DNA from: Adhaeribacter aquaticus DSM 16391
GTDB taxonomy: Bacteria; Bacteroidota; Bacteroidia; Cytophagales; Hymenobacteraceae
DNA length: 64,000 nucleotides
NCBI RefSeq assembly: GCF_000473365.1
Contig: NZ_KI421517.1
Span: forward strand, 1,732,745-1,796,744
Reading direction: 5' to 3'
Notes under the pieces: generated by a model
The model's database searches: none
What the model saw: the letters and a program-made list of their open reading frames with translations, nothing else
What the model was told of the DNA's origin: nothing
Part shown: positions 1-64,000 of the stretch, in pieces
Layout: every line of letters begins with the position of its first letter
Numbering within the stretch: position 1 is the stretch's first letter
Program-made: the position numbers and the translations under genes

Positions 1-118
1 TAGTAATATTTTTTCTACCCGCAAACTTCTATGCAAAGTTTTTTTATTTTTTTCAGAAGACTTTCTCTTCTTTTCCTGCTCTAAAAACCCTAAACCTCTT
101 TTTCATTGGAAACGGTTG

Positions 119-126
119 CAAAGATA
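119..126 (-). promoter_or_regulatory. TAnnTTTG-type promoter box reading leftward
   Basis: Read on the minus strand this is TATCTTTG followed by CA, a full match to the Bacteroidota -7 box TAnnTTTG. A good -33 TTG at the usual 19-21 bp spacing is not present (nearest at about 23 bp). It would start a transcript near 112 running out of the left edge, so it probably serves a gene outside the window. Confidence 0.5.
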
Positions 127-168
127 AGAAAGCTTTTTCACATTGTTAGCAAAAAATTTAAACTTTTT

Positions 169-383
169 TTATTCCTGCTGGTTATGCAGCCGCTCTGTTT
201 CCGCCTCCTGCTGATTTGGTTGCACAAAGGTAGTAGGTTTCCTCCGGTAAACAAGCACCCTTGCTTGCTTTTCCTGTTTCTTATGCCGTTCCAGCCTCTT
301 CTTCATCTGCTAATGAAGGTGTTAACGGCTCAACTTTTTTTACCAAACCACCTTGTTTTTTCTTTTACAGGATCAGTTGTCAC
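169..383 (-). pseudogene. possible decayed small charged-protein gene
   Basis: No long reading frame exists here, but the minus strand carries protein-like pieces in three frames that follow each other: a GTG-started piece from 383 beginning TTDPVKEKTRWFGKK, a piece ending PLTPSLADEEEAG, and an ATG-started 45-residue open frame (306 to 169) beginning MKKRLERHKKQEKQARV and rich in K, R, E and Q. Removing one A from the A-run after the first piece, and one more shift near 295, would join them into one protein of about 70 residues. This may be a pseudogene or sequencing error, or only purine-rich chance coding. I do not recognise a family. Confidence 0.25.
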
Positions 384-432
384 GCTTTTCCTGCTCTACT
401 CCTTCCCTACTCTTTAACCTGCTAAATAAAAA

Positions 433-463
433 AAAGCAGCTAAGGTTTATCTCTAGCTGCTTT
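433..463 (-). terminator. intrinsic terminator of DUF2480 gene
   Basis: A 10-bp perfect stem (433-442 with 454-463, arm AAAGCAGCTA) with an 11-nt loop, followed on the minus strand by a run of Ts. It lies 13 nt beyond the DUF2480 stop codon, so it ends the tsaB-DUF2480 transcript. Confidence 0.85.
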
Positions 464-475
464 CTCTTCAAAATT

Positions 476-988
476 TTATATGGCTTTCGGTTTTTTATAT
501 ATTGGCACTGTACTACATGGTTCGCCATACATGATACTGCTGGCCACGGGTAATAACAGGTGCATTATTTCTACATAGGCATAAGTTGGTACCGGCAAGT
601 TTCCACAACCTTTTATTACCACTTTAGCATCCTGATAATTAGCCGGGTTAATTTTTGCGAAAGCATCCTGGAAAAGCGCCTGTTCTAATGCATCTAAATC
701 TCCGAACACAAATCGGTTAGCGTGTGGCTTCAACTTGGTAGCCAGTAGCATGTAAGCCCAAGTCGGGACTATGGCATCAGCTGAATTTATTATAGCTACA
801 TTTTTACCTGCATAAGCCGACCAATCATTTTCCTTGATAAAATCGCGGAAATTCTTTTCCTTTAAAATTAAACCCATAAAAAGGTTTTCTTTTATATCAT
901 AAATTACGCGCTCACCCGGATGAATTAAATCCTCCAGGTTTATTGTAACCAACGCACTCTGTGCTACTTTATTTATTAATTCAGACAT
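476..988 (-). CDS. DUF2480 family protein
   Basis: 170 residues, the usual length of DUF2480, a cytosolic protein family of unknown function that I know from Bacteroidota. Family-like features are the N-terminal NKVAQSALVTINLEDL segment, the PGERVIYDIKENLFMGLILKEK block and the KNVAIINSADAIVPTWAYMLL block. No signal peptide, membrane segment or catalytic motif is visible. It starts 18 nt downstream of the tsaB stop on the same strand, so the two are probably one transcript, ended by the hairpin just past its stop. The family call is confident; no function can be assigned. Confidence 0.85.
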   Translation of the reverse strand: MSELINKVAQSALVTINLEDLIHPGERVIYDIKENLFMGLILKEKNFRDFIKENDWSAYAGKNVAIINSADAIVPTWAYMLLATKLKPHANRFVFGDLDALEQALFQDAFAKINPANYQDAKVVIKGCGNLPVPTYAYVEIMHLLLPVASSIMYGEPCSTVPIYKKPKAI

Positions 989-1006
989 GTTATTTGCCCT
1001 TTCGGT

Positions 1007-1693
1007 TTAATTCTTTTTTGTTGTTATATAAACCTCTTTCAAATAAAAGGGTTCATAATAGGCTACATCTTCAAAATCTTTTTGCAAAAATTTTAGCCAC
1101 CCTAATCTGCCAATACTTTGTGCTGTTGGCTTTATATTGTCTAAAAACAGCATCTGCTCCTTATTGGTAACTAAATCTTTATATTTTTCTGATCCGCTAC
1201 CTAAAAAAATTATTTTCTTTTCCTGCGAATAATCCTGAAACAACCCTTCCTCCAAAATTACTGGGGCTACGGCCACCTTTTCCTCCAGTGCAGCATTTAC
1301 TAAACAAGTATATACTTCCAAGCGGCGGGCATCAATCATGGGGCAAAAATAATATTCTTCAGCCTTAGGCGTAAAGGCTATTGCCTCAGTAGCCATTGCT
1401 TGCAGCGTAGACACTTGAATTAATGGAATATCTAAAGAAAAACACAAACCTTTAGCCGTAGAACTTCCTATTCTTAAACCTGTATAAGAGCCCGGTCCAC
1501 CAGAAATAGCAATAGCGGATAAATCTTTAATTTCTACCTGGCAATTCTGCAGAAGTTGTTCTATTAGTTTAGTTATATAGGAAGAATGAGACTTTTCTAT
1601 TTGCAGTTCTGACAAACCTAATAGTTGCTCATTTTTGAAAAGGGCTACCGAGCAAATGGTAGAAGACGTTTCAAGGGCTAAAAGGAAAGCCAT
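1007..1693 (-). CDS. tsaB: tRNA threonylcarbamoyladenosine biosynthesis protein TsaB
   Basis: 228 residues. TsaB is the ASKHA-fold partner that supports TsaD in making the t6A modification at position 37 of ANN-decoding tRNAs. The N-terminal MAFLLALETSSTICSVAL and the AISGGPGSYTGLRIG motif are diagnostic. An in-frame TTG at 1723 would add ten residues, but it lies inside a TAnnTTTG promoter box (1721-1728), so the ATG at 1693 is chosen; it is also where homologues usually begin. DUF2480 follows 18 nt downstream. The pairing of the two has no obvious functional reason. Confidence 0.95.
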   Translation of the reverse strand: MAFLLALETSSTICSVALFKNEQLLGLSELQIEKSHSSYITKLIEQLLQNCQVEIKDLSAIAISGGPGSYTGLRIGSSTAKGLCFSLDIPLIQVSTLQAMATEAIAFTPKAEEYYFCPMIDARRLEVYTCLVNAALEEKVAVAPVILEEGLFQDYSQEKKIIFLGSGSEKYKDLVTNKEQMLFLDNIKPTAQSIGRLGWLKFLQKDFEDVAYYEPFYLKEVYITTKKN

Positions 1694-1720
1694 ATTATAT
1701 AAAAGAAGCTTAATAAGCCA

Positions 1721-1728
1721 CAAAGGTA
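1721..1728 (-). promoter_or_regulatory. promoter -7 box for tsaB
   Basis: Minus-strand TACCTTTG matches TAnnTTTG. The expected start point near 1714 leaves a leader of about 20 nt before the tsaB ATG at 1693 and excludes the upstream TTG as the start. The -33 element is not clear. Confidence 0.6.
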
Positions 1729-1750
1729 CGCAGTAAAAGTTTTATTCACT

Positions 1751-1784
1751 AAAAACAAAAAGGCTGGTTTGATTCCAGCCTTTT
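1751..1784 (-). terminator. intrinsic terminator of S41 protease gene
   Basis: A 10-bp perfect stem (1758-1767 with 1775-1784, arm AAAAGGCTGG) with a 7-nt loop and, on the minus strand, a T-rich tail. It lies between the protease stop at 1807 and the tsaB promoter, separating the two transcripts. Confidence 0.85.
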
Positions 1785-1806
1785 CATTATATAAACCTTT
1801 ACATTT

Positions 1807-3471
1807 TTATTTCTTTTTAGAGGCATCCGCTTTTAGGTAAGTGTAAAACTTATCCTGGTTATTAAGAACATTTATAGCTGTTAAAATATTTTGATCATCA
1901 TCAAAAGTTGCCTCAATTAAACCTTTTTGAAAATAGTAACGTGATACTATTTCCTGTTCCAATAATTCCCGGATTTCATCTTTAAACCGGATTAAGTCAT
2001 TTGCTTTATTAGTAGATATTTTCTTCTTAATTACCTCGATATCATTCTTAAGGTCATCAAAATGCTTATCCTCTTTTGATTTCTTTACTAAGTCAGCTAC
2101 TGCCTGTTCTACCCCCGTGGAATATGTTATATCTTTATTGGCTAAGAAACTTACGAATTTCTGGTACTCGGCATCAGATAAATGAAATTCTTTAGGTTTG
2201 GCTATACTAGTATTTTCTGATCTGAACTTGGTAGCATAGTCAAAAAAGTATCCTTTATTTAATAAAGTTTTAGCGATCTGGGAATATTCCCGCTCTTTAA
2301 CCTCTACATCCGGACTAACTCCTCCGCCATCAAAAACCACCCGGCCATTTGCCGTTTTGAATGCAACGCGAAGCGAATCCGGAATTTTACCAAGTGATCC
2401 ATCATCGTTCCGGTGCGAATAATCAATTGCCTGTATACAACGGCCGCTTGGTATATAATACTTGGCAGTAGTAACTTTTAACTGCGAATTGTAAGAAAGC
2501 GGTCGGGTTTCCTGCACTAATCCTTTACCATAAGTGCGTTCACCCACTAATACAGCCCGGTCATAATCCTGCATTACTCCCGAAACAATTTCTGAAGCAG
2601 AGGCACTGGTACTGCTGGTTAAAACTACAATGGGTATATCAGTATCAATAGGATCATCAATAGCTTTATAAACCCGATTGCGTTCTGCTAATTTACCTTT
2701 GGTACTTACAATATCCCGGCCTTTGGGAATAAATAAATTAGATATATTTACTGCCTCATTCAATAACCCGCCAGGATTATCCCGTAAATCAAAAATTATC
2801 TTCTTAGCTCCCTGTTCTTTTAATTTCTGGATGGCATTTTTTACTTCCCGGCTTGCATCCATGGTAAAACCCGATAATTGAAAATAGCCAATATCATTGG
2901 TAACCATTCCATAATAAGGGACATTATCAATCTGAATTTTATCCCGGGTAATTTCGAGCGCTAGCGGTTTATCAAGGCCAAACCGTTTCACTTCCAGCTT
3001 TACAATGGTATTAGCCTGTCCTTTCAGTAATTTATTTACTTCACTCGCGCTTTTTTTCTCAATATTTACACCGTTTATTTTAGTAATCTCGTCGCCTGCT
3101 AATAAACCAGCCTTTTGGGCAGGATATCCTTCATAAGGCAATTGTACAATAGTTTTACCATTACGCTTGCCAATACTTGCCCCTATTCCGCCATACTGAC
3201 CGGTAGTCATGGTTCGAAAATCTTCGATATCATCTTCCGGAATATAATTAGTATAAGGATCTAAAGATTTAAGCATTGCATCAATACCTGATTTCATCAA
3301 CTTAGAAGGGGTAACTTCATCTACATAATAGGTATTAACTTCCTTAAAAACAGTAGCGAAAATGTCTAGGTTTTTGGCAATATCAAAAAAACGGCCATCA
3401 TCAGGGGTAAAGGCAAACAGAAATCCAACGGAGGCAGAAGCTACCAGGCCGGCCAAAGTTTTCTTGAGCAT
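1807..3471 (-). CDS. S41 family C-terminal processing peptidase (CtpA/Prc-like)
   Basis: 554 residues. An exported serine protease that trims or degrades envelope proteins. Order: N-terminal hydrophobic signal or anchor (about 5-22), S41 N-terminal helices (about 30-90), PDZ domain (about 95-175, with GGIGASIG and the carboxylate-binding-loop region), then the protease domain. The Ser-Lys dyad is visible: S291 in SASASE and K316 in ERTYGKG, with the same spacing of 25 as in E. coli Prc. The 170 residues after the core are helical. It lies downstream of rnpA with a 32-nt gap and has its own terminator, so it probably shares the rpmH-rnpA transcript. The substrate is unknown. Confidence 0.93.
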   Translation of the reverse strand: MLKKTLAGLVASASVGFLFAFTPDDGRFFDIAKNLDIFATVFKEVNTYYVDEVTPSKLMKSGIDAMLKSLDPYTNYIPEDDIEDFRTMTTGQYGGIGASIGKRNGKTIVQLPYEGYPAQKAGLLAGDEITKINGVNIEKKSASEVNKLLKGQANTIVKLEVKRFGLDKPLALEITRDKIQIDNVPYYGMVTNDIGYFQLSGFTMDASREVKNAIQKLKEQGAKKIIFDLRDNPGGLLNEAVNISNLFIPKGRDIVSTKGKLAERNRVYKAIDDPIDTDIPIVVLTSSTSASASEIVSGVMQDYDRAVLVGERTYGKGLVQETRPLSYNSQLKVTTAKYYIPSGRCIQAIDYSHRNDDGSLGKIPDSLRVAFKTANGRVVFDGGGVSPDVEVKEREYSQIAKTLLNKGYFFDYATKFRSENTSIAKPKEFHLSDAEYQKFVSFLANKDITYSTGVEQAVADLVKKSKEDKHFDDLKNDIEVIKKKISTNKANDLIRFKDEIRELLEQEIVSRYYFQKGLIEATFDDDQNILTAINVLNNQDKFYTYLKADASKKK

Positions 3472-3503
3472 AATGTTTAGAGTTAAGGAGAAAGGTACTA
3501 CAG

Positions 3504-3908
3504 CTAATTACCTTGCAAACGTTCTAAACCTGAATTTAGTTTTTTTCTGATAATATTGAAAGGATTTTTTTCTTTACCTATATATATGATAGCTAAAGTG
3601 TATATTTTAAAGCTGTTATTAAGGAAAAAGAAGGGTTTTTGGAGGCGGTAAGCTTCCCGCATTTGCCGTTTAATCCGGTTGCGATCTACGGCCTTTTTAA
3701 AATATTTTTTAGAAACTGAAACCAGGATCTGCGGCGGCGTACTTACAGGTTCCGGATTAGTTAGGTACACAAACCGGAGGGGATATAAATTAAAAGAAGA
3801 ACCCTTACTAAAAAGCTCAGTTATTAGCTTCTTACTGTGTAAGCGTTCTTCTTTCGGGAAACTATAGGAAATATTGTCTCTTTCAGGATGGCCAGGTGCA
3901 GCGCTCAT
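3504..3908 (-). CDS. rnpA: ribonuclease P protein component
   Basis: 134 residues. The protein subunit that helps the RNase P RNA cleave tRNA 5' leaders. The family signature RNRIKRQMREAYR is intact, preceded by the LVSVSKKYFKKAVDR segment. The first ATG is used; homologues usually begin close to the YSFPKEERLHSKKLI segment, so the first 15 residues or so are a slightly longer N-terminus than normal, with no other in-frame ATG available. It lies 41 nt downstream of rpmH in the classic rpmH-rnpA order. Confidence 0.95.
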   Translation of the reverse strand: MSAAPGHPERDNISYSFPKEERLHSKKLITELFSKGSSFNLYPLRFVYLTNPEPVSTPPQILVSVSKKYFKKAVDRNRIKRQMREAYRLQKPFFFLNNSFKIYTLAIIYIGKEKNPFNIIRKKLNSGLERLQGN

Positions 3909-3949
3909 TCCATAGTATGCTCTGCTGCTAGCAAAAGCACCTTTAAAGA

Positions 3950-4108
3950 TTAAGCCTTATGTCTTTTCTCGTCAGAAACAGTTAATTTCTTACGACCTTT
4001 GGCTCTTCTGCTTGCGATTACGCGTCTGCCATTAGCTGTTTCCATTCTTGAGCGGAATCCGTGCTTATTTCTTCTTTTTCTCTGAGATGGTTGGAATGTT
4101 CTTTTCAT
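3950..4108 (-). CDS. rpmH: 50S ribosomal protein L34
   Basis: 52 residues, beginning [19 protein letters not shown] and ending VSDEKRHKA, which is unmistakable L34. It is short and highly basic as expected. It is first in the leftward rpmH-rnpA-protease group and has a well-formed promoter (4141-4172) about 33 nt upstream of its ATG. No dnaA or DnaA-box cluster accompanies it here, so the neighbourhood gives no evidence of a replication origin. Confidence 0.97.
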
Positions 4109-4140
4109 CGTTACTACACCTATGTTTTTATTATGGCCTG

Positions 4141-4172
4141 CAAAATTAGTGTTATTTTCGTAAAATACAAAA
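4141..4172 (-). promoter_or_regulatory. promoter of rpmH
   Basis: On the minus strand TTTTG (4168-4172) and TAATTTTG (4141-4148) are separated by exactly 19 nt, matching both Bacteroidota promoter elements (-33 TTTG, -7 TAnnTTTG). The expected start point is near 4135, 27 nt before the rpmH ATG. Confidence 0.8.
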
Positions 4173-4261
4173 CCATTCCTAATAATTATTTGGAATATTT
4201 ACTTCTAATCAGGCTTAACGTTTATTCTGATAATATTGCAAAGTTAATAAAAAACTAACAA

Positions 4262-5980
4262 ATGGTTCGCTACGAAATATCATATAATAACCCACTAAGT
4301 TCTTTTATTCAGGTAAAAACATATATTTCTACCACAGGATCAGCTCCCCTGCTTTTACAATTGCCGGCTTGGCGGCCCGGGCGGTATGAGCTGCAAAACT
4401 TTGCTCAAAAAATTCAGGACTTTTCAGTTCTTGACCAGGCAAATAAGCCAGTGCCCTTTAAAAAAATCACCAAAGATTGCTGGGAAGTTGCCGCAGGCGA
4501 AACAACTGAAATTATTATTTTTTATAACTTTTACGCCCGGCAAATGGACGCCGGCGGCTCTTGGGTAGATGAAACCCAACTATATGTAAACCCAATTAAC
4601 TGCCTATTAGAGGTTGTTGGTAAAGGGCACCAAGAAACGGAACTATTATTAGTTATTCCTGAAAACTATCAAATAGCCAGCGGACTACCAGCTGTTGCCA
4701 AAAACACTTTACGTGCAGAAAATTATGACCAGTTAGTTGATAGTCCGTTTATTGCCAGTTCTGATTTAGAGCATAAAGACTATAACGTAAATAATATAAT
4801 ATTTCATATCTGGATACAAGGAGATTGCAAACCAAACTGGGAACAAATAACTACAGATTTTAAAGCATTCACACAAGAGCAAATTAGCCTGTTCGGTGAC
4901 TTCCCAGTTACTGAATACCATTTCCTGAACCAGATTTTACCTTACTCCCACTACCATGGCGTTGAACATAGCAACTCTACCGTTATTACACTGGGCCCCG
5001 GTGAGCAACTCATGAACCCCGCCATGTATAAAGAACTACTTGGCATTAGCTCCCACGAATTATTTCATACCTGGAATATTAAAAAAATTCGGCCCAAAGA
5101 AATGATGCCATACGATTTTACTAAAGAGAATTACTTCCGAACAGGCTATATAGCAGAAGGCATTACCACTTATTACGGCGATTATATACTGGCCCGGGCT
5201 AGGGTTATCTCTACAGAAGAATATTTTGATGAACTAAATGGCGTACTAAGCAGGCATTTTAATGACTATGGTCATCAACATTATTCAGTAGCAGAGTCGT
5301 CTTTCGATCTGTGGCTGGATGGTTATAAACCTGGCATACCTGATCGAAAAGTCTCTATTTATAACAAAGGAGCACTAACAGCACTTTTATTAGATTTGGA
5401 AATAAGGAGAGCAACTCATAATAAAGCAACGTTAGATACAGTAATGCAGCGCTTGTGGCAGAATTTTGGTAAAACTGGGATTGGCTATACAGAAGCAGAT
5501 TATGAAAACCTGGTTAATGAGGTTGCTCAAACGTCCTTCAAGCAATATTTTACTGACTTTATACAGGGCACAGCCCCTATGCAGGAGCCACTAAATAATG
5601 CTCTTCATTATGTGGGCTGTTATTTGGCCACAGAGAAAAGTGCTTTTTCTTCTGAAGCTGTATTTGGTTTTAAAACATTTTTAAAAGAAAATGTAGTACA
5701 GGTAACTGCTATTGCTCCGGCTTCACCGGCAGCCCAAGCTTTAGCTTTAGATGATGAACTAATAGCTATCCATAACAGAAAGGTAGAAGGCAATCTGGAA
5801 GATTTACTTACAAACCTGGAAGAGGTAGAGCTAACAGTTTTCCGTAATAAAATATTACGTAAAGTTAAGTTGCAAGCTGACAGCAAAACATATTACCCAA
5901 AGTACAAAATACAAAAAATGCCTCTAGCTACCTCTGAGCAAAAAGAGAATTTTAAGCTTTGGCTCAAACAGGATTTTTAA
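4262..5980 (+). CDS. M61 family metallopeptidase with PDZ domain
   Basis: 572 residues, typical for M61 (glycyl aminopeptidase type). N-terminal beta-sandwich domain (about 1-165), thermolysin-like catalytic domain (about 210-420) with the zinc motif HELFH at 265-269 and the third-ligand region YIAEG (E299), then a C-terminal PDZ-like segment (about 465-555). No signal peptide is visible, so it may be cytosolic. It starts at ATG 4262, divergent from rpmH across about 150 nt, and ends in a strong bidirectional terminator. Substrate specificity cannot be read from the sequence. Confidence 0.9.
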   Translation: MVRYEISYNNPLSSFIQVKTYISTTGSAPLLLQLPAWRPGRYELQNFAQKIQDFSVLDQANKPVPFKKITKDCWEVAAGETTEIIIFYNFYARQMDAGGSWVDETQLYVNPINCLLEVVGKGHQETELLLVIPENYQIASGLPAVAKNTLRAENYDQLVDSPFIASSDLEHKDYNVNNIIFHIWIQGDCKPNWEQITTDFKAFTQEQISLFGDFPVTEYHFLNQILPYSHYHGVEHSNSTVITLGPGEQLMNPAMYKELLGISSHELFHTWNIKKIRPKEMMPYDFTKENYFRTGYIAEGITTYYGDYILARARVISTEEYFDELNGVLSRHFNDYGHQHYSVAESSFDLWLDGYKPGIPDRKVSIYNKGALTALLLDLEIRRATHNKATLDTVMQRLWQNFGKTGIGYTEADYENLVNEVAQTSFKQYFTDFIQGTAPMQEPLNNALHYVGCYLATEKSAFSSEAVFGFKTFLKENVVQVTAIAPASPAAQALALDDELIAIHNRKVEGNLEDLLTNLEEVELTVFRNKILRKVKLQADSKTYYPKYKIQKMPLATSEQKENFKLWLKQDF

Positions 5981-5982
5981 AC

Positions 5983-6017
5983 AAAAAAGCCGGATCTGTC
6001 ATAGATCCGGCTTTTTT
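5983..6017. terminator. bidirectional intrinsic terminator
   Basis: A 15-bp perfect stem (5983-5997 with 6003-6017) with a 5-nt loop, A-tract on one side and T-tract on the other. It serves both the M61 gene on the plus strand and the small gene 6020-6295 on the minus strand. Confidence 0.9.
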
Positions 6018-6019
6018 GT

Positions 6020-6295
6020 TTAGTTATGATTTTTATCACTTGGTGGATTGCTTCGGGCATTATTCCCTTTTAAGGATTTACCTCCTGATACAGAATTATG
6101 CTGCGATTGACCACGCCCCACCGGATTACCTCCTTGTGGTAAGGCCCGGTTAACGTCTTGTACCTTGGTGTCATCTGCCTGTACGGTAGGTCCTTCGGTA
6201 TGAATTTTTATATTACCCTTCTCGTCCTTTTCTACAACCTTATTTCCCGAAGACGGAATAAAATGATCTTCTACACCTCTTTTATTGCTACTCAT
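6020..6295 (-). CDS. small hydrophilic protein of unknown function
   Basis: 91 residues, no hydrophobic segment, rich in Gly, Asn, Lys, Ser and Gln, with GGNPVGRGQSQHNSVSGGK in the C-terminal half; probably mostly disordered. I do not recognise a family. Support for a real gene: a consensus Shine-Dalgarno AGGAGG 7 nt before the ATG, a stop codon immediately before a strong terminator, and coding-like composition. It is convergent with the M61 gene. Its nature (disordered or stress-related) is speculation. Confidence 0.7.
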   Translation of the reverse strand: MSSNKRGVEDHFIPSSGNKVVEKDEKGNIKIHTEGPTVQADDTKVQDVNRALPQGGNPVGRGQSQHNSVSGGKSLKGNNARSNPPSDKNHN

Positions 6296-6302
6296 GATAT
6301 AT

Positions 6303-6308
6303 CCTCCT
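6303..6308 (-). promoter_or_regulatory. strong Shine-Dalgarno site (AGGAGG)
   Basis: Minus-strand AGGAGG with a 7-nt spacer to the ATG at 6295. Genes in this window, as in Bacteroidota generally, otherwise lack such sites, so this one is unusual and fixes the start of the small gene. Confidence 0.75.
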
Positions 6309-6504
6309 GTTTAATTAAAAAAGAATACTCCTATTACGGCTACATTTCTAAGAAAGATTAACGTGAGATATTATTTTTACCTAAATAGGCCATAATTCCT
6401 CTCAAATTAAATTTCTTTCTTCGTAAAATTAAAACAGTAACATTTATTGCCTGCCTTAGTATTTCTTAAAACCAACAAGTTTAAAATTATGTAAATTGGA
6501 ATTT

Positions 6505-8184
6505 ATGGAAGACCCATCCGAAAAATCAGCCATTTTTGTTGACTCCGAAATTGGTCAGCTAAAACGAATTATGATCCATCGGCCAGATATAGGAATTGGG
6601 AAAATTATTCCTACCAAATTTCAGGATTGGATGTACGACGATATTGTGCATCTAGACTCCATGAAAAAAGAGTTTGATGAGTACATAAAAATTCTGCTTT
6701 ACTTTCTTGACCCGGAAAAAATTGAACTAGTTAAACAACAAGAAAAAGTTTGCCGGGAAACCTTAAGCGGCAACGATTGCCTGAACCCGGCGGACGCTAA
6801 TTACTTTAATTCTGACAAAGTATTAGATGTACAATACGTTTTAAGCACTCTATTAGCAAAAAAACTCCCAGACGGCCAGTTAAACCCTACCCGGATAAAA
6901 CTAATATCAGCTGTCTGTGCTATAGAAGAATGCAGTTTTGAAACAGAACAACAATTACACCAACTAGAACCGAAACAGTTAGCAAAAACGCTAATAACCG
7001 GTTTATTACCCAAAGACTTAAGTACGCCAGATTTAAATAAGTTTTTATTTCCCCCGATTCCGAACCTGGTATTTACCCGGGATATTGGAGTTGTTATCCA
7101 AGATCATTACCTGCTTAGCCGGGCATGCAAAAAAGCCAGAAACCGCGAATCGCTCATTATAAAGTACATGGCGCTTTATGATTTCTTTAAGGACGATCAA
7201 AAAAAGGTGATTGAGATTATTGAAGACAGCGGCTACTTTTTGCTAGACGAACAGGAGCAACGTAAAAACAAAGTCTCTATAGAGGGTGGAGACATTATGG
7301 TTGTCAGTCCCGGGCATGTGGTAATTGGCTGCAGCGAAAGAACATCTGCTAGTGCCGTGAATGGCTTTATCCATAAAATATTTGCTTTGCCAGACATAAC
7401 CGTAGATTTAATAACGGTTGTTAAAATACCGCAACGCCGGGAACAAATGCACATTGATACGGTTTTTACGCAGGTAAAACGAAATGTATGGGTAATGTAC
7501 GGGCAGTTTTCCGAAGAATTAAAAAAGCAAAAAGAAGCCAAACAAGTAGATTACCACCATTTACTGTATCATCACAAAGAAGACTCTTTATTTGAAGAAA
7601 TTCAGATCTTTCAGTTTTACCGGCATAAACACCGAAAAGATTATTCGCCAGATCATAATTACCTGCTTACTACCACCGAAGATTACCAGCAACTAAACGA
7701 GGATTTAGCTAGTAAAAATTTACCTGCCTGCGCCCAAAAACCACGGGGGCTAGAGCATTTATTGCGGCAAATAAGCATTATAGATTTTAAAGTCGCTCCG
7801 GAAGATGTTATAATAATTTATTGCGGAGGCGGCAATTTTCCAGACGACGACCGGGAACAATGGACGGACGGTTGCAATTTACTGGCTTTGCGCGAAGGAG
7901 TGGTAATTGGCTATGACCGGAACACCACCACTAGCGCAGAATTTCGGAATGCCTATGCAAATCACTACCGAAAACAAGGCAAGGAATTACCAGCCAACAT
8001 GCCCAAAGGATTTGAAGTAGTAACAGCCACTGAACTGCTTCGGCGGTTTGACACCGGCGAAGCCACGCCTGATGCGATACAAGATACCCTTATTCAGCTT
8101 TCTTCCGATGAATTGTCGCGGGCCAGAGGCGGTTCCCGGTGTATGAGTCAGCCGCTGCTGCGGGCTGCCTTTAATTTTCATTGA
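6505..8184 (+). CDS. arginine deiminase family protein (long form)
   Basis: 559 residues from the ATG at 6505; an in-frame TTG at 6496 adds three residues and is less likely. Arginine deiminase converts arginine to citrulline and ammonia. The family's catalytic set is present: FTRD (190-193), EGGD (260-263), MHID (H316, D318) and the nucleophile in GGSRCMS (C546), plus NLLALREGVVIGYDRN before the Cys. The distance from the HxD motif to the Cys is 228 residues, against about 126 in the Pseudomonas enzyme as I recall it, so a charged segment of about 100 residues (roughly 330-430) is inserted. It lies 36 nt upstream of a CtlX gene on the same strand; together they would degrade arginine to ornithine. 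Confidence 0.85.
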   Translation: MEDPSEKSAIFVDSEIGQLKRIMIHRPDIGIGKIIPTKFQDWMYDDIVHLDSMKKEFDEYIKILLYFLDPEKIELVKQQEKVCRETLSGNDCLNPADANYFNSDKVLDVQYVLSTLLAKKLPDGQLNPTRIKLISAVCAIEECSFETEQQLHQLEPKQLAKTLITGLLPKDLSTPDLNKFLFPPIPNLVFTRDIGVVIQDHYLLSRACKKARNRESLIIKYMALYDFFKDDQKKVIEIIEDSGYFLLDEQEQRKNKVSIEGGDIMVVSPGHVVIGCSERTSASAVNGFIHKIFALPDITVDLITVVKIPQRREQMHIDTVFTQVKRNVWVMYGQFSEELKKQKEAKQVDYHHLLYHHKEDSLFEEIQIFQFYRHKHRKDYSPDHNYLLTTTEDYQQLNEDLASKNLPACAQKPRGLEHLLRQISIIDFKVAPEDVIIIYCGGGNFPDDDREQWTDGCNLLALREGVVIGYDRNTTTSAEFRNAYANHYRKQGKELPANMPKGFEVVTATELLRRFDTGEATPDAIQDTLIQLSSDELSRARGGSRCMSQPLLRAAFNFH

Positions 8185-8220
8185 GAATTTAGTTTACGCT
8201 GTTACCAGTTTCCAAATCCA

Positions 8221-9141
8221 ATGCATACTACTTCTGCCCTTTTGATGGTCAGGCCATCAAGTTTTGCCTATAATACGCAAACAGCCGCATCTAATGCCTT
8301 TCAGCAGGAACTCCAGGAATTAACACCGGAACAAATAAGGCTAAATGCTTTAGCTGAGTTTGATAAGTTTGTAGCTTTATTACGAGCCAAGGGCATACAA
8401 GTACTGGTAATTGATGATACCCAGGCGCCAGAGAAACCAGATGCCATTTTTCCCAATAACTGGATTACTATGCACCAGAATGGCACAATTGCGCTTTACC
8501 CCATGCACGCCCCCAACCGACGAATGGAGCGGCGCCAGGATATACTTGACCTTCTAAAACAGCATTATCAGGTAAACCATCTTATAGATTTTAGCTTATT
8601 TGAAAAAGAAGATAAATTTTTAGAAGGCACCGGCAGTATTATTCTTGATCATGAAAACCAATTTGCGTACGCCTGCATTTCCCCCCGAACTGATTTAGTT
8701 CTCCTTCATATATTTTGTGACACTTTTAAATACAAGCCGATAGCATTTCATGCTTATGATCAACATTCTGTATTAATTTACCATACCAACGTCATGCTCT
8801 GCATTGGTAGTCAATTTGCTGTTATTTGTTCAGAGGCCATTCATGATCCAGAAGAAAGGAGACTTGTATTAGATAATTTAAGCCGGACCGGACATGAATT
8901 GGTAGAAATAACGCTGGATCAGTTAAGTAGATTTGCAGGTAACATGCTCCAAGTTCATAACCACGAGGGCAAGCATTTTCTTATTATGTCGGAGCAGGCT
9001 TATAAAGCTCTTAATCCTAAACAAATTGAAAATATTGAAAAATATACTGAAATATTGGCTACACCTTTATATACCATTGAGCACATCGGTGGAGGCAGCG
9101 CCCGATGTATGTTAGCAGAAATATTTTTACCAAAAAAGTAA
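8221..9141 (+). CDS. ctlX: citrulline utilization hydrolase CtlX (amidinotransferase superfamily)
   Basis: 306 residues, matching the CtlX family, related to arginine deiminases and described as hydrolysing citrulline to ornithine, ammonia and CO2. Visible motifs: FPNNWITMH (substrate loop), EGTGS with the following acid, the HSVLIYHTNV segment with its His, and IGGGSARCMLAEIF carrying the catalytic Cys close to the C-terminus. No signal peptide. It begins 36 nt after the arginine deiminase and is very likely co-transcribed. Enzyme class is secure; the exact substrate (citrulline, dimethylarginine or another guanidino or ureido compound) is inferred from the family. Confidence 0.88.
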   Translation: MHTTSALLMVRPSSFAYNTQTAASNAFQQELQELTPEQIRLNALAEFDKFVALLRAKGIQVLVIDDTQAPEKPDAIFPNNWITMHQNGTIALYPMHAPNRRMERRQDILDLLKQHYQVNHLIDFSLFEKEDKFLEGTGSIILDHENQFAYACISPRTDLVLLHIFCDTFKYKPIAFHAYDQHSVLIYHTNVMLCIGSQFAVICSEAIHDPEERRLVLDNLSRTGHELVEITLDQLSRFAGNMLQVHNHEGKHFLIMSEQAYKALNPKQIENIEKYTEILATPLYTIEHIGGGSARCMLAEIFLPKK

Positions 9142-9262
9142 CATTTAGAGGTAAAAAACATAAAGTTTATTACCTCTTATTACATTTTTATACTTAAATT
9201 AAATACTATTTATAAAACAATACTACCTTAAATAAATTTTAAAAAATTTAACCTAAAAGTCT

Positions 9263-10546
9263 ATGGTAGCGGGTAGTTATCCGGAAGCAAACAAGCATTC
9301 CAAGGCTTTTAACCTTATAAAATATTGCTGCCTTCTATTTTTCTTTCTTACCCAATTTAACGTCTCTGGCCACGCCCAACAATTTTTTAAATTACATAAG
9401 GGCAAAAAGCAATATAGTTTAAAGTTTACCTTTCACCGCAACTTAATTATTTTGCCTGTTCAGGTAAATGATAAAGGTCCTTTTAATTTTATAATTGATA
9501 CGGGTTTAGGGATAGGTTTAATAACAAACCCCCGACTACTGGATAGTTTAGGAATGGAAAAAGGATCCCGGATTTATGTTACCGGGGCCGGAAGTTCTAT
9601 AGATGAGTTAAAAGCCTATCAGCTTCCGCATACCAAATTAGCCATACAAGGAGCTACCGCTAATAATGTTTTATTAACAGGCATTTCAGAGGATATTTTT
9701 AACCTTTCTTCGTTTGTAGGCATGCCCATTGATGGCATTTTGGGTTATCAGTTTTTCAGCAGTTTTGTAGTGAAATTTGATTTTACTACCTCTACCATGA
9801 CCCTTTACGAGCCTAAAACTTTTAAATACAAACCTTCTCATGGTCAGCAAATCCCATTTGAATTAGAGGATAATAAACCTTATTTAAGAACCTTAACCAC
9901 TTTCTCTGACAATGCCCAAATTACATCTAAACTAATTTTGGATACCGGAGCCGGCCATGCCCTTTCGCTCGAAACTAATTCCAATTCCAATATACAAATT
10001 CCAACTCCTTCTATTCGGGCTTTATTAGGGACCGGGCTAAATGGGAGCATTAACGGGTATATCGGCCGGATTAAAAATATTAACTTAGGCAAATATGCTT
10101 TAAACAACGTCATTGCCTCCTTCCCCGATCACTCCGATGTTGGGGCCAAAGTAAATATTACTGACCGGAATGGGAACATTGGCAACGATATTTTAAAACG
10201 GTTTCATGTTATCATTGATTACTCTAGAAGCCTGTTAACCTTAAAACCAAACCGGAATTTTAAACAACCCTTTGAGCATGATATGGGCGGGCTTGAAGTA
10301 ATTGCACAAGGACAGAACTTTAACCGATTTTTTGTGAGCCGGGTTGTTCCCGGCTCACCGGCAGCAGAAGGAGACATTCAAAAAGGCGATGAAATCATTT
10401 TCTTAAATGGCTCAGCCGGCCATACCCTGGATTTAAATAGAATATATAACCTGTTCCGGCTAAAAGAAAACTTCCGGATACTACTGGTCCTTAAGCGTAA
10501 TGGCGAAAACATAATCAGAGTAGTTACGCTAAAAAGAAAAATCTAG
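9263..10546 (+). CDS. secreted aspartic protease-like protein with PDZ domain
   Basis: 427 residues. N-terminal hydrophobic segment (about 17-38) ending at a plausible signal-peptidase site near GHAQQ. Two retropepsin-type motifs, FIIDTG (D79) and LILDTG (D227), each open one lobe, as in two-lobed clan AA proteases; a PDZ domain fills about 340-425 with VVPGSPAAEGDIQKGDEI. The likely location is periplasm or outer membrane. The alternative is a non-proteolytic clan AA binding protein, but both DTG triads are intact. It stands alone, 121 nt after ctlX, with no clear terminator between. Confidence 0.85.
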   Translation: MVAGSYPEANKHSKAFNLIKYCCLLFFFLTQFNVSGHAQQFFKLHKGKKQYSLKFTFHRNLIILPVQVNDKGPFNFIIDTGLGIGLITNPRLLDSLGMEKGSRIYVTGAGSSIDELKAYQLPHTKLAIQGATANNVLLTGISEDIFNLSSFVGMPIDGILGYQFFSSFVVKFDFTTSTMTLYEPKTFKYKPSHGQQIPFELEDNKPYLRTLTTFSDNAQITSKLILDTGAGHALSLETNSNSNIQIPTPSIRALLGTGLNGSINGYIGRIKNINLGKYALNNVIASFPDHSDVGAKVNITDRNGNIGNDILKRFHVIIDYSRSLLTLKPNRNFKQPFEHDMGGLEVIAQGQNFNRFFVSRVVPGSPAAEGDIQKGDEIIFLNGSAGHTLDLNRIYNLFRLKENFRILLVLKRNGENIIRVVTLKRKI

Positions 10547-11275
10547 AATAAAATCCAATCAATTCAGATCATTGACCCGCTAACTAATTAAATCCAAATT
10601 TTCATACCTTTTTATTGGTTAATGGAATACTTCTCTTACTTAAAAAATACACCTCATAACAACTACCTGAAGTCTTGCCTAAAGGAATTTTTAATCGTCT
10701 TCAAAGTATTCAGAAATTAAAAGTATACCCCTAGAACCTCTTACCAGATTTAGTATTTGACTGTTTTAGCTTCAACCTACGAAGATCAGACATTTTCACC
10801 TATTGAAAGCAAAGGAATTGATATAAGAATTCTCCTCCACAAAAAATCTTAAAGCCAAGAACTAACTTTAAAAATCAATATTTATCCGAAATAAGTACAT
10901 TTATAAATTTTCCTGTAAAATAAAACCTTTTTAAAATTTGATTATTTTAATAAAATAAATCTATCAACTTTAAAAATGGTAGTAACTCACCTAGCTACTT
11001 TATAAATAATACAAATTTTAAATTTAAACTTTGGAACTATTAATTGTTTAAAATTGCTTCTAAAGAAATTTAAAGGCCTTAATACTTTTAAATGGCTTAC
11101 ATCATATTTCTTGTTTCATTAATAAAGTTACAATTAAAGCAAAAGTCCAATAAATATTAAAACTAAACTTATGAAAAAAATTTACCATACTATTTTTTGC
11201 ATTTTACAAATAACTAACAACTAATCTTAATAAAACATCCCGTTTAGTTTAACCTAAATCTTAAATTTTATTCAG
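10547..11275 (+). other. 729-bp AT-rich intergenic region before the adhesin gene
   Basis: Very AT-rich with no gene-length open frame. A 17-codon frame (11171-11224) starts MKKIYHTIFCILQITNN and looks like the beginning of a signal peptide cut off by a stop, 51 nt before the adhesin start; it may be a leader peptide or a remnant. No convincing TAnnTTTG box or terminator was found. Confidence 0.4.
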
Positions 11276-14200
11276 ATGAATTGTCAGTTTCAAAGACTTG
11301 TAATAGGTCTGCTATTGCCTATACTTTTAGTTATTGGGCTACCTCAGGCCTATGCTCAAAATTGTTCCGCAGATGCTACTTTAATAGATGCTTATCCTAA
11401 TGACCCGGATAAGCCTTTTGTTAATTGCACCTCTTTTTCCGAGCCCTCTTATACTTTGCAGGTTCTTAACGGTTCCCAAACCATGGAAACCAACCAAAGC
11501 TACACCATTGAATGGGGAGACGGAACCGTCAATACATTTGACAAAACCTTTCATAAGTTTACCCACGAATACAAAGCTCTGGGAACATTTTCCTTAAAGT
11601 TTACCGTAAAAGGGGCCGATGGATGCTCTACTACCAAAGCATACAATGTATACAACGGAAGCTTTCCGGCTTTAACAGTTGGTACGCCTGGTAACACATT
11701 GGATTGCGCCCCGGCTACTTTTACATTTCCTATTTCTGGCACCCAAAATAACTCCCTTTCTACTGTTTATATATTTCAGTTTGATGATGGCACACCCCCA
11801 TTAATATTTTCGCATAAAGATTTGCCATCTTCCATTACCCACGTTTTTACAAAAGCTTCTAAAGACAAACCAAACGGATATACCTTAACCGCAACAGCTA
11901 CGAATGCTTGTTTATCTTCAACAGTAACTGCCGGTCCAATCAGGATTTCCTCTGGTCCGGTTGCCGACTTTATCATGGATCCGGAAAACCAAACCTGCGA
12001 GAACACTTTGGTTAGGTTATTTGATAAATCAAATGCTGGTTATAATGCGGGTTCAACTAACCCAAATAATGCAGACTATATTCGGAAATGGGAAATTTCA
12101 TCAAACACAGGCTGGTCTTTTGCCGAAGGAACAAACGAAACTTCTGCTAACCCGGTAATTTTATTTTCCAAAGCAGGCGATTATTCCATTACCCTAATGG
12201 TTTCTCCGCGCAATGCCAATACCCGTTGTAAATCAGACGGAACTACTAAAGACATAAAAATACTGGCTAAGCCGGTTGCTGATTTTAGCACCTTGTTAAA
12301 CCCAATAGGCGGGTGTGCTCCTGCTAAATTATCAATACTAGACAAATCTACGGGTGATGCCATCAGTTACCAATGGAAAATAACGCCGGCATCGGGTTTT
12401 ACCATAACCAGTGGTTCTTTAACATCTGCTAACCCTGTTTTCGACTTTACCCAAGCCGGTGACTATGTACTTTCCTTGACTGTTACCAATATCTGTGGCA
12501 CCAGTACCAAGGAAACCAATGTTAAAATAAAAGACTTACCTACAGTTACTTTACCGGCTGCTCAGGCATACTGTGGTCCGCAAACCATTTTGTTTGATTC
12601 CTCTAATCCTCTTCACAGCCCGGTTTATAATTTAAACAATACCAGCAATGTTAGCTACCACTGGGAAATAAAAGGTCCGGATAAAGGAGCGAGCTATGTT
12701 AACTCCAATAACTCCTCTCCTTTCCCCGAAATAGCTTTTAGCAAACCTGGCACTTATACTGTTTCCGTTAGCATTGTAAATGAATGTGGTACATCTGTAA
12801 AAGCAGAACAGGAAATACAGATAAAAGAAATACCTGCTGCTCCTATTGTGAAGGGAGCCTTAATCTGTGCCAATACCACCACTACCCTAACCACTTCTTC
12901 ACCGGGAGAAATTGAATGGTTTAGCACCCTAACTGGCGGCACTCCACTGGCAACTGGAACAACGTTTACTACTCCTATCATTACAGAACAAACTGTTTAT
13001 TATATACAAACAACAGTAAATGGCTGCACCAGCCCCCGTAATGAAGTAGTTATAAAGGTAACTCCTGCCATAACAAATAACAGCATTTCAGCTGCCCAAA
13101 CAATTTGTAGTGGCTTAACCCCTAATAAAATCCTTGGTTCTGAACCAGCAGGCGGCAATGGTGCATTTACGTACTTGTGGGAATACAGCCACGATAATAT
13201 TACCTTTTCGCCGGCGCCTGGGGCCAACAAGGATAAAGATTATCAGCCTGGCGCTTTAACTCAAAAAACTTATTTTCGTCGGCAAGTAAGTTCTTTGCCT
13301 TGCGGCAATATTAGCAGCAACACCATTGAAATTGAGGTAAACCCATTACCAGAGGTAGCCTCTGTTTCTTCGGTAACAGTGTGCTTAAATGGCACCGCCA
13401 CTTTAACGCCTAAACCTCTTGCGGGTGTTAGCTTTAACTGGTACAGCACCGAAACAGGTACTTCCGCTTTAGCTACCGGTGCCAGCTTTACCACCCCTGC
13501 TCTTACCAAAACCAATACCTATTATGTAGAGAGTATCAGCAGCAACGGGTGCGTAAATCCACAACGTACAGCCGTAACGGTTACCGTACTGCCGGAAATT
13601 ACCAATAACACCATCTCCAGCAGTCAGCAGATTTGTTCCGGAGAAGTAGCGAATACTTTATCCGGTACTAATCCGGTTGGTGGAGCAGGTGTGTATACCT
13701 ATCTATGGGAAAGTAGCCAGGATGGCGTGAGCTTTGCGCCGGCCGCAGGTAATAACCAAAATCCAACCTACCAACCTGGTGCAGTTACCCATACCACTAT
13801 CTACCGGAGAAAAGTAGTTTCTCAAGATTGCTTTAACTACAGCAATACCATTGAAATTAAGGTTAATCCGTTATCGTTAGCACCAGAATTAGATGGTATA
13901 ACTGTTTGTGCCGGTCAACCAGCTCATTTAGTTGTTAAAGGCCAAACTGAAGGTATATATGAATGGTATACGGCCGCTAACGGTGGCGAACTGGTATTCA
14001 CCGGTGCAAAAATTACCACACCTGCACTTTTAACCACCACCACTTATTACGTTCAGAAACGAATTGAAAGCTGTGTGAGCCCGCGGACAGCAGTTACGGT
14101 AACGGTAACACCGGTTATTGATAACAATACTATTGCCGCTGCCCAGACAATATGCTTTGGCAGCAAAGCTGAAACAATAACTGGTTCGGCACCTACCGGA

Positions 14201-17200
14201 GGTACCGGCACCTATACTTATACCTGGCAAAGCAGCACAAATAATGTTTCCTTTTCTGATATTCAGACCAATAGTCATTCAAAAGATTTTACTCCTGAGA
14301 ATTTAACCCAGGATACCTGGTTTAGAAGAGTAGTAAAATCAGGCAGCTGTGATGAACATATTAGTGAGGCTATTCTAATTAAAGTCTTACCTGTTCTGAC
14401 TAACAATACCATTTCGGCTGATCAGGTAATTTGTGAAGGCAAACCCGCCGCAACTTTATCGGGCAGTTCTCCGGTGGGTGGCAATGGCATCTATACGTTT
14501 GTATGGGAAAGCAGCCAGGACAATATTACGTTTTCACCGGCAGCTGGCACGAATAACCAGGCAGCCTATACACCCGGTTTATTAACAAAAACTACCTGGT
14601 TTAGAAGAACTGTTACTTCCGGCCCTTGTGCCCAGTTAGTAAGTAACCTTATTAAAATTACGGTACAGCCAATGCCAGCCGCTCCGGTAGTAACAGCTAA
14701 AACTATTTGTGTTAATTCGGCTACCCAATTAGTAGCAACTGTAAACGGCACCACAACTTTTAACTGGTACAGCACCGAAACGGGTACTACCGCTTTAGCT
14801 ACCGGCGCCAGCTTTACCACCCCTGCTCTTACCAAAACTACTACCTATTATGTAGAAAGTAGCAGCAGCAACGGGTGCGTAAATCCACAACGTACAGCCG
14901 TAACGGTTACCGTACTGCCGGAAATCACCAACAACACCATCTCCAGCAGTCAGCAGATATGCTCCGGCGAAGTAGCCAATACTTTATCCGGTACTAATCC
15001 GGTTGGTGGAGCAGGTGTGTACACCTATTTATGGGAAAGCAGCCAGGATGGCGTGAGCTTTACGCCGGCCACAGGTAATAACCAAAGCCTAACCTACCAA
15101 CCAGGTGCGGTTACCCATTCCACTTTCTTCCGTAGAAAAGTAGTTTCTCAGGATTGCTTTAACTACAGCAATACCATTGAAATTAAGGTGCTACCGGCCA
15201 TTACCAATAATATTATCGCCGGCCACCAAACCCTTTGCCTGGATGTGGTACCTAATATTTTAACTGGCTCTACTCCAACCGGGGGCAACGAAACGTATAC
15301 CTACCTGTGGGAAGTAAGTACTGCTGGGGCAACAGAAGGATTTGCTCCGGCCCCAGGGGCTAATGCAGAAAAAGATTATTCCCCTGGATACCTTACCAAA
15401 ACTACCTGGTTCCGCCGGATAGTAAGCAGCAGTACTTGTACAAGCAATAAGAGTGAGGTTATACAAATAATTGTTACTCCTGCTATTTCAAACAACAACA
15501 TAAGCCGTGAACAAATTATTTGTGCCGGCGCCAGGCCAGCTGCTTTATCCGGAACTTTACCAGTTGGCGGCAGCGAAAAGTATATGTACCAGTGGGAGTA
15601 TAGCACTGATAACGTAACGTTCCTGCCAGCTCCGGGCACTAATAATGGACAAAACTATCAACCTAACGCTTTAACAGAAACAACCTGGTTCCGCCGAAAA
15701 GTAAGTGCAGCCGCTTGTCAGGTAAGCACTTCGGATGCTGTAAAGATTACGGTTACACCTGCCATTAGTAACAACATCTTATCTAAAGATCAGGAACTTT
15801 GTGTGGGAACCACAGCCACTACCTTAACTGGTTCTAACCCAACGGGCGGTAATGGCATCTTTACCTATCTTTGGGAGAGCAGCACCTCCGGTCCGGCTTC
15901 TGGTTTTGCCGCTGCTGCCGGTATTAATAATACCGCTGATTATGCCCCGGGTTTATTAAGCCAGACAACATGGTTCCGCCGCACTGTTTTATCTGGTCCG
16001 TGCCAGGCAAATGTTAGTGAAGTAGTAAAAGTGACCATGAACGCCAATATTATTGGCAACTTAATAGCCAGTGACCAATATATTAAAGCAGGTTCTACCC
16101 CGGCACCGTTAAGTGGAGTTGTACCTAAAGGAGGAAATGGCACCTATACTTATGCCTGGGAAAGCAGCACTGATCACGTAAATTTTGCTCCGGCTGTCGG
16201 CACTAATAATTTACAGAATTACGCACCGCCGGCTTTACTTAAAACTACCTGGTTCCGGCGCATTGTTACCTCTGGTGGCTGTTCCAACATTAGCAGCACC
16301 GTAGAAATTACCATTAACCCGTTGGTTTCTGAGAATACCATTGAAGGCGAGCAAAGTATCTGTATAAATAACCAGCCTGGCGTATTAACAGGCTCAAAAC
16401 CAACTGGCGGCGACGGCACCTATAACTTTATTTGGGAGAGCAGTACGGTAAGTGCTACAGGTGGATTTATGACTGCCGCAGGCGATGTTACCGGCCAGAA
16501 TCACCAACCAGGTGCCCTAAAACAAACAACATGGTTCCGCCGCAAAGTAACCTCTGGTGGTAACGTAAGTTACTCTCAGGTAATTAAAGTTACGGTTGCC
16601 GGCCAGATTACCAATAACATTATTTCAGGAGAACAAACTATTTGTGCCGGCAGCATACCTTCTCTTATAAAAGGTATGACGGCAAATGGTGGCAATGCTA
16701 GTTTAGTTTACCTCTGGGAAAGCAGCACCGACGGCAGAAACTATGTAACCGTACCGGGCATTAATAATCATGCTGATTATGCGCCGGGTGCTTTATATAA
16801 AACAACCTGGTTCAGGAGAACCGCCAGCGCTCCGGGCTGTAATTCCATCGTAAGCGATCCGGTTAAAGTTACCGTAAACCCGACTCCAGTAGTACAGGTG
16901 GCAGCACAGGGGCCTATCTGCCCGAATACCAATACCGTACTGGTTGCCCAAAGTGGCAATCCGGCTATCAACAGTGCCGAACTTAAGTACGAATGGTTTA
17001 CAGCTGCAACCGGTGGTACCCCAATATTTACCGGTTCTAACTTTACCACCCCTGTACTAAATACCGAAAAAACCTACTATGTGCAAGCCAGCTTACAAGG
17101 TTGTACCAGCGCAAGGGTAGCTGTTAAGGTAAATGTAAAAGAGTCTACTGCTAATGCTGGTCAGGATGTTACCATTACCCCTGATAAGTTTGCTGAATTG

Positions 17201-17632
17201 CAGGCTACCGGTGGTGTCACCTACAGTTGGTTCCCGGCCGAAGGATTGAGTAATCCAAGCATTGCCAATCCGGTTGCTACGCCTAAAACCACTACGACCT
17301 ATAAAGTAACCGTTACTACCGCTGAAGGCTGCGTTACTACTGATGAGGTCACCGTTACTGTTTTACCAACCATAACCGTTTACAATGGCTTTACTCCAAA
17401 TGGAGATGGGCTAAACGATACCTGGGAAATTCCAAACATTGAAATGTACCCAAATTGCCAGGTGCAGATTTTCAATCGTTGGGGTAACAATGTCTTCACC
17501 TCCACTGGGTATAAACAGCCTTGGGATGGCCGATTAAACGGTAAGGATTTACCAGTAGCCACTTATTATTATACTATCAACCTGAATAATGGAGAAAAGC
17601 CAATCTCCGGAAGTGTAACCATCATCAAATAA
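11276..17632 (+). CDS. giant secreted repeat protein with T9SS type B sorting domain
   Basis: 2118 residues. Signal peptide 1-27 (VIGLPQAYAQ). About 30-510 is a run of PKD-like domains. From about 515 to 1960 two module types alternate: eleven copies of a module of about 93 residues (first at 599, last at 1778), each with NNxIS, an ICxG Cys, PxGGxGxYTYxWExS and TTWFRR; and five Ig-like T9SS modules of about 80 residues with FTTPxL and TYYV. The C-terminus (about 2035-2118), FTPNGDGLNDTWEI through VQIFNRWGNNVF, is the gliding-motility-associated type B sorting domain. It should be exported by T9SS and held at the surface. A PorP/SprF gene follows after 7 nt, as in SprB/SprF pairs. An adhesin or gliding role is inferred. 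Confidence 0.92.
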   Translation: MNCQFQRLVIGLLLPILLVIGLPQAYAQNCSADATLIDAYPNDPDKPFVNCTSFSEPSYTLQVLNGSQTMETNQSYTIEWGDGTVNTFDKTFHKFTHEYKALGTFSLKFTVKGADGCSTTKAYNVYNGSFPALTVGTPGNTLDCAPATFTFPISGTQNNSLSTVYIFQFDDGTPPLIFSHKDLPSSITHVFTKASKDKPNGYTLTATATNACLSSTVTAGPIRISSGPVADFIMDPENQTCENTLVRLFDKSNAGYNAGSTNPNNADYIRKWEISSNTGWSFAEGTNETSANPVILFSKAGDYSITLMVSPRNANTRCKSDGTTKDIKILAKPVADFSTLLNPIGGCAPAKLSILDKSTGDAISYQWKITPASGFTITSGSLTSANPVFDFTQAGDYVLSLTVTNICGTSTKETNVKIKDLPTVTLPAAQAYCGPQTILFDSSNPLHSPVYNLNNTSNVSYHWEIKGPDKGASYVNSNNSSPFPEIAFSKPGTYTVSVSIVNECGTSVKAEQEIQIKEIPAAPIVKGALICANTTTTLTTSSPGEIEWFSTLTGGTPLATGTTFTTPIITEQTVYYIQTTVNGCTSPRNEVVIKVTPAITNNSISAAQTICSGLTPNKILGSEPAGGNGAFTYLWEYSHDNITFSPAPGANKDKDYQPGALTQKTYFRRQVSSLPCGNISSNTIEIEVNPLPEVASVSSVTVCLNGTATLTPKPLAGVSFNWYSTETGTSALATGASFTTPALTKTNTYYVESISSNGCVNPQRTAVTVTVLPEITNNTISSSQQICSGEVANTLSGTNPVGGAGVYTYLWESSQDGVSFAPAAGNNQNPTYQPGAVTHTTIYRRKVVSQDCFNYSNTIEIKVNPLSLAPELDGITVCAGQPAHLVVKGQTEGIYEWYTAANGGELVFTGAKITTPALLTTTTYYVQKRIESCVSPRTAVTVTVTPVIDNNTIAAAQTICFGSKAETITGSAPTGGTGTYTYTWQSSTNNVSFSDIQTNSHSKDFTPENLTQDTWFRRVVKSGSCDEHISEAILIKVLPVLTNNTISADQVICEGKPAATLSGSSPVGGNGIYTFVWESSQDNITFSPAAGTNNQAAYTPGLLTKTTWFRRTVTSGPCAQLVSNLIKITVQPMPAAPVVTAKTICVNSATQLVATVNGTTTFNWYSTETGTTALATGASFTTPALTKTTTYYVESSSSNGCVNPQRTAVTVTVLPEITNNTISSSQQICSGEVANTLSGTNPVGGAGVYTYLWESSQDGVSFTPATGNNQSLTYQPGAVTHSTFFRRKVVSQDCFNYSNTIEIKVLPAITNNIIAGHQTLCLDVVPNILTGSTPTGGNETYTYLWEVSTAGATEGFAPAPGANAEKDYSPGYLTKTTWFRRIVSSSTCTSNKSEVIQIIVTPAISNNNISREQIICAGARPAALSGTLPVGGSEKYMYQWEYSTDNVTFLPAPGTNNGQNYQPNALTETTWFRRKVSAAACQVSTSDAVKITVTPAISNNILSKDQELCVGTTATTLTGSNPTGGNGIFTYLWESSTSGPASGFAAAAGINNTADYAPGLLSQTTWFRRTVLSGPCQANVSEVVKVTMNANIIGNLIASDQYIKAGSTPAPLSGVVPKGGNGTYTYAWESSTDHVNFAPAVGTNNLQNYAPPALLKTTWFRRIVTSGGCSNISSTVEITINPLVSENTIEGEQSICINNQPGVLTGSKPTGGDGTYNFIWESSTVSATGGFMTAAGDVTGQNHQPGALKQTTWFRRKVTSGGNVSYSQVIKVTVAGQITNNIISGEQTICAGSIPSLIKGMTANGGNASLVYLWESSTDGRNYVTVPGINNHADYAPGALYKTTWFRRTASAPGCNSIVSDPVKVTVNPTPVVQVAAQGPICPNTNTVLVAQSGNPAINSAELKYEWFTAATGGTPIFTGSNFTTPVLNTEKTYYVQASLQGCTSARVAVKVNVKESTANAGQDVTITPDKFAELQATGGVTYSWFPAEGLSNPSIANPVATPKTTTTYKVTVTTAEGCVTTDEVTVTVLPTITVYNGFTPNGDGLNDTWEIPNIEMYPNCQVQIFNRWGNNVFTSTGYKQPWDGRLNGKDLPVATYYYTINLNNGEKPISGSVTIIK
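13435..13863 (+). repeat. 429-bp direct repeat, copy 1 (inside adhesin gene)
   Basis: Nearly identical to 14761-15189 at a constant offset of 1326 bp (442 codons) with no insertions or deletions. It encodes one Ig-like module plus one 93-residue module (residues about 720-863). Differences are scattered single bases, many of them silent. Confidence 0.9.
14761..15189 (+). repeat. 429-bp direct repeat, copy 2 (inside adhesin gene)
   Basis: Second copy of 13435-13863, encoding residues about 1162-1305. The modules between the copies and after copy 2 are much more diverged, so this pair reflects recent duplication or gene conversion. Confidence 0.9.
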
Positions 17633-17639
17633 AATTTAC

Positions 17640-18638
17640 ATGAAACACATTTATCTTTTAATAGCCGCGGTATTCATGTCAGTATCCACCATGGCGCAGC
17701 AACGGCCTCATTTTAGCCAATACATGCTAAATAATTATCTACTCAATCCGGCCTTGTCGGGTATAGAAGATTACACCGATGTGAAAGTTGGCTTTAGGCA
17801 GCAATGGGTAGGATTAGAAGGTGCCCCAAGTACGTTTTATGTTACGGCTCATACCCCTTTAAACAAGACGGATATTGCTACCTCCACCGTTCGGAACCGA
17901 AATATTAAAATAAAACGAATCGGTATCGGACAACGAGCCAGGCCACACCATGGGCTTGGCGTAGTAGCCCAGGCGGATAAAACTGGTCCGTTACAGAATA
18001 CTTTATTAAATGCCAGCTATGCCTACCATTTACCTCTAAATAGCAAAACAAAAATTTCGGCCGGCGTTTCGGGCGGTTTGCTACAATATAACCTAAACCC
18101 TCAGATGGTGCACCTTCGTAACCAAAACGATCCGACCCTTTACGATAATAATATCAATGAGCTGAAAATGGATTTGAATGTTGGTTTGTGGCTATACTCT
18201 AAAAACTATTTTGTTGGCGTTTCGGGATCGCAGTTGTTACGCGATACCGGAACCAGAGAAACCCAGGTAACTTTTAACGGTTCCGGAAATTTACAAAAGC
18301 ATTTTGTCGCCACAGCAGGTTATCGTATAGAAGTGAATCCCGAAGTTGCCGTTATTCCGTCATTTCAGGTTAATTACGCAACTCCTAGTCCAGTATCAGT
18401 TGATTTAAACCTTAAGGCAACTTATGCTGACCGGGTTTGGGTAGGAGGTTCTCTTCGAAAAGGAGATGCTTTTGCTGGCATGGCAGGCATTAACATTAGT
18501 TCCTTGCTTAGCCTGGGCTATTCTTATGACATTACAACTTCTGCCCTTACTTACAATAGCGCTGGCAGCCATGAAATAGTTATGGGCTTAAAGCTTCAAA
18601 ACAGAGGAAAGGTAATTTGTCCGATCTGGCTTTGGTAA
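17640..18638 (+). CDS. type IX secretion system membrane protein, PorP/SprF family
   Basis: 332 residues. Signal peptide (about 1-19, ending MAQ), then the family hallmark QQRPHFSQYMLNNYLLNPALSG and GFRQQWVGLEGAPSTFYVTAHTPL. The rest alternates as in an outer-membrane barrel of about 14 strands. PorP/SprF proteins assist secretion or surface attachment of the T9SS type B protein encoded next to them. It starts 7 nt after the adhesin stop, so the two form an operon ended by the hairpin at 18688-18727. Confidence 0.95.
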   Translation: MKHIYLLIAAVFMSVSTMAQQRPHFSQYMLNNYLLNPALSGIEDYTDVKVGFRQQWVGLEGAPSTFYVTAHTPLNKTDIATSTVRNRNIKIKRIGIGQRARPHHGLGVVAQADKTGPLQNTLLNASYAYHLPLNSKTKISAGVSGGLLQYNLNPQMVHLRNQNDPTLYDNNINELKMDLNVGLWLYSKNYFVGVSGSQLLRDTGTRETQVTFNGSGNLQKHFVATAGYRIEVNPEVAVIPSFQVNYATPSPVSVDLNLKATYADRVWVGGSLRKGDAFAGMAGINISSLLSLGYSYDITTSALTYNSAGSHEIVMGLKLQNRGKVICPIWLW

Positions 18639-18944
18639 AATTCGACCTCTTGCGCTAAGTAATCTTGGTTTTAAGGAAAAATATTTTAAAGACCTCTCGT
18701 TGATATAGTATCAGCAGGAGGTCTTTTCTATTATGGATAAATACAGGCTCAAATAGCTATTTAACTATATTTAATCTAGGTACTTTAGGGAAATAGTTCC
18801 TATAAGAAATTCAACCCTCTACCTGATATGTTATAAATTTTAGATTCATTAAACAATAACCTTAAAATTTTTAGTTAAAAATAAACTTTTCATTTAAAAA
18901 TTACTTTCTTTTGTAATAAACCAAAATTTCTATAAATAACTTTA
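18639..18944 (+). other. 306-bp intergenic region
   Basis: Holds the adhesin-sprF terminator and AT-rich sequence upstream of the nuclease gene. No clear promoter box or further gene is visible. Confidence 0.4.
18688..18727 (+). terminator. intrinsic terminator of adhesin-sprF operon
   Basis: A 9-bp stem (18688-18696 with 18718-18726, arm AAAGACCTC) with a 21-nt loop that can fold further, then Ts. It lies 50 nt after the PorP/SprF stop. Confidence 0.75.
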
Positions 18945-19712
18945 ATGAAAAAACTAATAACCTTTTGTTTACTGGTTCCTATGTTCATTGGTCAGGCATT
19001 TGGCTGGGGCCAAACAGGCCATCGGGTAGTAGGATTAGTAGCAGAACAACACCTGAATAAAAAGGCCCGGAAAAAAGTTTTAGCTATTTTACAAAACAAT
19101 TCTTTGGCAGAAGTTTCTACCTGGATGGATGATATTAAATCAGATGCAGCTTATGACCATACCCATGATTGGCATTGGGTAACCATACCGGCCGATAAAA
19201 AATATGAGGAGACGCAGAAAAATCCGAAAGGCGATATCATTATGAAGGTGGAGGAATTAATAGCTGGATTAAAAGGAGGCGCCTTAACTGCTCAGCAAGA
19301 ACAGGAATATATAAAATACCTGGTGCACTTAGTAGGTGATATCCATCAGCCATTACATGCCGGCACTCGTAACGACTCGGGCGGAAATGGGGTTAAGGTA
19401 GAATGGTTTGGCCGCCCTACTAATTTGCACAGCGTTTGGGACACTTATATGATTGATGACAAGAATTTAAGTTTTAGCGAGCTGGCTGATTTTTTGGATC
19501 TGCCATCGCCTGCCCAAAAGAAGCAATGGCAATCCACCTCCATCAGGAATTGGGCTGATGAATCAAGGTCGCTTGACCCGCAGGTTTATACCTTACCTGA
19601 AAACAATAAGCTAAGCTACCGGTACTCCTACCAAAACTTTGGCACTGTACAACAACGTTTGGTGCAGGCTGGCATCCGATTGGCCGGGTTGCTTAATGAA
19701 ATCTACAAATAA
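18945..19712 (+). CDS. S1/P1 family nuclease
   Basis: 255 residues. A secreted zinc-dependent single-strand nuclease. The signal peptide ends after AFG, leaving the mature N-terminal Trp of GWGQTGH, whose backbone and the nearby His bind zinc in this family. Further ligand motifs: WMDDIKSD, HTHDWHWV, VHLVGDIHQPLHAG and NLHSVWDTYM. Length and motif order are complete, so it should be active, probably in phosphate or nucleotide scavenging from extracellular DNA and RNA. It stands alone between two terminators. Confidence 0.95.
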   Translation: MKKLITFCLLVPMFIGQAFGWGQTGHRVVGLVAEQHLNKKARKKVLAILQNNSLAEVSTWMDDIKSDAAYDHTHDWHWVTIPADKKYEETQKNPKGDIIMKVEELIAGLKGGALTAQQEQEYIKYLVHLVGDIHQPLHAGTRNDSGGNGVKVEWFGRPTNLHSVWDTYMIDDKNLSFSELADFLDLPSPAQKKQWQSTSIRNWADESRSLDPQVYTLPENNKLSYRYSYQNFGTVQQRLVQAGIRLAGLLNEIYK

Positions 19713-19717
19713 TATGT

Positions 19718-19776
19718 AAAACGTGACCCATAAAAAAAGCCTGATTGTATCAGGCTTTTTTTATGGGTCACGTTTT
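19718..19776. terminator. bidirectional terminator with 27-bp perfect stem
   Basis: The arms 19718-19744 and 19750-19776 are perfectly complementary over 27 bp with a 5-nt loop (TTGTA), and the stem contains internal A7/T7 tracts. It separates the convergent nuclease and TerC genes. A stem this long and perfect goes beyond an ordinary terminator. Confidence 0.9.
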
Positions 19777-19786
19777 CTTCAGCAAA

Positions 19787-20557
19787 TTAAAAGTTACTGG
19801 TTTTACGCGGATAATTGAAAAAATGAGAAGTTAGCAATGGTACCAAAAATATTAACACTGTAACCATAGAGGTAGCCCAGTCGGCGATATGCCCACCTAA
19901 GAACTTGGAGAATTGATCGTTTGGGCGGAAATGCTCATACACAGATAACCCTAATTTTAAGCCTAAAAACCCAATTACTACAAATGCAGCCGTTTCCAGA
20001 AAAGGATATTTACCCATAAGTTTTACAAACCACTGCGCCACGAATCGCATGGCTAAAATACCAATAAACACCCCTGCCCAGATTAAAATAATATTATCCG
20101 TAAAAGCAACCACGGCAAATACATTATCAATAGAAAAGGCTAAGTCCATAATTTCTACCAAAGCTACGGTAGCCCAAAACTGGCTCATCCATCCTACAGT
20201 AGCCTTATAAAGCCAATGCTCATTTTTATTTAAAAGATCATCCGCTTCATCTTTGGTACTTTTACCTTTAAAATAATCAAAAGCCAGGTAAAAAAGGTAA
20301 AGGCCACCCAACGGCTTTAACCACCATATCTGAATAAGAAAAGTGGCAAATAATAAACAAAGCCCTCTGAATACATAAGCCCCAATAATGCCATAGCGTA
20401 ACGCTTTTTGCCTTTGGTGTTTAGGCAAATCCATTACCATGGTAGCCAAAACGGCGGCGTTATCTACAGAAAGTAAACTTTCAATAATAATGAGGTTAGC
20501 AATGATTGCTAAAGAGGATACCGGATTCTGTATAATCTGTTGAAAATGTTCGTACAT
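19787..20557 (-). CDS. TerC family integral membrane protein
   Basis: 256 residues with about seven hydrophobic segments. The TerC/Alx signature is clear: ESLLSVDNAAVLATMV in the first helix and MDLAFSIDNVFAVVAF in the middle, each with the conserved acidic Asp-Asn pair thought to bind metal (manganese or calcium export in characterised relatives). It has its own promoter (20596-20603) and ends at the long hairpin, so it is monocistronic. The name refers to tellurite resistance operons, but there are no other ter genes here; a manganese-export role is inference. Confidence 0.92.
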   Translation of the reverse strand: MYEHFQQIIQNPVSSLAIIANLIIIESLLSVDNAAVLATMVMDLPKHQRQKALRYGIIGAYVFRGLCLLFATFLIQIWWLKPLGGLYLFYLAFDYFKGKSTKDEADDLLNKNEHWLYKATVGWMSQFWATVALVEIMDLAFSIDNVFAVVAFTDNIILIWAGVFIGILAMRFVAQWFVKLMGKYPFLETAAFVVIGFLGLKLGLSVYEHFRPNDQFSKFLGGHIADWATSMVTVLIFLVPLLTSHFFNYPRKTSNF

Positions 20558-20595
20558 CGATCTGTTTGCTAAATAGTGTTTAGCTATGAAGATGG

Positions 20596-20603
20596 CAAAG
20601 GTA
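20596..20603 (-). promoter_or_regulatory. promoter -7 box of terC-family gene
   Basis: Minus-strand TACCTTTG followed by CC matches TAnnTTTG. The start point near 20590 gives a leader of about 32 nt to the ATG at 20557. The -33 element is weak. Confidence 0.6.
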
Positions 20604-20913
20604 ATACAGGATTAGAATTGAAGCCCCACACCCTATTTAATTTTTTCTTCTGAAAATTTTGTCTGCCCCTTTTTCAGATAAATTATCCTACCATCCAAAT
20701 CTTCTAAAAGAGCTATTGAGTACCTACATAACTTCCACTTATAACCTTTTAAACTTACTTAAAATGGTAACTAACAACAGCGGAATCCAATATTAATATG
20801 TGTTATATTATTAAATGCTAGCTTGTTATAAATATCATTAACACTTATTTTTACCAGTACCAAACTTTAAATAGTTACTTTTTATACTAGGTGTTTTATT
20901 TGGTGTTAAGGAA

Positions 20914-20944
20914 AAAGGGTAACCGGGATGGTTACCCTTTGTTT
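20914..20944 (+). terminator. orphan intrinsic-terminator-like hairpin
   Basis: An 11-bp perfect stem (20914-20924 with 20930-20940, arm AAAGGGTAACC), 5-nt loop, then TTTGTTT. No plus-strand gene precedes it within the intergenic region; a TTTGGTG box lies 12 nt upstream. It may end a short transcript or act as an attenuator for the gene at 21028. Confidence 0.6.
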
Positions 20945-21027
20945 GGCTCATTTCGGTTAAAAATTTAATCTGGCTTAATTAAATATTTTATCCGTATAAC
21001 AATATGTGAATCTTAAACCTAAGAACT

Positions 21028-21342
21028 ATGTATAAAATAGATGAAACCAGTGGAGCCCAGAGAGCTACCCGTGAAGCAGCTGAAATGCTTTTTGGTGAAG
21101 AGAATCTGGAAAATTACAATACTTTTCAGGGTCGTTTAGATGAAATTGAACAACGACATGCTGATTTTTTTAAGAACCGAAAATCTTCAACCGGCCATGA
21201 TGAATACGACCGGTTACATAATCATTACCAGTTGCATAATAATGGAGGGAAACCAACTTTTTCTTTCCGGGAAGATTCAGATTTACCTCCCCATATTAAA
21301 GAGGAATGCCATCAATCTTTCTACGAGGTTTGGGGAACCTGA
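21028..21342 (+). CDS. small hypothetical protein
   Basis: 104 residues, acidic and polar, no signal peptide or membrane segment. His-rich stretches DRLHNHYQLHNN and a C-terminal Cys-His (EECHQSFYEVW) could bind metal but no known motif is complete. I do not recognise a family. A terminator 9 nt after the stop and good codon usage support a real gene. It stands alone. Confidence 0.65.
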   Translation: MYKIDETSGAQRATREAAEMLFGEENLENYNTFQGRLDEIEQRHADFFKNRKSSTGHDEYDRLHNHYQLHNNGGKPTFSFREDSDLPPHIKEECHQSFYEVWGT

Positions 21343-21350
21343 TTTTTGAA

Positions 21351-21381
21351 AGAAGCCAGCCACCAGCTGGCTTTCTTTTTT
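21351..21381 (+). terminator. intrinsic terminator
   Basis: Stem GCCAGC/GCTGGC (21355-21360 with 21366-21371) extended by A-T pairs, a 5-nt loop, then a T-rich run. It ends the 104-residue gene. Confidence 0.75.
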
Positions 21382-21569
21382 CTCCTATACACCTAATTTT
21401 CCTACCCGGTAACTAACTTCAACTCTACAGCTATTGTTCAAACAGAAACTATCTTTTTGTCTTTTGTTCCTTTTTAAAAGACAAATTGCCCTCCTTACGC
21501 TTTATAATTACTTTATTATGAGCATCTGTTCGCTCAAAAAAAATATATTAAAAAATATTTATTGTAATA

Positions 21570-21599
21570 TTGACAATATGTAAAAGAAAGTTATATTTG
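21570..21599 (+). promoter_or_regulatory. strong promoter-like sequence with no gene behind it
   Basis: TTGACA (21570-21575) and TATATTTG (21592-21599) are spaced so that TTG precedes the -7 box by 19 nt, fitting the Bacteroidota consensus; the first hexamer is also a perfect sigma-70-type -35. The expected start is near 21606. No plus-strand coding frame follows. Confidence 0.6.
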
Positions 21600-21605
21600 T
21601 ATAAA

Positions 21606-21675
21606 TTACAATAAGAGATTATTTAATTTGGTGGACAGTACAAAAAGGGTAATCAGTTTCTGATTACCTTTTTTT
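21606..21675 (+). ncRNA. candidate small RNA of about 70 nt
   Basis: Bounded by the promoter at 21570-21599 and by a hairpin (about 12 bp, 21645-21671, with a 3-nt TTT loop) plus a T-tract at 21669-21675. The predicted transcript would be mostly the terminator stem with about 38 nt of single-stranded 5' sequence. It matches no RNA family I know. The same hairpin can also end the minus-strand gene at 21723. Confidence 0.35.
21644..21675. terminator. terminator hairpin shared by both strands
   Basis: Stem with arm AGGGTAATCAG and its complement around a TTT loop; Ts follow on the plus strand and, after the stem, on the minus strand as well. It serves the minus gene at 21723-21974 and the candidate plus-strand RNA. 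Confidence 0.75.
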
Positions 21676-21722
21676 ATAGCCCCTATATAACTGTAATAAC
21701 CTAGGAGCCCGTTTCTCTATTA

Positions 21723-21974
21723 TTAGCCAACCTTTCTAATCATTGACTCCTCGGTATACAAATAAAGAACCTGAGCATCTGGAAAATACTCTAAGGTTAT
21801 ATGCACTTCTTCTTGGAAGGTAGTAACCCACAACTCAACATAAAAATCTTGTAAATAATAAAGCACAATATTATTGTTCCCCTTTTTACGCTGGCCTATC
21901 CTGCTTGCTTTGTCGAAAAGGAAGCACATTTGCTCTTCTTTGCTTTTTAGCCTAAATTCTGATAAGGTTATCAT
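21723..21974 (-). CDS. small hypothetical protein
   Basis: 83 residues beginning MITLSEFRLKSKEEQMCFLF, with a middle LYYLQDFYVELWVTTFQEEVHIT that reads as a beta hairpin. The layout (short N-terminal helix starting LSEF, then two or three strands with an FYVE-like core) recalls a common family of small uncharacterised proteins in Cytophagales; this is recollection, not a search. No signal peptide or membrane segment. Monocistronic, with a hairpin terminator about 50 nt downstream. Confidence 0.6.
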   Translation of the reverse strand: MITLSEFRLKSKEEQMCFLFDKASRIGQRKKGNNNIVLYYLQDFYVELWVTTFQEEVHITLEYFPDAQVLYLYTEESMIRKVG

Positions 21975-22456
21975 AGATTTATACGTAGGTATAAAATTTA
22001 TTTCCCTTACGTTTTAATACCAAAAAGTTACTTTTATATAAAGATTTTTTAATATTTATTTAGCTCCATGACTTCCATATAACTAGCCTTCAAGGAAGCA
22101 TACTGGTTTGTTTATTTTGTTTTCCCTTACAAATATTGATATGGTTCTTAATGTTAATTTCACTTTTAATTAGTATTAACTTTAGAATGTAACAGACCGT
22201 GTAGAAGGGAGATATTTTTGTAGATATAATTTTGAATGCTTGAATAACTGATCCTGGAACTATTAAAAGTACGCTCCACCAATCTAAAACTTAAAGCAAC
22301 TTAATTTTAAATAGCTAATTGTTTCCAATCATTGGCACCCCCTGTACATTACCGGTAGTATACTATTTTTTAAAAATTATTATTATCTTTCCAAAGCTTA
22401 TTTTATACCTAGCAGCAACCAAATCAACAATATAGACAAACAACCACTTTTTGCCA
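21975..22456 (+). other. 482-bp intergenic region
   Basis: AT-rich; divergent upstream region of the 83-residue gene and of the outer-membrane protein gene. TATCTTTC at about 22384 resembles a -7 box with one mismatch. Nothing else is seen. Confidence 0.35.
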
Positions 22457-23026
22457 ATGGTTAAAGATATACTCCGGAGATACTCCACATACTTTTTATT
22501 ACTTAGTTTTTTCTGGTTATTGTCCGGTAATACCTATGGCCAAAGTTCCTCTCTGCACTTTGGAATGCGGTTTCAAAAAACCCTAAACTTATACCATGAA
22601 AACGGGTTCTCATTCCAGTATGGTAATCCTGCTGTATTAAATAAACATATAACAGTTGGATTGACCTATGTAAGTAGTCGTTTAGGCTCCGCCATCCGGT
22701 CAAATGCCATCAAACAAGATAATCTTTTTTTATCGGGCTCCTATAATTTCAGGGTGAACCGCACTATACAACCCTTATTACGGGCCAATGTAGGTTTATT
22801 TCGTGCTGATTATGAATCTGCTATTTTTAAAGATTTGGCTAATTCTTCTCCTTTATTGTCTACTGAATTTGGTTTGGCTATCCCACTGCATAATAGACTC
22901 AAATTTGAAAGTGCTTTAGGATATAATTTAATTACTGGAGATGGATCCGACAGTCCAGGCACCCTCTATCCCATTTTTTATCACCTAAGTATTTACTGGA
23001 ATTTATTTAACCACCACTCCAAATGA
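22457..23026 (+). CDS. predicted outer-membrane beta-barrel protein
   Basis: 189 residues from ATG 22457; the in-frame TTG at 22451 adds two. Signal peptide (about 1-29, ending TYGQ), then alternating amphipathic stretches such as FSFQYGNPAVLNKHITVGLTY and a C-terminal FYHLSIYWNLF that could close a small barrel of about eight strands. I do not recognise a named family. Its stop overlaps the start of the downstream lipoprotein hydrolase by 4 nt, so the pair is translationally coupled. Confidence 0.65.
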   Translation: MVKDILRRYSTYFLLLSFFWLLSGNTYGQSSSLHFGMRFQKTLNLYHENGFSFQYGNPAVLNKHITVGLTYVSSRLGSAIRSNAIKQDNLFLSGSYNFRVNRTIQPLLRANVGLFRADYESAIFKDLANSSPLLSTEFGLAIPLHNRLKFESALGYNLITGDGSDSPGTLYPIFYHLSIYWNLFNHHSK

Positions 23027-23955
23027 AACAGTTTGCTACCTTATTCTTTTTGTTCCTGGTTTTAGCAGGTTGTGAAAAAGAACCTAAAATCACGGATACA
23101 ATGCTGGATGGTGAAGTGGTTTTTGATCCATCTGTTTACCAACCCGAAAAGTACCTGGTTTCATTAGCCAAACCTAGCCCCTCTCCTGCCGATGCACAAA
23201 AGCCTGTCATTGTAGCCATCCATGGTTACAGCGCTTCTACGTTTGAGTGGGATGAATTTCGGAAGTGGTCTGGCAACCGGAATGATTTTTCCATATCTCA
23301 GGTTTTAATGGGCGGTCACGGTCGCACTTATGAAGATTTTAAAAACGCCAGTTGGGAAGATTGGCGAAAACCAGTGGAAGAAGAATACACCCGATTAGAA
23401 CAAGCCGGTTATCAAAATATTAGCCTGGCCGGCTCTTCTACCGGATGCGCCATCATAACCGAAATGATTGCCAATGGTTTTTTTAACAACCGGGTAAAAC
23501 CGAAAAACATTTTCTTGATTGATCCCATTGTAGTTCCTTCTGATAAATTTTTAACCTTGGTGGGGGTGGCTGGTCCGGTGGTGGGTTATATAGAAGCCGA
23601 TAATACCACCGAAGAAGACAAACATTACTACCACTTTCGGCCTTACGAAACGCTTAAAGAACTTAGGGAGCTGATTAATCTGGTTCGGAAAGATTTAGAA
23701 AAAGGTATAGTATTACCGGCCGGCAGCCAACTCAAAGTATATAAATCCAAGATAGATGAAACGGCTGATCCTGTTAGCGCTGTTATGTTATATAAAGGCA
23801 TTAAGACCTCTGATAACAAGCCGATTGAAGTAAGCATGGTAGATTCTGATTTGCATGTATTTACCCGACTTGATTTACGAAAAAGTGTAACAGCAAAAGA
23901 CCTGGAAAATCAAAGACAAACCTTTGAAGAAATAGCTTCCCGATTAACCAGATAA
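23023..23955 (+). CDS. alpha/beta-hydrolase lipoprotein (esterase or lipase)
   Basis: 310 residues. N-terminal lipobox LAGC (Cys about 17) indicates membrane anchoring. Alpha/beta-hydrolase fold with VIVAIHGYSAS (oxyanion His-Gly), nucleophile elbow GSSTG (about 147-151), an acid in the ETADPVS region and a His in DSDLHVFTR. It resembles monoglyceride-lipase or carboxylesterase hydrolases. It starts inside the stop of the preceding outer-membrane gene (ATGA overlap) and is followed by a terminator. Substrate unknown. Confidence 0.85.
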   Translation: MKQFATLFFLFLVLAGCEKEPKITDTMLDGEVVFDPSVYQPEKYLVSLAKPSPSPADAQKPVIVAIHGYSASTFEWDEFRKWSGNRNDFSISQVLMGGHGRTYEDFKNASWEDWRKPVEEEYTRLEQAGYQNISLAGSSTGCAIITEMIANGFFNNRVKPKNIFLIDPIVVPSDKFLTLVGVAGPVVGYIEADNTTEEDKHYYHFRPYETLKELRELINLVRKDLEKGIVLPAGSQLKVYKSKIDETADPVSAVMLYKGIKTSDNKPIEVSMVDSDLHVFTRLDLRKSVTAKDLENQRQTFEEIASRLTR

Positions 23956-24454
23956 AGAATCAAATACAAGCATAAAAAAAGCACTTCCCGGAAGAAGTGC
24001 TTTTGTGTTTGTATTCCCAATGTGATTGGCCGCCCGCCTCCAACTTCCTTGCCTCTGGTAAGGCTGCTCTTTTACGGACTAATCAGAGCTCCACATCCAT
24101 CCTTATTTCTTAGGGAATTAAACTTGATATTAGGTAAAATGTTTTATACTTTTCAAATAAACTTGTAGCACTTTCACTTATTTTTAATTTTCTAATTAAT
24201 TCAAAATTAAGTAGTTCTAGTTTTATTTAAAGTATAATACCTAGAAAAGCGCCTTCATTAAAAATATTTCACTAGAAGCTTAATATAATTGTATATATTA
24301 TAAAACTAACATTTTTATCTTTCCTTACCGTATTTCTGGCTGCTTTCAAGGGCAAAGAGTCCAACTTTTTCGGCAGATACTGATTTACACCGAAAAATAC
24401 TGATCTTTAATAGTTTAGGAATTTTCTACTAGGGCTCCCTGTTCATGGCATAAG
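23956..24454. other. 499-bp intergenic region
   Basis: Holds the esterase terminator, then a short patch at 24020-24100 that is clearly richer in G and C than the rest, with no open frame or hairpin of note (possible relic), then AT-rich DNA. No promoter identified for the small gene at 24455. Confidence 0.35.
23977..24007 (+). terminator. intrinsic terminator of esterase gene
   Basis: An 11-bp perfect stem (23977-23987 with 23994-24004, arm AAAAGCACTTC) and a T-rich tail; flanking bases allow further imperfect pairing. Confidence 0.85.
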
Positions 24455-24655
24455 ATGAGAATATTAGTGGAAAATAAGATCCAGGTAGAGGAAGTTCTTA
24501 AAAAAATAAGCGAAGCAGATTTTGCATCGTGCCGGGAGACTGTAGAGTTTATCAAGAATTTAGATATGGCTCTTTATACAACGGAAGAAATAAAATTAAT
24601 TAGCAACAAATTAAGTGACCAAATAAATTACCTCATTCAGAGAGAAATGAAGTAG
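24455..24655 (+). CDS. small helical hypothetical protein
   Basis: 66 residues, predicted mostly helical, charged, with a single Cys (ASCRETVEF). No signal peptide, membrane segment or known motif. I do not recognise it. It is alone in more than 1.5 kb of otherwise noncoding DNA, without a clear promoter or terminator, so it may be a real orphan or a chance frame; its balanced codon and amino-acid composition favours real. Confidence 0.45.
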   Translation: MRILVENKIQVEEVLKKISEADFASCRETVEFIKNLDMALYTTEEIKLISNKLSDQINYLIQREMK

Positions 24656-25296
24656 TCATACATTACTTATCTCAATACAATAATTTTTACCCAATAATAA
24701 GCAGGCAAACCGATAGAAATACTTTCTTCTTGCCAACCATTTTTTAGGTTTTAAAACTATAAAACCTCCTGATGCTTTTATTCAAACTACCTTAATACTA
24801 TACAAGCAGGTACAGTCCATTTATAGTGGTTACAAGCTGAAAAGCCTACTGCATAGCTTTTTTTACGCCTCCCGCTCATTAACACTTTCAATAAGTAAAT
24901 CCGGCACCTGGCATTGGGTTTACACTAATAAATCTTTAAATAATTGTTGCCTTAGGCGTCTTGTAGTTTCATCGTAAAAGATGGAAAATTCTATGCTTTA
25001 CATCAATTTAAAGCTTATAGAATAACAATCCATGGAGCTGGCCATTTTTGTGCATTATCGATAGAAACTAAGCCAATAAAACAAGATAAAACTTTTTTTA
25101 CAAGCAGCACTAATGCTTATTCACTATCTTTAATCTACTCCAATAACTTGGTTATGCTGCCCTTGCGGCGGTAATGATTTAAAACTCCGGCAATCCTGGA
25201 ACTTATACCATTTAATACAAGAATTTCCTGCACAACCACTGCCCTAAAGACTCGTATTAAAGTACCATACTTTTTAATACTTAACTTTTCATTGTT

Positions 25297-25304
25297 TATG
25301 TTTG
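25297..25304 (+). promoter_or_regulatory. TAnnTTTG-type box before orphan hairpin
   Basis: TATGTTTG matches the -7 consensus, but no -33 TTG lies at the right distance. A start near 25310 would give a transcript consisting almost only of the hairpin that follows. Confidence 0.3.
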
Positions 25305-25313
25305 TTTGGTAGG

Positions 25314-25342
25314 AAAAGGCTGCTCCTTGGGTAGCCTTTTTT
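25314..25342 (+). terminator. orphan intrinsic-terminator-like hairpin
   Basis: An 8-bp stem (25314-25321 with 25333-25340, arm AAAAGGCT) with possible inner pairs, then Ts. No plus-strand gene precedes it; a TTTGGT box lies just upstream as in the hairpin at 20914. Confidence 0.55.
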
Positions 25343-25435
25343 ATATTAACTGCTATACCTGCCTATTAAAGAATCCTCATAGCTATTTTCATTTTACTGG
25401 TCGATAATAAGAAGATATCTAACACTACTTTAAAT

Positions 25436-25481
25436 AAAAAGCGATGGTCCCTTTTATTAGTAAAAGGGACCATCGCTTTTT
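25436..25481 (-). terminator. long-stem terminator
   Basis: A 21-bp perfect stem (25436-25456 with 25461-25481) with a 4-nt loop, lying 79 nt beyond the stop of the minus-strand Ig-like protein gene and followed by Ts on that strand. Confidence 0.85.
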
Positions 25482-25559
25482 TTCTAGCTAAGGAAAGAAT
25501 TTTCATTCCTTCTATATGATACTTAAAACCCAGTGCCGAAAGACACTAGAGGTGCTTCT

Positions 25560-27152
25560 TTAATTTTCGGGATTAAAATCTTTAAAGGTTTTATTAATGT
25601 TTTCGTTAGTAGCTTTATTTTTATTTTTCCAGCTCGAATCAAGCTCTAAGGCTACTAAACCTTTTAAATTCAAGGCTACCATAAAGTCATCCATTTCTTT
25701 CGTAAATTCTGGTCGCCTCCGAGAAGATTTTAAGGCGTATTTCCGGGCAAAAATATCACCTTTAGTTTGCAGCTCATTTCGCTTCTCTATAATATAATTT
25801 AATCGATCTACTAAATCTTTGGTAGAACGCCCGATGACTTCGGTTGCTTCCAACGTACCAATGGTCATAACCAAAGTACCGCCAATAGTGGTAACTTTTT
25901 TGGTAGTAGCTGGCACATCTATAACTACAGGAGTAATACCTGTACCCGCTCCCAGGGTGGCTGTAGTAACCGAACGTGCCTTTTTACCTTTTCTGGCTCT
26001 GGAGTATTTACGCTTTAAATCTTTTTCTGCATCCTTTAATTGTTCCATCAGGTCCCAAGCCTTAGCTAATGAGCCCCGATAAGCCATATAAAGCTTCTGA
26101 TCATTTTCAGCTTCGTTTACCGCATTTAGAACGGAGAAAGTAATGGTTCGTTCTTGTTGTTTATGGGACTTATCAATTACAAAAAAGGTGATATTAAAGG
26201 ACACTGAATCAAGCGGATCTTTAACAAAGTCATAGCCTGGTTTCCAAATAAACTCGTATTGGGAAGGCGTATTTTTTACCAGCGCATTTAATGGAACGGC
26301 CGGGCTTTCAGAACTGAAACTAAAGGAAGCAATATCACTTTCTCCGTTCGGATCGTTTAGCTGAAACTTTAGATTCAGGGTAGCATCTTCTTTAAACCTA
26401 AACCTTTTCTGAGAAGGAATCAACAACAAACTTGGCGGTAAATCTTGTTGGGTTACTTCTATCTTAAACTGGCCTTTGGTGCGGGCCTTGGCAGGCTGAT
26501 CTTCCACAAAAAACTCCAGTACTATAGGGGTAGTCCTAAGCCGGTTAAATTGCGTCATGGAAGGCTTCCAGGAAAATTCACCCTGAGCAGATAATTTTGC
26601 GCCTTCTGGCATATTGGCTAATATAGGCACAAAGATAGTCGGATCGTTATCCTCATCTTTAATGGTAGTAGCCTCTATAGTATACACATTATTTGTATTG
26701 TACTGAACATAAAAAGGTTTAAGCTCCCCTACCGACGGTGGCCGGTTAACGTTTTCTACTACTATATCAATTACCTGACTTACTCGTTCGTCTTTTTCAT
26801 TACTTACATCAAAGAGTACCTGAAGCGTACGGCTTTTATTCAGGCGGTCTACTATTTCAAAGCTAGGCACCCAAGAAAAGCGACCTAATGAATCAAATTC
26901 CATTCCTTCTATCCGGCCTTGAGTAATAGAATATATATTTCTACTACCCGTTCCCCCAGAAGCTTTTACTTCAAATTGCAGCTTTTGCCCTTCCTTTACT
27001 ACATTCCATCCCGGCTGGTTTGGAAAAGCAATTTTCATGGGATTAGCCTGGGCTGCAGGAGGATTGGCATTTTCAGTAGTAGTTACTTGTTGTGCGAATG
27101 GTTTATTTATTAAAAGTAAAATGAAAGATAACAGGAAAAAGATCTTTTTCAT
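25560..27152 (-). CDS. secreted protein with Ig/cadherin-like repeats
   Basis: 530 residues. Signal peptide (about 1-20, ending PFAQ). About 35-365 contains three or four domains of the putative-Ig/cadherin type, each with a pattern such as GRFSWVPSFE, GEFSWKPSMT and YEFIWKPGYD. The C-terminal 160 residues are different: a helical, charged segment around a Gly/Thr-rich stretch near 400-440 that might be a membrane-active hairpin. No T9SS sorting domain is seen at the end, so the exit route is unclear. I do not recognise the whole protein. It is monocistronic, ended by the 21-bp hairpin. Confidence 0.75.
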   Translation of the reverse strand: MKKIFFLLSFILLLINKPFAQQVTTTENANPPAAQANPMKIAFPNQPGWNVVKEGQKLQFEVKASGGTGSRNIYSITQGRIEGMEFDSLGRFSWVPSFEIVDRLNKSRTLQVLFDVSNEKDERVSQVIDIVVENVNRPPSVGELKPFYVQYNTNNVYTIEATTIKDEDNDPTIFVPILANMPEGAKLSAQGEFSWKPSMTQFNRLRTTPIVLEFFVEDQPAKARTKGQFKIEVTQQDLPPSLLLIPSQKRFRFKEDATLNLKFQLNDPNGESDIASFSFSSESPAVPLNALVKNTPSQYEFIWKPGYDFVKDPLDSVSFNITFFVIDKSHKQQERTITFSVLNAVNEAENDQKLYMAYRGSLAKAWDLMEQLKDAEKDLKRKYSRARKGKKARSVTTATLGAGTGITPVVIDVPATTKKVTTIGGTLVMTIGTLEATEVIGRSTKDLVDRLNYIIEKRNELQTKGDIFARKYALKSSRRRPEFTKEMDDFMVALNLKGLVALELDSSWKNKNKATNENINKTFKDFNPEN

Positions 27153-27499
27153 TATTGGAAACTAAGGACAGGTTTGCTCTTTACGACTCTAAAAATAATA
27201 AAGACTTTTGTAATTGAATTGCTAAAGTATTAAATTAAGTAGTAGTATCATTTTTACATATACCTCTTAAAGGTTAAAGCTGTTATGCATTAAACGTAAA
27301 TAATAAAGGTTATTATGCTGCGAAACTAAAGAAAAATTATTCCTCTGCCCTTGTTGGTCTTATTTAAACTTTTTAAAATATTTTATTATAAGGGAAAAAC
27401 AGGTAGGCAGAAACATCTAAATGTTAGATTATTAGAACCCGTAGTTGATAAAGCAAAAAGGATGGTAGTTCACCAGTAGAAAATTGATCCCACCGCTTT
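27153..27499 (-). other. 347-bp intergenic region
   Basis: AT-rich; upstream region of the Ig-like protein gene and downstream of the DUF5916 gene. No clear hairpin terminator or promoter box. Confidence 0.35.
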
Positions 27500-30163
27500 T
27501 TACTTTAGGAAACGGTAAGTCCATTTAATTAAATAGTTATTGCGGGCCTGGTCGGCAAAGGCATTATCAAATAAACTAGTAGCCAGAGGCGTATTTAAAT
27601 CAGAAGCCGCATTTGGGGTGTTGCCCTGAGCCCATACCAAATATAACTCAGAACCTGGTTTGTATTCCCACCGAACAATCAGGTTGGAGCGTAGTTGCAC
27701 AAAGTTAAAATCTGGTTTATTGAAGTTGTAGTCCGGGTTACCATCTCCATTCTCATCTACCCAATATTTCCCCTCCTGAAAACTAATCTGGTTTGGCGCA
27801 AGCACATAGAACCGGTCGTCATATTTTTTAGCCATCGGATTGGCTACATAAGCAAAATGGTTATAAAGGGGCCGCGTAATATAAGGCTGTCCATAATACT
27901 GCAGGGTAAGGTCAGGCGTAATGTTATAACTTATCCGACCGGTAAATCTTAAGGTATTTTGTTTTACCTCTCCTACTATTGTTTTAAGCGAATTCTGATA
28001 GTTTACTGTACTAACAAACTGATCCTGTCTCCGCCAATTATAGGAGTAATTGCTGCTCAAACCTATGCGAAGTGCATCAAAAGGCTGAACAGTAAAAGAC
28101 AAACCATAATCATAGCCTTTTAGGGCATTTTCAAATCCCCAAAAATGAAACATATGAGCATTTACAAATATCTTTTTTCGGGTATCGCTGGTAACGTAAA
28201 CATTATGTCCTAATCCGGCCGGCCGGCGCATAGACAAAGTACCTCTTAGGGCGTTATTGGAAATATCAAAAGGGTTCCAGGTTAATCCAGTACCAACCTG
28301 CCAGTTATTTTTGAAATTGGCATGTGCATTAAAATTGAATGCCTGATACAAAAACTGCCCGCCAAAGTCCCAGCGCGACCAATGGTTATAGTTAAGCCGG
28401 GCACTCCGGAAGAAAGAAAAAGATTTAGGATAGTGAAAACCGGCCCAGGTAAAATGATTTATCTCATTAGCCGTAAGCATAAATCCAATATCATTCAGCT
28501 CCAACTCCGGAGATCGGAAAGTAAGACCCGTTTCAAATTTAAAAATCTGGCCCAGCCTGCCAGACTTACCGCCTATTTTACCAAACCGTACTGTACCACC
28601 CATACCCGTAAGCGAGGTCCGGCTGCTATCTAAACTTACTTCAGGCGCTCCCTGGCGTTGAAAAAGATGCTCAAAACTGGTCTGGGTTCGCAAAATAGCC
28701 TGCGTACTACCTTGTACATGACTAAAAACCAAATTGCCTCTTACGTACCAGGTCCGGTTTTTCCAATACTGTAAAAAATCTAACCCACCAGAAAACGCAT
28801 TTTGATGTAAAAGATCATTCAGTCCTTTTTGCCGGTTTACCCCGGTTATAATACCGCCAATTATAGTATTACCAGATTTGATATCCTTTTGTAACCTTCC
28901 AACAAAATAATTAGTGAGCGGCTCTACTAATTCTGTCCTTCGCTCGCCTTTAGAATCAATGGTGGCCCACTCCCGTTGCGTTACACTTTCCAGAATACCA
29001 ATACTCCAGCCTTTCTTGGTTTTTCCGCTAAACTTAGCTGCTCCTAATATAGAAGTGTTTTGAGGCACATGAGCGAATTCTCCATTTTTTAAGTTAGGAT
29101 ACCGGTGAGGAGAACTTCCAATCCGACGGGAATAGAACAATAAATCACTATCATAATCGCCGCCGGCCTCCGACCCGGTTAAACGATAGTCAAAAATATT
29201 GCGGCTCTCAATAAAAAAAGGTCTGCGTTCAGCAAAAAAATTCTGGAAGCCATCTATCCGCACCTGCGACGGATCAGCCTCTACTTGCCCAAAATCCGGA
29301 TTAACCGTAAAATCCAGAATCAGATCGTTGGTAACGGCAAATTTACCATCTAGGCCAACATTTATTTTTTGGTCTGAGCCTGTAGCAAATGGATTTCCAG
29401 GTTCTTTTTTATACCTATCGGTTTGTGCTGTTACATAAGGTGCAAGTTCTATCTGCCGGTACATCGGGATATTTTTAATCCCATGTAATTCGCCAAAGCG
29501 GCTTACCCAAACGCCAGAATTTTGCGGAATATATTGCCAGGTAGATCGTTCTTCTTTCCGGAACAACCTTCTGGTAATTTGAAGGCCCCACACCTTCTCC
29601 TGATCCTTTCCATACCGGAGCTGACTAAACGGTATTTTTATTTCACCGGTCCAGCCTTTATCGTCTACATGGGTTTTGGCAAACCAGATTGGGTTCCAGC
29701 TCGCATCCCACCCATTGCCATCGTTAGATACAAATTCATCGTTTCTTACACCTGAAACAGATAAGGTAAATGAAAAAGCTGTACGCAAATCATGATAACT
29801 ATCTATGTTTACTTCAATCCAATCTCCTGGAAATTCATCGCGCCGTCCCATCCTTTTCACAATAGAATCCGGGGCTACATCATGGCACCGATAGGCTATA
29901 TAAAGAAACTTCTCATCGTATAAAATTTTAAAACTGGTCGGCTGATAAGGTGCTTTCCCTTCATTTGGTTGCCATTGCGTAAAATCTCCTCCCCATTCAA
30001 CCTTATTCCAGGCATCTTCATCTGGAATACCATCTAAAGTAATGTTGCCTGCTAATCTGTCCGTAAAATATTTCTTTTTTACTCCAATAGAGTCAGCAGA
30101 TTGGCTATAAACAGCAAATGCAGAAAAGAAGAAAATAATAAGACAGAGGACAACTTTATTCAT
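27500..30163 (-). CDS. DUF5916 domain-containing outer-membrane protein with CBM9-like domain
   Basis: 887 residues. Signal peptide (about 1-20, ending VYSQ). About 35-235 is a CBM9-like domain (GNITLDGIPDEDAWNKVEW, LYIAYRCHD, GEIKIPFSQLRY), followed by the DUF5916 region that carries NPDFGQVEADPSQVRIDG and FFAERRPFFIE, a conserved block of this family, and then beta-rich sequence to an aromatic C-terminus (WTYRF) as in outer-membrane barrels. Function unknown; possibly handling of large polysaccharide or other ligands. It stands alone. Confidence 0.88.
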   Translation of the reverse strand: MNKVVLCLIIFFFSAFAVYSQSADSIGVKKKYFTDRLAGNITLDGIPDEDAWNKVEWGGDFTQWQPNEGKAPYQPTSFKILYDEKFLYIAYRCHDVAPDSIVKRMGRRDEFPGDWIEVNIDSYHDLRTAFSFTLSVSGVRNDEFVSNDGNGWDASWNPIWFAKTHVDDKGWTGEIKIPFSQLRYGKDQEKVWGLQITRRLFRKEERSTWQYIPQNSGVWVSRFGELHGIKNIPMYRQIELAPYVTAQTDRYKKEPGNPFATGSDQKINVGLDGKFAVTNDLILDFTVNPDFGQVEADPSQVRIDGFQNFFAERRPFFIESRNIFDYRLTGSEAGGDYDSDLLFYSRRIGSSPHRYPNLKNGEFAHVPQNTSILGAAKFSGKTKKGWSIGILESVTQREWATIDSKGERRTELVEPLTNYFVGRLQKDIKSGNTIIGGIITGVNRQKGLNDLLHQNAFSGGLDFLQYWKNRTWYVRGNLVFSHVQGSTQAILRTQTSFEHLFQRQGAPEVSLDSSRTSLTGMGGTVRFGKIGGKSGRLGQIFKFETGLTFRSPELELNDIGFMLTANEINHFTWAGFHYPKSFSFFRSARLNYNHWSRWDFGGQFLYQAFNFNAHANFKNNWQVGTGLTWNPFDISNNALRGTLSMRRPAGLGHNVYVTSDTRKKIFVNAHMFHFWGFENALKGYDYGLSFTVQPFDALRIGLSSNYSYNWRRQDQFVSTVNYQNSLKTIVGEVKQNTLRFTGRISYNITPDLTLQYYGQPYITRPLYNHFAYVANPMAKKYDDRFYVLAPNQISFQEGKYWVDENGDGNPDYNFNKPDFNFVQLRSNLIVRWEYKPGSELYLVWAQGNTPNAASDLNTPLATSLFDNAFADQARNNYLIKWTYRFLK

Positions 30164-30526
30164 GTAAAGAAAAATGAAATAATCAACTCACCGTAATCCT
30201 TAGCAATAGTTACAATAATATTTTTTTGATCAGACCAAAAAACCACATCTTCCTTAAAAACAGAAGAGTAATAAATATTATTGATCTTGCTAAAGCGGAT
30301 CACAACCTGCCCGCAATTTATAACTTATGCTAGTAACTTTATTTAATTCAACTCATTATAATTTACATTATATGTTTTTCTCCTAATTTATTTTTATTAA
30401 TTATTTACACGTGAAGAATGAAAAAAAATTTGCTTTAATATGAAACCTTGTATATATTAGTCCTTCAATTAAAAAATTGTATTGCCAATAACTCATTAAT
30501 TAGTTCTCTTTTGTGTCATCTTAATT
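30164..30526. other. 363-bp intergenic region
   Basis: Very AT-rich, between the divergent DUF5916 gene and the small gene at 30527. No convincing promoter, terminator or RNA was found. Confidence 0.35.
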
Positions 30527-30742
30527 ATGGTAAAGCTTATGGTTAATTTAACAGAAAAAGAAATTGTAGGTTTTAGTTACAAAGAAGTAGAAGAAAAACT
30601 CCTTTATGTAAGACAGTTGTTAAGGCCAGAAAATGATATATTTAAGATAGAAACTTATTTTAAATATGTTTATCTGCTGGAGCAAAGAAAAAACCTTTTA
30701 AGCCGAAGTAATAGGAGAATGATTACTGAAAACTACAATTAA
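30527..30742 (+). CDS. small helical hypothetical protein
   Basis: 71 residues (67 if the second ATG at 30539 is used), charged and helical, FSYKEVEEKLLYVRQLL then YLLEQRKNLLSRS. No known motif; I do not recognise it. It stands alone and has no visible terminator. It resembles the 66-residue gene at 24455 only in size and helicity. Confidence 0.45.
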   Translation: MVKLMVNLTEKEIVGFSYKEVEEKLLYVRQLLRPENDIFKIETYFKYVYLLEQRKNLLSRSNRRMITENYN

Positions 30743-31045
30743 TTGCATTAACAAATTTTACTTAAGTCCGGAAGAAAACAGCCCCCAATTCTACTGGACT
30801 AGAGAACCTTAAAAGGCCTGAACTCAAATGTTAAGTTATTATTCTTGACTATGGCTTTGCGTCCATTTCACTTAAACAATACTTCTAGAAGATTCTCCTT
30901 AACCTTTATTGGATAACATTAGAGATAAAGATCCTTATAGTTCTTTTTTAAATTATTCAAATAATTATTAAAAGTGGAAAAGGCTATCTGCAATATTTGG
31001 TAGAAGGATTCGTCGCTTGTATTATCATCAGAAGCCTAACAGAAA
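30743..31045. other. 303-bp intergenic region
   Basis: Noncoding, between two small convergent genes. Only weak AT-rich inverted repeats are seen (near 30950); no good terminator. Confidence 0.35.
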
Positions 31046-31474
31046 TTAAACAACTTTAGTTATATCAAATAGCCATTTTAAAGCAATTTCCGGCTCAAAG
31101 AAAATTTCCACTTTCAGGTATTTACTTAACTCTGTGTTAACTTTAACTAGGTTATGAATTCGAATAGTCGTCATCAATTCTAAACCCAGTTCCGATATAA
31201 CATAAGCCAGTTCGTGTTGTTGGGCAGGATTGAAACTGGTAAAAATTTCATTAACCAGCCAGTTTTGATCTGCAATATCCAAAAATAATAATTGCCGCAT
31301 ATCACAAAGCCAATTAGTTAAGCCGTACTGGTTGGCAAATGAATGAGCCTTCAGGATGATTTCTTTAAAACTTTCACTTTTAGGATGTTTTAACCAGACA
31401 ACTTGGATAAACTCCAAATCCATATTTGTCTCAATTTTAGCATCTTCATTTGAAAAAATTATAAACAAGTCCAT
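31046..31474 (-). CDS. hypothetical protein, possible STAS/SpoIIAA-like fold
   Basis: 142 residues without signal or membrane segments. A block with VVWLKHPKSESFKEI followed by YGLTNWLCDMRQLLFLDIADQNWLVNEI resembles the core of small Cytophagales proteins that I associate with a SpoIIAA/STAS-like fold (a strand, a helix, an 'xxWLxDxR' strand, then DxxW). This is recollection of a pattern and unverified. It is monocistronic in an AT-rich accessory stretch. Confidence 0.55.
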   Translation of the reverse strand: MDLFIIFSNEDAKIETNMDLEFIQVVWLKHPKSESFKEIILKAHSFANQYGLTNWLCDMRQLLFLDIADQNWLVNEIFTSFNPAQQHELAYVISELGLELMTTIRIHNLVKVNTELSKYLKVEIFFEPEIALKWLFDITKVV

Positions 31475-31693
31475 AAATCCCTCATACTTAAAACCATCAC
31501 AAGAAGTTTTAAAAATATAAAAATATTTATAATTAGTATGACGTTTTAGCCAGAAGCAAATACAAAAATGTCATCAATTACAGCTAAAAAACAATAAAGG
31601 TAGCCTATTTCTAGAACTACCTTTTATAATATCAGAACCTCATGCTTGCTAGCTTGGATTAAGAAACTAGCAATAGGTTTATATTTGAACCAT

Positions 31694-32791
31694 TTAATTG
31701 GCTACTTTTTTATTATCATAACCCATAGCTGTTGCAATTAATTGATCCGAATGGGTATATATATCATCTATGGTTTTTATTTCATATTTAATTTCTTTTC
31801 TATTCTCATCAAATAAAACAATGCCCTTTTTACTTCCATCTAAATATAACCGACATACAGGCTTTCTATTATTATCATCTATAAGTACACTAAAATAGCT
31901 TTGCGCATCTCTATATACAATTCTATTAGCATCAAACTGGGTTCTAAGAATAGACTTAACGATAAAGAATGCTTCTTTTTCAATCTCAGTAGTTACTATT
32001 TTGGATTCAGGTTCAGATACAGTTAATACCACATCTTTTTCTGGTGCTGAAGAAACCACATCCGAATATTCTCTATTGGTTTCCGTTTGTAAAGCTGATT
32101 TTAACCTATCACTAATCATATCACTTACAAGTTGATTTAATGATTTTTTGACTACACCAGTGAATTGTTCCATAACTTTTGCTGTCAGAATACCAGTATG
32201 AATCTGCTTGGCAAAATGCCGTACAAAGGCATCCGTTGGATTGTTCATTTCATCCAACATTATCTTTTTAATTTCTCTGTTATATTTCAGCTCAGTAGCA
32301 GCATTAAGAATATTTTCTATGTCAAATATATTCTTGTGGTACTTCTTAAGTTCTGCAACAGTAGCATCTGATATATCAGTCATAGTAAACTCCCAGAATG
32401 GTTTATCATCCATTTTGTTAGGTTCTACTAAGTCAGTATAGAATTTATAGGTAACACCATTAGTCAGAATACCAAACTTAGAAGTGGTTACATGAAAATA
32501 TCGATGTAGTTGAGAATTATGAACATTTAAATCCTCTTTCCAGTGTTTACATTCTACAATGATGACTGGTTTATCATCCTTCATGATGCAGTAATCAACC
32601 TTCTCCCCTTTCTTGATGCCTAAATCAGCTACAAATTCTGGTACCACTTCATGTGGATTAAATACATCATAACCTAGTGCAGCTATAAAGGGCATTATAA
32701 AAGCATTCTTAGTAGCTTCTTCTGTCTGAATACTATCTTTTAATCTGGATACTTTTTCTGATAATGCTTTGATTAAATCTATAAAGTCCAT
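31694..32791 (-). CDS. type I restriction HsdR N-terminal domain protein (solitary)
   Basis: 365 residues. The N-terminal half (about 20-160) is the HsdR_N type PD-(D/E)xK nuclease fold: GEKVDYCIMKDDKPVIIVECKHW gives D66 and E80-x-K82, followed by QLHRYFHVTTSKFGILTNGVTYKFYTD. The C-terminal part (about 270-360) is a separate beta-rich domain. No helicase domain, methylase or specificity subunit is nearby, so it is not a complete type I restriction enzyme. Relatives occur as stand-alone genes, and a role in defence or DNA processing is inferred. It lies in the AT-rich stretch near the tRNA-Ser gene. Confidence 0.8.
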   Translation of the reverse strand: MDFIDLIKALSEKVSRLKDSIQTEEATKNAFIMPFIAALGYDVFNPHEVVPEFVADLGIKKGEKVDYCIMKDDKPVIIVECKHWKEDLNVHNSQLHRYFHVTTSKFGILTNGVTYKFYTDLVEPNKMDDKPFWEFTMTDISDATVAELKKYHKNIFDIENILNAATELKYNREIKKIMLDEMNNPTDAFVRHFAKQIHTGILTAKVMEQFTGVVKKSLNQLVSDMISDRLKSALQTETNREYSDVVSSAPEKDVVLTVSEPESKIVTTEIEKEAFFIVKSILRTQFDANRIVYRDAQSYFSVLIDDNNRKPVCRLYLDGSKKGIVLFDENRKEIKYEIKTIDDIYTHSDQLIATAMGYDNKKVAN

Positions 32792-33104
32792 AATGAATAG
32801 GTTATGTGGTGGAAGATTGGAAAATATAGAAAGATTAAATTTATTAAAAAAGCACTTTACTTAAAATAAGATAATTTAATCTAAATATTAGAATACTTCT
32901 TATCTTAAGACTCCAATGAAGTTTCATTTGAACTTGCTACCACAGTAAGTTTATAACTCATCACTAAATAGATTATATAACTATATTTCAAGATACCTAC
33001 TTCTAAAGCTTTTTGTTTATAATGTTTATTAAAGTTAGACTAACTATGGAAACAACAACGTCAATTCTTTTCTAAATGGGTAATCTAATTACAGCAAATT
33101 GCCA

Positions 33105-33413
33105 ATGCGGGTTAAAACTAATCAGATTTATCAGGGGATCGGTTTTAAATACTTTGAAACAGGTAAGATAATAGAACCTGCGTTTTGTGATTCTTGTGGT
33201 TTGGTATCTGGAAGAGATAAAAATAAAATCTCCACCAGATGTTCAAAATGCCGAAAGAAAATGAAGTTCTATAAAGAAGGCATTGAAGGTGGAGAAATAG
33301 AAAGAATGTTCAGCATTCCAACTGATGAATACTTACAAAGTAAAAAATATTGGCATTGCCCAAAGTGTAAAAAGGAAACTTTAGAACTTGAGTTTATAGG
33401 TTGTTGGGATTAA
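33105..33413 (+). CDS. zinc-ribbon protein, probably frameshifted at its 5' end
   Basis: 102 residues from ATG 33105 (a TTG at 33099 would add two). Zinc-ligand pairs: FCDSCG, RCSKC and HCPKC. The overlapping frame starting at ATG 33076 reads MGNLITANCQCGLK, a typical N-terminal strand with a CxCG knuckle, and runs out of phase just where this frame's NQIYQGIGFKYF begins. One extra A in the run 33114-33117 would fuse the two into a single 112-residue protein. So the gene is either a fresh pseudogene, a sequencing error or uses an internal start. Function unknown. Confidence 0.6.
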   Translation: MRVKTNQIYQGIGFKYFETGKIIEPAFCDSCGLVSGRDKNKISTRCSKCRKKMKFYKEGIEGGEIERMFSIPTDEYLQSKKYWHCPKCKKETLELEFIGCWD

Positions 33414-33503
33414 TTCTTATATCTATTTTTAGAAATAAGGCTTAGTAAATATGCCATTTAATCAGGCGTTTTGTACCTAACTTGTATCCGATAAAATGAA
33501 GAA

Positions 33504-33540
33504 ATCCCATAAAATGCTAAATATTAACAATTTATGGGAT
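33504..33540 (-). terminator. hairpin after the tRNA-Ser gene
   Basis: A 10-bp perfect stem (33504-33513 with 33531-33540, arm ATCCCATAAA) with a 17-nt loop, starting 8 nt past the tRNA 3' end; the tail is only moderately T-rich. Probably the tRNA terminator. Confidence 0.55.
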
Positions 33541-33547
33541 TAGGTTG

Positions 33548-33635
33548 CAGAGAGGATGGGATTCGAACCCACGATACCCTTTTGAGGTATACACACTTTC
33601 CAGGCGTGCTCCTTCAACCACTCGGACACCTCTCT
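33548..33635 (-). tRNA. tRNA-Ser (anticodon GGA)
   Basis: An 88-nt cloverleaf: acceptor AGAGAGG/CCTCTCT, class II long variable arm, anticodon loop CTGGAAA giving anticodon GGA, and a T-loop stem with GGTTCGAATCC. CCA is not encoded. Its neighbours are a zinc-ribbon fragment on one side and asparaginase on the other; no integrase or direct repeat of its 3' end was seen. Confidence 0.95.
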
Positions 33636-33646
33636 GTTTGTGGGTG

Positions 33647-33677
33647 CAAAGTAAGACAAAAATTAGCCAGAAAACAA
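33647..33677 (-). promoter_or_regulatory. promoter of tRNA-Ser
   Basis: Minus strand: TTG (33675-33677), a 20-nt spacer, then TTACTTTG (33647-33654) followed by CA, close to the TAnnTTTG consensus. The start point falls just upstream of the tRNA 5' end at 33635. Confidence 0.6.
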
Positions 33678-33703
33678 GCCTTACTTCTACAAACCCTAAT
33701 AAC

Positions 33704-34780
33704 TTATATAGGTTCTTCTGAAATTTCTCCGCGCAGATTGCTTTCCAGCAACTTACGGGTTTCTTCTCTTGGTAACCCTAAACCTAATACGTACATTAAT
33801 TTTGTTACTGCCGCTTCACTGGTTATATCCGCCCCGCCAATTACGCCCATTTCCTGTAAATATTGGCTCGTCTGGTAACGCCCTTGTTCTACCCGTCCAC
33901 CGTCGCATTGGCTGACATTTAGAATAAATGTCCCCCGGTTAATAGCCTCTTGCATGGCATTTAAAAACCATTGGGCGGTAGGTGCATTACCAGAACCATA
34001 GCTTTCCAGCACAACTCCTTTTAAGCCTTTGGTAGCTAATAAGTTTCGAATAACTCGTTCTGCCAAGCCGGGAAATAATTTAAGCCTAACGATGTTACGT
34101 TCCAATTGCTGGTGCACAATAAACGGGCCTTTTGGTAAAGAACGAATCAGCATAGGGCGATATTCTATATTTACCCCAGCCATGGCCAATGCCGGATAGT
34201 TTACTGATTTAAAAGCATTAAAATGGCTGCTTTCTACCTTTTTAGACCGATTGCCCCGTAATAATAAATTACCAAAGTAAATACAAACTTCAGGAACAAT
34301 ACAACGACCAGTACGGGTAGAAACAGCAATTTCCAGAGCCGTAACTAAATTTTCCCGGGCATCCGTCCGTGGTTTACCAATAGGCACCTGGGCTCCCGTA
34401 AAAATTATTGGCTTTTGTAAATTCTCCAGCAAGTAACTTAGGGCCGAGGCAGTATAGGCCATGGTATCGGTACCATGCAATACTACAAACCCATCATACT
34501 CCTCGTAATTATCCCGAATAATAGAGGCAAGCATGATCCAATCTTCTTCGGTTACATTAGAAGAATCAATTGGCTCGGTATAGCTAATAACCGAAATTGA
34601 AATATTAAGCTGCCGCAATTCCGGCATCCGATGCATTATTTCCTCAAAATTAAAAGGAACCAAATGGCTCCCGGAGCGGTCAGATACCATACCAATGGTA
34701 CCGCCAGTATATATAACAAGCACTGAGCCATCGGGCTCGAGCGTAGATGCTGTATTTAGATGGACTTTTTGTAATTCCAT
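33704..34780 (-). CDS. ansA: type I L-asparaginase
   Basis: 358 residues, cytoplasmic type (no signal peptide). Hydrolyses asparagine to aspartate and ammonia. Both catalytic Thr motifs are present: VIYTGGTIGM and VVLHGTDTMAYTA, with Lys in the TGAQVPIGKPRTDARENL block. The C-terminal QCDGGRVEQGRY block is typical of the type I fold. It begins 1 nt after the TatD stop, so it is the last gene of the operon coming from 37.3 kb. The tRNA gene follows on the same strand. Confidence 0.93.
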   Translation of the reverse strand: MELQKVHLNTASTLEPDGSVLVIYTGGTIGMVSDRSGSHLVPFNFEEIMHRMPELRQLNISISVISYTEPIDSSNVTEEDWIMLASIIRDNYEEYDGFVVLHGTDTMAYTASALSYLLENLQKPIIFTGAQVPIGKPRTDARENLVTALEIAVSTRTGRCIVPEVCIYFGNLLLRGNRSKKVESSHFNAFKSVNYPALAMAGVNIEYRPMLIRSLPKGPFIVHQQLERNIVRLKLFPGLAERVIRNLLATKGLKGVVLESYGSGNAPTAQWFLNAMQEAINRGTFILNVSQCDGGRVEQGRYQTSQYLQEMGVIGGADITSEAAVTKLMYVLGLGLPREETRKLLESNLRGEISEEPI

Positions 34781-34781
34781 T

Positions 34782-35558
34782 TTACAAAGTAAATAATTTC
34801 TTTGAATTGGCCGTTGTAATTGCAGCCACTTCTGTTAATGGTAAATTCTTAAGATCAGCTACCCGTTGGGCAATTAAAGGCAAATAGGCGGGTTCGTTAC
34901 GCTTGCCCCGATAAGGCACTGGTGCTAAATACGGGCAATCAGTTTCCAGCAATATTTTATCCGCAGGTATGTCGGGTAAAATATTATCTAATCCGCCATT
35001 TTTAAAGGTGGCTACTCCACCAATACCTACATAAAAGCCAATTTCCATCACCTGAGCTACTTCTTCGGGTGTACCCGAAAAACAATGAAATACCCCGGTA
35101 AGTGAACCATCCTGAGCGGCAGCAATAATTTCGTAGGTTTCCTTAAAAGCATCGCGGGTGTGCAACACTATAGGAATCTGGTATTGTTTTGCCCAGTTTA
35201 CCTGAATTTTAAGCGCTTCCTGTTGTTGAGCTAGGTAAGTTTTATCCCAATATAAATCTATACCGGTTTCGCCGATTGCAATAAACTTACGCTTACTTAA
35301 CCACGATTCTATTTCATAAAGTTCTTTTTCAAAATGTTTTTGTACCGAACACGGATGTAACCCCATCATTGACAAGCAAACCCCCGGATGATCACTCTCT
35401 GTTTGCAACATTTCATCAATAGAGGTATGATCTACATTGGGCATAAGGATTTGCGCCACCCCTGCTTCGGTAGCCACCCGGATTGCATCGGCACGGTCTG
35501 CCTTGAATTGCTCAGAATAAATATGAGCGTGTGAATCTATGTAAGTAAGCGAAGACAT
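34782..35558 (-). CDS. TatD family metal-dependent hydrolase
   Basis: 258 residues, TIM-barrel amidohydrolase fold. Metal ligands: DSHAH at the N-terminus, GETGIDLYWDKTY, VLHTRDAFKET, GVFHCFSG and LLETDCPYLAP. TatD proteins are DNases implicated in repair and RNA quality control; the cellular role here is not shown. It lies 26 nt downstream of the glycosyltransferase and 1 nt before ansA, a tight arrangement with functionally unrelated partners. Confidence 0.93.
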   Translation of the reverse strand: MSSLTYIDSHAHIYSEQFKADRADAIRVATEAGVAQILMPNVDHTSIDEMLQTESDHPGVCLSMMGLHPCSVQKHFEKELYEIESWLSKRKFIAIGETGIDLYWDKTYLAQQQEALKIQVNWAKQYQIPIVLHTRDAFKETYEIIAAAQDGSLTGVFHCFSGTPEEVAQVMEIGFYVGIGGVATFKNGGLDNILPDIPADKILLETDCPYLAPVPYRGKRNEPAYLPLIAQRVADLKNLPLTEVAAITTANSKKLFTL

Positions 35559-35584
35559 ACCTGGTGTTTAACGAAGAATAAAAC

Positions 35585-36676
35585 TTAATATTTCCTTTCC
35601 TTCCAGGCCACTTTTACGGGAAGCAAAAAAAATAGAATGGTGATCAAGGACACAAATATCACATAAAACTCAAAGAAAATTAATTGCCAGATGGGGTATT
35701 GTAACTTTAAATACTGTAAGCTCCTGTTAATGAATAGGGTTTGCAAAAACACTTTCGCTAAAAAAATGCCCGCTACTATTTGCCAGGAGGTATACAAGCC
35801 AAAAGGTAAATAGAAAGTATAAAAGGCCGCGTAGACAATTAAAAACAAGGACATATACCAAGGCAAATGCCAGATGCCTTGCATCCAGCGCTTCCGCTGG
35901 TGCAGCAACACTAGCCAATTGGGCGCCGGCGCCGATTGAGCCAACACACCTACATCAAAAATATTAAGAAAGCCAAATCCTTTTTTCACAACTGCTTTAA
36001 ACAGTTGTACATCTTCGGTAACCGAAAAGGGCATGTTTTCATAACCTCCGGTGGCTTCATAAGCTTGCCTGGTAATAAGCATATTATTTCCCATGGTGCT
36101 TACCGGCAAATTTAGATTAGATACTACCTGCATTAAACTTAATGCATTTACCCAATCAATGGCTTGGAAGCGTTGAAATAAAGAATCTCCTTTAATAGTA
36201 GTTATTCCAGTAATTATGCCCACATTATTTTCCAACCCGCCCAACATATTCTGTACCCAATTAGGAGGCAGTGAAATATCTGCATCGGTAATAAAAAAAT
36301 AATCCGAAGTAGCCTGTTTGGTTAAATGAGCCAACACATTAGCTTTGCCTTTTGCCTGGCCCAATTTCTCCTTTATTTGGATACACTTAAATTGAGCCTT
36401 ATCTTTTATATAATTATTAATTACCACCAAGGTATTATCAGTGGAGGCATCATCACCCAACAGTATTTCTAATTTTTCGACCGGGTAGTCCAGCCTTGAA
36501 ATAGCGTCTAAACACGAAGAAATAGTAGCTTCCTCATTCCGAACAGCTATTAAAATACTTACCAACGGTTTTTCAGAAGCCGGTGCCGGAGCCTTTTTAT
36601 GGTTTAGGAAGTGCAACACAAGCACCACCAGAAAAATAGAAAAGAACAAGAGAAAGTAAACAACTGATACCATCAT
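35585..36676 (-). CDS. membrane-bound family 2 glycosyltransferase
   Basis: 363 residues. N-terminal membrane helix (about 3-23), GT2 catalytic domain (about 40-260) with SILIAVRNEEATI, the LLGDDAS and ITDADIS metal-binding Asp motifs, TEDVQLF and the processive-type QRKRWMQGIW, then three membrane helices (about 275-355). It probably makes or extends an envelope polysaccharide or glycolipid. Its start overlaps the end of the polysaccharide deacetylase by 4 nt, so the two proteins likely act on the same glycan. Confidence 0.88.
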   Translation of the reverse strand: MMVSVVYFLLFFSIFLVVLVLHFLNHKKAPAPASEKPLVSILIAVRNEEATISSCLDAISRLDYPVEKLEILLGDDASTDNTLVVINNYIKDKAQFKCIQIKEKLGQAKGKANVLAHLTKQATSDYFFITDADISLPPNWVQNMLGGLENNVGIITGITTIKGDSLFQRFQAIDWVNALSLMQVVSNLNLPVSTMGNNMLITRQAYEATGGYENMPFSVTEDVQLFKAVVKKGFGFLNIFDVGVLAQSAPAPNWLVLLHQRKRWMQGIWHLPWYMSLFLIVYAAFYTFYLPFGLYTSWQIVAGIFLAKVFLQTLFINRSLQYLKLQYPIWQLIFFEFYVIFVSLITILFFLLPVKVAWKERKY

Positions 36677-37302
36677 AGGCTTTCGAAGCGGTAGCCCAGG
36701 TTATTAAAATATGCCAGGTAACGAGGCAAAGTATATTCTAAATTCCGACGGGCTTTTAAACTATCATGAAACACAACGATAGAACCAGCCTTTGTGTTTT
36801 TAATTGCTTTTTTCAGGCACTTGTCCGGCAGCAAGCTTGCATCAAAATCGTAAGTTAGAACATCCCACATAATTACTTCATAAAGTGGCCTTACCAATTT
36901 AAACTGTTCTCTAGTTAAACGCCCATGAGGTGGCCTAAATAATTTGGAGGTTGAGGTTTTATTCAGCTTATTAAGTTGTTCCTGGCACAATTTAATATTG
37001 GCTACATAATTAGGGGCAGTTGTATGCCATCCCTTAACATGGTTATGGGTGTGATTACCAAGTTTATGCCCGGCTGCAATAATCTTATTTGCTATTTCCT
37101 GATGCCTGACCAGGTTTTCTCCTACACAAAAAAAAGTAGCCTTGGCTAGGTATTTTTCCAGTTCCGCTAACACAAACTCAGTTACTCCTGGAATAGGTCC
37201 ATCATCAAAAGTAAGATATATTATTTTCGCAGTAGTTGCCTTACGCCAGGTAAAACCTGATAAGATATTTTGAATAAAAAATGGCGTATGGTAAAACCGC
37301 AT
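36673..37302 (-). CDS. polysaccharide deacetylase family protein (NodB domain)
   Basis: 209 residues with the NodB homology motifs in order: TFDDGPIPG (catalytic base Asp), HKLGNHTHNH (metal-binding His pair), RPPHGRLT, VIMWDVLTYDF and VFHDS. It removes N- or O-acetyl groups from a polymer such as chitin, peptidoglycan or poly-GlcNAc; no signal peptide is visible, though an N-terminal anchor is possible. It is the first gene of a four-gene run; a TTACTTTG box (37349-37356) upstream may be the promoter. Confidence 0.88.
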   Translation of the reverse strand: MRFYHTPFFIQNILSGFTWRKATTAKIIYLTFDDGPIPGVTEFVLAELEKYLAKATFFCVGENLVRHQEIANKIIAAGHKLGNHTHNHVKGWHTTAPNYVANIKLCQEQLNKLNKTSTSKLFRPPHGRLTREQFKLVRPLYEVIMWDVLTYDFDASLLPDKCLKKAIKNTKAGSIVVFHDSLKARRNLEYTLPRYLAYFNNLGYRFESL

Positions 37303-37348
37303 TTATAAAATCAAATGTAGGCTAATAAGTGGCAATTAATTTAAAGAA

Positions 37349-37356
37349 CAAAGTAA
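37349..37356 (-). promoter_or_regulatory. possible -7 box for the deacetylase operon
   Basis: Minus-strand TTACTTTG, one base from TAnnTTTG, about 47 nt before the ATG at 37302. A perfect TACATTTG at 37312-37319 is too near the start codon to be likely. No well-spaced -33 TTG. Confidence 0.35.
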
Positions 37357-37402
37357 GTTAAATAAAAGCAAAAATTAAGCAACTGATTAATTAGCTACAA
37401 AA

Positions 37403-37438
37403 AAATACCTATAGCCAATTTACACATGACTATAGGTA
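37403..37438 (-). terminator. intrinsic terminator of PP2C gene
   Basis: A 9-bp stem (37406-37414 with 37430-37438, arm TACCTATAG) followed on the minus strand by a run of Ts; 87 nt past the phosphatase stop codon. Confidence 0.65.
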
Positions 37439-37524
37439 ATATATTTAATTAACTTTTATTTATGTATTTAATGAAAGTGCTAGTCTGTTTTCAAAAACTA
37501 TTTTAAACAATCCCAAGCCTTAGC

Positions 37525-38787
37525 TTATTTAAACCGACAAGAAAGTAAGGTAATATCGTCTTGAAAAGAAGTACTACCCTGGTTGTGCGTTTTTATTTCT
37601 TCCAAGAGTTCTTCGTGCAATTTTTTAAGACTTAAATAACGTGAGTTTTTTAAAAACTTAATTGTATTCTCTAGGCCATATTCGTCCTCTTCTACATTAA
37701 ATACTTCCGTTAACCCATCTGTATAACAAAGCACTATAGCTTTGTTTGGCACAATTAATTTTGTAACCGAAATAAAGGGAAGCTCCTCAAATATACCAAG
37801 CATGGTGCTGCCCTCTGTCAATAAACGGCAGGAATTATCTTCGTAAAGAATGACCGGTGCATTATGCCCGGCATTTACATAGCGTAATTCGCGGGTTTCC
37901 CGGTTGTAAATAGCCAAAAAACACGTAATAAATTTTTCAGCTATCGCATTGTTATATATAAGAAAGTTAAGCTCCGTTACAACTTTTACCAGATCATTGG
38001 TTTGCCGCAGAATAGTACGTAAACCAGCCTGAAAATTAGACATAAGTAAGGAAGCCGGAACACCCTTACCTGAAACATCTGCCACACAAAGCAGGAATTC
38101 CTCGTCATTTATTTCTACCAGATCATAATAATCGCCGCCAATAGAAGAATGAGGAATATAACTGGCATGTACGGCTACTTCCTTATCGTTAGGCAAACTT
38201 TTCGGAAAAAGCATGGTTTGCACATCACGGGCAATTTTAATTTCATTTCTGATGGCTTCTTCCGCAAGCCGCTGGCGGGCTAACTTGCGATTTTGCATGG
38301 CCACAATAATAATATTGCTAATCGTTTGCACAAAGGCTAATGCCGCTATATCGGAATAATAAGCGTGGGAATTACCTATTAATACAAAAGCCAGAATTTT
38401 ACCATTTTGGAAAACTGGAATAGCTAGTTCAAATTCTTTCCAGCGCTCATCTAGCCCTAATTCAGAAACGTAAGAAATTTCGGTTAAGCCGGTAATACAA
38501 TCTGGTAAAGCATCAAGCTTATTAAAATTAAACTGAGTACCAAAACATACCTTGCACTCCCATTCCTCGTCGTTTACAAACAAAGTAAGCCGGTTTATGT
38601 GCAACTGGGCCAGTAAAGTAAAATGATAAATTTTATACAAGGAATACTCGGGCAAATTATTATTAATTGCCTGGGTAATTTCCAACAGAGCAGAAAGCTC
38701 CAACTTCTTCAGGTTTAATTCCTTCTTTACGTCGGCATCTTCAACTGCCGGTACCGGTAAGGAGGATTTTAGGGTCATATGCATCAC
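37525..38787 (-). CDS. GAF domain PP2C-type (SpoIIE/RsbU) serine phosphatase
   Basis: 420 residues. GAF-like sensor domain (about 30-170), a short coiled linker (about 165-200, EAIRNEIKIARDVQTMLFP) and a SpoIIE/RsbU phosphatase domain (about 205-415) with the metal motifs GGDYYD, ADVSGKG, NAGHN and YTDGLTEV. Such proteins usually control an anti-sigma or STAS switch; no partner kinase or antagonist is encoded nearby. The start lies 47 nt inside the upstream permease gene (ATGs at 38787, 38784 and 38778), and no later ATG would keep the GAF domain, so the overlap is real and translation is probably coupled. Confidence 0.88.
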   Translation of the reverse strand: MMHMTLKSSLPVPAVEDADVKKELNLKKLELSALLEITQAINNNLPEYSLYKIYHFTLLAQLHINRLTLFVNDEEWECKVCFGTQFNFNKLDALPDCITGLTEISYVSELGLDERWKEFELAIPVFQNGKILAFVLIGNSHAYYSDIAALAFVQTISNIIIVAMQNRKLARQRLAEEAIRNEIKIARDVQTMLFPKSLPNDKEVAVHASYIPHSSIGGDYYDLVEINDEEFLLCVADVSGKGVPASLLMSNFQAGLRTILRQTNDLVKVVTELNFLIYNNAIAEKFITCFLAIYNRETRELRYVNAGHNAPVILYEDNSCRLLTEGSTMLGIFEELPFISVTKLIVPNKAIVLCYTDGLTEVFNVEEDEYGLENTIKFLKNSRYLSLKKLHEELLEEIKTHNQGSTSFQDDITLLSCRFK

Positions 38788-39907
38788 GAAGCCCGTTTCC
38801 GAGCAGATTAAAACTCAACACCAATAAACTAATACACCCGCTCGGTAAAATAACCAGAAATAAACTGGCCCGTGCTCCGATTAATTGAAAGCCTTCATTT
38901 ACCATCATCCCCCAGGAAGGTGCCGGTGGCTGAACGCCTAATCCTAAAAAACTTAAGCCCGCTTCCATTAATATAGCTGAGGCAAAATTTGCTGTGGCTA
39001 TAACAATAAGTGGGCCAACCATGTTAGGCAAAATATGCTTTACAATTATGCGATACTGAGGCAAGCCCAATACCATTGCAGCCTCAATATACGTTTTTTC
39101 TTTTAAACTTAAAAATTGTCCGCGCACTACCCGCGCTACATCTACCCACATAGTTAGGCCAACTGCCACAAAAGAAACCCATATCCCTTTACTATTCAGA
39201 GCTAAGGAAATGGCTATCACCAACATAATTCCGGGCACCGACCAAACTACTGTCATCAGGAACATCATGAGCTTATCTAGCCAACCACCAAAAAAGCCAG
39301 CAATAGCTCCAACCGTAATACCCAATAATACTGATATTAGTACTGCCACCAAACCAATACCCAATGAAATTCGGGTACCTAATAACAAACGGCTTAATAC
39401 ATCCCTGCCAGCATTATCGGTGCCCAACCAGTAAGTTTTATGGTAAACAAGGTTATCCAGAAATTGTTTAACCCGTTGTTCCCGGCTGGCTTTGGCAGAT
39501 AGTTTTTTTAAAGAAAGATTTTGCGCTCCGACCGGGAAGGCGTTGCTTTGCTCAAATGGTGTTATGATGATGTAATCGCCTGAGATTGTGTATTTTTGAA
39601 TTGGAATTTCAGTAAAGTCCTGTTCCTTCCCAAACAACATTTTTTCCAGAATATTCGGCGATTTTTTCTTTTCGCCAAGAGGCAATTTTAATACCATTAC
39701 CGAAAAACCGGGAGGCTGCTTTTGTAGTTGCACAATGCTGTTATTGGCATTAGTGGTAGCATCGGGTAATATTAAATAACCCAGTAAAGCAATAATACCG
39801 GACACAACTATAATGAATAACCCAAACATGGCTGGCTTATTTTGCCCTAACCGCCTGCGAATGTAATAAGACGGGGGTTTGGAAACCATCTGGGTGGGCT
39901 GCATCAT
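38741..39907 (-). CDS. ABC transporter permease (DppC/OppC type)
   Basis: 388 residues. N-terminal helix (about 28-48), then about 100 residues of soluble sequence (about 50-155), then five membrane helices with the permease EAA-type loop (TYIEAAMVLGLPQYRIIVKHILPN) and LEAGLSFLGLGVQPPAPSWG, which identify the dipeptide/oligopeptide/nickel class. The YWLGTDNAGRDVLSRLLLGTRISL block is also family-typical. The extra periplasmic loop makes it longer than the usual length of about 300. No ATPase, binding protein or second permease lies in the window, so its partners must be elsewhere. It abuts the 85-residue gene with no gap. Confidence 0.9.
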   Translation of the reverse strand: MMQPTQMVSKPPSYYIRRRLGQNKPAMFGLFIIVVSGIIALLGYLILPDATTNANNSIVQLQKQPPGFSVMVLKLPLGEKKKSPNILEKMLFGKEQDFTEIPIQKYTISGDYIIITPFEQSNAFPVGAQNLSLKKLSAKASREQRVKQFLDNLVYHKTYWLGTDNAGRDVLSRLLLGTRISLGIGLVAVLISVLLGITVGAIAGFFGGWLDKLMMFLMTVVWSVPGIMLVIAISLALNSKGIWVSFVAVGLTMWVDVARVVRGQFLSLKEKTYIEAAMVLGLPQYRIIVKHILPNMVGPLIVIATANFASAILMEAGLSFLGLGVQPPAPSWGMMVNEGFQLIGARASLFLVILPSGCISLLVLSFNLLGNGLRDAYDPKILLTGTGS

Positions 39908-40165
39908 TTATCTTGAATTATGGGCTAATAAACCAGCTTTAGTAGCCAGATAAAAACAATTTACACACTTCTTTTCGAACCTCTCCTCATTTAGCTCCAC
40001 CTCAGTATCCGGATCAGGGTAAAAAGCTTTTACGAAGCCTTTTTTCATTAATAAGAAGAGCTGAGCTCCTAATTCTTCTTGGGGCAAATCTAAATTGGCT
40101 AGAATATCTTTAAAAGGAGTTACAAAATATAATTCATCTATAATATCAAACTCAATATCTGTCAT
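39908..40165 (-). CDS. small conserved-looking hypothetical protein
   Basis: 85 residues, acidic, no membrane segment. FKDILANLDLPQEELGAQLFLLMKK reads like a small winged-helix or coil segment, and KKCVNCFYLATKAGLLAHN carries a CxxC pair. I do not recognise a family. Its stop codon is directly followed by the ATG of the ABC permease (zero gap), so the two are translationally coupled, and it lies 43 nt after the glycosyltransferase gene. Confidence 0.7.
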   Translation of the reverse strand: MTDIEFDIIDELYFVTPFKDILANLDLPQEELGAQLFLLMKKGFVKAFYPDPDTEVELNEERFEKKCVNCFYLATKAGLLAHNSR

Positions 40166-40208
40166 TTTACAGGTGCTTTAAAAAATATCTTTTAAAATCT
40201 TTAACCTC

Positions 40209-41348
40209 TTAATTTTTTATGATTCTGCCTTTCCAGCTGTAGTTTCCACGCAAAGCAAATAAGGCAGTTAAAATTACATACGGGACATATACTATTTGCA
40301 AGGGTATAATGTAAACCCAATATTTTTGCTTATGAAAAAAAAGGAGAACTTTATGCAAAAAGAGCAAGTCTACTCCTATTTTCAAAATAAAACCACAAAA
40401 TAACCAGCCGCCTGATAAAACACCTCCTACCCATAATACCAAACAAAAAAGCAGCAGAAAATTAACGCCAAAAACCAGCAGAGCAATTAGTTTAGGAGTC
40501 CAGCTTTTATAAGCTGGCCACTTACTTCCCCACCGCACCCGCTGAGCAAAAAAATCTGTAACTTCTTTTTTTGCCGGAGTATAAACAACTGCCTTGGGCG
40601 CCTTTAAAAAGGCAACTGAACCTGGATAACGGGAATGTACTTTGTGGAGTAAAAATTCATCGTCGCCGGAAGCAATTTGCTCATTTCCCTCGAAACCATT
40701 CACTTCTGCAAAAACAGCTTTTGGGTACGCTATATTGGCTCCATTACACATGGTGGGCATTTTATTAGCAATAGAAGCTGCTCCAACGCCAATCAGGGCA
40801 GCAAATTCTACTACTTGTAATTTTTCAAAAAGCGAGACTGGTTCCTGAAAAAATACCGGACCACTTATAAACCTAGCCTGGGTTGTAGAGTATTTATATT
40901 CGAAACAAATTAACCAATTGGGTTGTACCCGGCAATCGCCATCGGTAAACAATAATAATTCGCCGGATGCACGATCAATACCCGCTTGAACAGCTGCTTT
41001 TTTACCAGATTTTTGGCTAACATCTGGAAGATAAATATAGTGTAAAGGATAAAAGGCCTTCTCAATAAAATCTTTTACCAACGAAGCAGTTACATCATCG
41101 GATGAATCATCTATTATAATTACCTCAAATAAACTTTCGGGGTAAGTTTGTTGGGCTAAATCTTTTAAAAGGTTCTGAATATTTTCAGCCTCGTTCCGGA
41201 CAGCAATAATTACAGAAAGTTTTGTTTTGGGCTGGTGAGCAACAGGAACTTCCGTAAAAGGCGTTTTCAACCAGCCTTTCAGGCAAACCAGGAGGTAAAC
41301 TGTATATAGTAAAACAATAACTATTAGCAATACTGCCATTCCTAACAA
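40209..41348 (-). CDS. membrane-bound family 2 glycosyltransferase
   Basis: 379 residues. N-terminal helix (about 3-25), GT2 domain (about 40-270) with SVIIAVRNEAENI, VIIIDDSSDD, LFTDGDC, SGDDEFLL and QRVRWGSKW, then three membrane helices (about 290-370). Same architecture as the enzyme at 35585-36676 but clearly diverged. Probably envelope glycan synthesis. First gene of the run to the ABC permease and phosphatase. Confidence 0.87.
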   Translation of the reverse strand: MLGMAVLLIVIVLLYTVYLLVCLKGWLKTPFTEVPVAHQPKTKLSVIIAVRNEAENIQNLLKDLAQQTYPESLFEVIIIDDSSDDVTASLVKDFIEKAFYPLHYIYLPDVSQKSGKKAAVQAGIDRASGELLLFTDGDCRVQPNWLICFEYKYSTTQARFISGPVFFQEPVSLFEKLQVVEFAALIGVGAASIANKMPTMCNGANIAYPKAVFAEVNGFEGNEQIASGDDEFLLHKVHSRYPGSVAFLKAPKAVVYTPAKKEVTDFFAQRVRWGSKWPAYKSWTPKLIALLVFGVNFLLLFCLVLWVGGVLSGGWLFCGFILKIGVDLLFLHKVLLFFHKQKYWVYIIPLQIVYVPYVILTALFALRGNYSWKGRIIKN

Positions 41349-41534
41349 TTTAAATTCCTTATTTTTATAGCGAAAGATTGTAACGAAACAACCAAATAAT
41401 TTGCGCAGAAACCTCCCGATTATTACTGCACTAAAATTGTTTTTTAATAAAAAAAATTAATATAATTGAAAGGCAGATAATGCGCTGCTCCCATTATGTT
41501 CTTTTTTTTAATAATTCCACCAAAATAAGTAAAC

Positions 41535-43034
41535 ATGTCAGATAAAGAATCATCTTCTGAAAAGAATGAAAAGAAAAGCTTAGGTCGCCGGGACTTTTTA
41601 AAAGGTGCTACTCTGGCTGCGGCTTCTTTTTATATATTTCCCCGTCATGTACTGGGAGGTCCTGGTTTCGTAGCCCCAAGTGATAAATTTAATGTGGCTG
41701 GTATTGGTGTTGGCGGCATGGGTCGGGCTAATTTGTTAAATTTATCCAGCCAAAACATTGTAGCCTTATGTGATGTGGATTGGGATTTTGCCGGTAAAGC
41801 TTTCACTAAAATCGATGCTGATATACAAACGGCAAATACCCGTTTGGCTAGCGCCACAACCGATCAACAAAAAGCCTCCATCACCTCCCAAATAGCTAAT
41901 TTAAAGCAATTGCAGGCACAATACCCCAAAGCCAAACAATTCCAGGATTACCGGGAGATGTTTGACAAAATGGGTAAAAGTATTGATGGGGTTGTTATTG
42001 CCACTCCTGATCATACTCATGCGGTAATTGCCATGGAAGCTATGCGGCGGAAGAAGCATTTATATGTACAGAAACCGCTAACTTATACCGTACAAGAAGC
42101 CCGAACCTTAACCGAAGCTGCCCGCAAGTACAAAGTAATTACCCAAATGGGCAATCAGGGCCATTCCGGCGAAGGATCGCATCAGGTAGTAGAATGGATA
42201 CGGGATGGTGCTATTGGGCAGGTAAATACGGTTTATGTTTGGACGAATCGTCCAATCTGGCCACAAGGTATTGCTCGTCCGGTAGAAGCCATGCCGGTTC
42301 CAAATACCTTAAACTGGGACTTATTCATTGGTCCGGCTCCTATGCAAGCTTACCATTCGGCTATCCATCCGTTTAACTGGCGCGGTTATGCCGATTATGG
42401 CGTTGGTGCTTTGGGTGATATGGGCGCCCACTTAATTGACCAGCCTAATTGGGCTTTAAAATTAGGCGCACCTGTTAGCGTAGAAGCTTCTTCTACCCCT
42501 TGGGGAGGAACGAAAGAAGATCCGCGGGTAACGTATCCGCTGGCTACGCAGGTTACCTACCAGTTTGCTGCCCGGGAAGGGATGCCACCTGTTACCTTAG
42601 TCTGGATGGATGGCGGATTGACGCCTCCTCGTCCGGCCGAATTAGCCGATAATGAACCTATGGGCGACTGGGGTGGTGGTGTTTTATTTATTGGAGACAA
42701 AGGGAAACTAATGCATGATACCTACGGAAACAATCCCCGGTTATTGCCTACTTCCCGCATGAATGAATACAAACAACCAGCTAAAACATTGGCGCGGGTA
42801 AACACCAGCCACGAAATGGATTGGGTGAACTGCTGCAAAAATAAAGTTCAACCATCTGCCAGCTTTGATTATTCTGGTCCATTAACCGAAACCATGTTGC
42901 TCGGTATGATTGCTACCCGCTTCCCGGGCAAACGTTTAACCTGGGATTCTGCCAATATGAAATTTACCAATATGCCTGAGGCTAATCAGTTTGTAACCCG
43001 CGAATACCGGCAAGGCTGGAATTTAGGTGTTTGA
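41535..43034 (+). CDS. Tat-exported Gfo/Idh/MocA family oxidoreductase
   Basis: 499 residues. Twin-arginine signal GRRDFLKGATLAAASF (about 17-32), then the NAD(P)-binding Rossmann domain with VAGIGVGGMGRANLL and the family lysine motif VQKPLTYTVQEAR, and the C-terminal alpha/beta domain (WNLFIGPAPMQAYH-like NWDLFIGP, GDMGAHLID). These proteins act on sugars or sugar alcohols; the periplasmic location suggests catabolism of an external sugar or a tightly bound cofactor. Monocistronic, ended by a shared hairpin. Confidence 0.92.
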   Translation: MSDKESSSEKNEKKSLGRRDFLKGATLAAASFYIFPRHVLGGPGFVAPSDKFNVAGIGVGGMGRANLLNLSSQNIVALCDVDWDFAGKAFTKIDADIQTANTRLASATTDQQKASITSQIANLKQLQAQYPKAKQFQDYREMFDKMGKSIDGVVIATPDHTHAVIAMEAMRRKKHLYVQKPLTYTVQEARTLTEAARKYKVITQMGNQGHSGEGSHQVVEWIRDGAIGQVNTVYVWTNRPIWPQGIARPVEAMPVPNTLNWDLFIGPAPMQAYHSAIHPFNWRGYADYGVGALGDMGAHLIDQPNWALKLGAPVSVEASSTPWGGTKEDPRVTYPLATQVTYQFAAREGMPPVTLVWMDGGLTPPRPAELADNEPMGDWGGGVLFIGDKGKLMHDTYGNNPRLLPTSRMNEYKQPAKTLARVNTSHEMDWVNCCKNKVQPSASFDYSGPLTETMLLGMIATRFPGKRLTWDSANMKFTNMPEANQFVTREYRQGWNLGV

Positions 43035-43054
43035 TAAAAAACTAAATTAGGTAA

Positions 43055-43088
43055 TAAAAGGGGCAGCGGTTAGCTGCCTCTTTTATTT
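43055..43088. terminator. shared terminator of convergent genes
   Basis: Stem with arm GGGGCAGC (43060-43067 paired to 43073-43080), a 5-nt loop, flanking A and T tracts. It overlaps the stop codon of the minus-strand flippase-like gene and ends the oxidoreductase gene on the plus strand. Confidence 0.8.
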
Positions 43089-44087
43089 TAACACCTTTGC
43101 TTCTTTCGTAACCTTAAGCTTAAGGCCCCAAACAAATAACAACCCAGTTAAACTAGGCAACCCAATATTCAAAAACCATAAACTTAAACTGGCACTTAAA
43201 ACCAATACGTTAGCTTGATTTAATAAGCCAAAGAAATACAAAGCCGAAAGCTCACGCATTCCTAAATCGGTTAGAGCAGTAAGTGAAGGAACAATTGATT
43301 TTAATAAAAATGTACCCGACACAGCTAAAGCCATTTGCCAGGGTTGGGCTTCTACGCCAAAAGCAAACAACAAAAGCATAAACTGGGCTACAAAAACGGT
43401 ATATCGAAAAAAAGAAAGAACTAATAAGGTTTTTATCTCTGCAACAGAATAACTAGCAAGAATAGAAATATAAGGTGCTACCTGCTTTATAAAGGGAAGA
43501 TGGCTAACAAAATTTAGTATGATTGCCGGACGAAAAAGCGGAAGATAAAAAGAGGCATTAACCACAATAAGAGAACACACAAACCCGGCTATAAGATTTA
43601 AATTTAAGTGGTGCTCCCGCAAAAAAAAGTAAAAAACACCAATACTACCCGCTGTTAAGGTAATAAGCAACTGGCAAAACCGCCCCAGAAAAACTGCCCC
43701 TACCGCCTCCAACCGTTTCTGGCTTTGCAGTTCTAAAATTCGACCGGCATAATCTCCGACTCTATTTGGCGTAACAAAACCAAGGGCGATGCCCGTTAAT
43801 ACAGCCCGAAATGCTTTTAATAAAGTAATAGCTTCAACTTTACCAGCTAACTTTTGCCATTTAAGGGCTTCTAATCCCCAATTTATTAAAATTAAACCGG
43901 CTGCTGCTGCAATTAACCAACTTTCCCCATTCCTGAAGGCAGTCCACAAATCATTTACCCACGACTCTGGAATAGTACCTTTAACAAAAACGCCTTCGTA
44001 TAAATAGAAGAAAACACTAAAAACAATAAAGCCTTTGCCCAATAACAGGAGGTACCTTATATACTTTTTATTTATTTGAAGTTGCAT
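43083..44087 (-). CDS. flippase-like / lysylphosphatidylglycerol synthase TM-region family protein
   Basis: 334 residues with about eight membrane helices. The family block ALGFVTPNRVGDYAGRILELQ matches the lysylphosphatidylglycerol-synthase membrane domain/UPF0104 family, thought to flip lipids or lipid-linked sugars. No aminoacyl-transfer domain is attached. Tail-to-tail with the oxidoreductase. Lipid substrate unknown. Confidence 0.85.
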   Translation of the reverse strand: MQLQINKKYIRYLLLLGKGFIVFSVFFYLYEGVFVKGTIPESWVNDLWTAFRNGESWLIAAAAGLILINWGLEALKWQKLAGKVEAITLLKAFRAVLTGIALGFVTPNRVGDYAGRILELQSQKRLEAVGAVFLGRFCQLLITLTAGSIGVFYFFLREHHLNLNLIAGFVCSLIVVNASFYLPLFRPAIILNFVSHLPFIKQVAPYISILASYSVAEIKTLLVLSFFRYTVFVAQFMLLLFAFGVEAQPWQMALAVSGTFLLKSIVPSLTALTDLGMRELSALYFFGLLNQANVLVLSASLSLWFLNIGLPSLTGLLFVWGLKLKVTKEAKVLK

Positions 44088-44615
44088 TTTTTATTTTACA
44101 AGCAAAAGATAGCGTTCATTTAGCTAAGGTTTGAAATGCCTGTACCTTAATAATGGTATAAGGGTTGTTGCTCTAAAAACATTATACTAATTTATACCAG
44201 GAGGCAGTTATAGAAAGACAAAAGTGTAACTTCTAATTTGTAAATCACTATTTATATTTTATTTATTATTTTTAGCTATTTATTTGCATTTTAAAAACGA
44301 ATAAATATATTTACATAAAATTACGCAACAAAACATTCATAAAATTGCGTATTATATAATTAACAAGCGCAACAATTATTATTCTGAACTAATAAAGCTC
44401 TGGTACTTGAAAAAGAATCAAATCTTCGACCGGAAGATTCTAAATAAAGAAATCAAGCCCTTTCCTCCGCGGAAACAAGCTTAAACGTCTTCTCTTAACA
44501 AGAGTGTAGCCAGAGGTTTTAGCGCGTTTCCGCAGAAAGGCACTAATCAAATTGGTGAGTGAGGTCTTATAGGTTTAATAGACCTCATTCACCGAAAATC
44601 TTCAACTACATGCTC
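44088..44615 (+). other. 528-bp intergenic region with structured leader
   Basis: The first 300 bases are AT-rich with no coding signal. From 44421 to 44592 a chain of inverted repeats precedes the NrtD-like gene; see the separate entry. Confidence 0.5.
44421..44592 (+). promoter_or_regulatory. candidate structured RNA leader of unknown class
   Basis: Nested complementarity: hairpin AATCTTC/GAAGATT (44421-44427 with 44433-44439); a long stem made of CCTTT/AAAGG (44459-44463 with 44536-44540), GCGGAAAC/GTTTCCGC (44469-44476 with 44526-44533) and GCTTAAAC/GTTTTAGC (44479-44486 with 44516-44523, one mismatch), capped by CTCTT/AAGAG (44492-44496 with 44500-44504); then CACTAAT/ATTGGTG (44541-44547 with 44551-44557), which competes for bases 44555-44557 with a 13-bp hairpin (44555-44567 with 44580-44592). 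It ends 23 nt before the ATG of the NrtD-like gene. It fits no riboswitch I can recall. A small mobile-element relic is the alternative. Confidence 0.45.
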
Positions 44616-45434
44616 ATGAAAATACTAAGTTACCGCGAGCTAACGGAAATGCCAATTTCCCCGGCTATTGCTAAAGCTGCTTTTCCTAAAACAGAGATCT
44701 TGGATTTCGCCGCCTGGCAAGACGAATTAATAACAGTAATGGGCCAGACCAGTAACTGTAAAAAATTTTATACCCGAATTATTCAGCAGGCTGATTTAAC
44801 TACCGGCGAAAAAGAAGCTTACAAGGTAACTTTAAATAATTTGGATTATAAAGCATTAGAAGGAGCGTTATTAGTTAATTCAGCTACCTTTTACAACCAT
44901 CTATACAGCATAATAAGTGTTTATAATCCATTTTTGCTACAAGAAGAAAAAGTTGCCCTCACAGAAAAATATTTAACTGCTGCCTACTTGCAACCACACA
45001 GCAGTTTTACGCCTAAAAAGGTTTCTGGAACAGTTAGAAAGCAGGCTGTGCTGGCTATTTTATTTGCTATGGCTAATAAGGTGGTAATTCTCCCAAATTT
45101 ATTTGATAAAACTACCGGTACCGAAAAAGAAATTTTACATCGGTCGCTGCAAAACCTACGGCAAGTGCAAACTCAGGCTTCCACTGTTTTTGTGTTAACT
45201 CAGGAACCAGAAGAAGCTATTTATTTAGGAAATCGTATTTTAGTTTTATCCAATCAACCTGCTGGCCTAATTGGTGAAACAGTACCAGTGGCTATTCCTA
45301 AATTAAGAAATCCGTTACTTGTTAAAGAATTCCCTAATTTCAAAACTATTTATAAGAAGCTGCTTGGCTTACTGACAGATACTTTTGCAAATGAAGATTT
45401 GCTATCGTTGCCACCCCAAAAGTTTATATTATAA
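44616..45434 (+). CDS. NrtD/SsuB-like ABC protein lacking ATPase motifs
   Basis: 272 residues from ATG 44616; an in-frame GTG at 44559 lies inside the leader hairpin and is rejected. Aligned by eye to nitrate/sulfonate ABC ATPases it keeps the frame of the whole fold but not the catalytic residues: Walker A position reads GQTSNCKK (43-50, no GKS/T), the signature reads SGTVRKQ (137-143, for SGGxKQR), Walker B reads KVVILPN (155-161, no Asp-Glu), and the H-loop reads LTQEPEEA (Gln for His). The C-terminal VPVAIPKLRNP region matches the NrtD tail. It should not hydrolyse ATP. A regulatory or structural role is inference. cobA follows 77 nt downstream on the same strand. Confidence 0.7.
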   Translation: MKILSYRELTEMPISPAIAKAAFPKTEILDFAAWQDELITVMGQTSNCKKFYTRIIQQADLTTGEKEAYKVTLNNLDYKALEGALLVNSATFYNHLYSIISVYNPFLLQEEKVALTEKYLTAAYLQPHSSFTPKKVSGTVRKQAVLAILFAMANKVVILPNLFDKTTGTEKEILHRSLQNLRQVQTQASTVFVLTQEPEEAIYLGNRILVLSNQPAGLIGETVPVAIPKLRNPLLVKEFPNFKTIYKKLLGLLTDTFANEDLLSLPPQKFIL

Positions 45435-45511
45435 CTCTTAGTAGGAAGGCCATTTTGTGAGGCTGTAATTTTTTTGCCTTATATTGGCAGCTCGAATACC
45501 TTGTTTAAAGA

Positions 45512-46237
45512 ATGAATACCCAATTCCCGAAAGTGACTCTTATTGGTGCTGGCCCAGGCGCCTCCGATTTATTAACCATACGGGGGGCTCAGGTATTAGC
45601 CAAAGCCGATGCCGTTTTATACGATGCTTTGGTAAATAAAGAATTACTAGAGTTGGCACCAGAAAAAGCACCCAAAATTTTTGTTGGTAAACGGTCGGGT
45701 AACCATGAGTATGCACAGGAAGAAATAAATAAAATGATTGTGCAGTATGCTCAAAAGTACGGGCATATTGTTCGTTTAAAAGGCGGAGACCCTTTTGTGT
45801 TTGGGCGGGGCTATGAAGAAATTGCTTATGCTAATTCTTTTGGAGTAGAAACCGAAGTTATTCCGGGAATAACGAGTGCCGTGGCGGTGCCGGGGGCATG
45901 TAATATCCCTTTAACCAGCCGGGGCGTAAGTGAAAGCTTTTGGGTTATTACCGGAGCCACTACAAAAGGTCATATCTCTGAAGACCTGAAATTAGCGGCC
46001 CAGTCTACAGCTACTGTTGTCATACTAATGGGCATGAATAACTTAAAAGAAATTACTGAAATATTTAAAGCCGTAGATAAAATTCAAACACCGGCTGCTG
46101 TTATACAAAATGGCACCCGTACCAACCAGCAAATAGTGCGCGGAACCGTCGAAAATATATACCAACTTACCCAGGAAAAGCAAATAGGTTCCCCCGCCAT
46201 TATCGTTATTGGGAATGTGGTGGATCTGAATTTCTAA
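45512..46237 (+). CDS. cobA: uroporphyrinogen-III C-methyltransferase
   Basis: 241 residues, the length of a single-domain SUMT. SAM-dependent methylation of uroporphyrinogen III to precorrin-2, the branch point for siroheme and cobalamin. Motifs: LIGAGPGASDLLTIRGA, the YDALV segment, RLKGGDPFVFGRGYEE, IPGITSA and the IPLTSRGVS block. It follows the NrtD-like gene, so siroheme for nitrite or sulfite reductase is the likely purpose. A strong terminator follows the stop. Confidence 0.95.
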   Translation: MNTQFPKVTLIGAGPGASDLLTIRGAQVLAKADAVLYDALVNKELLELAPEKAPKIFVGKRSGNHEYAQEEINKMIVQYAQKYGHIVRLKGGDPFVFGRGYEEIAYANSFGVETEVIPGITSAVAVPGACNIPLTSRGVSESFWVITGATTKGHISEDLKLAAQSTATVVILMGMNNLKEITEIFKAVDKIQTPAAVIQNGTRTNQQIVRGTVENIYQLTQEKQIGSPAIIVIGNVVDLNF

Positions 46238-46238
46238 T

Positions 46239-46274
46239 AAAAAAGGGGCTGGTAAATTTACCAGCCCCTTTTTT
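46239..46274. terminator. bidirectional intrinsic terminator
   Basis: A 16-bp stem (46239-46254 with 46259-46274) around AATT, flanked by A and T tracts, between convergent cobA and the MBL-fold gene. Confidence 0.9.
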
Positions 46275-46296
46275 ATTGCCTGCTACTGAGTTATAA

Positions 46297-47388
46297 TTAA
46301 TGAACTGATTTAGTTTTGAATGTACGCGCATGATTAGTTGCCGGAATACTCACAGTATACGTTTTACCATCCGGAGCTACTTCTAACTTCACGTAATTCG
46401 CATCACAATTTGCCACCATATTCGCAATCAATTCTTCAGAGGTATTATATTCCGAATCTTTGCGGAGGTTTTTGTGAAGCTGGTAATTAGCTTGTATAGT
46501 AGGTATGCTCTGCAAGGTTTTTACCGTTTCCGGACCAGCACCTTTTTGTGTACCATTTCCCATCACAGTAACCACCGGCGCCAGGCTTCTCACCAAAACA
46601 GGATTATTGCTTTGATCTAATCCATGATGTGTAACCTGGTACACATCAACAGTGCCAACCAAATCTTTCGGGCAAACTAAGGTTTTTTCTACGTTCCAGG
46701 TGATATCAGCCCCGTCGAAGAACCGAAAAGGTCCATAATCCAGCATCATTACAGTGCCATTATAATTCTCAGATTCGCCAAGTGGTTTTTCCCGGGTATC
46801 TCCACAATCTGCACCTAGTTTAGCTGCTTTTACTGCCGATACAAATTTTCGATCCATACCTACAAATTTAAATGCTAAGTTCTGGTAACCTTTCGGCATA
46901 GATTTCAGCTTTAAAACGTCGCCGGGTTTAATTAAAGTGCGCTTCTTTACCTCCATATCGCGGTAAGGCTGAATTTGCTGAGCAAACTGCGGCGACTCTT
47001 CTAATGAGTTCGGGATACCTTTATCGAGCACTTCTACAATAGGCATCTTCTTGGCTAAGCTAGCGGCTCCGCCATAATGATCTCCGTGGAAGTGGGTGGT
47101 TACCAAATGGTCGATCTGACTCAGACCCGCTACATCATGCGCTACCTTATAAATTCGGCTTGCATCGCGCTCGCCGGGATTACCGGTATCTATTAAAACA
47201 GACTCGCCGGCCGGGGTTACAATAAGGGTAGCAGCTCCACCTTCCGTATCAACCCAGTAAATACTTAGATTGGTAGCGACAACTGCTTTCTCTTTTTTAG
47301 GAGAAGGCAGTTTAAAGGTATTGGCATTAGAAAACATGAAAATAGCCGCGGCTAAAGCTCCTGCTCGAAATACATGATTTTTCTTCAT
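46297..47388 (-). CDS. exported MBL-fold metallohydrolase
   Basis: 363 residues. Signal-like N-terminus (about 8-24), then a metallo-beta-lactamase fold of the ComEC/Rec2 type: LSIYWVDTEGGAATLI, LIDTGNPGERD, the zinc motif THFHGDHYGG, DYGPFRFFDGADI and VTHHGLDQSNN. The target is unknown; ComEC-like MBL domains act as nucleases, but stand-alone exported forms are unassigned. It lies 27 nt downstream of DUF4202 and is convergent to cobA. Confidence 0.87.
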   Translation of the reverse strand: MKKNHVFRAGALAAAIFMFSNANTFKLPSPKKEKAVVATNLSIYWVDTEGGAATLIVTPAGESVLIDTGNPGERDASRIYKVAHDVAGLSQIDHLVTTHFHGDHYGGAASLAKKMPIVEVLDKGIPNSLEESPQFAQQIQPYRDMEVKKRTLIKPGDVLKLKSMPKGYQNLAFKFVGMDRKFVSAVKAAKLGADCGDTREKPLGESENYNGTVMMLDYGPFRFFDGADITWNVEKTLVCPKDLVGTVDVYQVTHHGLDQSNNPVLVRSLAPVVTVMGNGTQKGAGPETVKTLQSIPTIQANYQLHKNLRKDSEYNTSEELIANMVANCDANYVKLEVAPDGKTYTVSIPATNHARTFKTKSVH

Positions 47389-47415
47389 AACAAAAATTAT
47401 TGTGGTGGTATAAAA

Positions 47416-48006
47416 TTACGCTAATGCTTTACCTACCAACTCCAGTGCTTCAGCAGGTAAATCTAATTGTAAGGCTAGCTTTTGTCCCTGCGGAGTCATT
47501 TTAACCCAGGTTTTCTGTACTATATCAATTACTTTTCCCTCGGGATGTTGCCCAGCAAATTCCAGGAAGTAATACTCTAAAAATACCAAACAAATAATAT
47601 CTTCCAGCAACTGTACTTCCGGGTCTATTTTTAATTGCCTTTTCTGCACCAGAAACTGCACCCGTTCAACGGTTTCTTTATCATAGCCTACCTGCGTTAG
47701 TATTTCGCCGGCTATTTCGGCATGATATTTTTTTAACTTATTGCGCCATTGGTTATACCCTAAAGTGCCCAGCGGAAAATCTTTCCGGGAAATTGCCCAC
47801 CGGCGAATGTGCTGACACCTTACTGCTAACTGCAAGGGTTCAGAAGCCTCTGGTGCTACTCTGTTTAAGCAAGCTGTCATACGTTGGGCATATAAAACTT
47901 CCTTTGGCCAGCTAATTCCATCCACGGTTTCCTGATTAGGATCTTCACTGTTTATCTCATCGAACCTACGAATAGCTTCTTCAAATCGGGCTTTATCGGC
48001 TACCAT
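47416..48006 (-). CDS. DUF4202 family protein
   Basis: 196 residues, the normal length of DUF4202. Helical, with RFDEINSEDPN near the N-terminus and AVRCQHIRRWAISRKDFP, whose His/Arg pattern resembles a metal or phosphate site, then LKKYHAEIAGEIL and LEDIICLVFLEYYF. As I recall, DUF4202 genes often lie near nitrite/nitrate assimilation genes; cobA and the NrtD-like gene at 44.6-46.2 kb fit that, though cobA is on the other strand. No reaction is known. Confidence 0.82.
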   Translation of the reverse strand: MVADKARFEEAIRRFDEINSEDPNQETVDGISWPKEVLYAQRMTACLNRVAPEASEPLQLAVRCQHIRRWAISRKDFPLGTLGYNQWRNKLKKYHAEIAGEILTQVGYDKETVERVQFLVQKRQLKIDPEVQLLEDIICLVFLEYYFLEFAGQHPEGKVIDIVQKTWVKMTPQGQKLALQLDLPAEALELVGKALA

Positions 48007-48113
48007 ACAACAATTAAAAAGTTTGATAATTAAAGGTAATACTTTTAGCTAAATTTAATTAATACTTCGTGAATTTTAGAAGCTGCCTCGTTGTTCGTAG
48101 CTTTGTAACGCTC

Positions 48114-48683
48114 ATGATTCAAACCACTCCAACCCTTTTAAATAATAAACTCATTTTAGGTATAGACCCAGGTACAACTATAATGGGCTATGCCCTGATA
48201 GAAGTCACCGGTTCTAAGGTAAAAGTACTTACTTACGATACCCTTAACCTCAAGCGGATAACCAACCACGCCGTTAAGCTGAAACGTATTTACGATTCTA
48301 CCATTGAGCTTATTAACCAATACTTACCGGATGAGATGGCTATTGAAGCGCAGTTTTATTCTAATAACGTGCAATCTATGCTAAAACTGGGACGGGCTCA
48401 GGGTGTTGCCATTGCGGCAGCTCTATCCCGCGACATTCCTTATGTAGAGTATGCACCTAAACGAATTAAACAATCTATTACAGGCAATGGGAGTGCTTCT
48501 AAAGAACAGGTAGCACTTATGCTAGGCCAAATTTTAAAACTAACGGATATGCCCAAACTATTTGATGCGACGGATGCCCTGGCAGTAGCTATGTGTCATC
48601 ATTATCAAAAGGGTGTAAATACCCAGGCTGGTACCAAGTCCTGGAAAAGCTTTATAACTGATAATCCTAATCGAATTAAATAA
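48114..48683 (+). CDS. ruvC: crossover junction endodeoxyribonuclease RuvC
   Basis: 189 residues from ATG 48114; an in-frame GTG at 48069 would add 15 residues without family support. RuvC resolves Holliday junctions. Acidic catalytic motifs are present: ILGIDPGTT, MAIEAQFY and DATDALAVAMCHH. No ruvA or ruvB nearby, as is common. It is convergent with a GNAT gene, with only 1 nt between the stop codons and no hairpin terminator. Confidence 0.95.
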   Translation: MIQTTPTLLNNKLILGIDPGTTIMGYALIEVTGSKVKVLTYDTLNLKRITNHAVKLKRIYDSTIELINQYLPDEMAIEAQFYSNNVQSMLKLGRAQGVAIAAALSRDIPYVEYAPKRIKQSITGNGSASKEQVALMLGQILKLTDMPKLFDATDALAVAMCHHYQKGVNTQAGTKSWKSFITDNPNRIK

Positions 48684-48684
48684 T

Positions 48685-49179
48685 CTAATTTAACGCTTTC
48701 TCAAAGCAATAAAAGGGACCCTTCCGGAAAGTTACTTTACCCCGCTCCTGATAACCCAGTTTTTGATAAAGCCTTAAGGCAAAAGGATTATGAACAAAAG
48801 CATCTAACCTAATACTTTTATGCCTTTGTGCCGTGGCATATTGTTCAGCAAAATTTAGCAATTGTTGTGCTACTCCCTGCCGTTGAAATAATGGGTGCAC
48901 ACACACCCGATGAATAATTAAGGGCTGCGTATGTTGCCAGTTAATTGCTAAATAATCTTCCGGCTGTTCCTGGTTCAGAACAATAATACCTGCCAGAACA
49001 CCACCTATTCTTAAGCCATATAAAGTACCGGTCTGGATATCTGTTTTTAGAGTAAGATAGTCCGGGTAACTAGCATCCCATTGATAAATTTGCTGCCTGT
49101 CCATTTCCTGAACTGCTTCTTTTATTAAAGCCATTACTTCATCAATATCCTCCAGTAGAAGCAAATTAATTTCTGCCAT
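48685..49179 (-). CDS. GNAT family N-acetyltransferase
   Basis: 164 residues, one GNAT domain with the acetyl-CoA loop HRVCVHPLFQRQGVAQQLLNF and the C-terminal LDAFVHNPFALRLYQKLGY. The substrate is not identifiable. Monocistronic; its 3' end abuts ruvC. Confidence 0.92.
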   Translation of the reverse strand: MAEINLLLLEDIDEVMALIKEAVQEMDRQQIYQWDASYPDYLTLKTDIQTGTLYGLRIGGVLAGIIVLNQEQPEDYLAINWQHTQPLIIHRVCVHPLFQRQGVAQQLLNFAEQYATAQRHKSIRLDAFVHNPFALRLYQKLGYQERGKVTFRKGPFYCFEKALN

Positions 49180-49299
49180 ACATTATAATTAGGTAGTTAG
49201 CTTAATATAAACAATTTGACTAAAACTTTTACAACAATATATTTTTGTTTATATATTAATTTTCCTTTCTCCTATATATTTCATTCCTTCAACACCTTT

Positions 49300-49343
49300 A
49301 TAAAGCAAAAAAGCCTTCCATAGGGAAGGCTTTTTTGCTTTAT
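49300..49343 (-). terminator. long-stem terminator of greA-HIT operon
   Basis: A 20-bp perfect stem (49300-49319 with 49324-49343) and a 4-nt loop with internal A6/T6 tracts, just past the HIT stop at 49358. Confidence 0.9.
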
Positions 49344-49357
49344 GTTATAACTATATG

Positions 49358-49750
49358 TTAGAAATTCTGTTGGATCAATTGAGCAGTTGCTTCCATTTCT
49401 TCCGGAGAAAATTTCTGTTTTGGTTGAGTAAAATCCATATCGGTCATACGGTTGATTGGAATAAGATGGATATGCGCATGCGGCACTTCCAAACCTATGA
49501 CAGTTATGCCAATTCGTTCGCATGAAACTGCTTTTTTAATAGCTATGGCTACTTTTTTAGCAAATACATGTAAATCGGCTAGTAACTTATCGTCTAAATC
49601 ATAAATATAGTCTATCTGCTCCTTAGGTATTACAAGGGTATGACCTTGTTGCAACGGAAAAACATCCAAAAAAGCTAAAAAGCGATCGTCTTCGGCCACT
49701 TTATAAGCTGGTATTTCGCCACGTACAATCTTAGTGAAGATAGAATCCAT
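49358..49750 (-). CDS. HIT family protein
   Basis: 130 residues. Histidine-triad nucleotide hydrolase/transferase: N-terminal SIFTKIVRGEIPAYKV, LDVFPLQQGHTLVIPK and the triad HAHIHLIP. It likely cleaves AMP-lysine-type or other nucleotide conjugates (Hint-like). It starts 3 nt after the greA stop, so it is in an operon with greA. Confidence 0.94.
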   Translation of the reverse strand: MDSIFTKIVRGEIPAYKVAEDDRFLAFLDVFPLQQGHTLVIPKEQIDYIYDLDDKLLADLHVFAKKVAIAIKKAVSCERIGITVIGLEVPHAHIHLIPINRMTDMDFTQPKQKFSPEEMEATAQLIQQNF

Positions 49751-49753
49751 GGC

Positions 49754-50227
49754 TTAACGTGATATTTCTAAAATTTCGAACTTTATTTTACCAGCCGGAA
49801 TTATAATCTCAGCTACATCTCCTACTGATTTACCTAATAAACCTTTTCCTATAGGCGACTTAACGGATATTTTACCAGTTGCTAGGTTTGCTTCTTCCTC
49901 GGCTACCAGTGTGTAATCCATTACCATATTATTATTCAAATTCTTGATTTTAACTTTCGATAAAATCAAAGCCTTGCTCATATCAATATTAGTATCATCC
50001 ATTACGCGGGCATTGCCTACTACCTCTTCTAACTTAGAAATTTTTAATTCCAATAAGCCTTGCGCTTCTTTGGCAGCATCGTACTCAGCATTTTCACTTA
50101 AATCACCTTTGTCGCGGGCCTCGGCTATCTGACGGGCAATTTCGGACCGGCCTTTGGTTTTTAATTCAGCTAATTCATCTTTCAGCTTTTGCAATCCTTC
50201 AGCGGTGTAGTATGATACTTTTCCCAT
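49754..50227 (-). CDS. greA: transcription elongation factor GreA
   Basis: 157 residues, full length. GreA rescues backtracked RNA polymerase by stimulating transcript cleavage. N-terminal coiled coil with ARDKGDLSENAEYDAAKEAQ (the acidic tip DLSENAEY) and a C-terminal FKBP-like domain with SPIGKGLLGKSVGD. First gene of the greA-HIT pair. Confidence 0.96.
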   Translation of the reverse strand: MGKVSYYTAEGLQKLKDELAELKTKGRSEIARQIAEARDKGDLSENAEYDAAKEAQGLLELKISKLEEVVGNARVMDDTNIDMSKALILSKVKIKNLNNNMVMDYTLVAEEEANLATGKISVKSPIGKGLLGKSVGDVAEIIIPAGKIKFEILEISR

Positions 50228-50264
50228 AATTATTACTTAGAATGTTAAGATCAGGTAAAACAAA

Positions 50265-50290
50265 AAGAACGGTCATTGCCGACCGTTCTT
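50265..50290 (-). terminator. intrinsic terminator of amino-acid permease gene
   Basis: A 10-bp perfect stem (50265-50274 with 50281-50290, arm AAGAACGGTC) with Ts after it on the minus strand; 54 nt past the permease stop and upstream of greA. Confidence 0.85.
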
Positions 50291-50343
50291 CCTGCAAGAT
50301 ACAAAAAATATTATTATATGATCCTTTTTGTTTAAGAACTCAG

Positions 50344-51822
50344 TTACCTATCCCTTTTACTACTTTCTGTCCCAGTAAGTTTACTGTGCCTGCGCCCGTA
50401 AGAAAAATAAATAACAATACCTATGCCCATCCAGATGATTAACCGCAACCAGGTATCATTTGGCAAGCTATACATCATGTAAGAACAAATAAGTATTCCT
50501 AATAACGGCACAAGTGGTACAAAAGGAGTCCGGAAAGGGCGTTTCAGGTTAGGGTTAGTTTTCCGAAGCACTATTATACCCCCGGATACAATTACAAAAG
50601 CCAATAAGGTACCAATACTAACTAACTCTCCTAATAACCCAATCGGGAAGAGTCCGGCAATAGCCGAAGCCAGCACACCCGTAATAATGGTACTAACATA
50701 AGGAGTTCTGAACTTTGGATGTACTTTACCAAAAAATTCGGGTAATAACCCATCCCGGGACATCGCATAAAATATCCGGGGCTGCCCCATTAACATAACC
50801 AAAACCACCGAGGCTAAACCGGCCACAGCGCCAATACCAGTTAAGAAGAAAAGCCATTTTAAACCAGGTCCGGCTGCCGACAGGGCTACTAGTACCGGAT
50901 CAGGCACGTTCAGGTTTTTATACGAGGTTAGCCCGGTCAGAACCAAAGACATAGCAATATACAATATGGTACAAACGCCTAAAGAACCCAACATACCAAT
51001 AGGCATATCGCGTTGTGGGTTTTTAGCTTCCTGGGCAGCAGTACTTACCGCATCAAAACCTATATAAGAGAAAAATACTACAGCTGCTCCGGTTACAATA
51101 CCTGCCCATCCATAGCGGGTACCGCCATTAGGCAGAATTTCAATTTCCGGAATAAAAGGTTTCCAGTTTTCGACATTTACATATTTAAATCCAAAAGCAA
51201 TAACCAATAAAACAATAGATACTTTTAGGAATACAATGAAATTATTAAACTTTACCGATTCCGAAATACCAACTATCAGTAATCCGGTTATAACCAGAAT
51301 TAACCCCATAGCTGGTAAATTAATATAAGTACCTGTTGCCGTAAAATTAGCACCATCGTAGGCAAATGGAGCACTTGCTATGGCCGCCGGTATCTCAATT
51401 CCTGCTGATTTTAATAAACTAACAAAATTTCCGCTCCAGCCCACAGCTACGGTGGAGGCCGCAAATAAATATTCTAATATTAAATCCCATCCTATAATCC
51501 AGGCTACAAATTCGCCTAATGTGGCATAGCCATAGGTGTAGGCACTACCAGCAATCGGAATCATGGAGGCAAATTCTGCGTAGCATAGGCCTGCAAACAA
51601 ACAGGCTAAACCAGCAATAACAAAAGAAATAACAATAGCCGGCCCGGCAGCATTAGCAGCAGCCGTACCAGTAAGCACGAAAATACCCGCTCCAATGATA
51701 GCGCCAATACCCAATAAAACCAGATTAGTAGCAGACAAGGTACGTTTAAGCCCGTGCTCTCCTCCTTCTGATTCTTCCATTAATCGAGAAATTGACTTCG
51801 TTGCAAAAAGTTTATTTGGCAT
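50344..51822 (-). CDS. APC superfamily amino-acid permease
   Basis: 492 residues with about twelve membrane helices. LLGIGAIIGAGIFVLTG (helix 1, unwound substrate site), AGSAYTYGYATLGEFVAWIIGWDL and SYIGFDAVSTAAQEAKNPQRDMP mark a cationic-amino-acid-transporter-type APC permease. Transport of a basic or neutral amino acid by proton or substrate exchange is likely; the exact substrate is open. Monocistronic, between a nucleoside transporter and greA. Confidence 0.92.
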   Translation of the reverse strand: MPNKLFATKSISRLMEESEGGEHGLKRTLSATNLVLLGIGAIIGAGIFVLTGTAAANAAGPAIVISFVIAGLACLFAGLCYAEFASMIPIAGSAYTYGYATLGEFVAWIIGWDLILEYLFAASTVAVGWSGNFVSLLKSAGIEIPAAIASAPFAYDGANFTATGTYINLPAMGLILVITGLLIVGISESVKFNNFIVFLKVSIVLLVIAFGFKYVNVENWKPFIPEIEILPNGGTRYGWAGIVTGAAVVFFSYIGFDAVSTAAQEAKNPQRDMPIGMLGSLGVCTILYIAMSLVLTGLTSYKNLNVPDPVLVALSAAGPGLKWLFFLTGIGAVAGLASVVLVMLMGQPRIFYAMSRDGLLPEFFGKVHPKFRTPYVSTIITGVLASAIAGLFPIGLLGELVSIGTLLAFVIVSGGIIVLRKTNPNLKRPFRTPFVPLVPLLGILICSYMMYSLPNDTWLRLIIWMGIGIVIYFSYGRRHSKLTGTESSKRDR

Positions 51823-51888
51823 GTAAAAATTAATATAATAGTTGTATTGTAAACATTAAAAAAACCGGAAGATAGAGAAATAGAATTA

Positions 51889-53127
51889 TTATAACAAAAT
51901 ACCAGCTAAAGAGGCCGACATGTAAGAGGCCAAGGTACCACAAATTAAGGCTTTAAAGCCTAACTTCGCTAAATCAGTCCTCCGGGAAGGTGCTAATTCC
52001 CCAATACCTCCCACTTGAATAGCAATGGAACTAAAATTAGCGAAGCCGCATAAGGCAAAGCTGGCAATAGCTAACGTTTTTGGATCAATGGTATCTTTTA
52101 TCCGGATCAGGTCCAGGTAGGCAACGAACTCGTTTACCACCATTTTGGTACCCATTAAAGCACCAGCTGTTTCAATATCTTTCGAAGGAACACCCATAGC
52201 CCAAGCAAAAACCGAGAAAAGCTTACCCAGTATAAAATTAAGGCTTAAAGCCGGAAATTGAATTAAACCACCCAGTTTGCCTAATACTAAATCCACTAAG
52301 GCTATCAGGGCAATAAATCCAATAAGCATGGCAATCACATTCAAACCAATTTTTAAACCGTCTGAAGCTCCGGCCGCAATGGCATCAATTAAGTTAGCAT
52401 GGCTTTTTTTCACATCCAGTTTTACCGTACCTTTTGTTTCTGATTGTTCCGTTTCCGGATATACAATTTTTGAAATAACCAATGCACCGGGTGCTGCCAT
52501 TAAACTAGCTGCTAATAAATAAGGAGCTGGAACGCCAAAGGATATATAGGTAGCCATTACTCCCCCTGCAATACAGGCAAATGAACCTGTCATGGAAGCC
52601 AGTAACTCAGAATTAGTCATGCCTTTTAAATAAGGTTTAATCATGATCTGTGCCTCTACTTGTCCTACAAAGGCACTGGCCACATTACTAACCGCTTCTG
52701 CCCCGCTTACGCCCATTGCCCAATGTACCAATCGGGCCATACCAGCCACAATAATCTGCATCAACCCTATGTGGTAGGCAATGTTTACCAGTACTGCCAC
52801 AAAAATAATGGTTGGAATAACATTGAAGAAAAATATATAATTACCGGCAGCACCAAAAGCTCTGGTCATTAACTCTTTGTTTACCAGAGAGCCAAACACA
52901 AAGTCGGAACCTTTTTGTGCCAACTGCAGCAAGCGTTCTATATAATGCCCCAAGTAACCAAAAATGGCTTTACCAATTTCGGTTTTAAGTATAAAAATAG
53001 CTAAACTCGTTTGAATGAATAAACCAACCCCCACCAAACGCAGGTTAATGGCTTTGCGGTTATTGGACATTAAAAAAGCAATGCCTAAAATAAGTGCAAT
53101 GCCAAGTAGCCCGGTAAATCGACCCAT
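51889..53127 (-). CDS. NupC/CNT family nucleoside transporter
   Basis: 412 residues with about ten membrane helices. Concentrative nucleoside transporter features: LLGIALILGIAFLMSNNRKAIN at the start, GVSGAEAVSNVASAFVGQVEAQ (the hairpin HP1 with its gating Gln/Glu), LMGTKMVVNEFVAYLDL and ASFALCGFANFSSIAIQVGG near the end. It imports nucleosides with sodium or protons. Its own transcription unit; 66 nt upstream of the permease on the same strand. Confidence 0.94.
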   Translation of the reverse strand: MGRFTGLLGIALILGIAFLMSNNRKAINLRLVGVGLFIQTSLAIFILKTEIGKAIFGYLGHYIERLLQLAQKGSDFVFGSLVNKELMTRAFGAAGNYIFFFNVIPTIIFVAVLVNIAYHIGLMQIIVAGMARLVHWAMGVSGAEAVSNVASAFVGQVEAQIMIKPYLKGMTNSELLASMTGSFACIAGGVMATYISFGVPAPYLLAASLMAAPGALVISKIVYPETEQSETKGTVKLDVKKSHANLIDAIAAGASDGLKIGLNVIAMLIGFIALIALVDLVLGKLGGLIQFPALSLNFILGKLFSVFAWAMGVPSKDIETAGALMGTKMVVNEFVAYLDLIRIKDTIDPKTLAIASFALCGFANFSSIAIQVGGIGELAPSRRTDLAKLGFKALICGTLASYMSASLAGILL

Positions 53128-53333
53128 GTATCGTAAATTATCTATATTATTTTTCTAAACTATCGGCTATATTACTAATAAATTTTCAAAAATAAATTAG
53201 CCTTAATTAAGTTTTGCTACTTCTGTTTAAAAATAGCCAATAGATCTAAATTTCTATTGAAATTTTAACAAACACCCAAAACATTATTATCAAAATTATT
53301 ACCCGTAGATAATATTTGGCGGAACTGCCTTAC

Positions 53334-54281
53334 TTATTTAGCCAGAAAACCTTTAATCTTAGCAGTAAGTACTTCATTTATTTTTACGTAAGATTGATGC
53401 GTCCAGCCGCCTACGTGCGGAGTCAGAATAACATTATGGGCTTGTGCTAAGTGTTCAAAAGTAACTTTCTGCTCTGCTGTTAAGGTAACTAGCTTTTCAT
53501 TTTCGAGAACATCCAGCGCTGCGCCTTTTATTTTGCCGGATTGCAACAAATGTACAACAGCTAACTGATCCACAACTTCTCCCCGGGCAGTATTCAATAA
53601 CCATAAATCTTTTTGAAAAGCTTTAAAAAAAGCCTCGTTTCCGAAATGATGATTCTCCGGCGTATAGGGTATATGGAAGCTAACCACATCAGCTTTTGCA
53701 AATAACGCTGTAAGCGGAACTAGTTGTGCAAATTCATCTGATGAAATGCTAGTGTCCTTGTCATAAGCCAGCACCGTACAACCAAAAGCAGCTACTCGTT
53801 TAGCAAAGGCTTTACCCATATGCCCATACCCTATCAGGCCTATGGTTTTGCCCATTATTTCTTCTCCTCTGTTTGCTTCCCGTTGCCAATTATAATTACG
53901 TACTTCTTTATCCGCTTTTACAATATTCCGAAACAAAGCTAAAAGCAATCCCACGGTAAACTCTCCTACGGCATCCCGGTTTCCTTCAGGAGCATTTAAT
54001 AAAGTTACGCCTTTTTGCTTCAAGGCTGTTTCATCAATATTATCAACTCCGGCACCAGCCCTAGCTATAAATTTTAATTTAGTTGCCAGCTGCAATATAT
54101 CAGCCGAAATAAAAAGTTTACTACGCACCATCAAGCCTTCATAATCAGGCAATATTTCTTTTATTTCCGGCAACTTAATTTCTGGTCGGTAATCAGCCTG
54201 CACCCCAATTGATTCCAGCATGGGAATAATAGATGGATGCATTTGATCGATAATTAAGCAGGTAATGGAAGAATCAGACAT
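53334..54281 (-). CDS. D-2-hydroxyacid dehydrogenase (phosphoglycerate dehydrogenase-like)
   Basis: 315 residues; substrate and NAD domains without the C-terminal ACT domain of full SerA. Motifs: RAGAGVDNID, GLIGYGHMGKAFA (GxGxxG), NTARGEVVD, and the catalytic His in LTPHVGGWTH. It may start serine synthesis from 3-phosphoglycerate or reduce another 2-oxoacid. It follows mgtE by 10 nt in an rsmA-mgtE-dehydrogenase operon. Confidence 0.88.
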   Translation of the reverse strand: MSDSSITCLIIDQMHPSIIPMLESIGVQADYRPEIKLPEIKEILPDYEGLMVRSKLFISADILQLATKLKFIARAGAGVDNIDETALKQKGVTLLNAPEGNRDAVGEFTVGLLLALFRNIVKADKEVRNYNWQREANRGEEIMGKTIGLIGYGHMGKAFAKRVAAFGCTVLAYDKDTSISSDEFAQLVPLTALFAKADVVSFHIPYTPENHHFGNEAFFKAFQKDLWLLNTARGEVVDQLAVVHLLQSGKIKGAALDVLENEKLVTLTAEQKVTFEHLAQAHNVILTPHVGGWTHQSYVKINEVLTAKIKGFLAK

Positions 54282-54291
54282 GGGTAATATT

Positions 54292-55644
54292 TTAATTTAG
54301 CAAAAGTACATGAGCTACCAGAAAATACACAGCCAGCCCAAGTAAATCATTGGCGGTGGTTATAAACGGCCCTGCCGCTATTGCCGGATTAATTCCAAAA
54401 TGGTTAAGTACCATAGGTGTAATGGTTCCCATTAAAGAAGAAAGCATAACAACACTAAACAAAGCAATGGAAACTACAATTGAAAGCTTTGGATTTTCAT
54501 TAAATACTAAGTTAAACCCCATTACCAGCGAAGAAATAACCAGGGCATTAAGCAAAGCAACCAATAATACTTTTAGTAAACGTTGAGTAAGATTATCAAA
54601 AACAACCGTTTTACTGGCTAATGTTTGAATAATAAGCGAAGAAGATTGAATACCCACATTGCCTCCGGTGGCCGTAATAAGCGGTGTAAACATGGCCATG
54701 GCCGGAATCAGAGCTATCTCCATTTCAAACAGCTTAATAAACCGGGCTCCGATCAAGCCTCCTACCATGGCTATAATCAGCCAGGGCAAACGCGCCCGCG
54801 ATAACCGGAAAACACTATCATCCTCCTCTACATCCTCTGTAATACCAGACATTAGCTGGATGCTGGTTTCTGCTTGTTCCTGAATTACATCTACCACATC
54901 ATCAATAGTAATGCGGCCCATTAACTTGCCTTGCGCATTTACCACTGGTATGGCATCCAAATCATATTTTTTCATTATTTCCACTACTTCGGTATCCTTT
55001 TTATAGGTCTCAATGGAAATAACATCATCTTCATATAAATCAGCAATTAACGCATTATCTTCCGATAGTATTAAGGTTTTCATGGCCAGGCGACCAATCA
55101 ACTTATCTTTTGCATCCACCACATAAACGGCATAAACTTCCTCTACATTCTCCGCCTGACGCCTTATTTCTTCAATACACTGCCTGACCTGCCAATTTAC
55201 ATTTACCTTTATAAGCTCCTTTCCCATTAAACCTCCCGCCGAATCTTCTTCGTAGTGCAGCAGGTCAATAATATCGGCAGCTTTTTCTTCGTTTTCGAGC
55301 AGTGAAATAATTACTTCCCGGGCCTGCACCTTTTGTTCGTTCAACACGTCTACGGCGTCGTCCGAATCCATCAGGTTTACATAATGGGCAACTTCCTCAT
55401 TGGTGAAAGCTTTTAAAAAACTGGTCCGGATATCAGCATCGAGGCCACTTAATATTTCGGCCCCTACTTCCGGATGGAGTAAATCCAGTATGTACCGGGA
55501 TTGCTGGGTATTAAGCTGATATAATACTGTTGTAATATCCGCCGGATACATACCTTCCATGCTCGAAAGTATAAACTCCGAGTCCTGTTGCGCAATGGCT
55601 TCTTCTACTTGTTGGATGTATTCTTTGGTAATGTCAACCGGCAT
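54292..55644 (-). CDS. mgtE: magnesium transporter MgtE
   Basis: 450 residues, full length. N-domain helical superhelix (about 15-130), two CBS domains (about 135-255, with YEEDSAGGLMG opening them), a plug helix and five membrane helices (about 285-448), with PAMAMFTPLITATGGNVGIQSSSLII carrying the selectivity segment. The cytosolic domains sense magnesium and gate the channel. It lies 3 nt after rsmA and 10 nt before the dehydrogenase. Confidence 0.95.
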   Translation of the reverse strand: MPVDITKEYIQQVEEAIAQQDSEFILSSMEGMYPADITTVLYQLNTQQSRYILDLLHPEVGAEILSGLDADIRTSFLKAFTNEEVAHYVNLMDSDDAVDVLNEQKVQAREVIISLLENEEKAADIIDLLHYEEDSAGGLMGKELIKVNVNWQVRQCIEEIRRQAENVEEVYAVYVVDAKDKLIGRLAMKTLILSEDNALIADLYEDDVISIETYKKDTEVVEIMKKYDLDAIPVVNAQGKLMGRITIDDVVDVIQEQAETSIQLMSGITEDVEEDDSVFRLSRARLPWLIIAMVGGLIGARFIKLFEMEIALIPAMAMFTPLITATGGNVGIQSSSLIIQTLASKTVVFDNLTQRLLKVLLVALLNALVISSLVMGFNLVFNENPKLSIVVSIALFSVVMLSSLMGTITPMVLNHFGINPAIAAGPFITTANDLLGLAVYFLVAHVLLLN

Positions 55645-55647
55645 AAT

Positions 55648-56430
55648 TTATTTACTATGCACTTCCACGAGTTTAGTTAATGCGACGAAATCTGCTACCG
55701 ATAATTGTTCTGCCCGTTTATCAAAAACCGGTTGCTGGGTTATTTCTTCCGGCATACCATAAGGTTTCATACAGTTTCGCAAGGTTTTGCGCCGGGTTCC
55801 AAAAGCCATTTTTACCACTTCAAAAAATTTCTTTTCGTTGCATCCCAGTTCGTCTACATCGTTGCGCACCAACTGAATTACACCCGAAGTCACCTTGGGA
55901 GGCGGGTCAAATACGTGCGGGGGCACCGTAAATTTGTATGTAATGGTATAGAACGCCTGTAGCAAAACACTTAGAATACCATAAGTCTTGGATCCGGGAG
56001 GCGCGGCAATCCGATCGGCTACCTCTTTCTGCAGCATACACACTACCTCAGTTACCTGCCGCCGGTGTTCTAATACCTTAAAAAAAATCTGGCTTGATAT
56101 ATTATAGGGAAAGTTACCAATTACACTGAAGTATTTTGGAAAAATACCTCCTAAATCAGTCCTTAAGAAATCGGCTTCAATAATATGCTGTCCTAAGGCT
56201 GGATAATGCTGTCGCAGGTAAATAATAGATTCTGTATCTATATCAATAACGGATAGCTGAAAACGCTTATCCTGAATGAGGTATTGTGTAAGCACCCCCA
56301 TACCCGGACCAATTTCCAGAACCTCCTGCGTTTGGTTGGGCAACACCAGTAAATCCACAATATCTTTGGCAATCTGCTGATCTACCAAGAAGTGTTGGCC
56401 TAAATGCTTCTTTGGTTTAACCTTATCCAC
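55648..56430 (-). CDS. rsmA: 16S rRNA (adenine1518-N6/adenine1519-N6)-dimethyltransferase
   Basis: 260 residues. KsgA/RsmA dimethylates two adjacent adenines near the 3' end of 16S rRNA. Motifs: KPKKHLGQHFL at the start, LEIGPGMGVLT (SAM site), VIGNFPYNISSQIFF (NxxY catalytic region) and VFDPPPKVTSGVI. First gene of the rsmA-mgtE-dehydrogenase operon, divergent from the aminopeptidase across about 160 nt. Confidence 0.96.
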   Translation of the reverse strand: MDKVKPKKHLGQHFLVDQQIAKDIVDLLVLPNQTQEVLEIGPGMGVLTQYLIQDKRFQLSVIDIDTESIIYLRQHYPALGQHIIEADFLRTDLGGIFPKYFSVIGNFPYNISSQIFFKVLEHRRQVTEVVCMLQKEVADRIAAPPGSKTYGILSVLLQAFYTITYKFTVPPHVFDPPPKVTSGVIQLVRNDVDELGCNEKKFFEVVKMAFGTRRKTLRNCMKPYGMPEEITQQPVFDKRAEQLSVADFVALTKLVEVHSK

Positions 56431-56589
56431 TGTTAATAATTTATATTTTTATATATTATGGAATTACTAAATTACTACAACCTAAAACCTTACGTTTCAA
56501 GTTTAAAATTCTTTACTCGCTTCTCGTAACCTAATTGTTAAAATTACTGATTAAAGTATATTATATTGCGGATAAAGATACGATTCTAT

Positions 56590-58023
56590 ATGGCAACAAA
56601 ACTGAAATACGACACAAGATTAAACAAAAATAAAGATACGGCTATCATTATAGCTCCGGATTTTAAGGTGCCGACTGACGAGTTCAGTTCAGAAGAGACA
56701 AGTTATATAGAGCAGCAACTGCAAAACAAAAGCAAAACCATTGTTATAAACCGCTATACTCACCGGATATATCTGGTAGTAGTAGCATCGAAGCCCAACC
56801 ATAACCAATATCACGAAGATTTACGGAAAGCAGGTTTTGCCTTACATAAATTATTAAAAGAGGATAAAACAACTGACATTCAGTTAGTCGACCGAAGTAT
56901 CACGAAAGCCTCCTATTACTTAGCTGAAGGTCTTTTTTTAAGCAATTACGAATTTACCAAATATAAATCAGAAAAGTCTTCTGCGAGCACGCTTCAAAGC
57001 ATCGTTATTACAGACCAGACAGTATCAGAAAAAGAAGTAACCGATTTACAGGAAATATTAACAGGTGTTTGTGTTGCCCGGAACCTGGTAAATGAACCGC
57101 ATAACAATCAATCTGCCGAACAATTTAGCGAAAGTGTGGTAGCCCTAGGTGAGCAAGCCGGTTTCAAAACTGAGGTATTAACCATGCTGCAGATTCAGGC
57201 CCTGAAAATGGGTGGGTTATTAGCCGTAAACCAAGGCAGTTTAGATCCGCCTACCTTTAATATCCTGGAGTGGAAACCTGAAAATCCGAAGAATGAGAAG
57301 CCCTTTATTTTGATTGGTAAAGGCGTTGTTTACGATACTGGTGGTTTAAGCCTTAAGCCTACACCTAATAGTATGGATTGGATGAAATCGGATATGGCAG
57401 GTGCCGCGGCAGTAGTGGGCGCCTTGTATGCCCTGGCTAAAAACAATGTACCCTTACATGTAATTGGCTTAATACCGGCCACCGATAACCGCCCTGGCGG
57501 GCGCGCTTTTGCTCCTGGTGATGTTATTACCATGTACAGCGGCAAGACTGTGGAAGTAATGAATACAGATGCTGAGGGCCGTTTGATATTAGCAGACGCC
57601 CTGTCTTTTGCTAAAAAATACAATCCCGAACTAGTGATTGACTTGGCCACTTTAACCGGAGCAGCTGCCCGGGCCGTTGGCAAAGAGGGCTTAGTTATGA
57701 TGGGTAATGCGCCGGAAGATATTATGCATAACTTTAAAAAGGCCGGGGATAAAGTACACGAACGTTTGGTTGAGTTTCCGCTTTGGGACGAATACCAAAA
57801 GCAACTGGATTCTGATATTGCCGATATTAAGAACTTGGGTGGAGCCGATGCCGGCGCCATAACAGCCGGTAAATTCCTGGAATATTTCACAGATTTCAAC
57901 TGGATTCATTTAGATATAGCCGGCACAGCTTATATTCCAACCGGAGATAACTACCGCGGGAAAAATGGTACAGGTTCGGGCGTTCGTTTACTTTATCAAT
58001 ATTTAACCAGCCATACCAACTAA
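56590..58023 (+). CDS. M17 family leucyl aminopeptidase
   Basis: 477 residues from ATG 56590; an in-frame TTG at 56566 adds eight and is less likely. Cytosolic two-metal aminopeptidase. N-terminal domain (about 1-160), catalytic domain with VARNLVNEP, GKGVVYDTGGLSLKP (metal Lys/Asp), KSDMAGAAAVVGAL and the signature NTDAEGRLILADAL. It releases N-terminal amino acids from peptides. 67 nt before pdxA, which has its own promoter. Confidence 0.95.
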   Translation: MATKLKYDTRLNKNKDTAIIIAPDFKVPTDEFSSEETSYIEQQLQNKSKTIVINRYTHRIYLVVVASKPNHNQYHEDLRKAGFALHKLLKEDKTTDIQLVDRSITKASYYLAEGLFLSNYEFTKYKSEKSSASTLQSIVITDQTVSEKEVTDLQEILTGVCVARNLVNEPHNNQSAEQFSESVVALGEQAGFKTEVLTMLQIQALKMGGLLAVNQGSLDPPTFNILEWKPENPKNEKPFILIGKGVVYDTGGLSLKPTPNSMDWMKSDMAGAAAVVGALYALAKNNVPLHVIGLIPATDNRPGGRAFAPGDVITMYSGKTVEVMNTDAEGRLILADALSFAKKYNPELVIDLATLTGAAARAVGKEGLVMMGNAPEDIMHNFKKAGDKVHERLVEFPLWDEYQKQLDSDIADIKNLGGADAGAITAGKFLEYFTDFNWIHLDIAGTAYIPTGDNYRGKNGTGSGVRLLYQYLTSHTN

Positions 58024-58035
58024 ATAATTTTTAAC

Positions 58036-58043
58036 TACCTTTG
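58036..58043 (+). promoter_or_regulatory. promoter -7 box of pdxA
   Basis: TACCTTTG followed by CG matches TAnnTTTG. The start near 58050 leaves a leader of about 41 nt before the GTG at 58091. The -33 element is not clear. Confidence 0.6.
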
Positions 58044-58090
58044 CGCGCTGCTATTCAGCTCAGAAGTAATTTTTCCCGAATATTATTAAA

Positions 58091-59113
58091 GTGGAACAAA
58101 AGAATAAGTTAAAGATAGGGATTTCGCTTGGCGATTTTAATGGCATTGGCCCGGAGGTAATTGTAAAAACCTTGGCCGACAACCGCGTATTAAATTACTG
58201 CATCCCTGTTATTTATGCTTCCGGCTATATAATTAACAAGACGCGCAAAAGCCTGGGCCTTGATAATTTCTCTTTTCAGCAACAAAAATCTGCCGATAAC
58301 CTGGATCTTCGGAAAACCAATGTTGTAAACTGCTGGGACGAAGATTATGAAATAACCCCGGGTACGCCTACCAAGGAATCCGGACAAGCCGCTTTGCGAT
58401 CTCTACAAGCAGCCTGTGCCGATTTAAAAGCGGGCAAAATAGATGGCTTAGTAACTGCTCCTATTGATAAAGATAATATTCAATCTGAAGATTTTCACTT
58501 TCCTGGCCATACCGAATTTTTAACCTCCTATTTTGAAGCACCCGAAAGCCTGATGTTTCTGGTGAGCGATTCTTTACGGGTAGCTACTGCCACCGGACAT
58601 ATTCCTTTAAAAGATGTGCCGCATAAACTAACCCCGGAGCTTCTTATCTTAAAAATAACTTTTTTATTATCATCCCTAAAAAGAGATTTTGGCATTTTAA
58701 AGCCACGTGTGGCTGTCCTGGGGTTAAACCCCCATGCTGGCGAAAACGGGTTATTAGGTAAAGAAGAAGAAGAAATTATAAACCCAGCGCTTAAGCAACT
58801 GCGCGATAAAGGCAACCTGGTATTTGGACCGTTTCCGGCCGATGGCTTTTTCGGGACTGGCCACTATAATAAAGTAGATGCCGTACTATCTATGTACCAC
58901 GACCAGGGTTTAATTCCTTTTAAAACCCTTGCATTTGAAAAAGGAGTAAATTTTACCGCTGGTTTACCTATTGTTCGCACTTCCCCTGACCATGGGACAG
59001 CCTATGATATTGCCGGGAAAAATTTAGCTCAGGAAACCTCTTTCCGGGAGGCTTTGTTCTTAGCCTGTGATATAATCCGGAAACGTACAACAGAAATGAA
59101 TACTTCTGTGTAG
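58091..59113 (+). CDS. pdxA: 4-hydroxythreonine-4-phosphate dehydrogenase
   Basis: 340 residues, GTG start (no ATG is available near the N-terminus). NAD-dependent oxidation of 4-hydroxythreonine phosphate in the DXP-dependent pyridoxal phosphate pathway. Motifs: ISLGDFNGIGPEVIVKTL, VTAPIDK, FPGHTEFL, ATGHIPLKDV, GLNPHAGENG, DAVLSMYHDQGLIPFK and VRTSPDHGTAYDIAGK, including the metal-binding His residues. It leads the conserved cluster of lipid and ribosomal genes. Confidence 0.96.
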   Translation: MEQKNKLKIGISLGDFNGIGPEVIVKTLADNRVLNYCIPVIYASGYIINKTRKSLGLDNFSFQQQKSADNLDLRKTNVVNCWDEDYEITPGTPTKESGQAALRSLQAACADLKAGKIDGLVTAPIDKDNIQSEDFHFPGHTEFLTSYFEAPESLMFLVSDSLRVATATGHIPLKDVPHKLTPELLILKITFLLSSLKRDFGILKPRVAVLGLNPHAGENGLLGKEEEEIINPALKQLRDKGNLVFGPFPADGFFGTGHYNKVDAVLSMYHDQGLIPFKTLAFEKGVNFTAGLPIVRTSPDHGTAYDIAGKNLAQETSFREALFLACDIIRKRTTEMNTSV

Positions 59114-59154
59114 GAAAATAAACAGTTTAGTTTTTAAAATTGAGATAGTTTTAC

Positions 59155-59162
59155 TAATTTTG
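59155..59162 (+). promoter_or_regulatory. promoter -7 box of DUF177-rpmF transcript
   Basis: TAATTTTG followed by CA matches TAnnTTTG. The transcript start would fall near 59168, at the upstream TTG codon, which supports the GTG at 59185 as the true start of the DUF177 gene. Confidence 0.65.
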
Positions 59163-59184
59163 CACCTTGCAAGAAAATTGGAAC

Positions 59185-59718
59185 GTGAAGAAGCTAACCG
59201 AATACGATATAAACCTAGTCAACCTCAAGGATAAAAAGCATGAGTATGACTTTGAGCTAAACAACGATTTCTTTGCGTTGTTCGAGCAAAATCTGGTAAA
59301 CGGAGGCCAATTGCATGCCCATGTGATACTGGATAAATCATCCTTGTTACTCAATTTTGAGTTTCAGATAAAAGGTGATATTAACCTGACTTGTGATCGT
59401 AGTTTAGAGGAATTTGATTATCCAGTAGATATAAATCAAACTCTTCTGGTTAAGTTCGGAGATCAGGAAGTGGAATTGGATGAGAATGTGTTACAGATAA
59501 CAAATGACACCCAATCCATAAATATTGCGCAGCATTTGTTCGACTATATTGGCGTATCTATACCGATGAAAAAATTACATCCTCGCTTTGAAGTGGATGA
59601 GAATTCAGAAGGTGATATTTTAATATATACAACCGGTACAAACACCGATGCAGATGAGTCAGAAGATGATTCAGCTGATCCTCGTTGGAATATTTTAAAA
59701 GATTTAAATAAAAATTAA
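59185..59718 (+). CDS. DUF177 (YceD family) protein
   Basis: 177 residues from the GTG at 59185. An in-frame TTG at 59167 sits at the predicted transcript start, and homologues begin with a 'KKLTEYDINLVNL'-like start. The middle LTCDRSLEEFDYPVD lacks most of the CxxC metal pair seen in relatives (a single Cys); the C-terminal SADPRWNILKDL is family-typical. DUF177 proteins are linked to 23S rRNA accumulation and precede rpmF in most bacteria, as here (24 nt gap). Confidence 0.9.
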   Translation: MKKLTEYDINLVNLKDKKHEYDFELNNDFFALFEQNLVNGGQLHAHVILDKSSLLLNFEFQIKGDINLTCDRSLEEFDYPVDINQTLLVKFGDQEVELDENVLQITNDTQSINIAQHLFDYIGVSIPMKKLHPRFEVDENSEGDILIYTTGTNTDADESEDDSADPRWNILKDLNKN

Positions 59719-59742
59719 TTAATACAATTGTAGTTTACTAAA

Positions 59743-59937
59743 ATGGCACATCCTAAACGTAAGATTTCCAAAACCAGAAGAGATAAAAGAAGAACGCACC
59801 AAAAATTAAGTGAAAAGCAGTTGGCTACTTGCCCGACTACTGACACGGTGCATCGTTACCACTACGCTTATGTAGTTGATGGCGATCTTTATCATAAAGG
59901 CAAGTTAGCTATAAAGAATTATACCTCTGTTGCCTAG
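59743..59937 (+). CDS. rpmF: 50S ribosomal protein L32
   Basis: 64 residues, MAHPKRKISKTRRDKRRTHQ, the L32 N-terminus. A zinc-type Cys knuckle is reduced to a single Cys (LATCPTT), as in zinc-free forms. It lies between DUF177 and plsX, the standard order. Confidence 0.97.
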   Translation: MAHPKRKISKTRRDKRRTHQKLSEKQLATCPTTDTVHRYHYAYVVDGDLYHKGKLAIKNYTSVA

Positions 59938-59995
59938 TTCCGGTCATAAAACCGGCTGCCTTGTTCTGAGTGTATAATTTTTTAATCTACTTTTA

Positions 59996-60937
59996 ATGAA
60001 AATAGCCCTGGACGCTATGGGCGGCGACTTCGCGCCTGATGCCATTATTGATGGTGCTATTCTGGCTACTCAACGTTTAGAGGAAGATATCACGGTTGTT
60101 CTGGTTGGGAAGAAAGACATAATTGAGTCGCATTTACAGAAGAGGGGCTTTAGCTCTTCCAGAATTGTGATTGTTCATGCCGATGAGGTTATTGAGATGG
60201 GAGAACATCCCACCAAAGCTCTTACCCAGAAGCCTAATTCCAGTATTGGGATAGGTTATCACCTGCTCAAATCTAAAGAAGTGGGTGCTTTCTGCAGTGC
60301 AGGCAACACCGGAGCAATGATGGTTGGCGCCATGTTTAGCGTAAAAGCAATACCAGGTGTTTTACGGCCTTGTATTGCTAATTTATTACCTAAATTGGAT
60401 GGTAGAACCGGTATCTTTCTAGATGTGGGGGCTAACGCAGAGTGTAAACCAGAAGTTCTGGAACAATTTGGGGAACTAGGTTCTATTTATGCCAAATACG
60501 TTTTAGGTATTCCTAATCCTAAAGTTGGTTTAATGAATTTAGGCGAGGAAGAAGGAAAAGGTACCGTTATAACGCAGGCTGCCCATCAATTATTAAAGGC
60601 TAATAAAACTATTAACTTTATTGGCAATATTGAAGGACGGGATCTATTCAACGACAAAGCAGATGTTATTGTCTGTGACGGCTTTACTGGCAATGTTATT
60701 TTAAAAATGGCGGAGTCCATTTATGATATCATGGCCAGTAAAAACATGTCGGACCCTTTCTTCGACCATTTTAACTATGAAGCTGTTGGCGGAAGCCCAA
60801 TTCTAGGTGTAAATGGCAATGTTGTTATCGGACACGGTGTTTCAGGACCTGTAGCCATCAGCAACATGTTACATTTGGCCTCTGGTTTGGTAAAAGCCAA
60901 TATCTCAGAACATTTTAAAGAAAATTATAGCGCCTAA
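59996..60937 (+). CDS. plsX: phosphate acyltransferase PlsX
   Basis: 313 residues. Makes acyl-phosphate from acyl-ACP for phospholipid synthesis with PlsY. Motifs: [79 protein letters not shown]. 58 nt after rpmF. Its stop codon lies inside the stem of a terminator hairpin. Confidence 0.96.
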
Positions 60938-60960
60938 ACTTCGGTTTAGGCTTATTTTTT
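60932..60960 (+). terminator. UUCG-loop terminator between plsX and fabH
   Basis: An 8-bp stem GCCTAAAC/GTTTAGGC (60932-60939 with 60944-60951) closed by a TTCG tetraloop, then TTATTTTTT. The plsX stop codon (60935-60937) is inside the left arm and the fabH ATG is 11 nt past the stem. Confidence 0.85.
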
Positions 60961-60962
60961 AT

Positions 60963-61967
60963 ATGACCAAAATTACTGCTGCAATTACCGGCGTTAGCGG
61001 ATATGTTCCGGATTATGTTCTAACGAACAAAGAGTTGGAAACCATGGTGGAAACCAATGACGAATGGATTGTAACCCGCACCGGCATTCGGGAGAGAAGA
61101 ATTTTAAAAGGCGAAGGTCTGGGAACATCGTATATGGCCAACATTGCGGTAAAAGACCTTCTTAAAAAAACCAATACCAATCCGGAAGATGTAGATTTGA
61201 TAATCTGCGCCACCTCTACTCCGGACATGATTTTTCCGGCAACCGCCAATATTATCGGTAAAGCAGTGGGGGCGGTAAATGCTTTTGGTTACGATTTACA
61301 GGCTGCCTGCTCTGGATTTTTATTTGCCTTAGCCACCGGTTCCCGTTTTATAGAATCTGGCCGGTATAAAAAAGTAATTATTGTAGGCGGCGACAAAATG
61401 TCATCCATCATTAACTACAAAGACCGCACTACCTGTATTATTTTTGGAGATGGTGCCGGTGCCGTTATGTTGGAGCCGAATCTTGAAGGATACGGTGTAC
61501 TGGATGATGTACTACATGCTGACGGAACAGGAGAACAATTCCTTTACCTAAAAGCAGGCGGTAGCCGCTATCCGGCCACTGAAGAAACGGTAGCACATAA
61601 TGAACATACCGTGGTACAGGAAGGAACAACTGTATTTAAGTTTGCAGTAAAAGGTATGTCGGATGTGGCAGCTGAAGTAATGGAACGCAACAACTTAACC
61701 GGCGATGATATTGCCTGGTTAGTTCCTCATCAAGCTAACAAACGTATTATCGATGCCACAGCTTCCCGTATGAATGTAGGCACTGACAAAGTAATGTTGA
61801 ATATTGAGCGTTACGGAAACACCACCAGTGGTACTATTCCTTTGTGTTTATGGGATTACGAATCGCAACTGAAAAAAGGTGATAAAATAATTTTAGCAGC
61901 CTTTGGTGGAGGTTTTACCTGGGGTGCTGTATATGTAAAATGGGCTTACGACCCTATCCAGAACTAA
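60963..61967 (+). CDS. fabH: beta-ketoacyl-ACP synthase III
   Basis: 334 residues. Starts fatty-acid synthesis by condensing acetyl-CoA with malonyl-ACP. Catalytic triad: C116 in QAACSGFL, His in VPHQANKRI and Asn in [12 protein letters not shown]-terminal [15 protein letters not shown] and TRTGIRERR are typical. It lies 25 nt after plsX, but a terminator separates them, so its level may be set by read-through. Confidence 0.96.
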
Positions 61968-61974
61968 TATTTTT

Positions 61975-62014
61975 TACCCTAAATTTCTGATTAAAAAATT
62001 TAGGGTATTTTTTT
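61975..62014 (+). terminator. intrinsic terminator of fabH
   Basis: A 12-bp stem (61975-61986 with 61996-62007, arm TACCCTAAATTT) and a run of seven Ts. Confidence 0.88.
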
Positions 62015-62073
62015 GCCCTATTGTAAAGGAAAATTTATTTCTAATAGATAACTTTAGCGTTTTAAATAAAAAA

Positions 62074-62104
62074 AGAGCTTAAAAATTAGCTACTATCAAG
62101 CTCT
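62074..62104 (+). promoter_or_regulatory. hairpin in the efp leader
   Basis: A 7-bp stem AGAGCTT/AAGCTCT (62074-62080 with 62098-62104) with a 17-nt loop, ending 14 nt before the efp ATG. A possible -7 box (TAACTTTA, 62049-62056, one mismatch) lies upstream. It may influence translation; not proven. Confidence 0.35.
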
Positions 62105-62118
62105 ATAATAATATAAGA

Positions 62119-62682
62119 ATGGCAACTACAGCAGATTTTAAGAATGGCTTGTGCTTGGAGTACAACGGCGATTTATATGTAATTACAGAATTTCAGCACG
62201 TAAAACCAGGTAAAGGACCAGCTTTTGTCAGAACAAAACTAAAAAACATCAAAACCGGAAAAGTCATTGATAATACTTTTAACGCTGGTGTAAAAGTTAC
62301 CACTGCCCGTGTAGAACAACGTCCGCATCAATATCTTTACAAGGATGATTATGGTTACACGTTCATGGATAATAATACTTTTGAACAAGTGGTATTGGAA
62401 GAAAAAATGGTTCCTTTTGCTGATCTATTAAAAGATGGTCAGGAAATAACTATATTGTTCCATGCCGAAACAGAAACGCCGCTTACCTGCGAAATTCCTC
62501 CTTTTGTTGAATTACGAATTACGTATACAGAACCAGGTATCAAAGGAGATACAGCTACCAATGCATCTAAACCTGCCATAGTAGAAACTGGCGCAACTAT
62601 TCAAGTACCCCTTTTCATTGAACAAGACGAATTGATAAAAGTAGATACGCGTACTTACTCTTATGCTGAACGTGTAAAATAG
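62119..62682 (+). CDS. efp: elongation factor P
   Basis: 187 residues, full three-domain EF-P. Rescues ribosomes stalled at polyproline. The modification loop is [12 protein letters not shown], with K32 as the modified Lys. C-terminal [31 protein letters not shown] is highly conserved. accB starts 5 nt after its stop, so the two are co-transcribed. Confidence 0.97.
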
Positions 62683-62687
62683 CCTCT

Positions 62688-63179
62688 ATGAAACCAAAAG
62701 AACTACAAGAACTCATTGACTTTATTGCTAAATCAGGCTTAAATAAAGTAGATATTGAAACGGAAGAATTCAAGCTATCTGTAAAAAGAGATGCTGATAC
62801 GCCCAAAATCCAGTATTTAGGCGCTCCGGCACCTGCAGCACCACAACCGGCACCAGCCGCAGCACCTGCAGCACCGCAACCGGCACCAGCCGCAGCACCT
62901 GCACCGGCCGCACCAAAAGCTGATGGTGACGATAGCAAGTATGTAGCTATTAAATCACCTATGATAGGTACTCTTTACCGGTCTTCTAGTCCAGAAACGC
63001 CTTCTTTTGTAAATGTAGGTGATGAGATTAAGAAAGGTGATGTTATTTGTATTATTGAAGCAATGAAGCTTTTCAATGAAATTGAAGCTGAAGTGTCAGG
63101 TAAAGTGGTGAAAATTTTAGTAGAAAACGCCACTCCGGTAGAATACGATCAGCCTTTACTTCTGATTGATCCAAGTTAA
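62688..63179 (+). CDS. accB: biotin carboxyl carrier protein of acetyl-CoA carboxylase
   Basis: 163 residues. N-terminal helical domain (1-45), a flexible Ala/Pro linker (about 46-77) containing two nearly identical 11-residue repeats, and the biotinyl domain (about 84-163) with [15 protein letters not shown], biotin on K127. Carries CO2 between biotin carboxylase and carboxyltransferase in the first step of fatty-acid synthesis. It lies 5 nt after efp; accC follows after 110 nt. Confidence 0.96.
62831..62896 (+). repeat. 33-bp tandem repeat in accB linker
   Basis: Two tandem 33-bp units (62831-62863, 62864-62896) with one mismatch, plus a partial third copy, encoding the Ala/Pro linker. It is GC-rich compared with the surrounding DNA. 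Confidence 0.85.
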
Positions 63180-63289
63180 ATTGAAATTTGAAATACGAAA
63201 CAAAGTGCTAATGGAGATGGTCTTTACCTCTCCATTTTCCTTGTTATAAACATTCAAATTATCAAAAGTATATTTACCTAAACTGAATT

Positions 63290-64000
63290 ATGTTTAAAAA
63301 AATACTAGTTGCCAACAGAGGGGAAATTGCCTTACGGATTATCCGGACGTGCAAGGAAATGGGCATAAAAACGGTTGCCGTATATTCCACTGCCGATAAA
63401 GAAAGCTTACACGTACGGTTTGCCGACGAAGCAGTTTGCATTGGACCTCCACCCAGTGGGGCTTCTTACCTAAACATTCCAAATATTATTTCTGCAGCAG
63501 AAATCACCAATGCTGATGCCATCCATCCTGGTTATGGATTTTTATCGGAGAATGCCGAGTTTTCCCGGATTTGCGCAGAAAATGGAATTAAGTTTATTGG
63601 CGCCTCTCCGGAAATGATTAATGCTATGGGCGATAAATCTTCGGCTAAGGCGACCATGAAAAAGGCAGGGGTGCCAACTATTCCTGGTTCCGAAGGTTTA
63701 TTAAAATCTGTGGAAGAAGGAATTAAAATTGCTAATAAAATTAAGTATCCAGTAATCATCAAAGCTACTGCCGGTGGTGGTGGCCGGGGTATGCGAATTA
63801 TTAATAGTGACGACGAATTTGAAAAAGCCTGGAATAGTGCCCGTACCGAAGCTAAAGCAGCTTTCGGGGACGATGGTATGTACCTGGAGAAATTCGTGGA
63901 AGAACCTCGTCATATTGAAATTCAGCTAGTAGGTGACCAACAAGGTAAAGCCTGCCACTTATCGGAGCGGGACTGCAGCATTCAACGCCGTCACCAAAAA
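63290..64000 (+). CDS. accC: acetyl-CoA carboxylase biotin carboxylase subunit (partial)
   Basis: The first 237 residues of about 445-450; the gene runs off the right edge. ATP-grasp enzyme that carboxylates biotin on AccB. Motifs: [20 protein letters not shown], the pre-ATP-grasp [14 protein letters not shown], the glycine-rich [12 protein letters not shown] loop, [13 protein letters not shown] and [14 protein letters not shown] at the end. ATG at 63290, 110 nt after accB and on the same strand. Confidence 0.95.

Follow-up and report, generated by a model that had tools for sequence, protein, structure and literature searches.

The window analyzed here, a stretch of 64,000 nucleotides from Adhaeribacter aquaticus DSM 16391 (genome G000), contains a gene for a 272 amino acid protein which by open reading frame, homology searches, alignment and orthologues is an NrtD-derived pseudo-ATPase (44616..45434, + strand), in the following termed pseudo-NBD. 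The cobA gene for uroporphyrinogen-III C-methyltransferase (45512..46237, +; TIGR01469, 283.6 bits with a cut-off of 185) starts 77 nucleotides downstream on the same strand. On the other side, a single-copy imperfect palindrome of about 96 nucleotides, a putative hairpin (44455..44550), lies between the pseudo-NBD gene and a gene for a flippase-like membrane protein with Pfam domain PF03706 (43083..44087, - strand). The flippase gene is part of the same lineage-specific stretch, which reaches from a GFO/IDH/MocA gene to cobA, and is found in three of the eight Adhaeribacter genomes compared (G000 and G001 to G007). It is regarded here as a flank of the pseudo-NBD.

The reading frame is open from the ATG at 44616 to the stop codon at 45432-45434, and the intact frame of 272 codons reported in the first-pass annotation of this DNA is thus confirmed. 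An upstream GTG at 44559 would give a product of 291 amino acids, but it is the ATG at 44616 that aligns with the start of the orthologue from Adhaeribacter rhizoryzae DK36 (G005). The description of the protein as NrtD-like also held: the TIGR01184 model for nitrate ABC ATPases matches with an E-value of 8.7e-13, and a PDB sequence search returned CmpD (E 6.5e-14) and NrtD (E 1e-12). The homology is distant, since the protein reaches only 48.4 bits with TIGR01184, far below the curated cut-off of 291.8, and so fails the family score; the G005 copy, with 68.4 bits, is likewise below it. Pfam ABC_tran matches neither the window protein nor the G005 copy, and the gene is not located beside nrtA or nrtB, unlike NrtD genes. 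A further orthologue is present in the metagenome-assembled genome Adhaeribacter sp. RYN_302 (G006, 3′ part, 128 codons). Sequence identity to the window copy is 33% for G005 and 40% for G006. The homology E-values together with the orthologous copies in two other genomes exclude a chance resemblance, and the window gene probably descends from an nrtD copy.

All catalytic motifs of the ATPase are altered in the window copy. In the alignment with NrtD the Walker A region reads GQTSNCKKF instead of GHSGCGKST (44742..44768, +), the ABC signature SGTVRKQ instead of SGGMKQR (45024..45044, +) and Walker B VVILPN instead of MLLLDE, with both Asp and Glu gone (45081..45098, +); in the switch region TQE (45198..45206, +) His is replaced by Gln, a change identical in all three copies. 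Motif by motif, the differences to intact NrtD are SGCGKST to TSNCKKF (Walker A), FQN to LEG (Q-loop), SGGMKQ to SGTVRK (signature), LLDEP to ILPNL (Walker B), ALDA to KTTG (D-loop) and THD to TQE (switch). The window copy therefore fails four of four motifs (Walker A GxxxxGKS/T, the SGG signature, Walker B DE and the switch His). The same four are all present in 41 of 41 distinct NrtD-level stretches, defined by at least 60% identity to the NrtD of A. rhizoryzae, a threshold that neither the pseudo-NBDs nor other NBDs reach. The 41 include repeated counts of some genomes and one gene broken by stops. The first-pass annotation had named the replaced residues in Walker A, signature, Walker B and switch correctly; the Q-loop and D-loop losses come in addition. 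Its statement that every motif is erased applies to the window copy but not to the G005 and G006 copies, in which the Walker B Asp is retained and the D-loop reads SLD. The G005 copy lacks P-loop, Q-loop, signature, catalytic Glu and switch His; the G006 copy lacks the catalytic Glu and the switch His, the only two of these that are readable, since its contig begins inside the gene. Loss of the catalytic Glu and the switch His, the latter replaced by Gln in G005 and G006 too, is thus common to all orthologues.

The A. aquaticus genome also encodes a normal NrtD with intact motifs (TIGR01184, 310.5 bits versus the cut-off of 291.8) within a nitrate cluster. In G000 as in G005 this NrtD is accompanied by NrtA and NrtB and located away from the pseudo-NBD; in G000 nrtABD lies on the same contig at a distance of about 0.53 Mb. 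Four proteins of the G000 cluster (NrtB, NarK, NirD and NirB) reach NCBIfam cut-offs and the kinase and the porin carry Pfam domains, while the names of NrtA, NasA and the response regulator are based on domains, gene position or visual inspection (for NrtA, a match to NMT1_2; NasA is below the cut-offs of its best models). No cobA was found in the nitrate cluster stretch read, and the single cobA identified by the G000 genome search is the gene behind the pseudo-NBD. A search for promoter words shared by the pseudo-NBD gene and the nitrate cluster, with a threshold of 8 of 17 stretches, yielded no more than one A+T-rich 8-mer and its complement.

Three side observations concern nitrate genes in the loci read. 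A nitrate reductase at L078 583-4104 is 1174 amino acids long and combines a NasA-like portion with a downstream NirB-like reductase half, which TIGR02374 matches at 710-1171 below its cut-off. In the NBD tree, the G005 NrtD groups with that of G128 (another genus) and not with the G000 NrtD (support 97/96), which may reflect an intergeneric transfer of nrtABD. In G289, in-frame stops divide the NrtD frame (L083 9295-9723 and 9775-10152) next to nrtA- and nrtB-like frames that look whole, pointing to a recent loss or an assembly error.

The earlier reading of the gene as a kept pseudo-ATPase instead of simple decay is supported by the orthologues that lack the same residues, by selection and by the predicted fold. 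Comparison of G005 and G006 over the 128 codons gave pN 0.124 and pS 0.769, with a cobA pN of 0.081 in the same pair; between G000 and G005 pN was 0.462 and pS 0.783, with pN values of 0.144 for cobA and 0.083 for NrtD. In all three pseudo-NBD pairs pN is far lower than pS; with synonymous sites saturated, the ratio can be read only as well below one. As judged from these substitution patterns, selection on the pseudo-NBD is purifying. Constraint on the window copy looks weaker, as it changes faster than the other two relative to cobA (pN 3.2 times that of cobA for G000-G005 versus 1.5 times for G005-G006). These ratios, together with the lower TIGR01184 score of the window copy compared to its G005 orthologue and a very long end branch in the NBD tree (8.84 changes per column, with no placement inside the NrtD tree), would fit a pseudogene before its collapse. 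We consider this improbable, because the frames are intact in the copies read (in G006 for 128 codons only) and none of the pseudogene hallmarks (stops, frameshifts, pN near pS) was found in them. In simulations of random substitution, 7 of 20,000 frames stayed open when 20% of the bases were changed and 0 of 20,000 at 40%. Furthermore, 32 derived residues are shared by the G000 and G005 copies (and by G006 where readable) and occur in none of nine aligned NrtDs, which indicates that their common ancestor no longer had the switch, and the two far copies (G000 and G005) are identical at 14 of 30 positions of the helical subdomain. Recent decay as the main reading was set back by the low pN relative to pS. 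In the Q-loop/coupling stretch, where an NBD meets the permease, the same two copies agree at 5 of 20 positions.

Structure models predicted for the window and G005 copies superpose best on NrtD/CmpD with Z-scores of about 20 or more; the input alignments contained NrtD rows, and the superposition is thus not fully independent. Ten-residue means of pLDDT are 70-96 over about residues 90 to 250. Values below 50 are found in the N-terminal beta part, which an ABC NBD fold comprises beside the RecA-like core and the helical subdomain (residues 1-26 and 61-80 of the window copy, 1-27 and 59-80 of the G005 copy) and at residues 256-272 of the window copy.

Among the eight genomes of the genus the pseudo-NBD is present in G000, G005 and G006 and nrtB in G000 and G005; nirB is found in seven (it is absent from G006, which is 78% complete) and cobA in all eight. 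In the seven near-complete genomes, presence of the pseudo-NBD and of nrtB/nrtD agree without exception (both present in two, both absent in five), and cobA and nirB occur in all seven. The genus tree (2393 columns) has the form (G000,(G001,G005,G006)) and ((G002,G004),(G003,G007)), with good support for four of the five inner branches; G001, G005 and G006 are not ordered among themselves. The agreement corresponds to about two independent contrasts: G005 versus G001, and the G000 clade versus the clade of G002, G003, G004 and G007. G001, a near relative of G005, has kept the nitrate cluster except nrtABD and has also lost the pseudo-NBD; the nrtABD site, which in G005 lies between a PfkB-like gene (named by eye) and the porin gene, is closed to about 170 nucleotides, and cobA and the flippase gene are found inside two different contigs. 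In G002, G003, G004 and G007 the GFO/IDH/MocA gene adjoins cobA with neither flippase gene nor pseudo-NBD between them. In G001-G004 and G007, the cobA, flippase and nitrate-cluster stretches were searched for remnants of the pseudo-NBD; the five short matches obtained (best E 1.2) were attributed to chance. Weak matches to the pseudo-NBD in these five genomes (E 3.7e-5 to 6.4e-4 at best; 1.7e-4 in G004) look like other ABC ATPases; the one that was read, from G004 (L006), has intact motifs and is not NrtD-like. The distribution is suggestive of a pseudo-NBD that follows the ABC nitrate transporter within the genus, and not siroheme synthesis or nitrite reduction.

That cobA follows the pseudo-NBD, as annotated for the window, is also the case in G005 and G006, so that all orthologues are located beside cobA and not, as had been suggested as a check, beside nrtABC or nirB. 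The protein might have left the transporter and act with CobA as a soluble regulator or chaperone of the siroheme/nitrite-reductase branch. The same-strand position directly upstream of cobA in all three genomes, the lack of a terminator-like site between the two genes in the window and the eroded permease-meeting stretch are in favor of such a role. We nevertheless regard it as unlikely, since five near-complete relatives carry cobA and nirB without a pseudo-NBD, among them G001, which has neither pseudo-NBD nor nrtABD. A siroheme or nirB partner was for this reason set back as main reading, and of the suspected nitrate link the part that stands, on few contrasts, is the one to the NrtABD transporter. 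A weak sigma-70-like match lies before cobA at 45484-45513, no more than expected by chance in the region; the two genes need therefore not be co-transcribed.

The hairpin was found once each in G000, G005 and G001, always at this locus (window 44455-44550; L079 9763-9860; L108 4822-4921), and in none of the other five genomes of the genus, where the G006 contig ends short of its position. It is about 96-100 nucleotides long with the conserved ends AAGCCCTTTCCT and GAAAGGCACNAATCAA, and the three copies have RNA fold z-scores of -3.9, -7.6 and -6.9. On visual inspection, the inner stems of G000 and G005 have different sequences and registers, yet both pair. Rfam gave no match up to an E-value of 5 for the window hairpin stretch, and near the orthologue five rows with E-values from 0.66 to 3.9, far below the gathering scores. 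Flippase gene, hairpin and pseudo-NBD are located together, and G002, G003, G004 and G007 have none of them there. This would agree with an unrelated new function of the pseudo-NBD with the other two beside it (e.g., membrane or nucleic-acid related), the link to nrtABD being chance. Such a function has little probability in our view: G001 keeps the flippase gene and, on the flippase side, the hairpin, although the pseudo-NBD is gone. The hairpin may not belong to the pseudo-NBD.

Outside the genus no further pseudo-NBD was identified among the loci read from samples of 200 family, 395 phylum and 390 order genomes, in which the best matches alone became loci. Of the order genomes, 42 matched the profile with E-values of 1e-25 or lower; motif reading left out nine of these (G607, G620, G656, G679, G687, G703, G737, G801 and G845). 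The window copy scored 491.9 bits with the profile and the best other match in the 390 genomes 144.4. In G126 and G128 an intact NrtD alone was seen, and on the loci sampled most NrtD-bearing genomes seem to manage without a pseudo-NBD. Other Bacteroidota carry tandem NrtD/SsuB-like ATPase genes with one degenerate partner (L065, L073, L072, L074, L075), in which the switch His is changed to Asn, or the Walker B Glu to Gly and the His to Ser; these pairs possibly form asymmetric importer dimers.

Such pairs, together with the NrtD-like predicted fold and tail, would be compatible with the pseudo-NBD being the structural half of a working mixed NrtD:pseudo-NBD importer. The composite ATP sites of ABC dimers need both P-loop and signature, and with both lost in the pseudo-NBD neither site of the mixed dimer would be complete; to our knowledge, degenerate-site ABC transporters keep one working site. 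In addition, our searches revealed no such partner in other genomes with NrtD. Of the two roles considered in the first-pass annotation, a nitrate-responsive regulator and the dead half of a heterodimer, a dead half with transport still permitted is therefore less likely, and we give this possibility little credence.

We tentatively favor, at somewhat short of even confidence, that the pseudo-NBD is an NrtD-derived pseudo-subunit that modulates NrtABD and probably restrains it, through a mixed dimer with NrtD or by binding to NrtB. A copy of nrtD would have lost ATP hydrolysis before the split of A. aquaticus and A. rhizoryzae and been kept since as a folded pseudo-NBD. The retained helical subdomain, core and NrtD-type C-terminal tail might be used to pair with the live NrtD or to dock on NrtB. 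Since the pseudo-NBD has lost P-loop and signature, no complete ATP sandwich would form in a mixed dimer, which makes inhibition the simplest effect, and nitrate import by NrtA-NrtB-NrtD would be lowered or gated. The poor conservation of the coupling stretch makes docking on NrtB less likely than pairing with NrtD or with a different protein. The restraint might act when the pseudo-NBD is made together with cobA; co-expression would, as a guess, tie this brake to the siroheme supply. Several points speak against this proposal: the co-occurrence is based on about two independent contrasts, the loss in G001 may be a by-product of the rearrangement by which cobA and the flippase gene became separated, the gene is located with cobA far from nrtABD, most NrtD genomes seem to lack it and the window copy evolves faster. 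A more specific and rather doubtful version is that a free-standing dead ATPase copy serves as a decoy subunit that throttles the importer, matching nitrate uptake to siroheme supply via a shared pseudo-ATPase-cobA transcript, as an ABC counterpart of pseudokinases.

If the proposal is true, a separate inactive paralogue that is under selection and present or lost together with the transporter would represent a new post-translational control of an importer. A. rhizoryzae, with pseudo-NBD and nrtABD, and its near relative G001, with neither, offer a natural contrast for testing in soil bacteria. Degenerate ABC ATPases in dimers are known; our searches yielded no free-standing NBD that has lost every motif while a live paralogue is present, and among the literature matches listed, whose coverage mostly excludes subscription papers, there is no description of a free-standing dead NrtD paralogue. 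The best sequence and structure match of the pseudo-NBD is NrtD/CmpD, the ATPase of nitrate/bicarbonate ABC importers (TIGR01184; PDB 8w9m, 9u9z), which it resembles in length, order of elements, predicted fold and C-terminal tail, and from which it differs in the missing nucleotide-binding and hydrolysis motifs, the low family score and the location away from nrtA/nrtB. With the degenerate-site NBDs of heterodimeric ABC transporters it shares the loss of catalytic residues and the presence of an active paralogue. In degenerate-site NBDs the loss is limited to part of one site, and they are encoded in the operon of their transporter or form part of its chain, whereas the window copy has lost all motifs and is a separate gene upstream of cobA. 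Degenerate NBDs as such are well known (PMC7756269). In Synechocystis, nitrate uptake is inhibited via PII, which interacts with NrtC and NrtD (PMC6603209). This cyanobacterial regulation, together with the regulatory domain of NrtC, resembles our proposal in that import is restrained at the ATPase subunits; PII is an unrelated protein, whereas the candidate modulator in Adhaeribacter would be an inactive duplicate of the ATPase.
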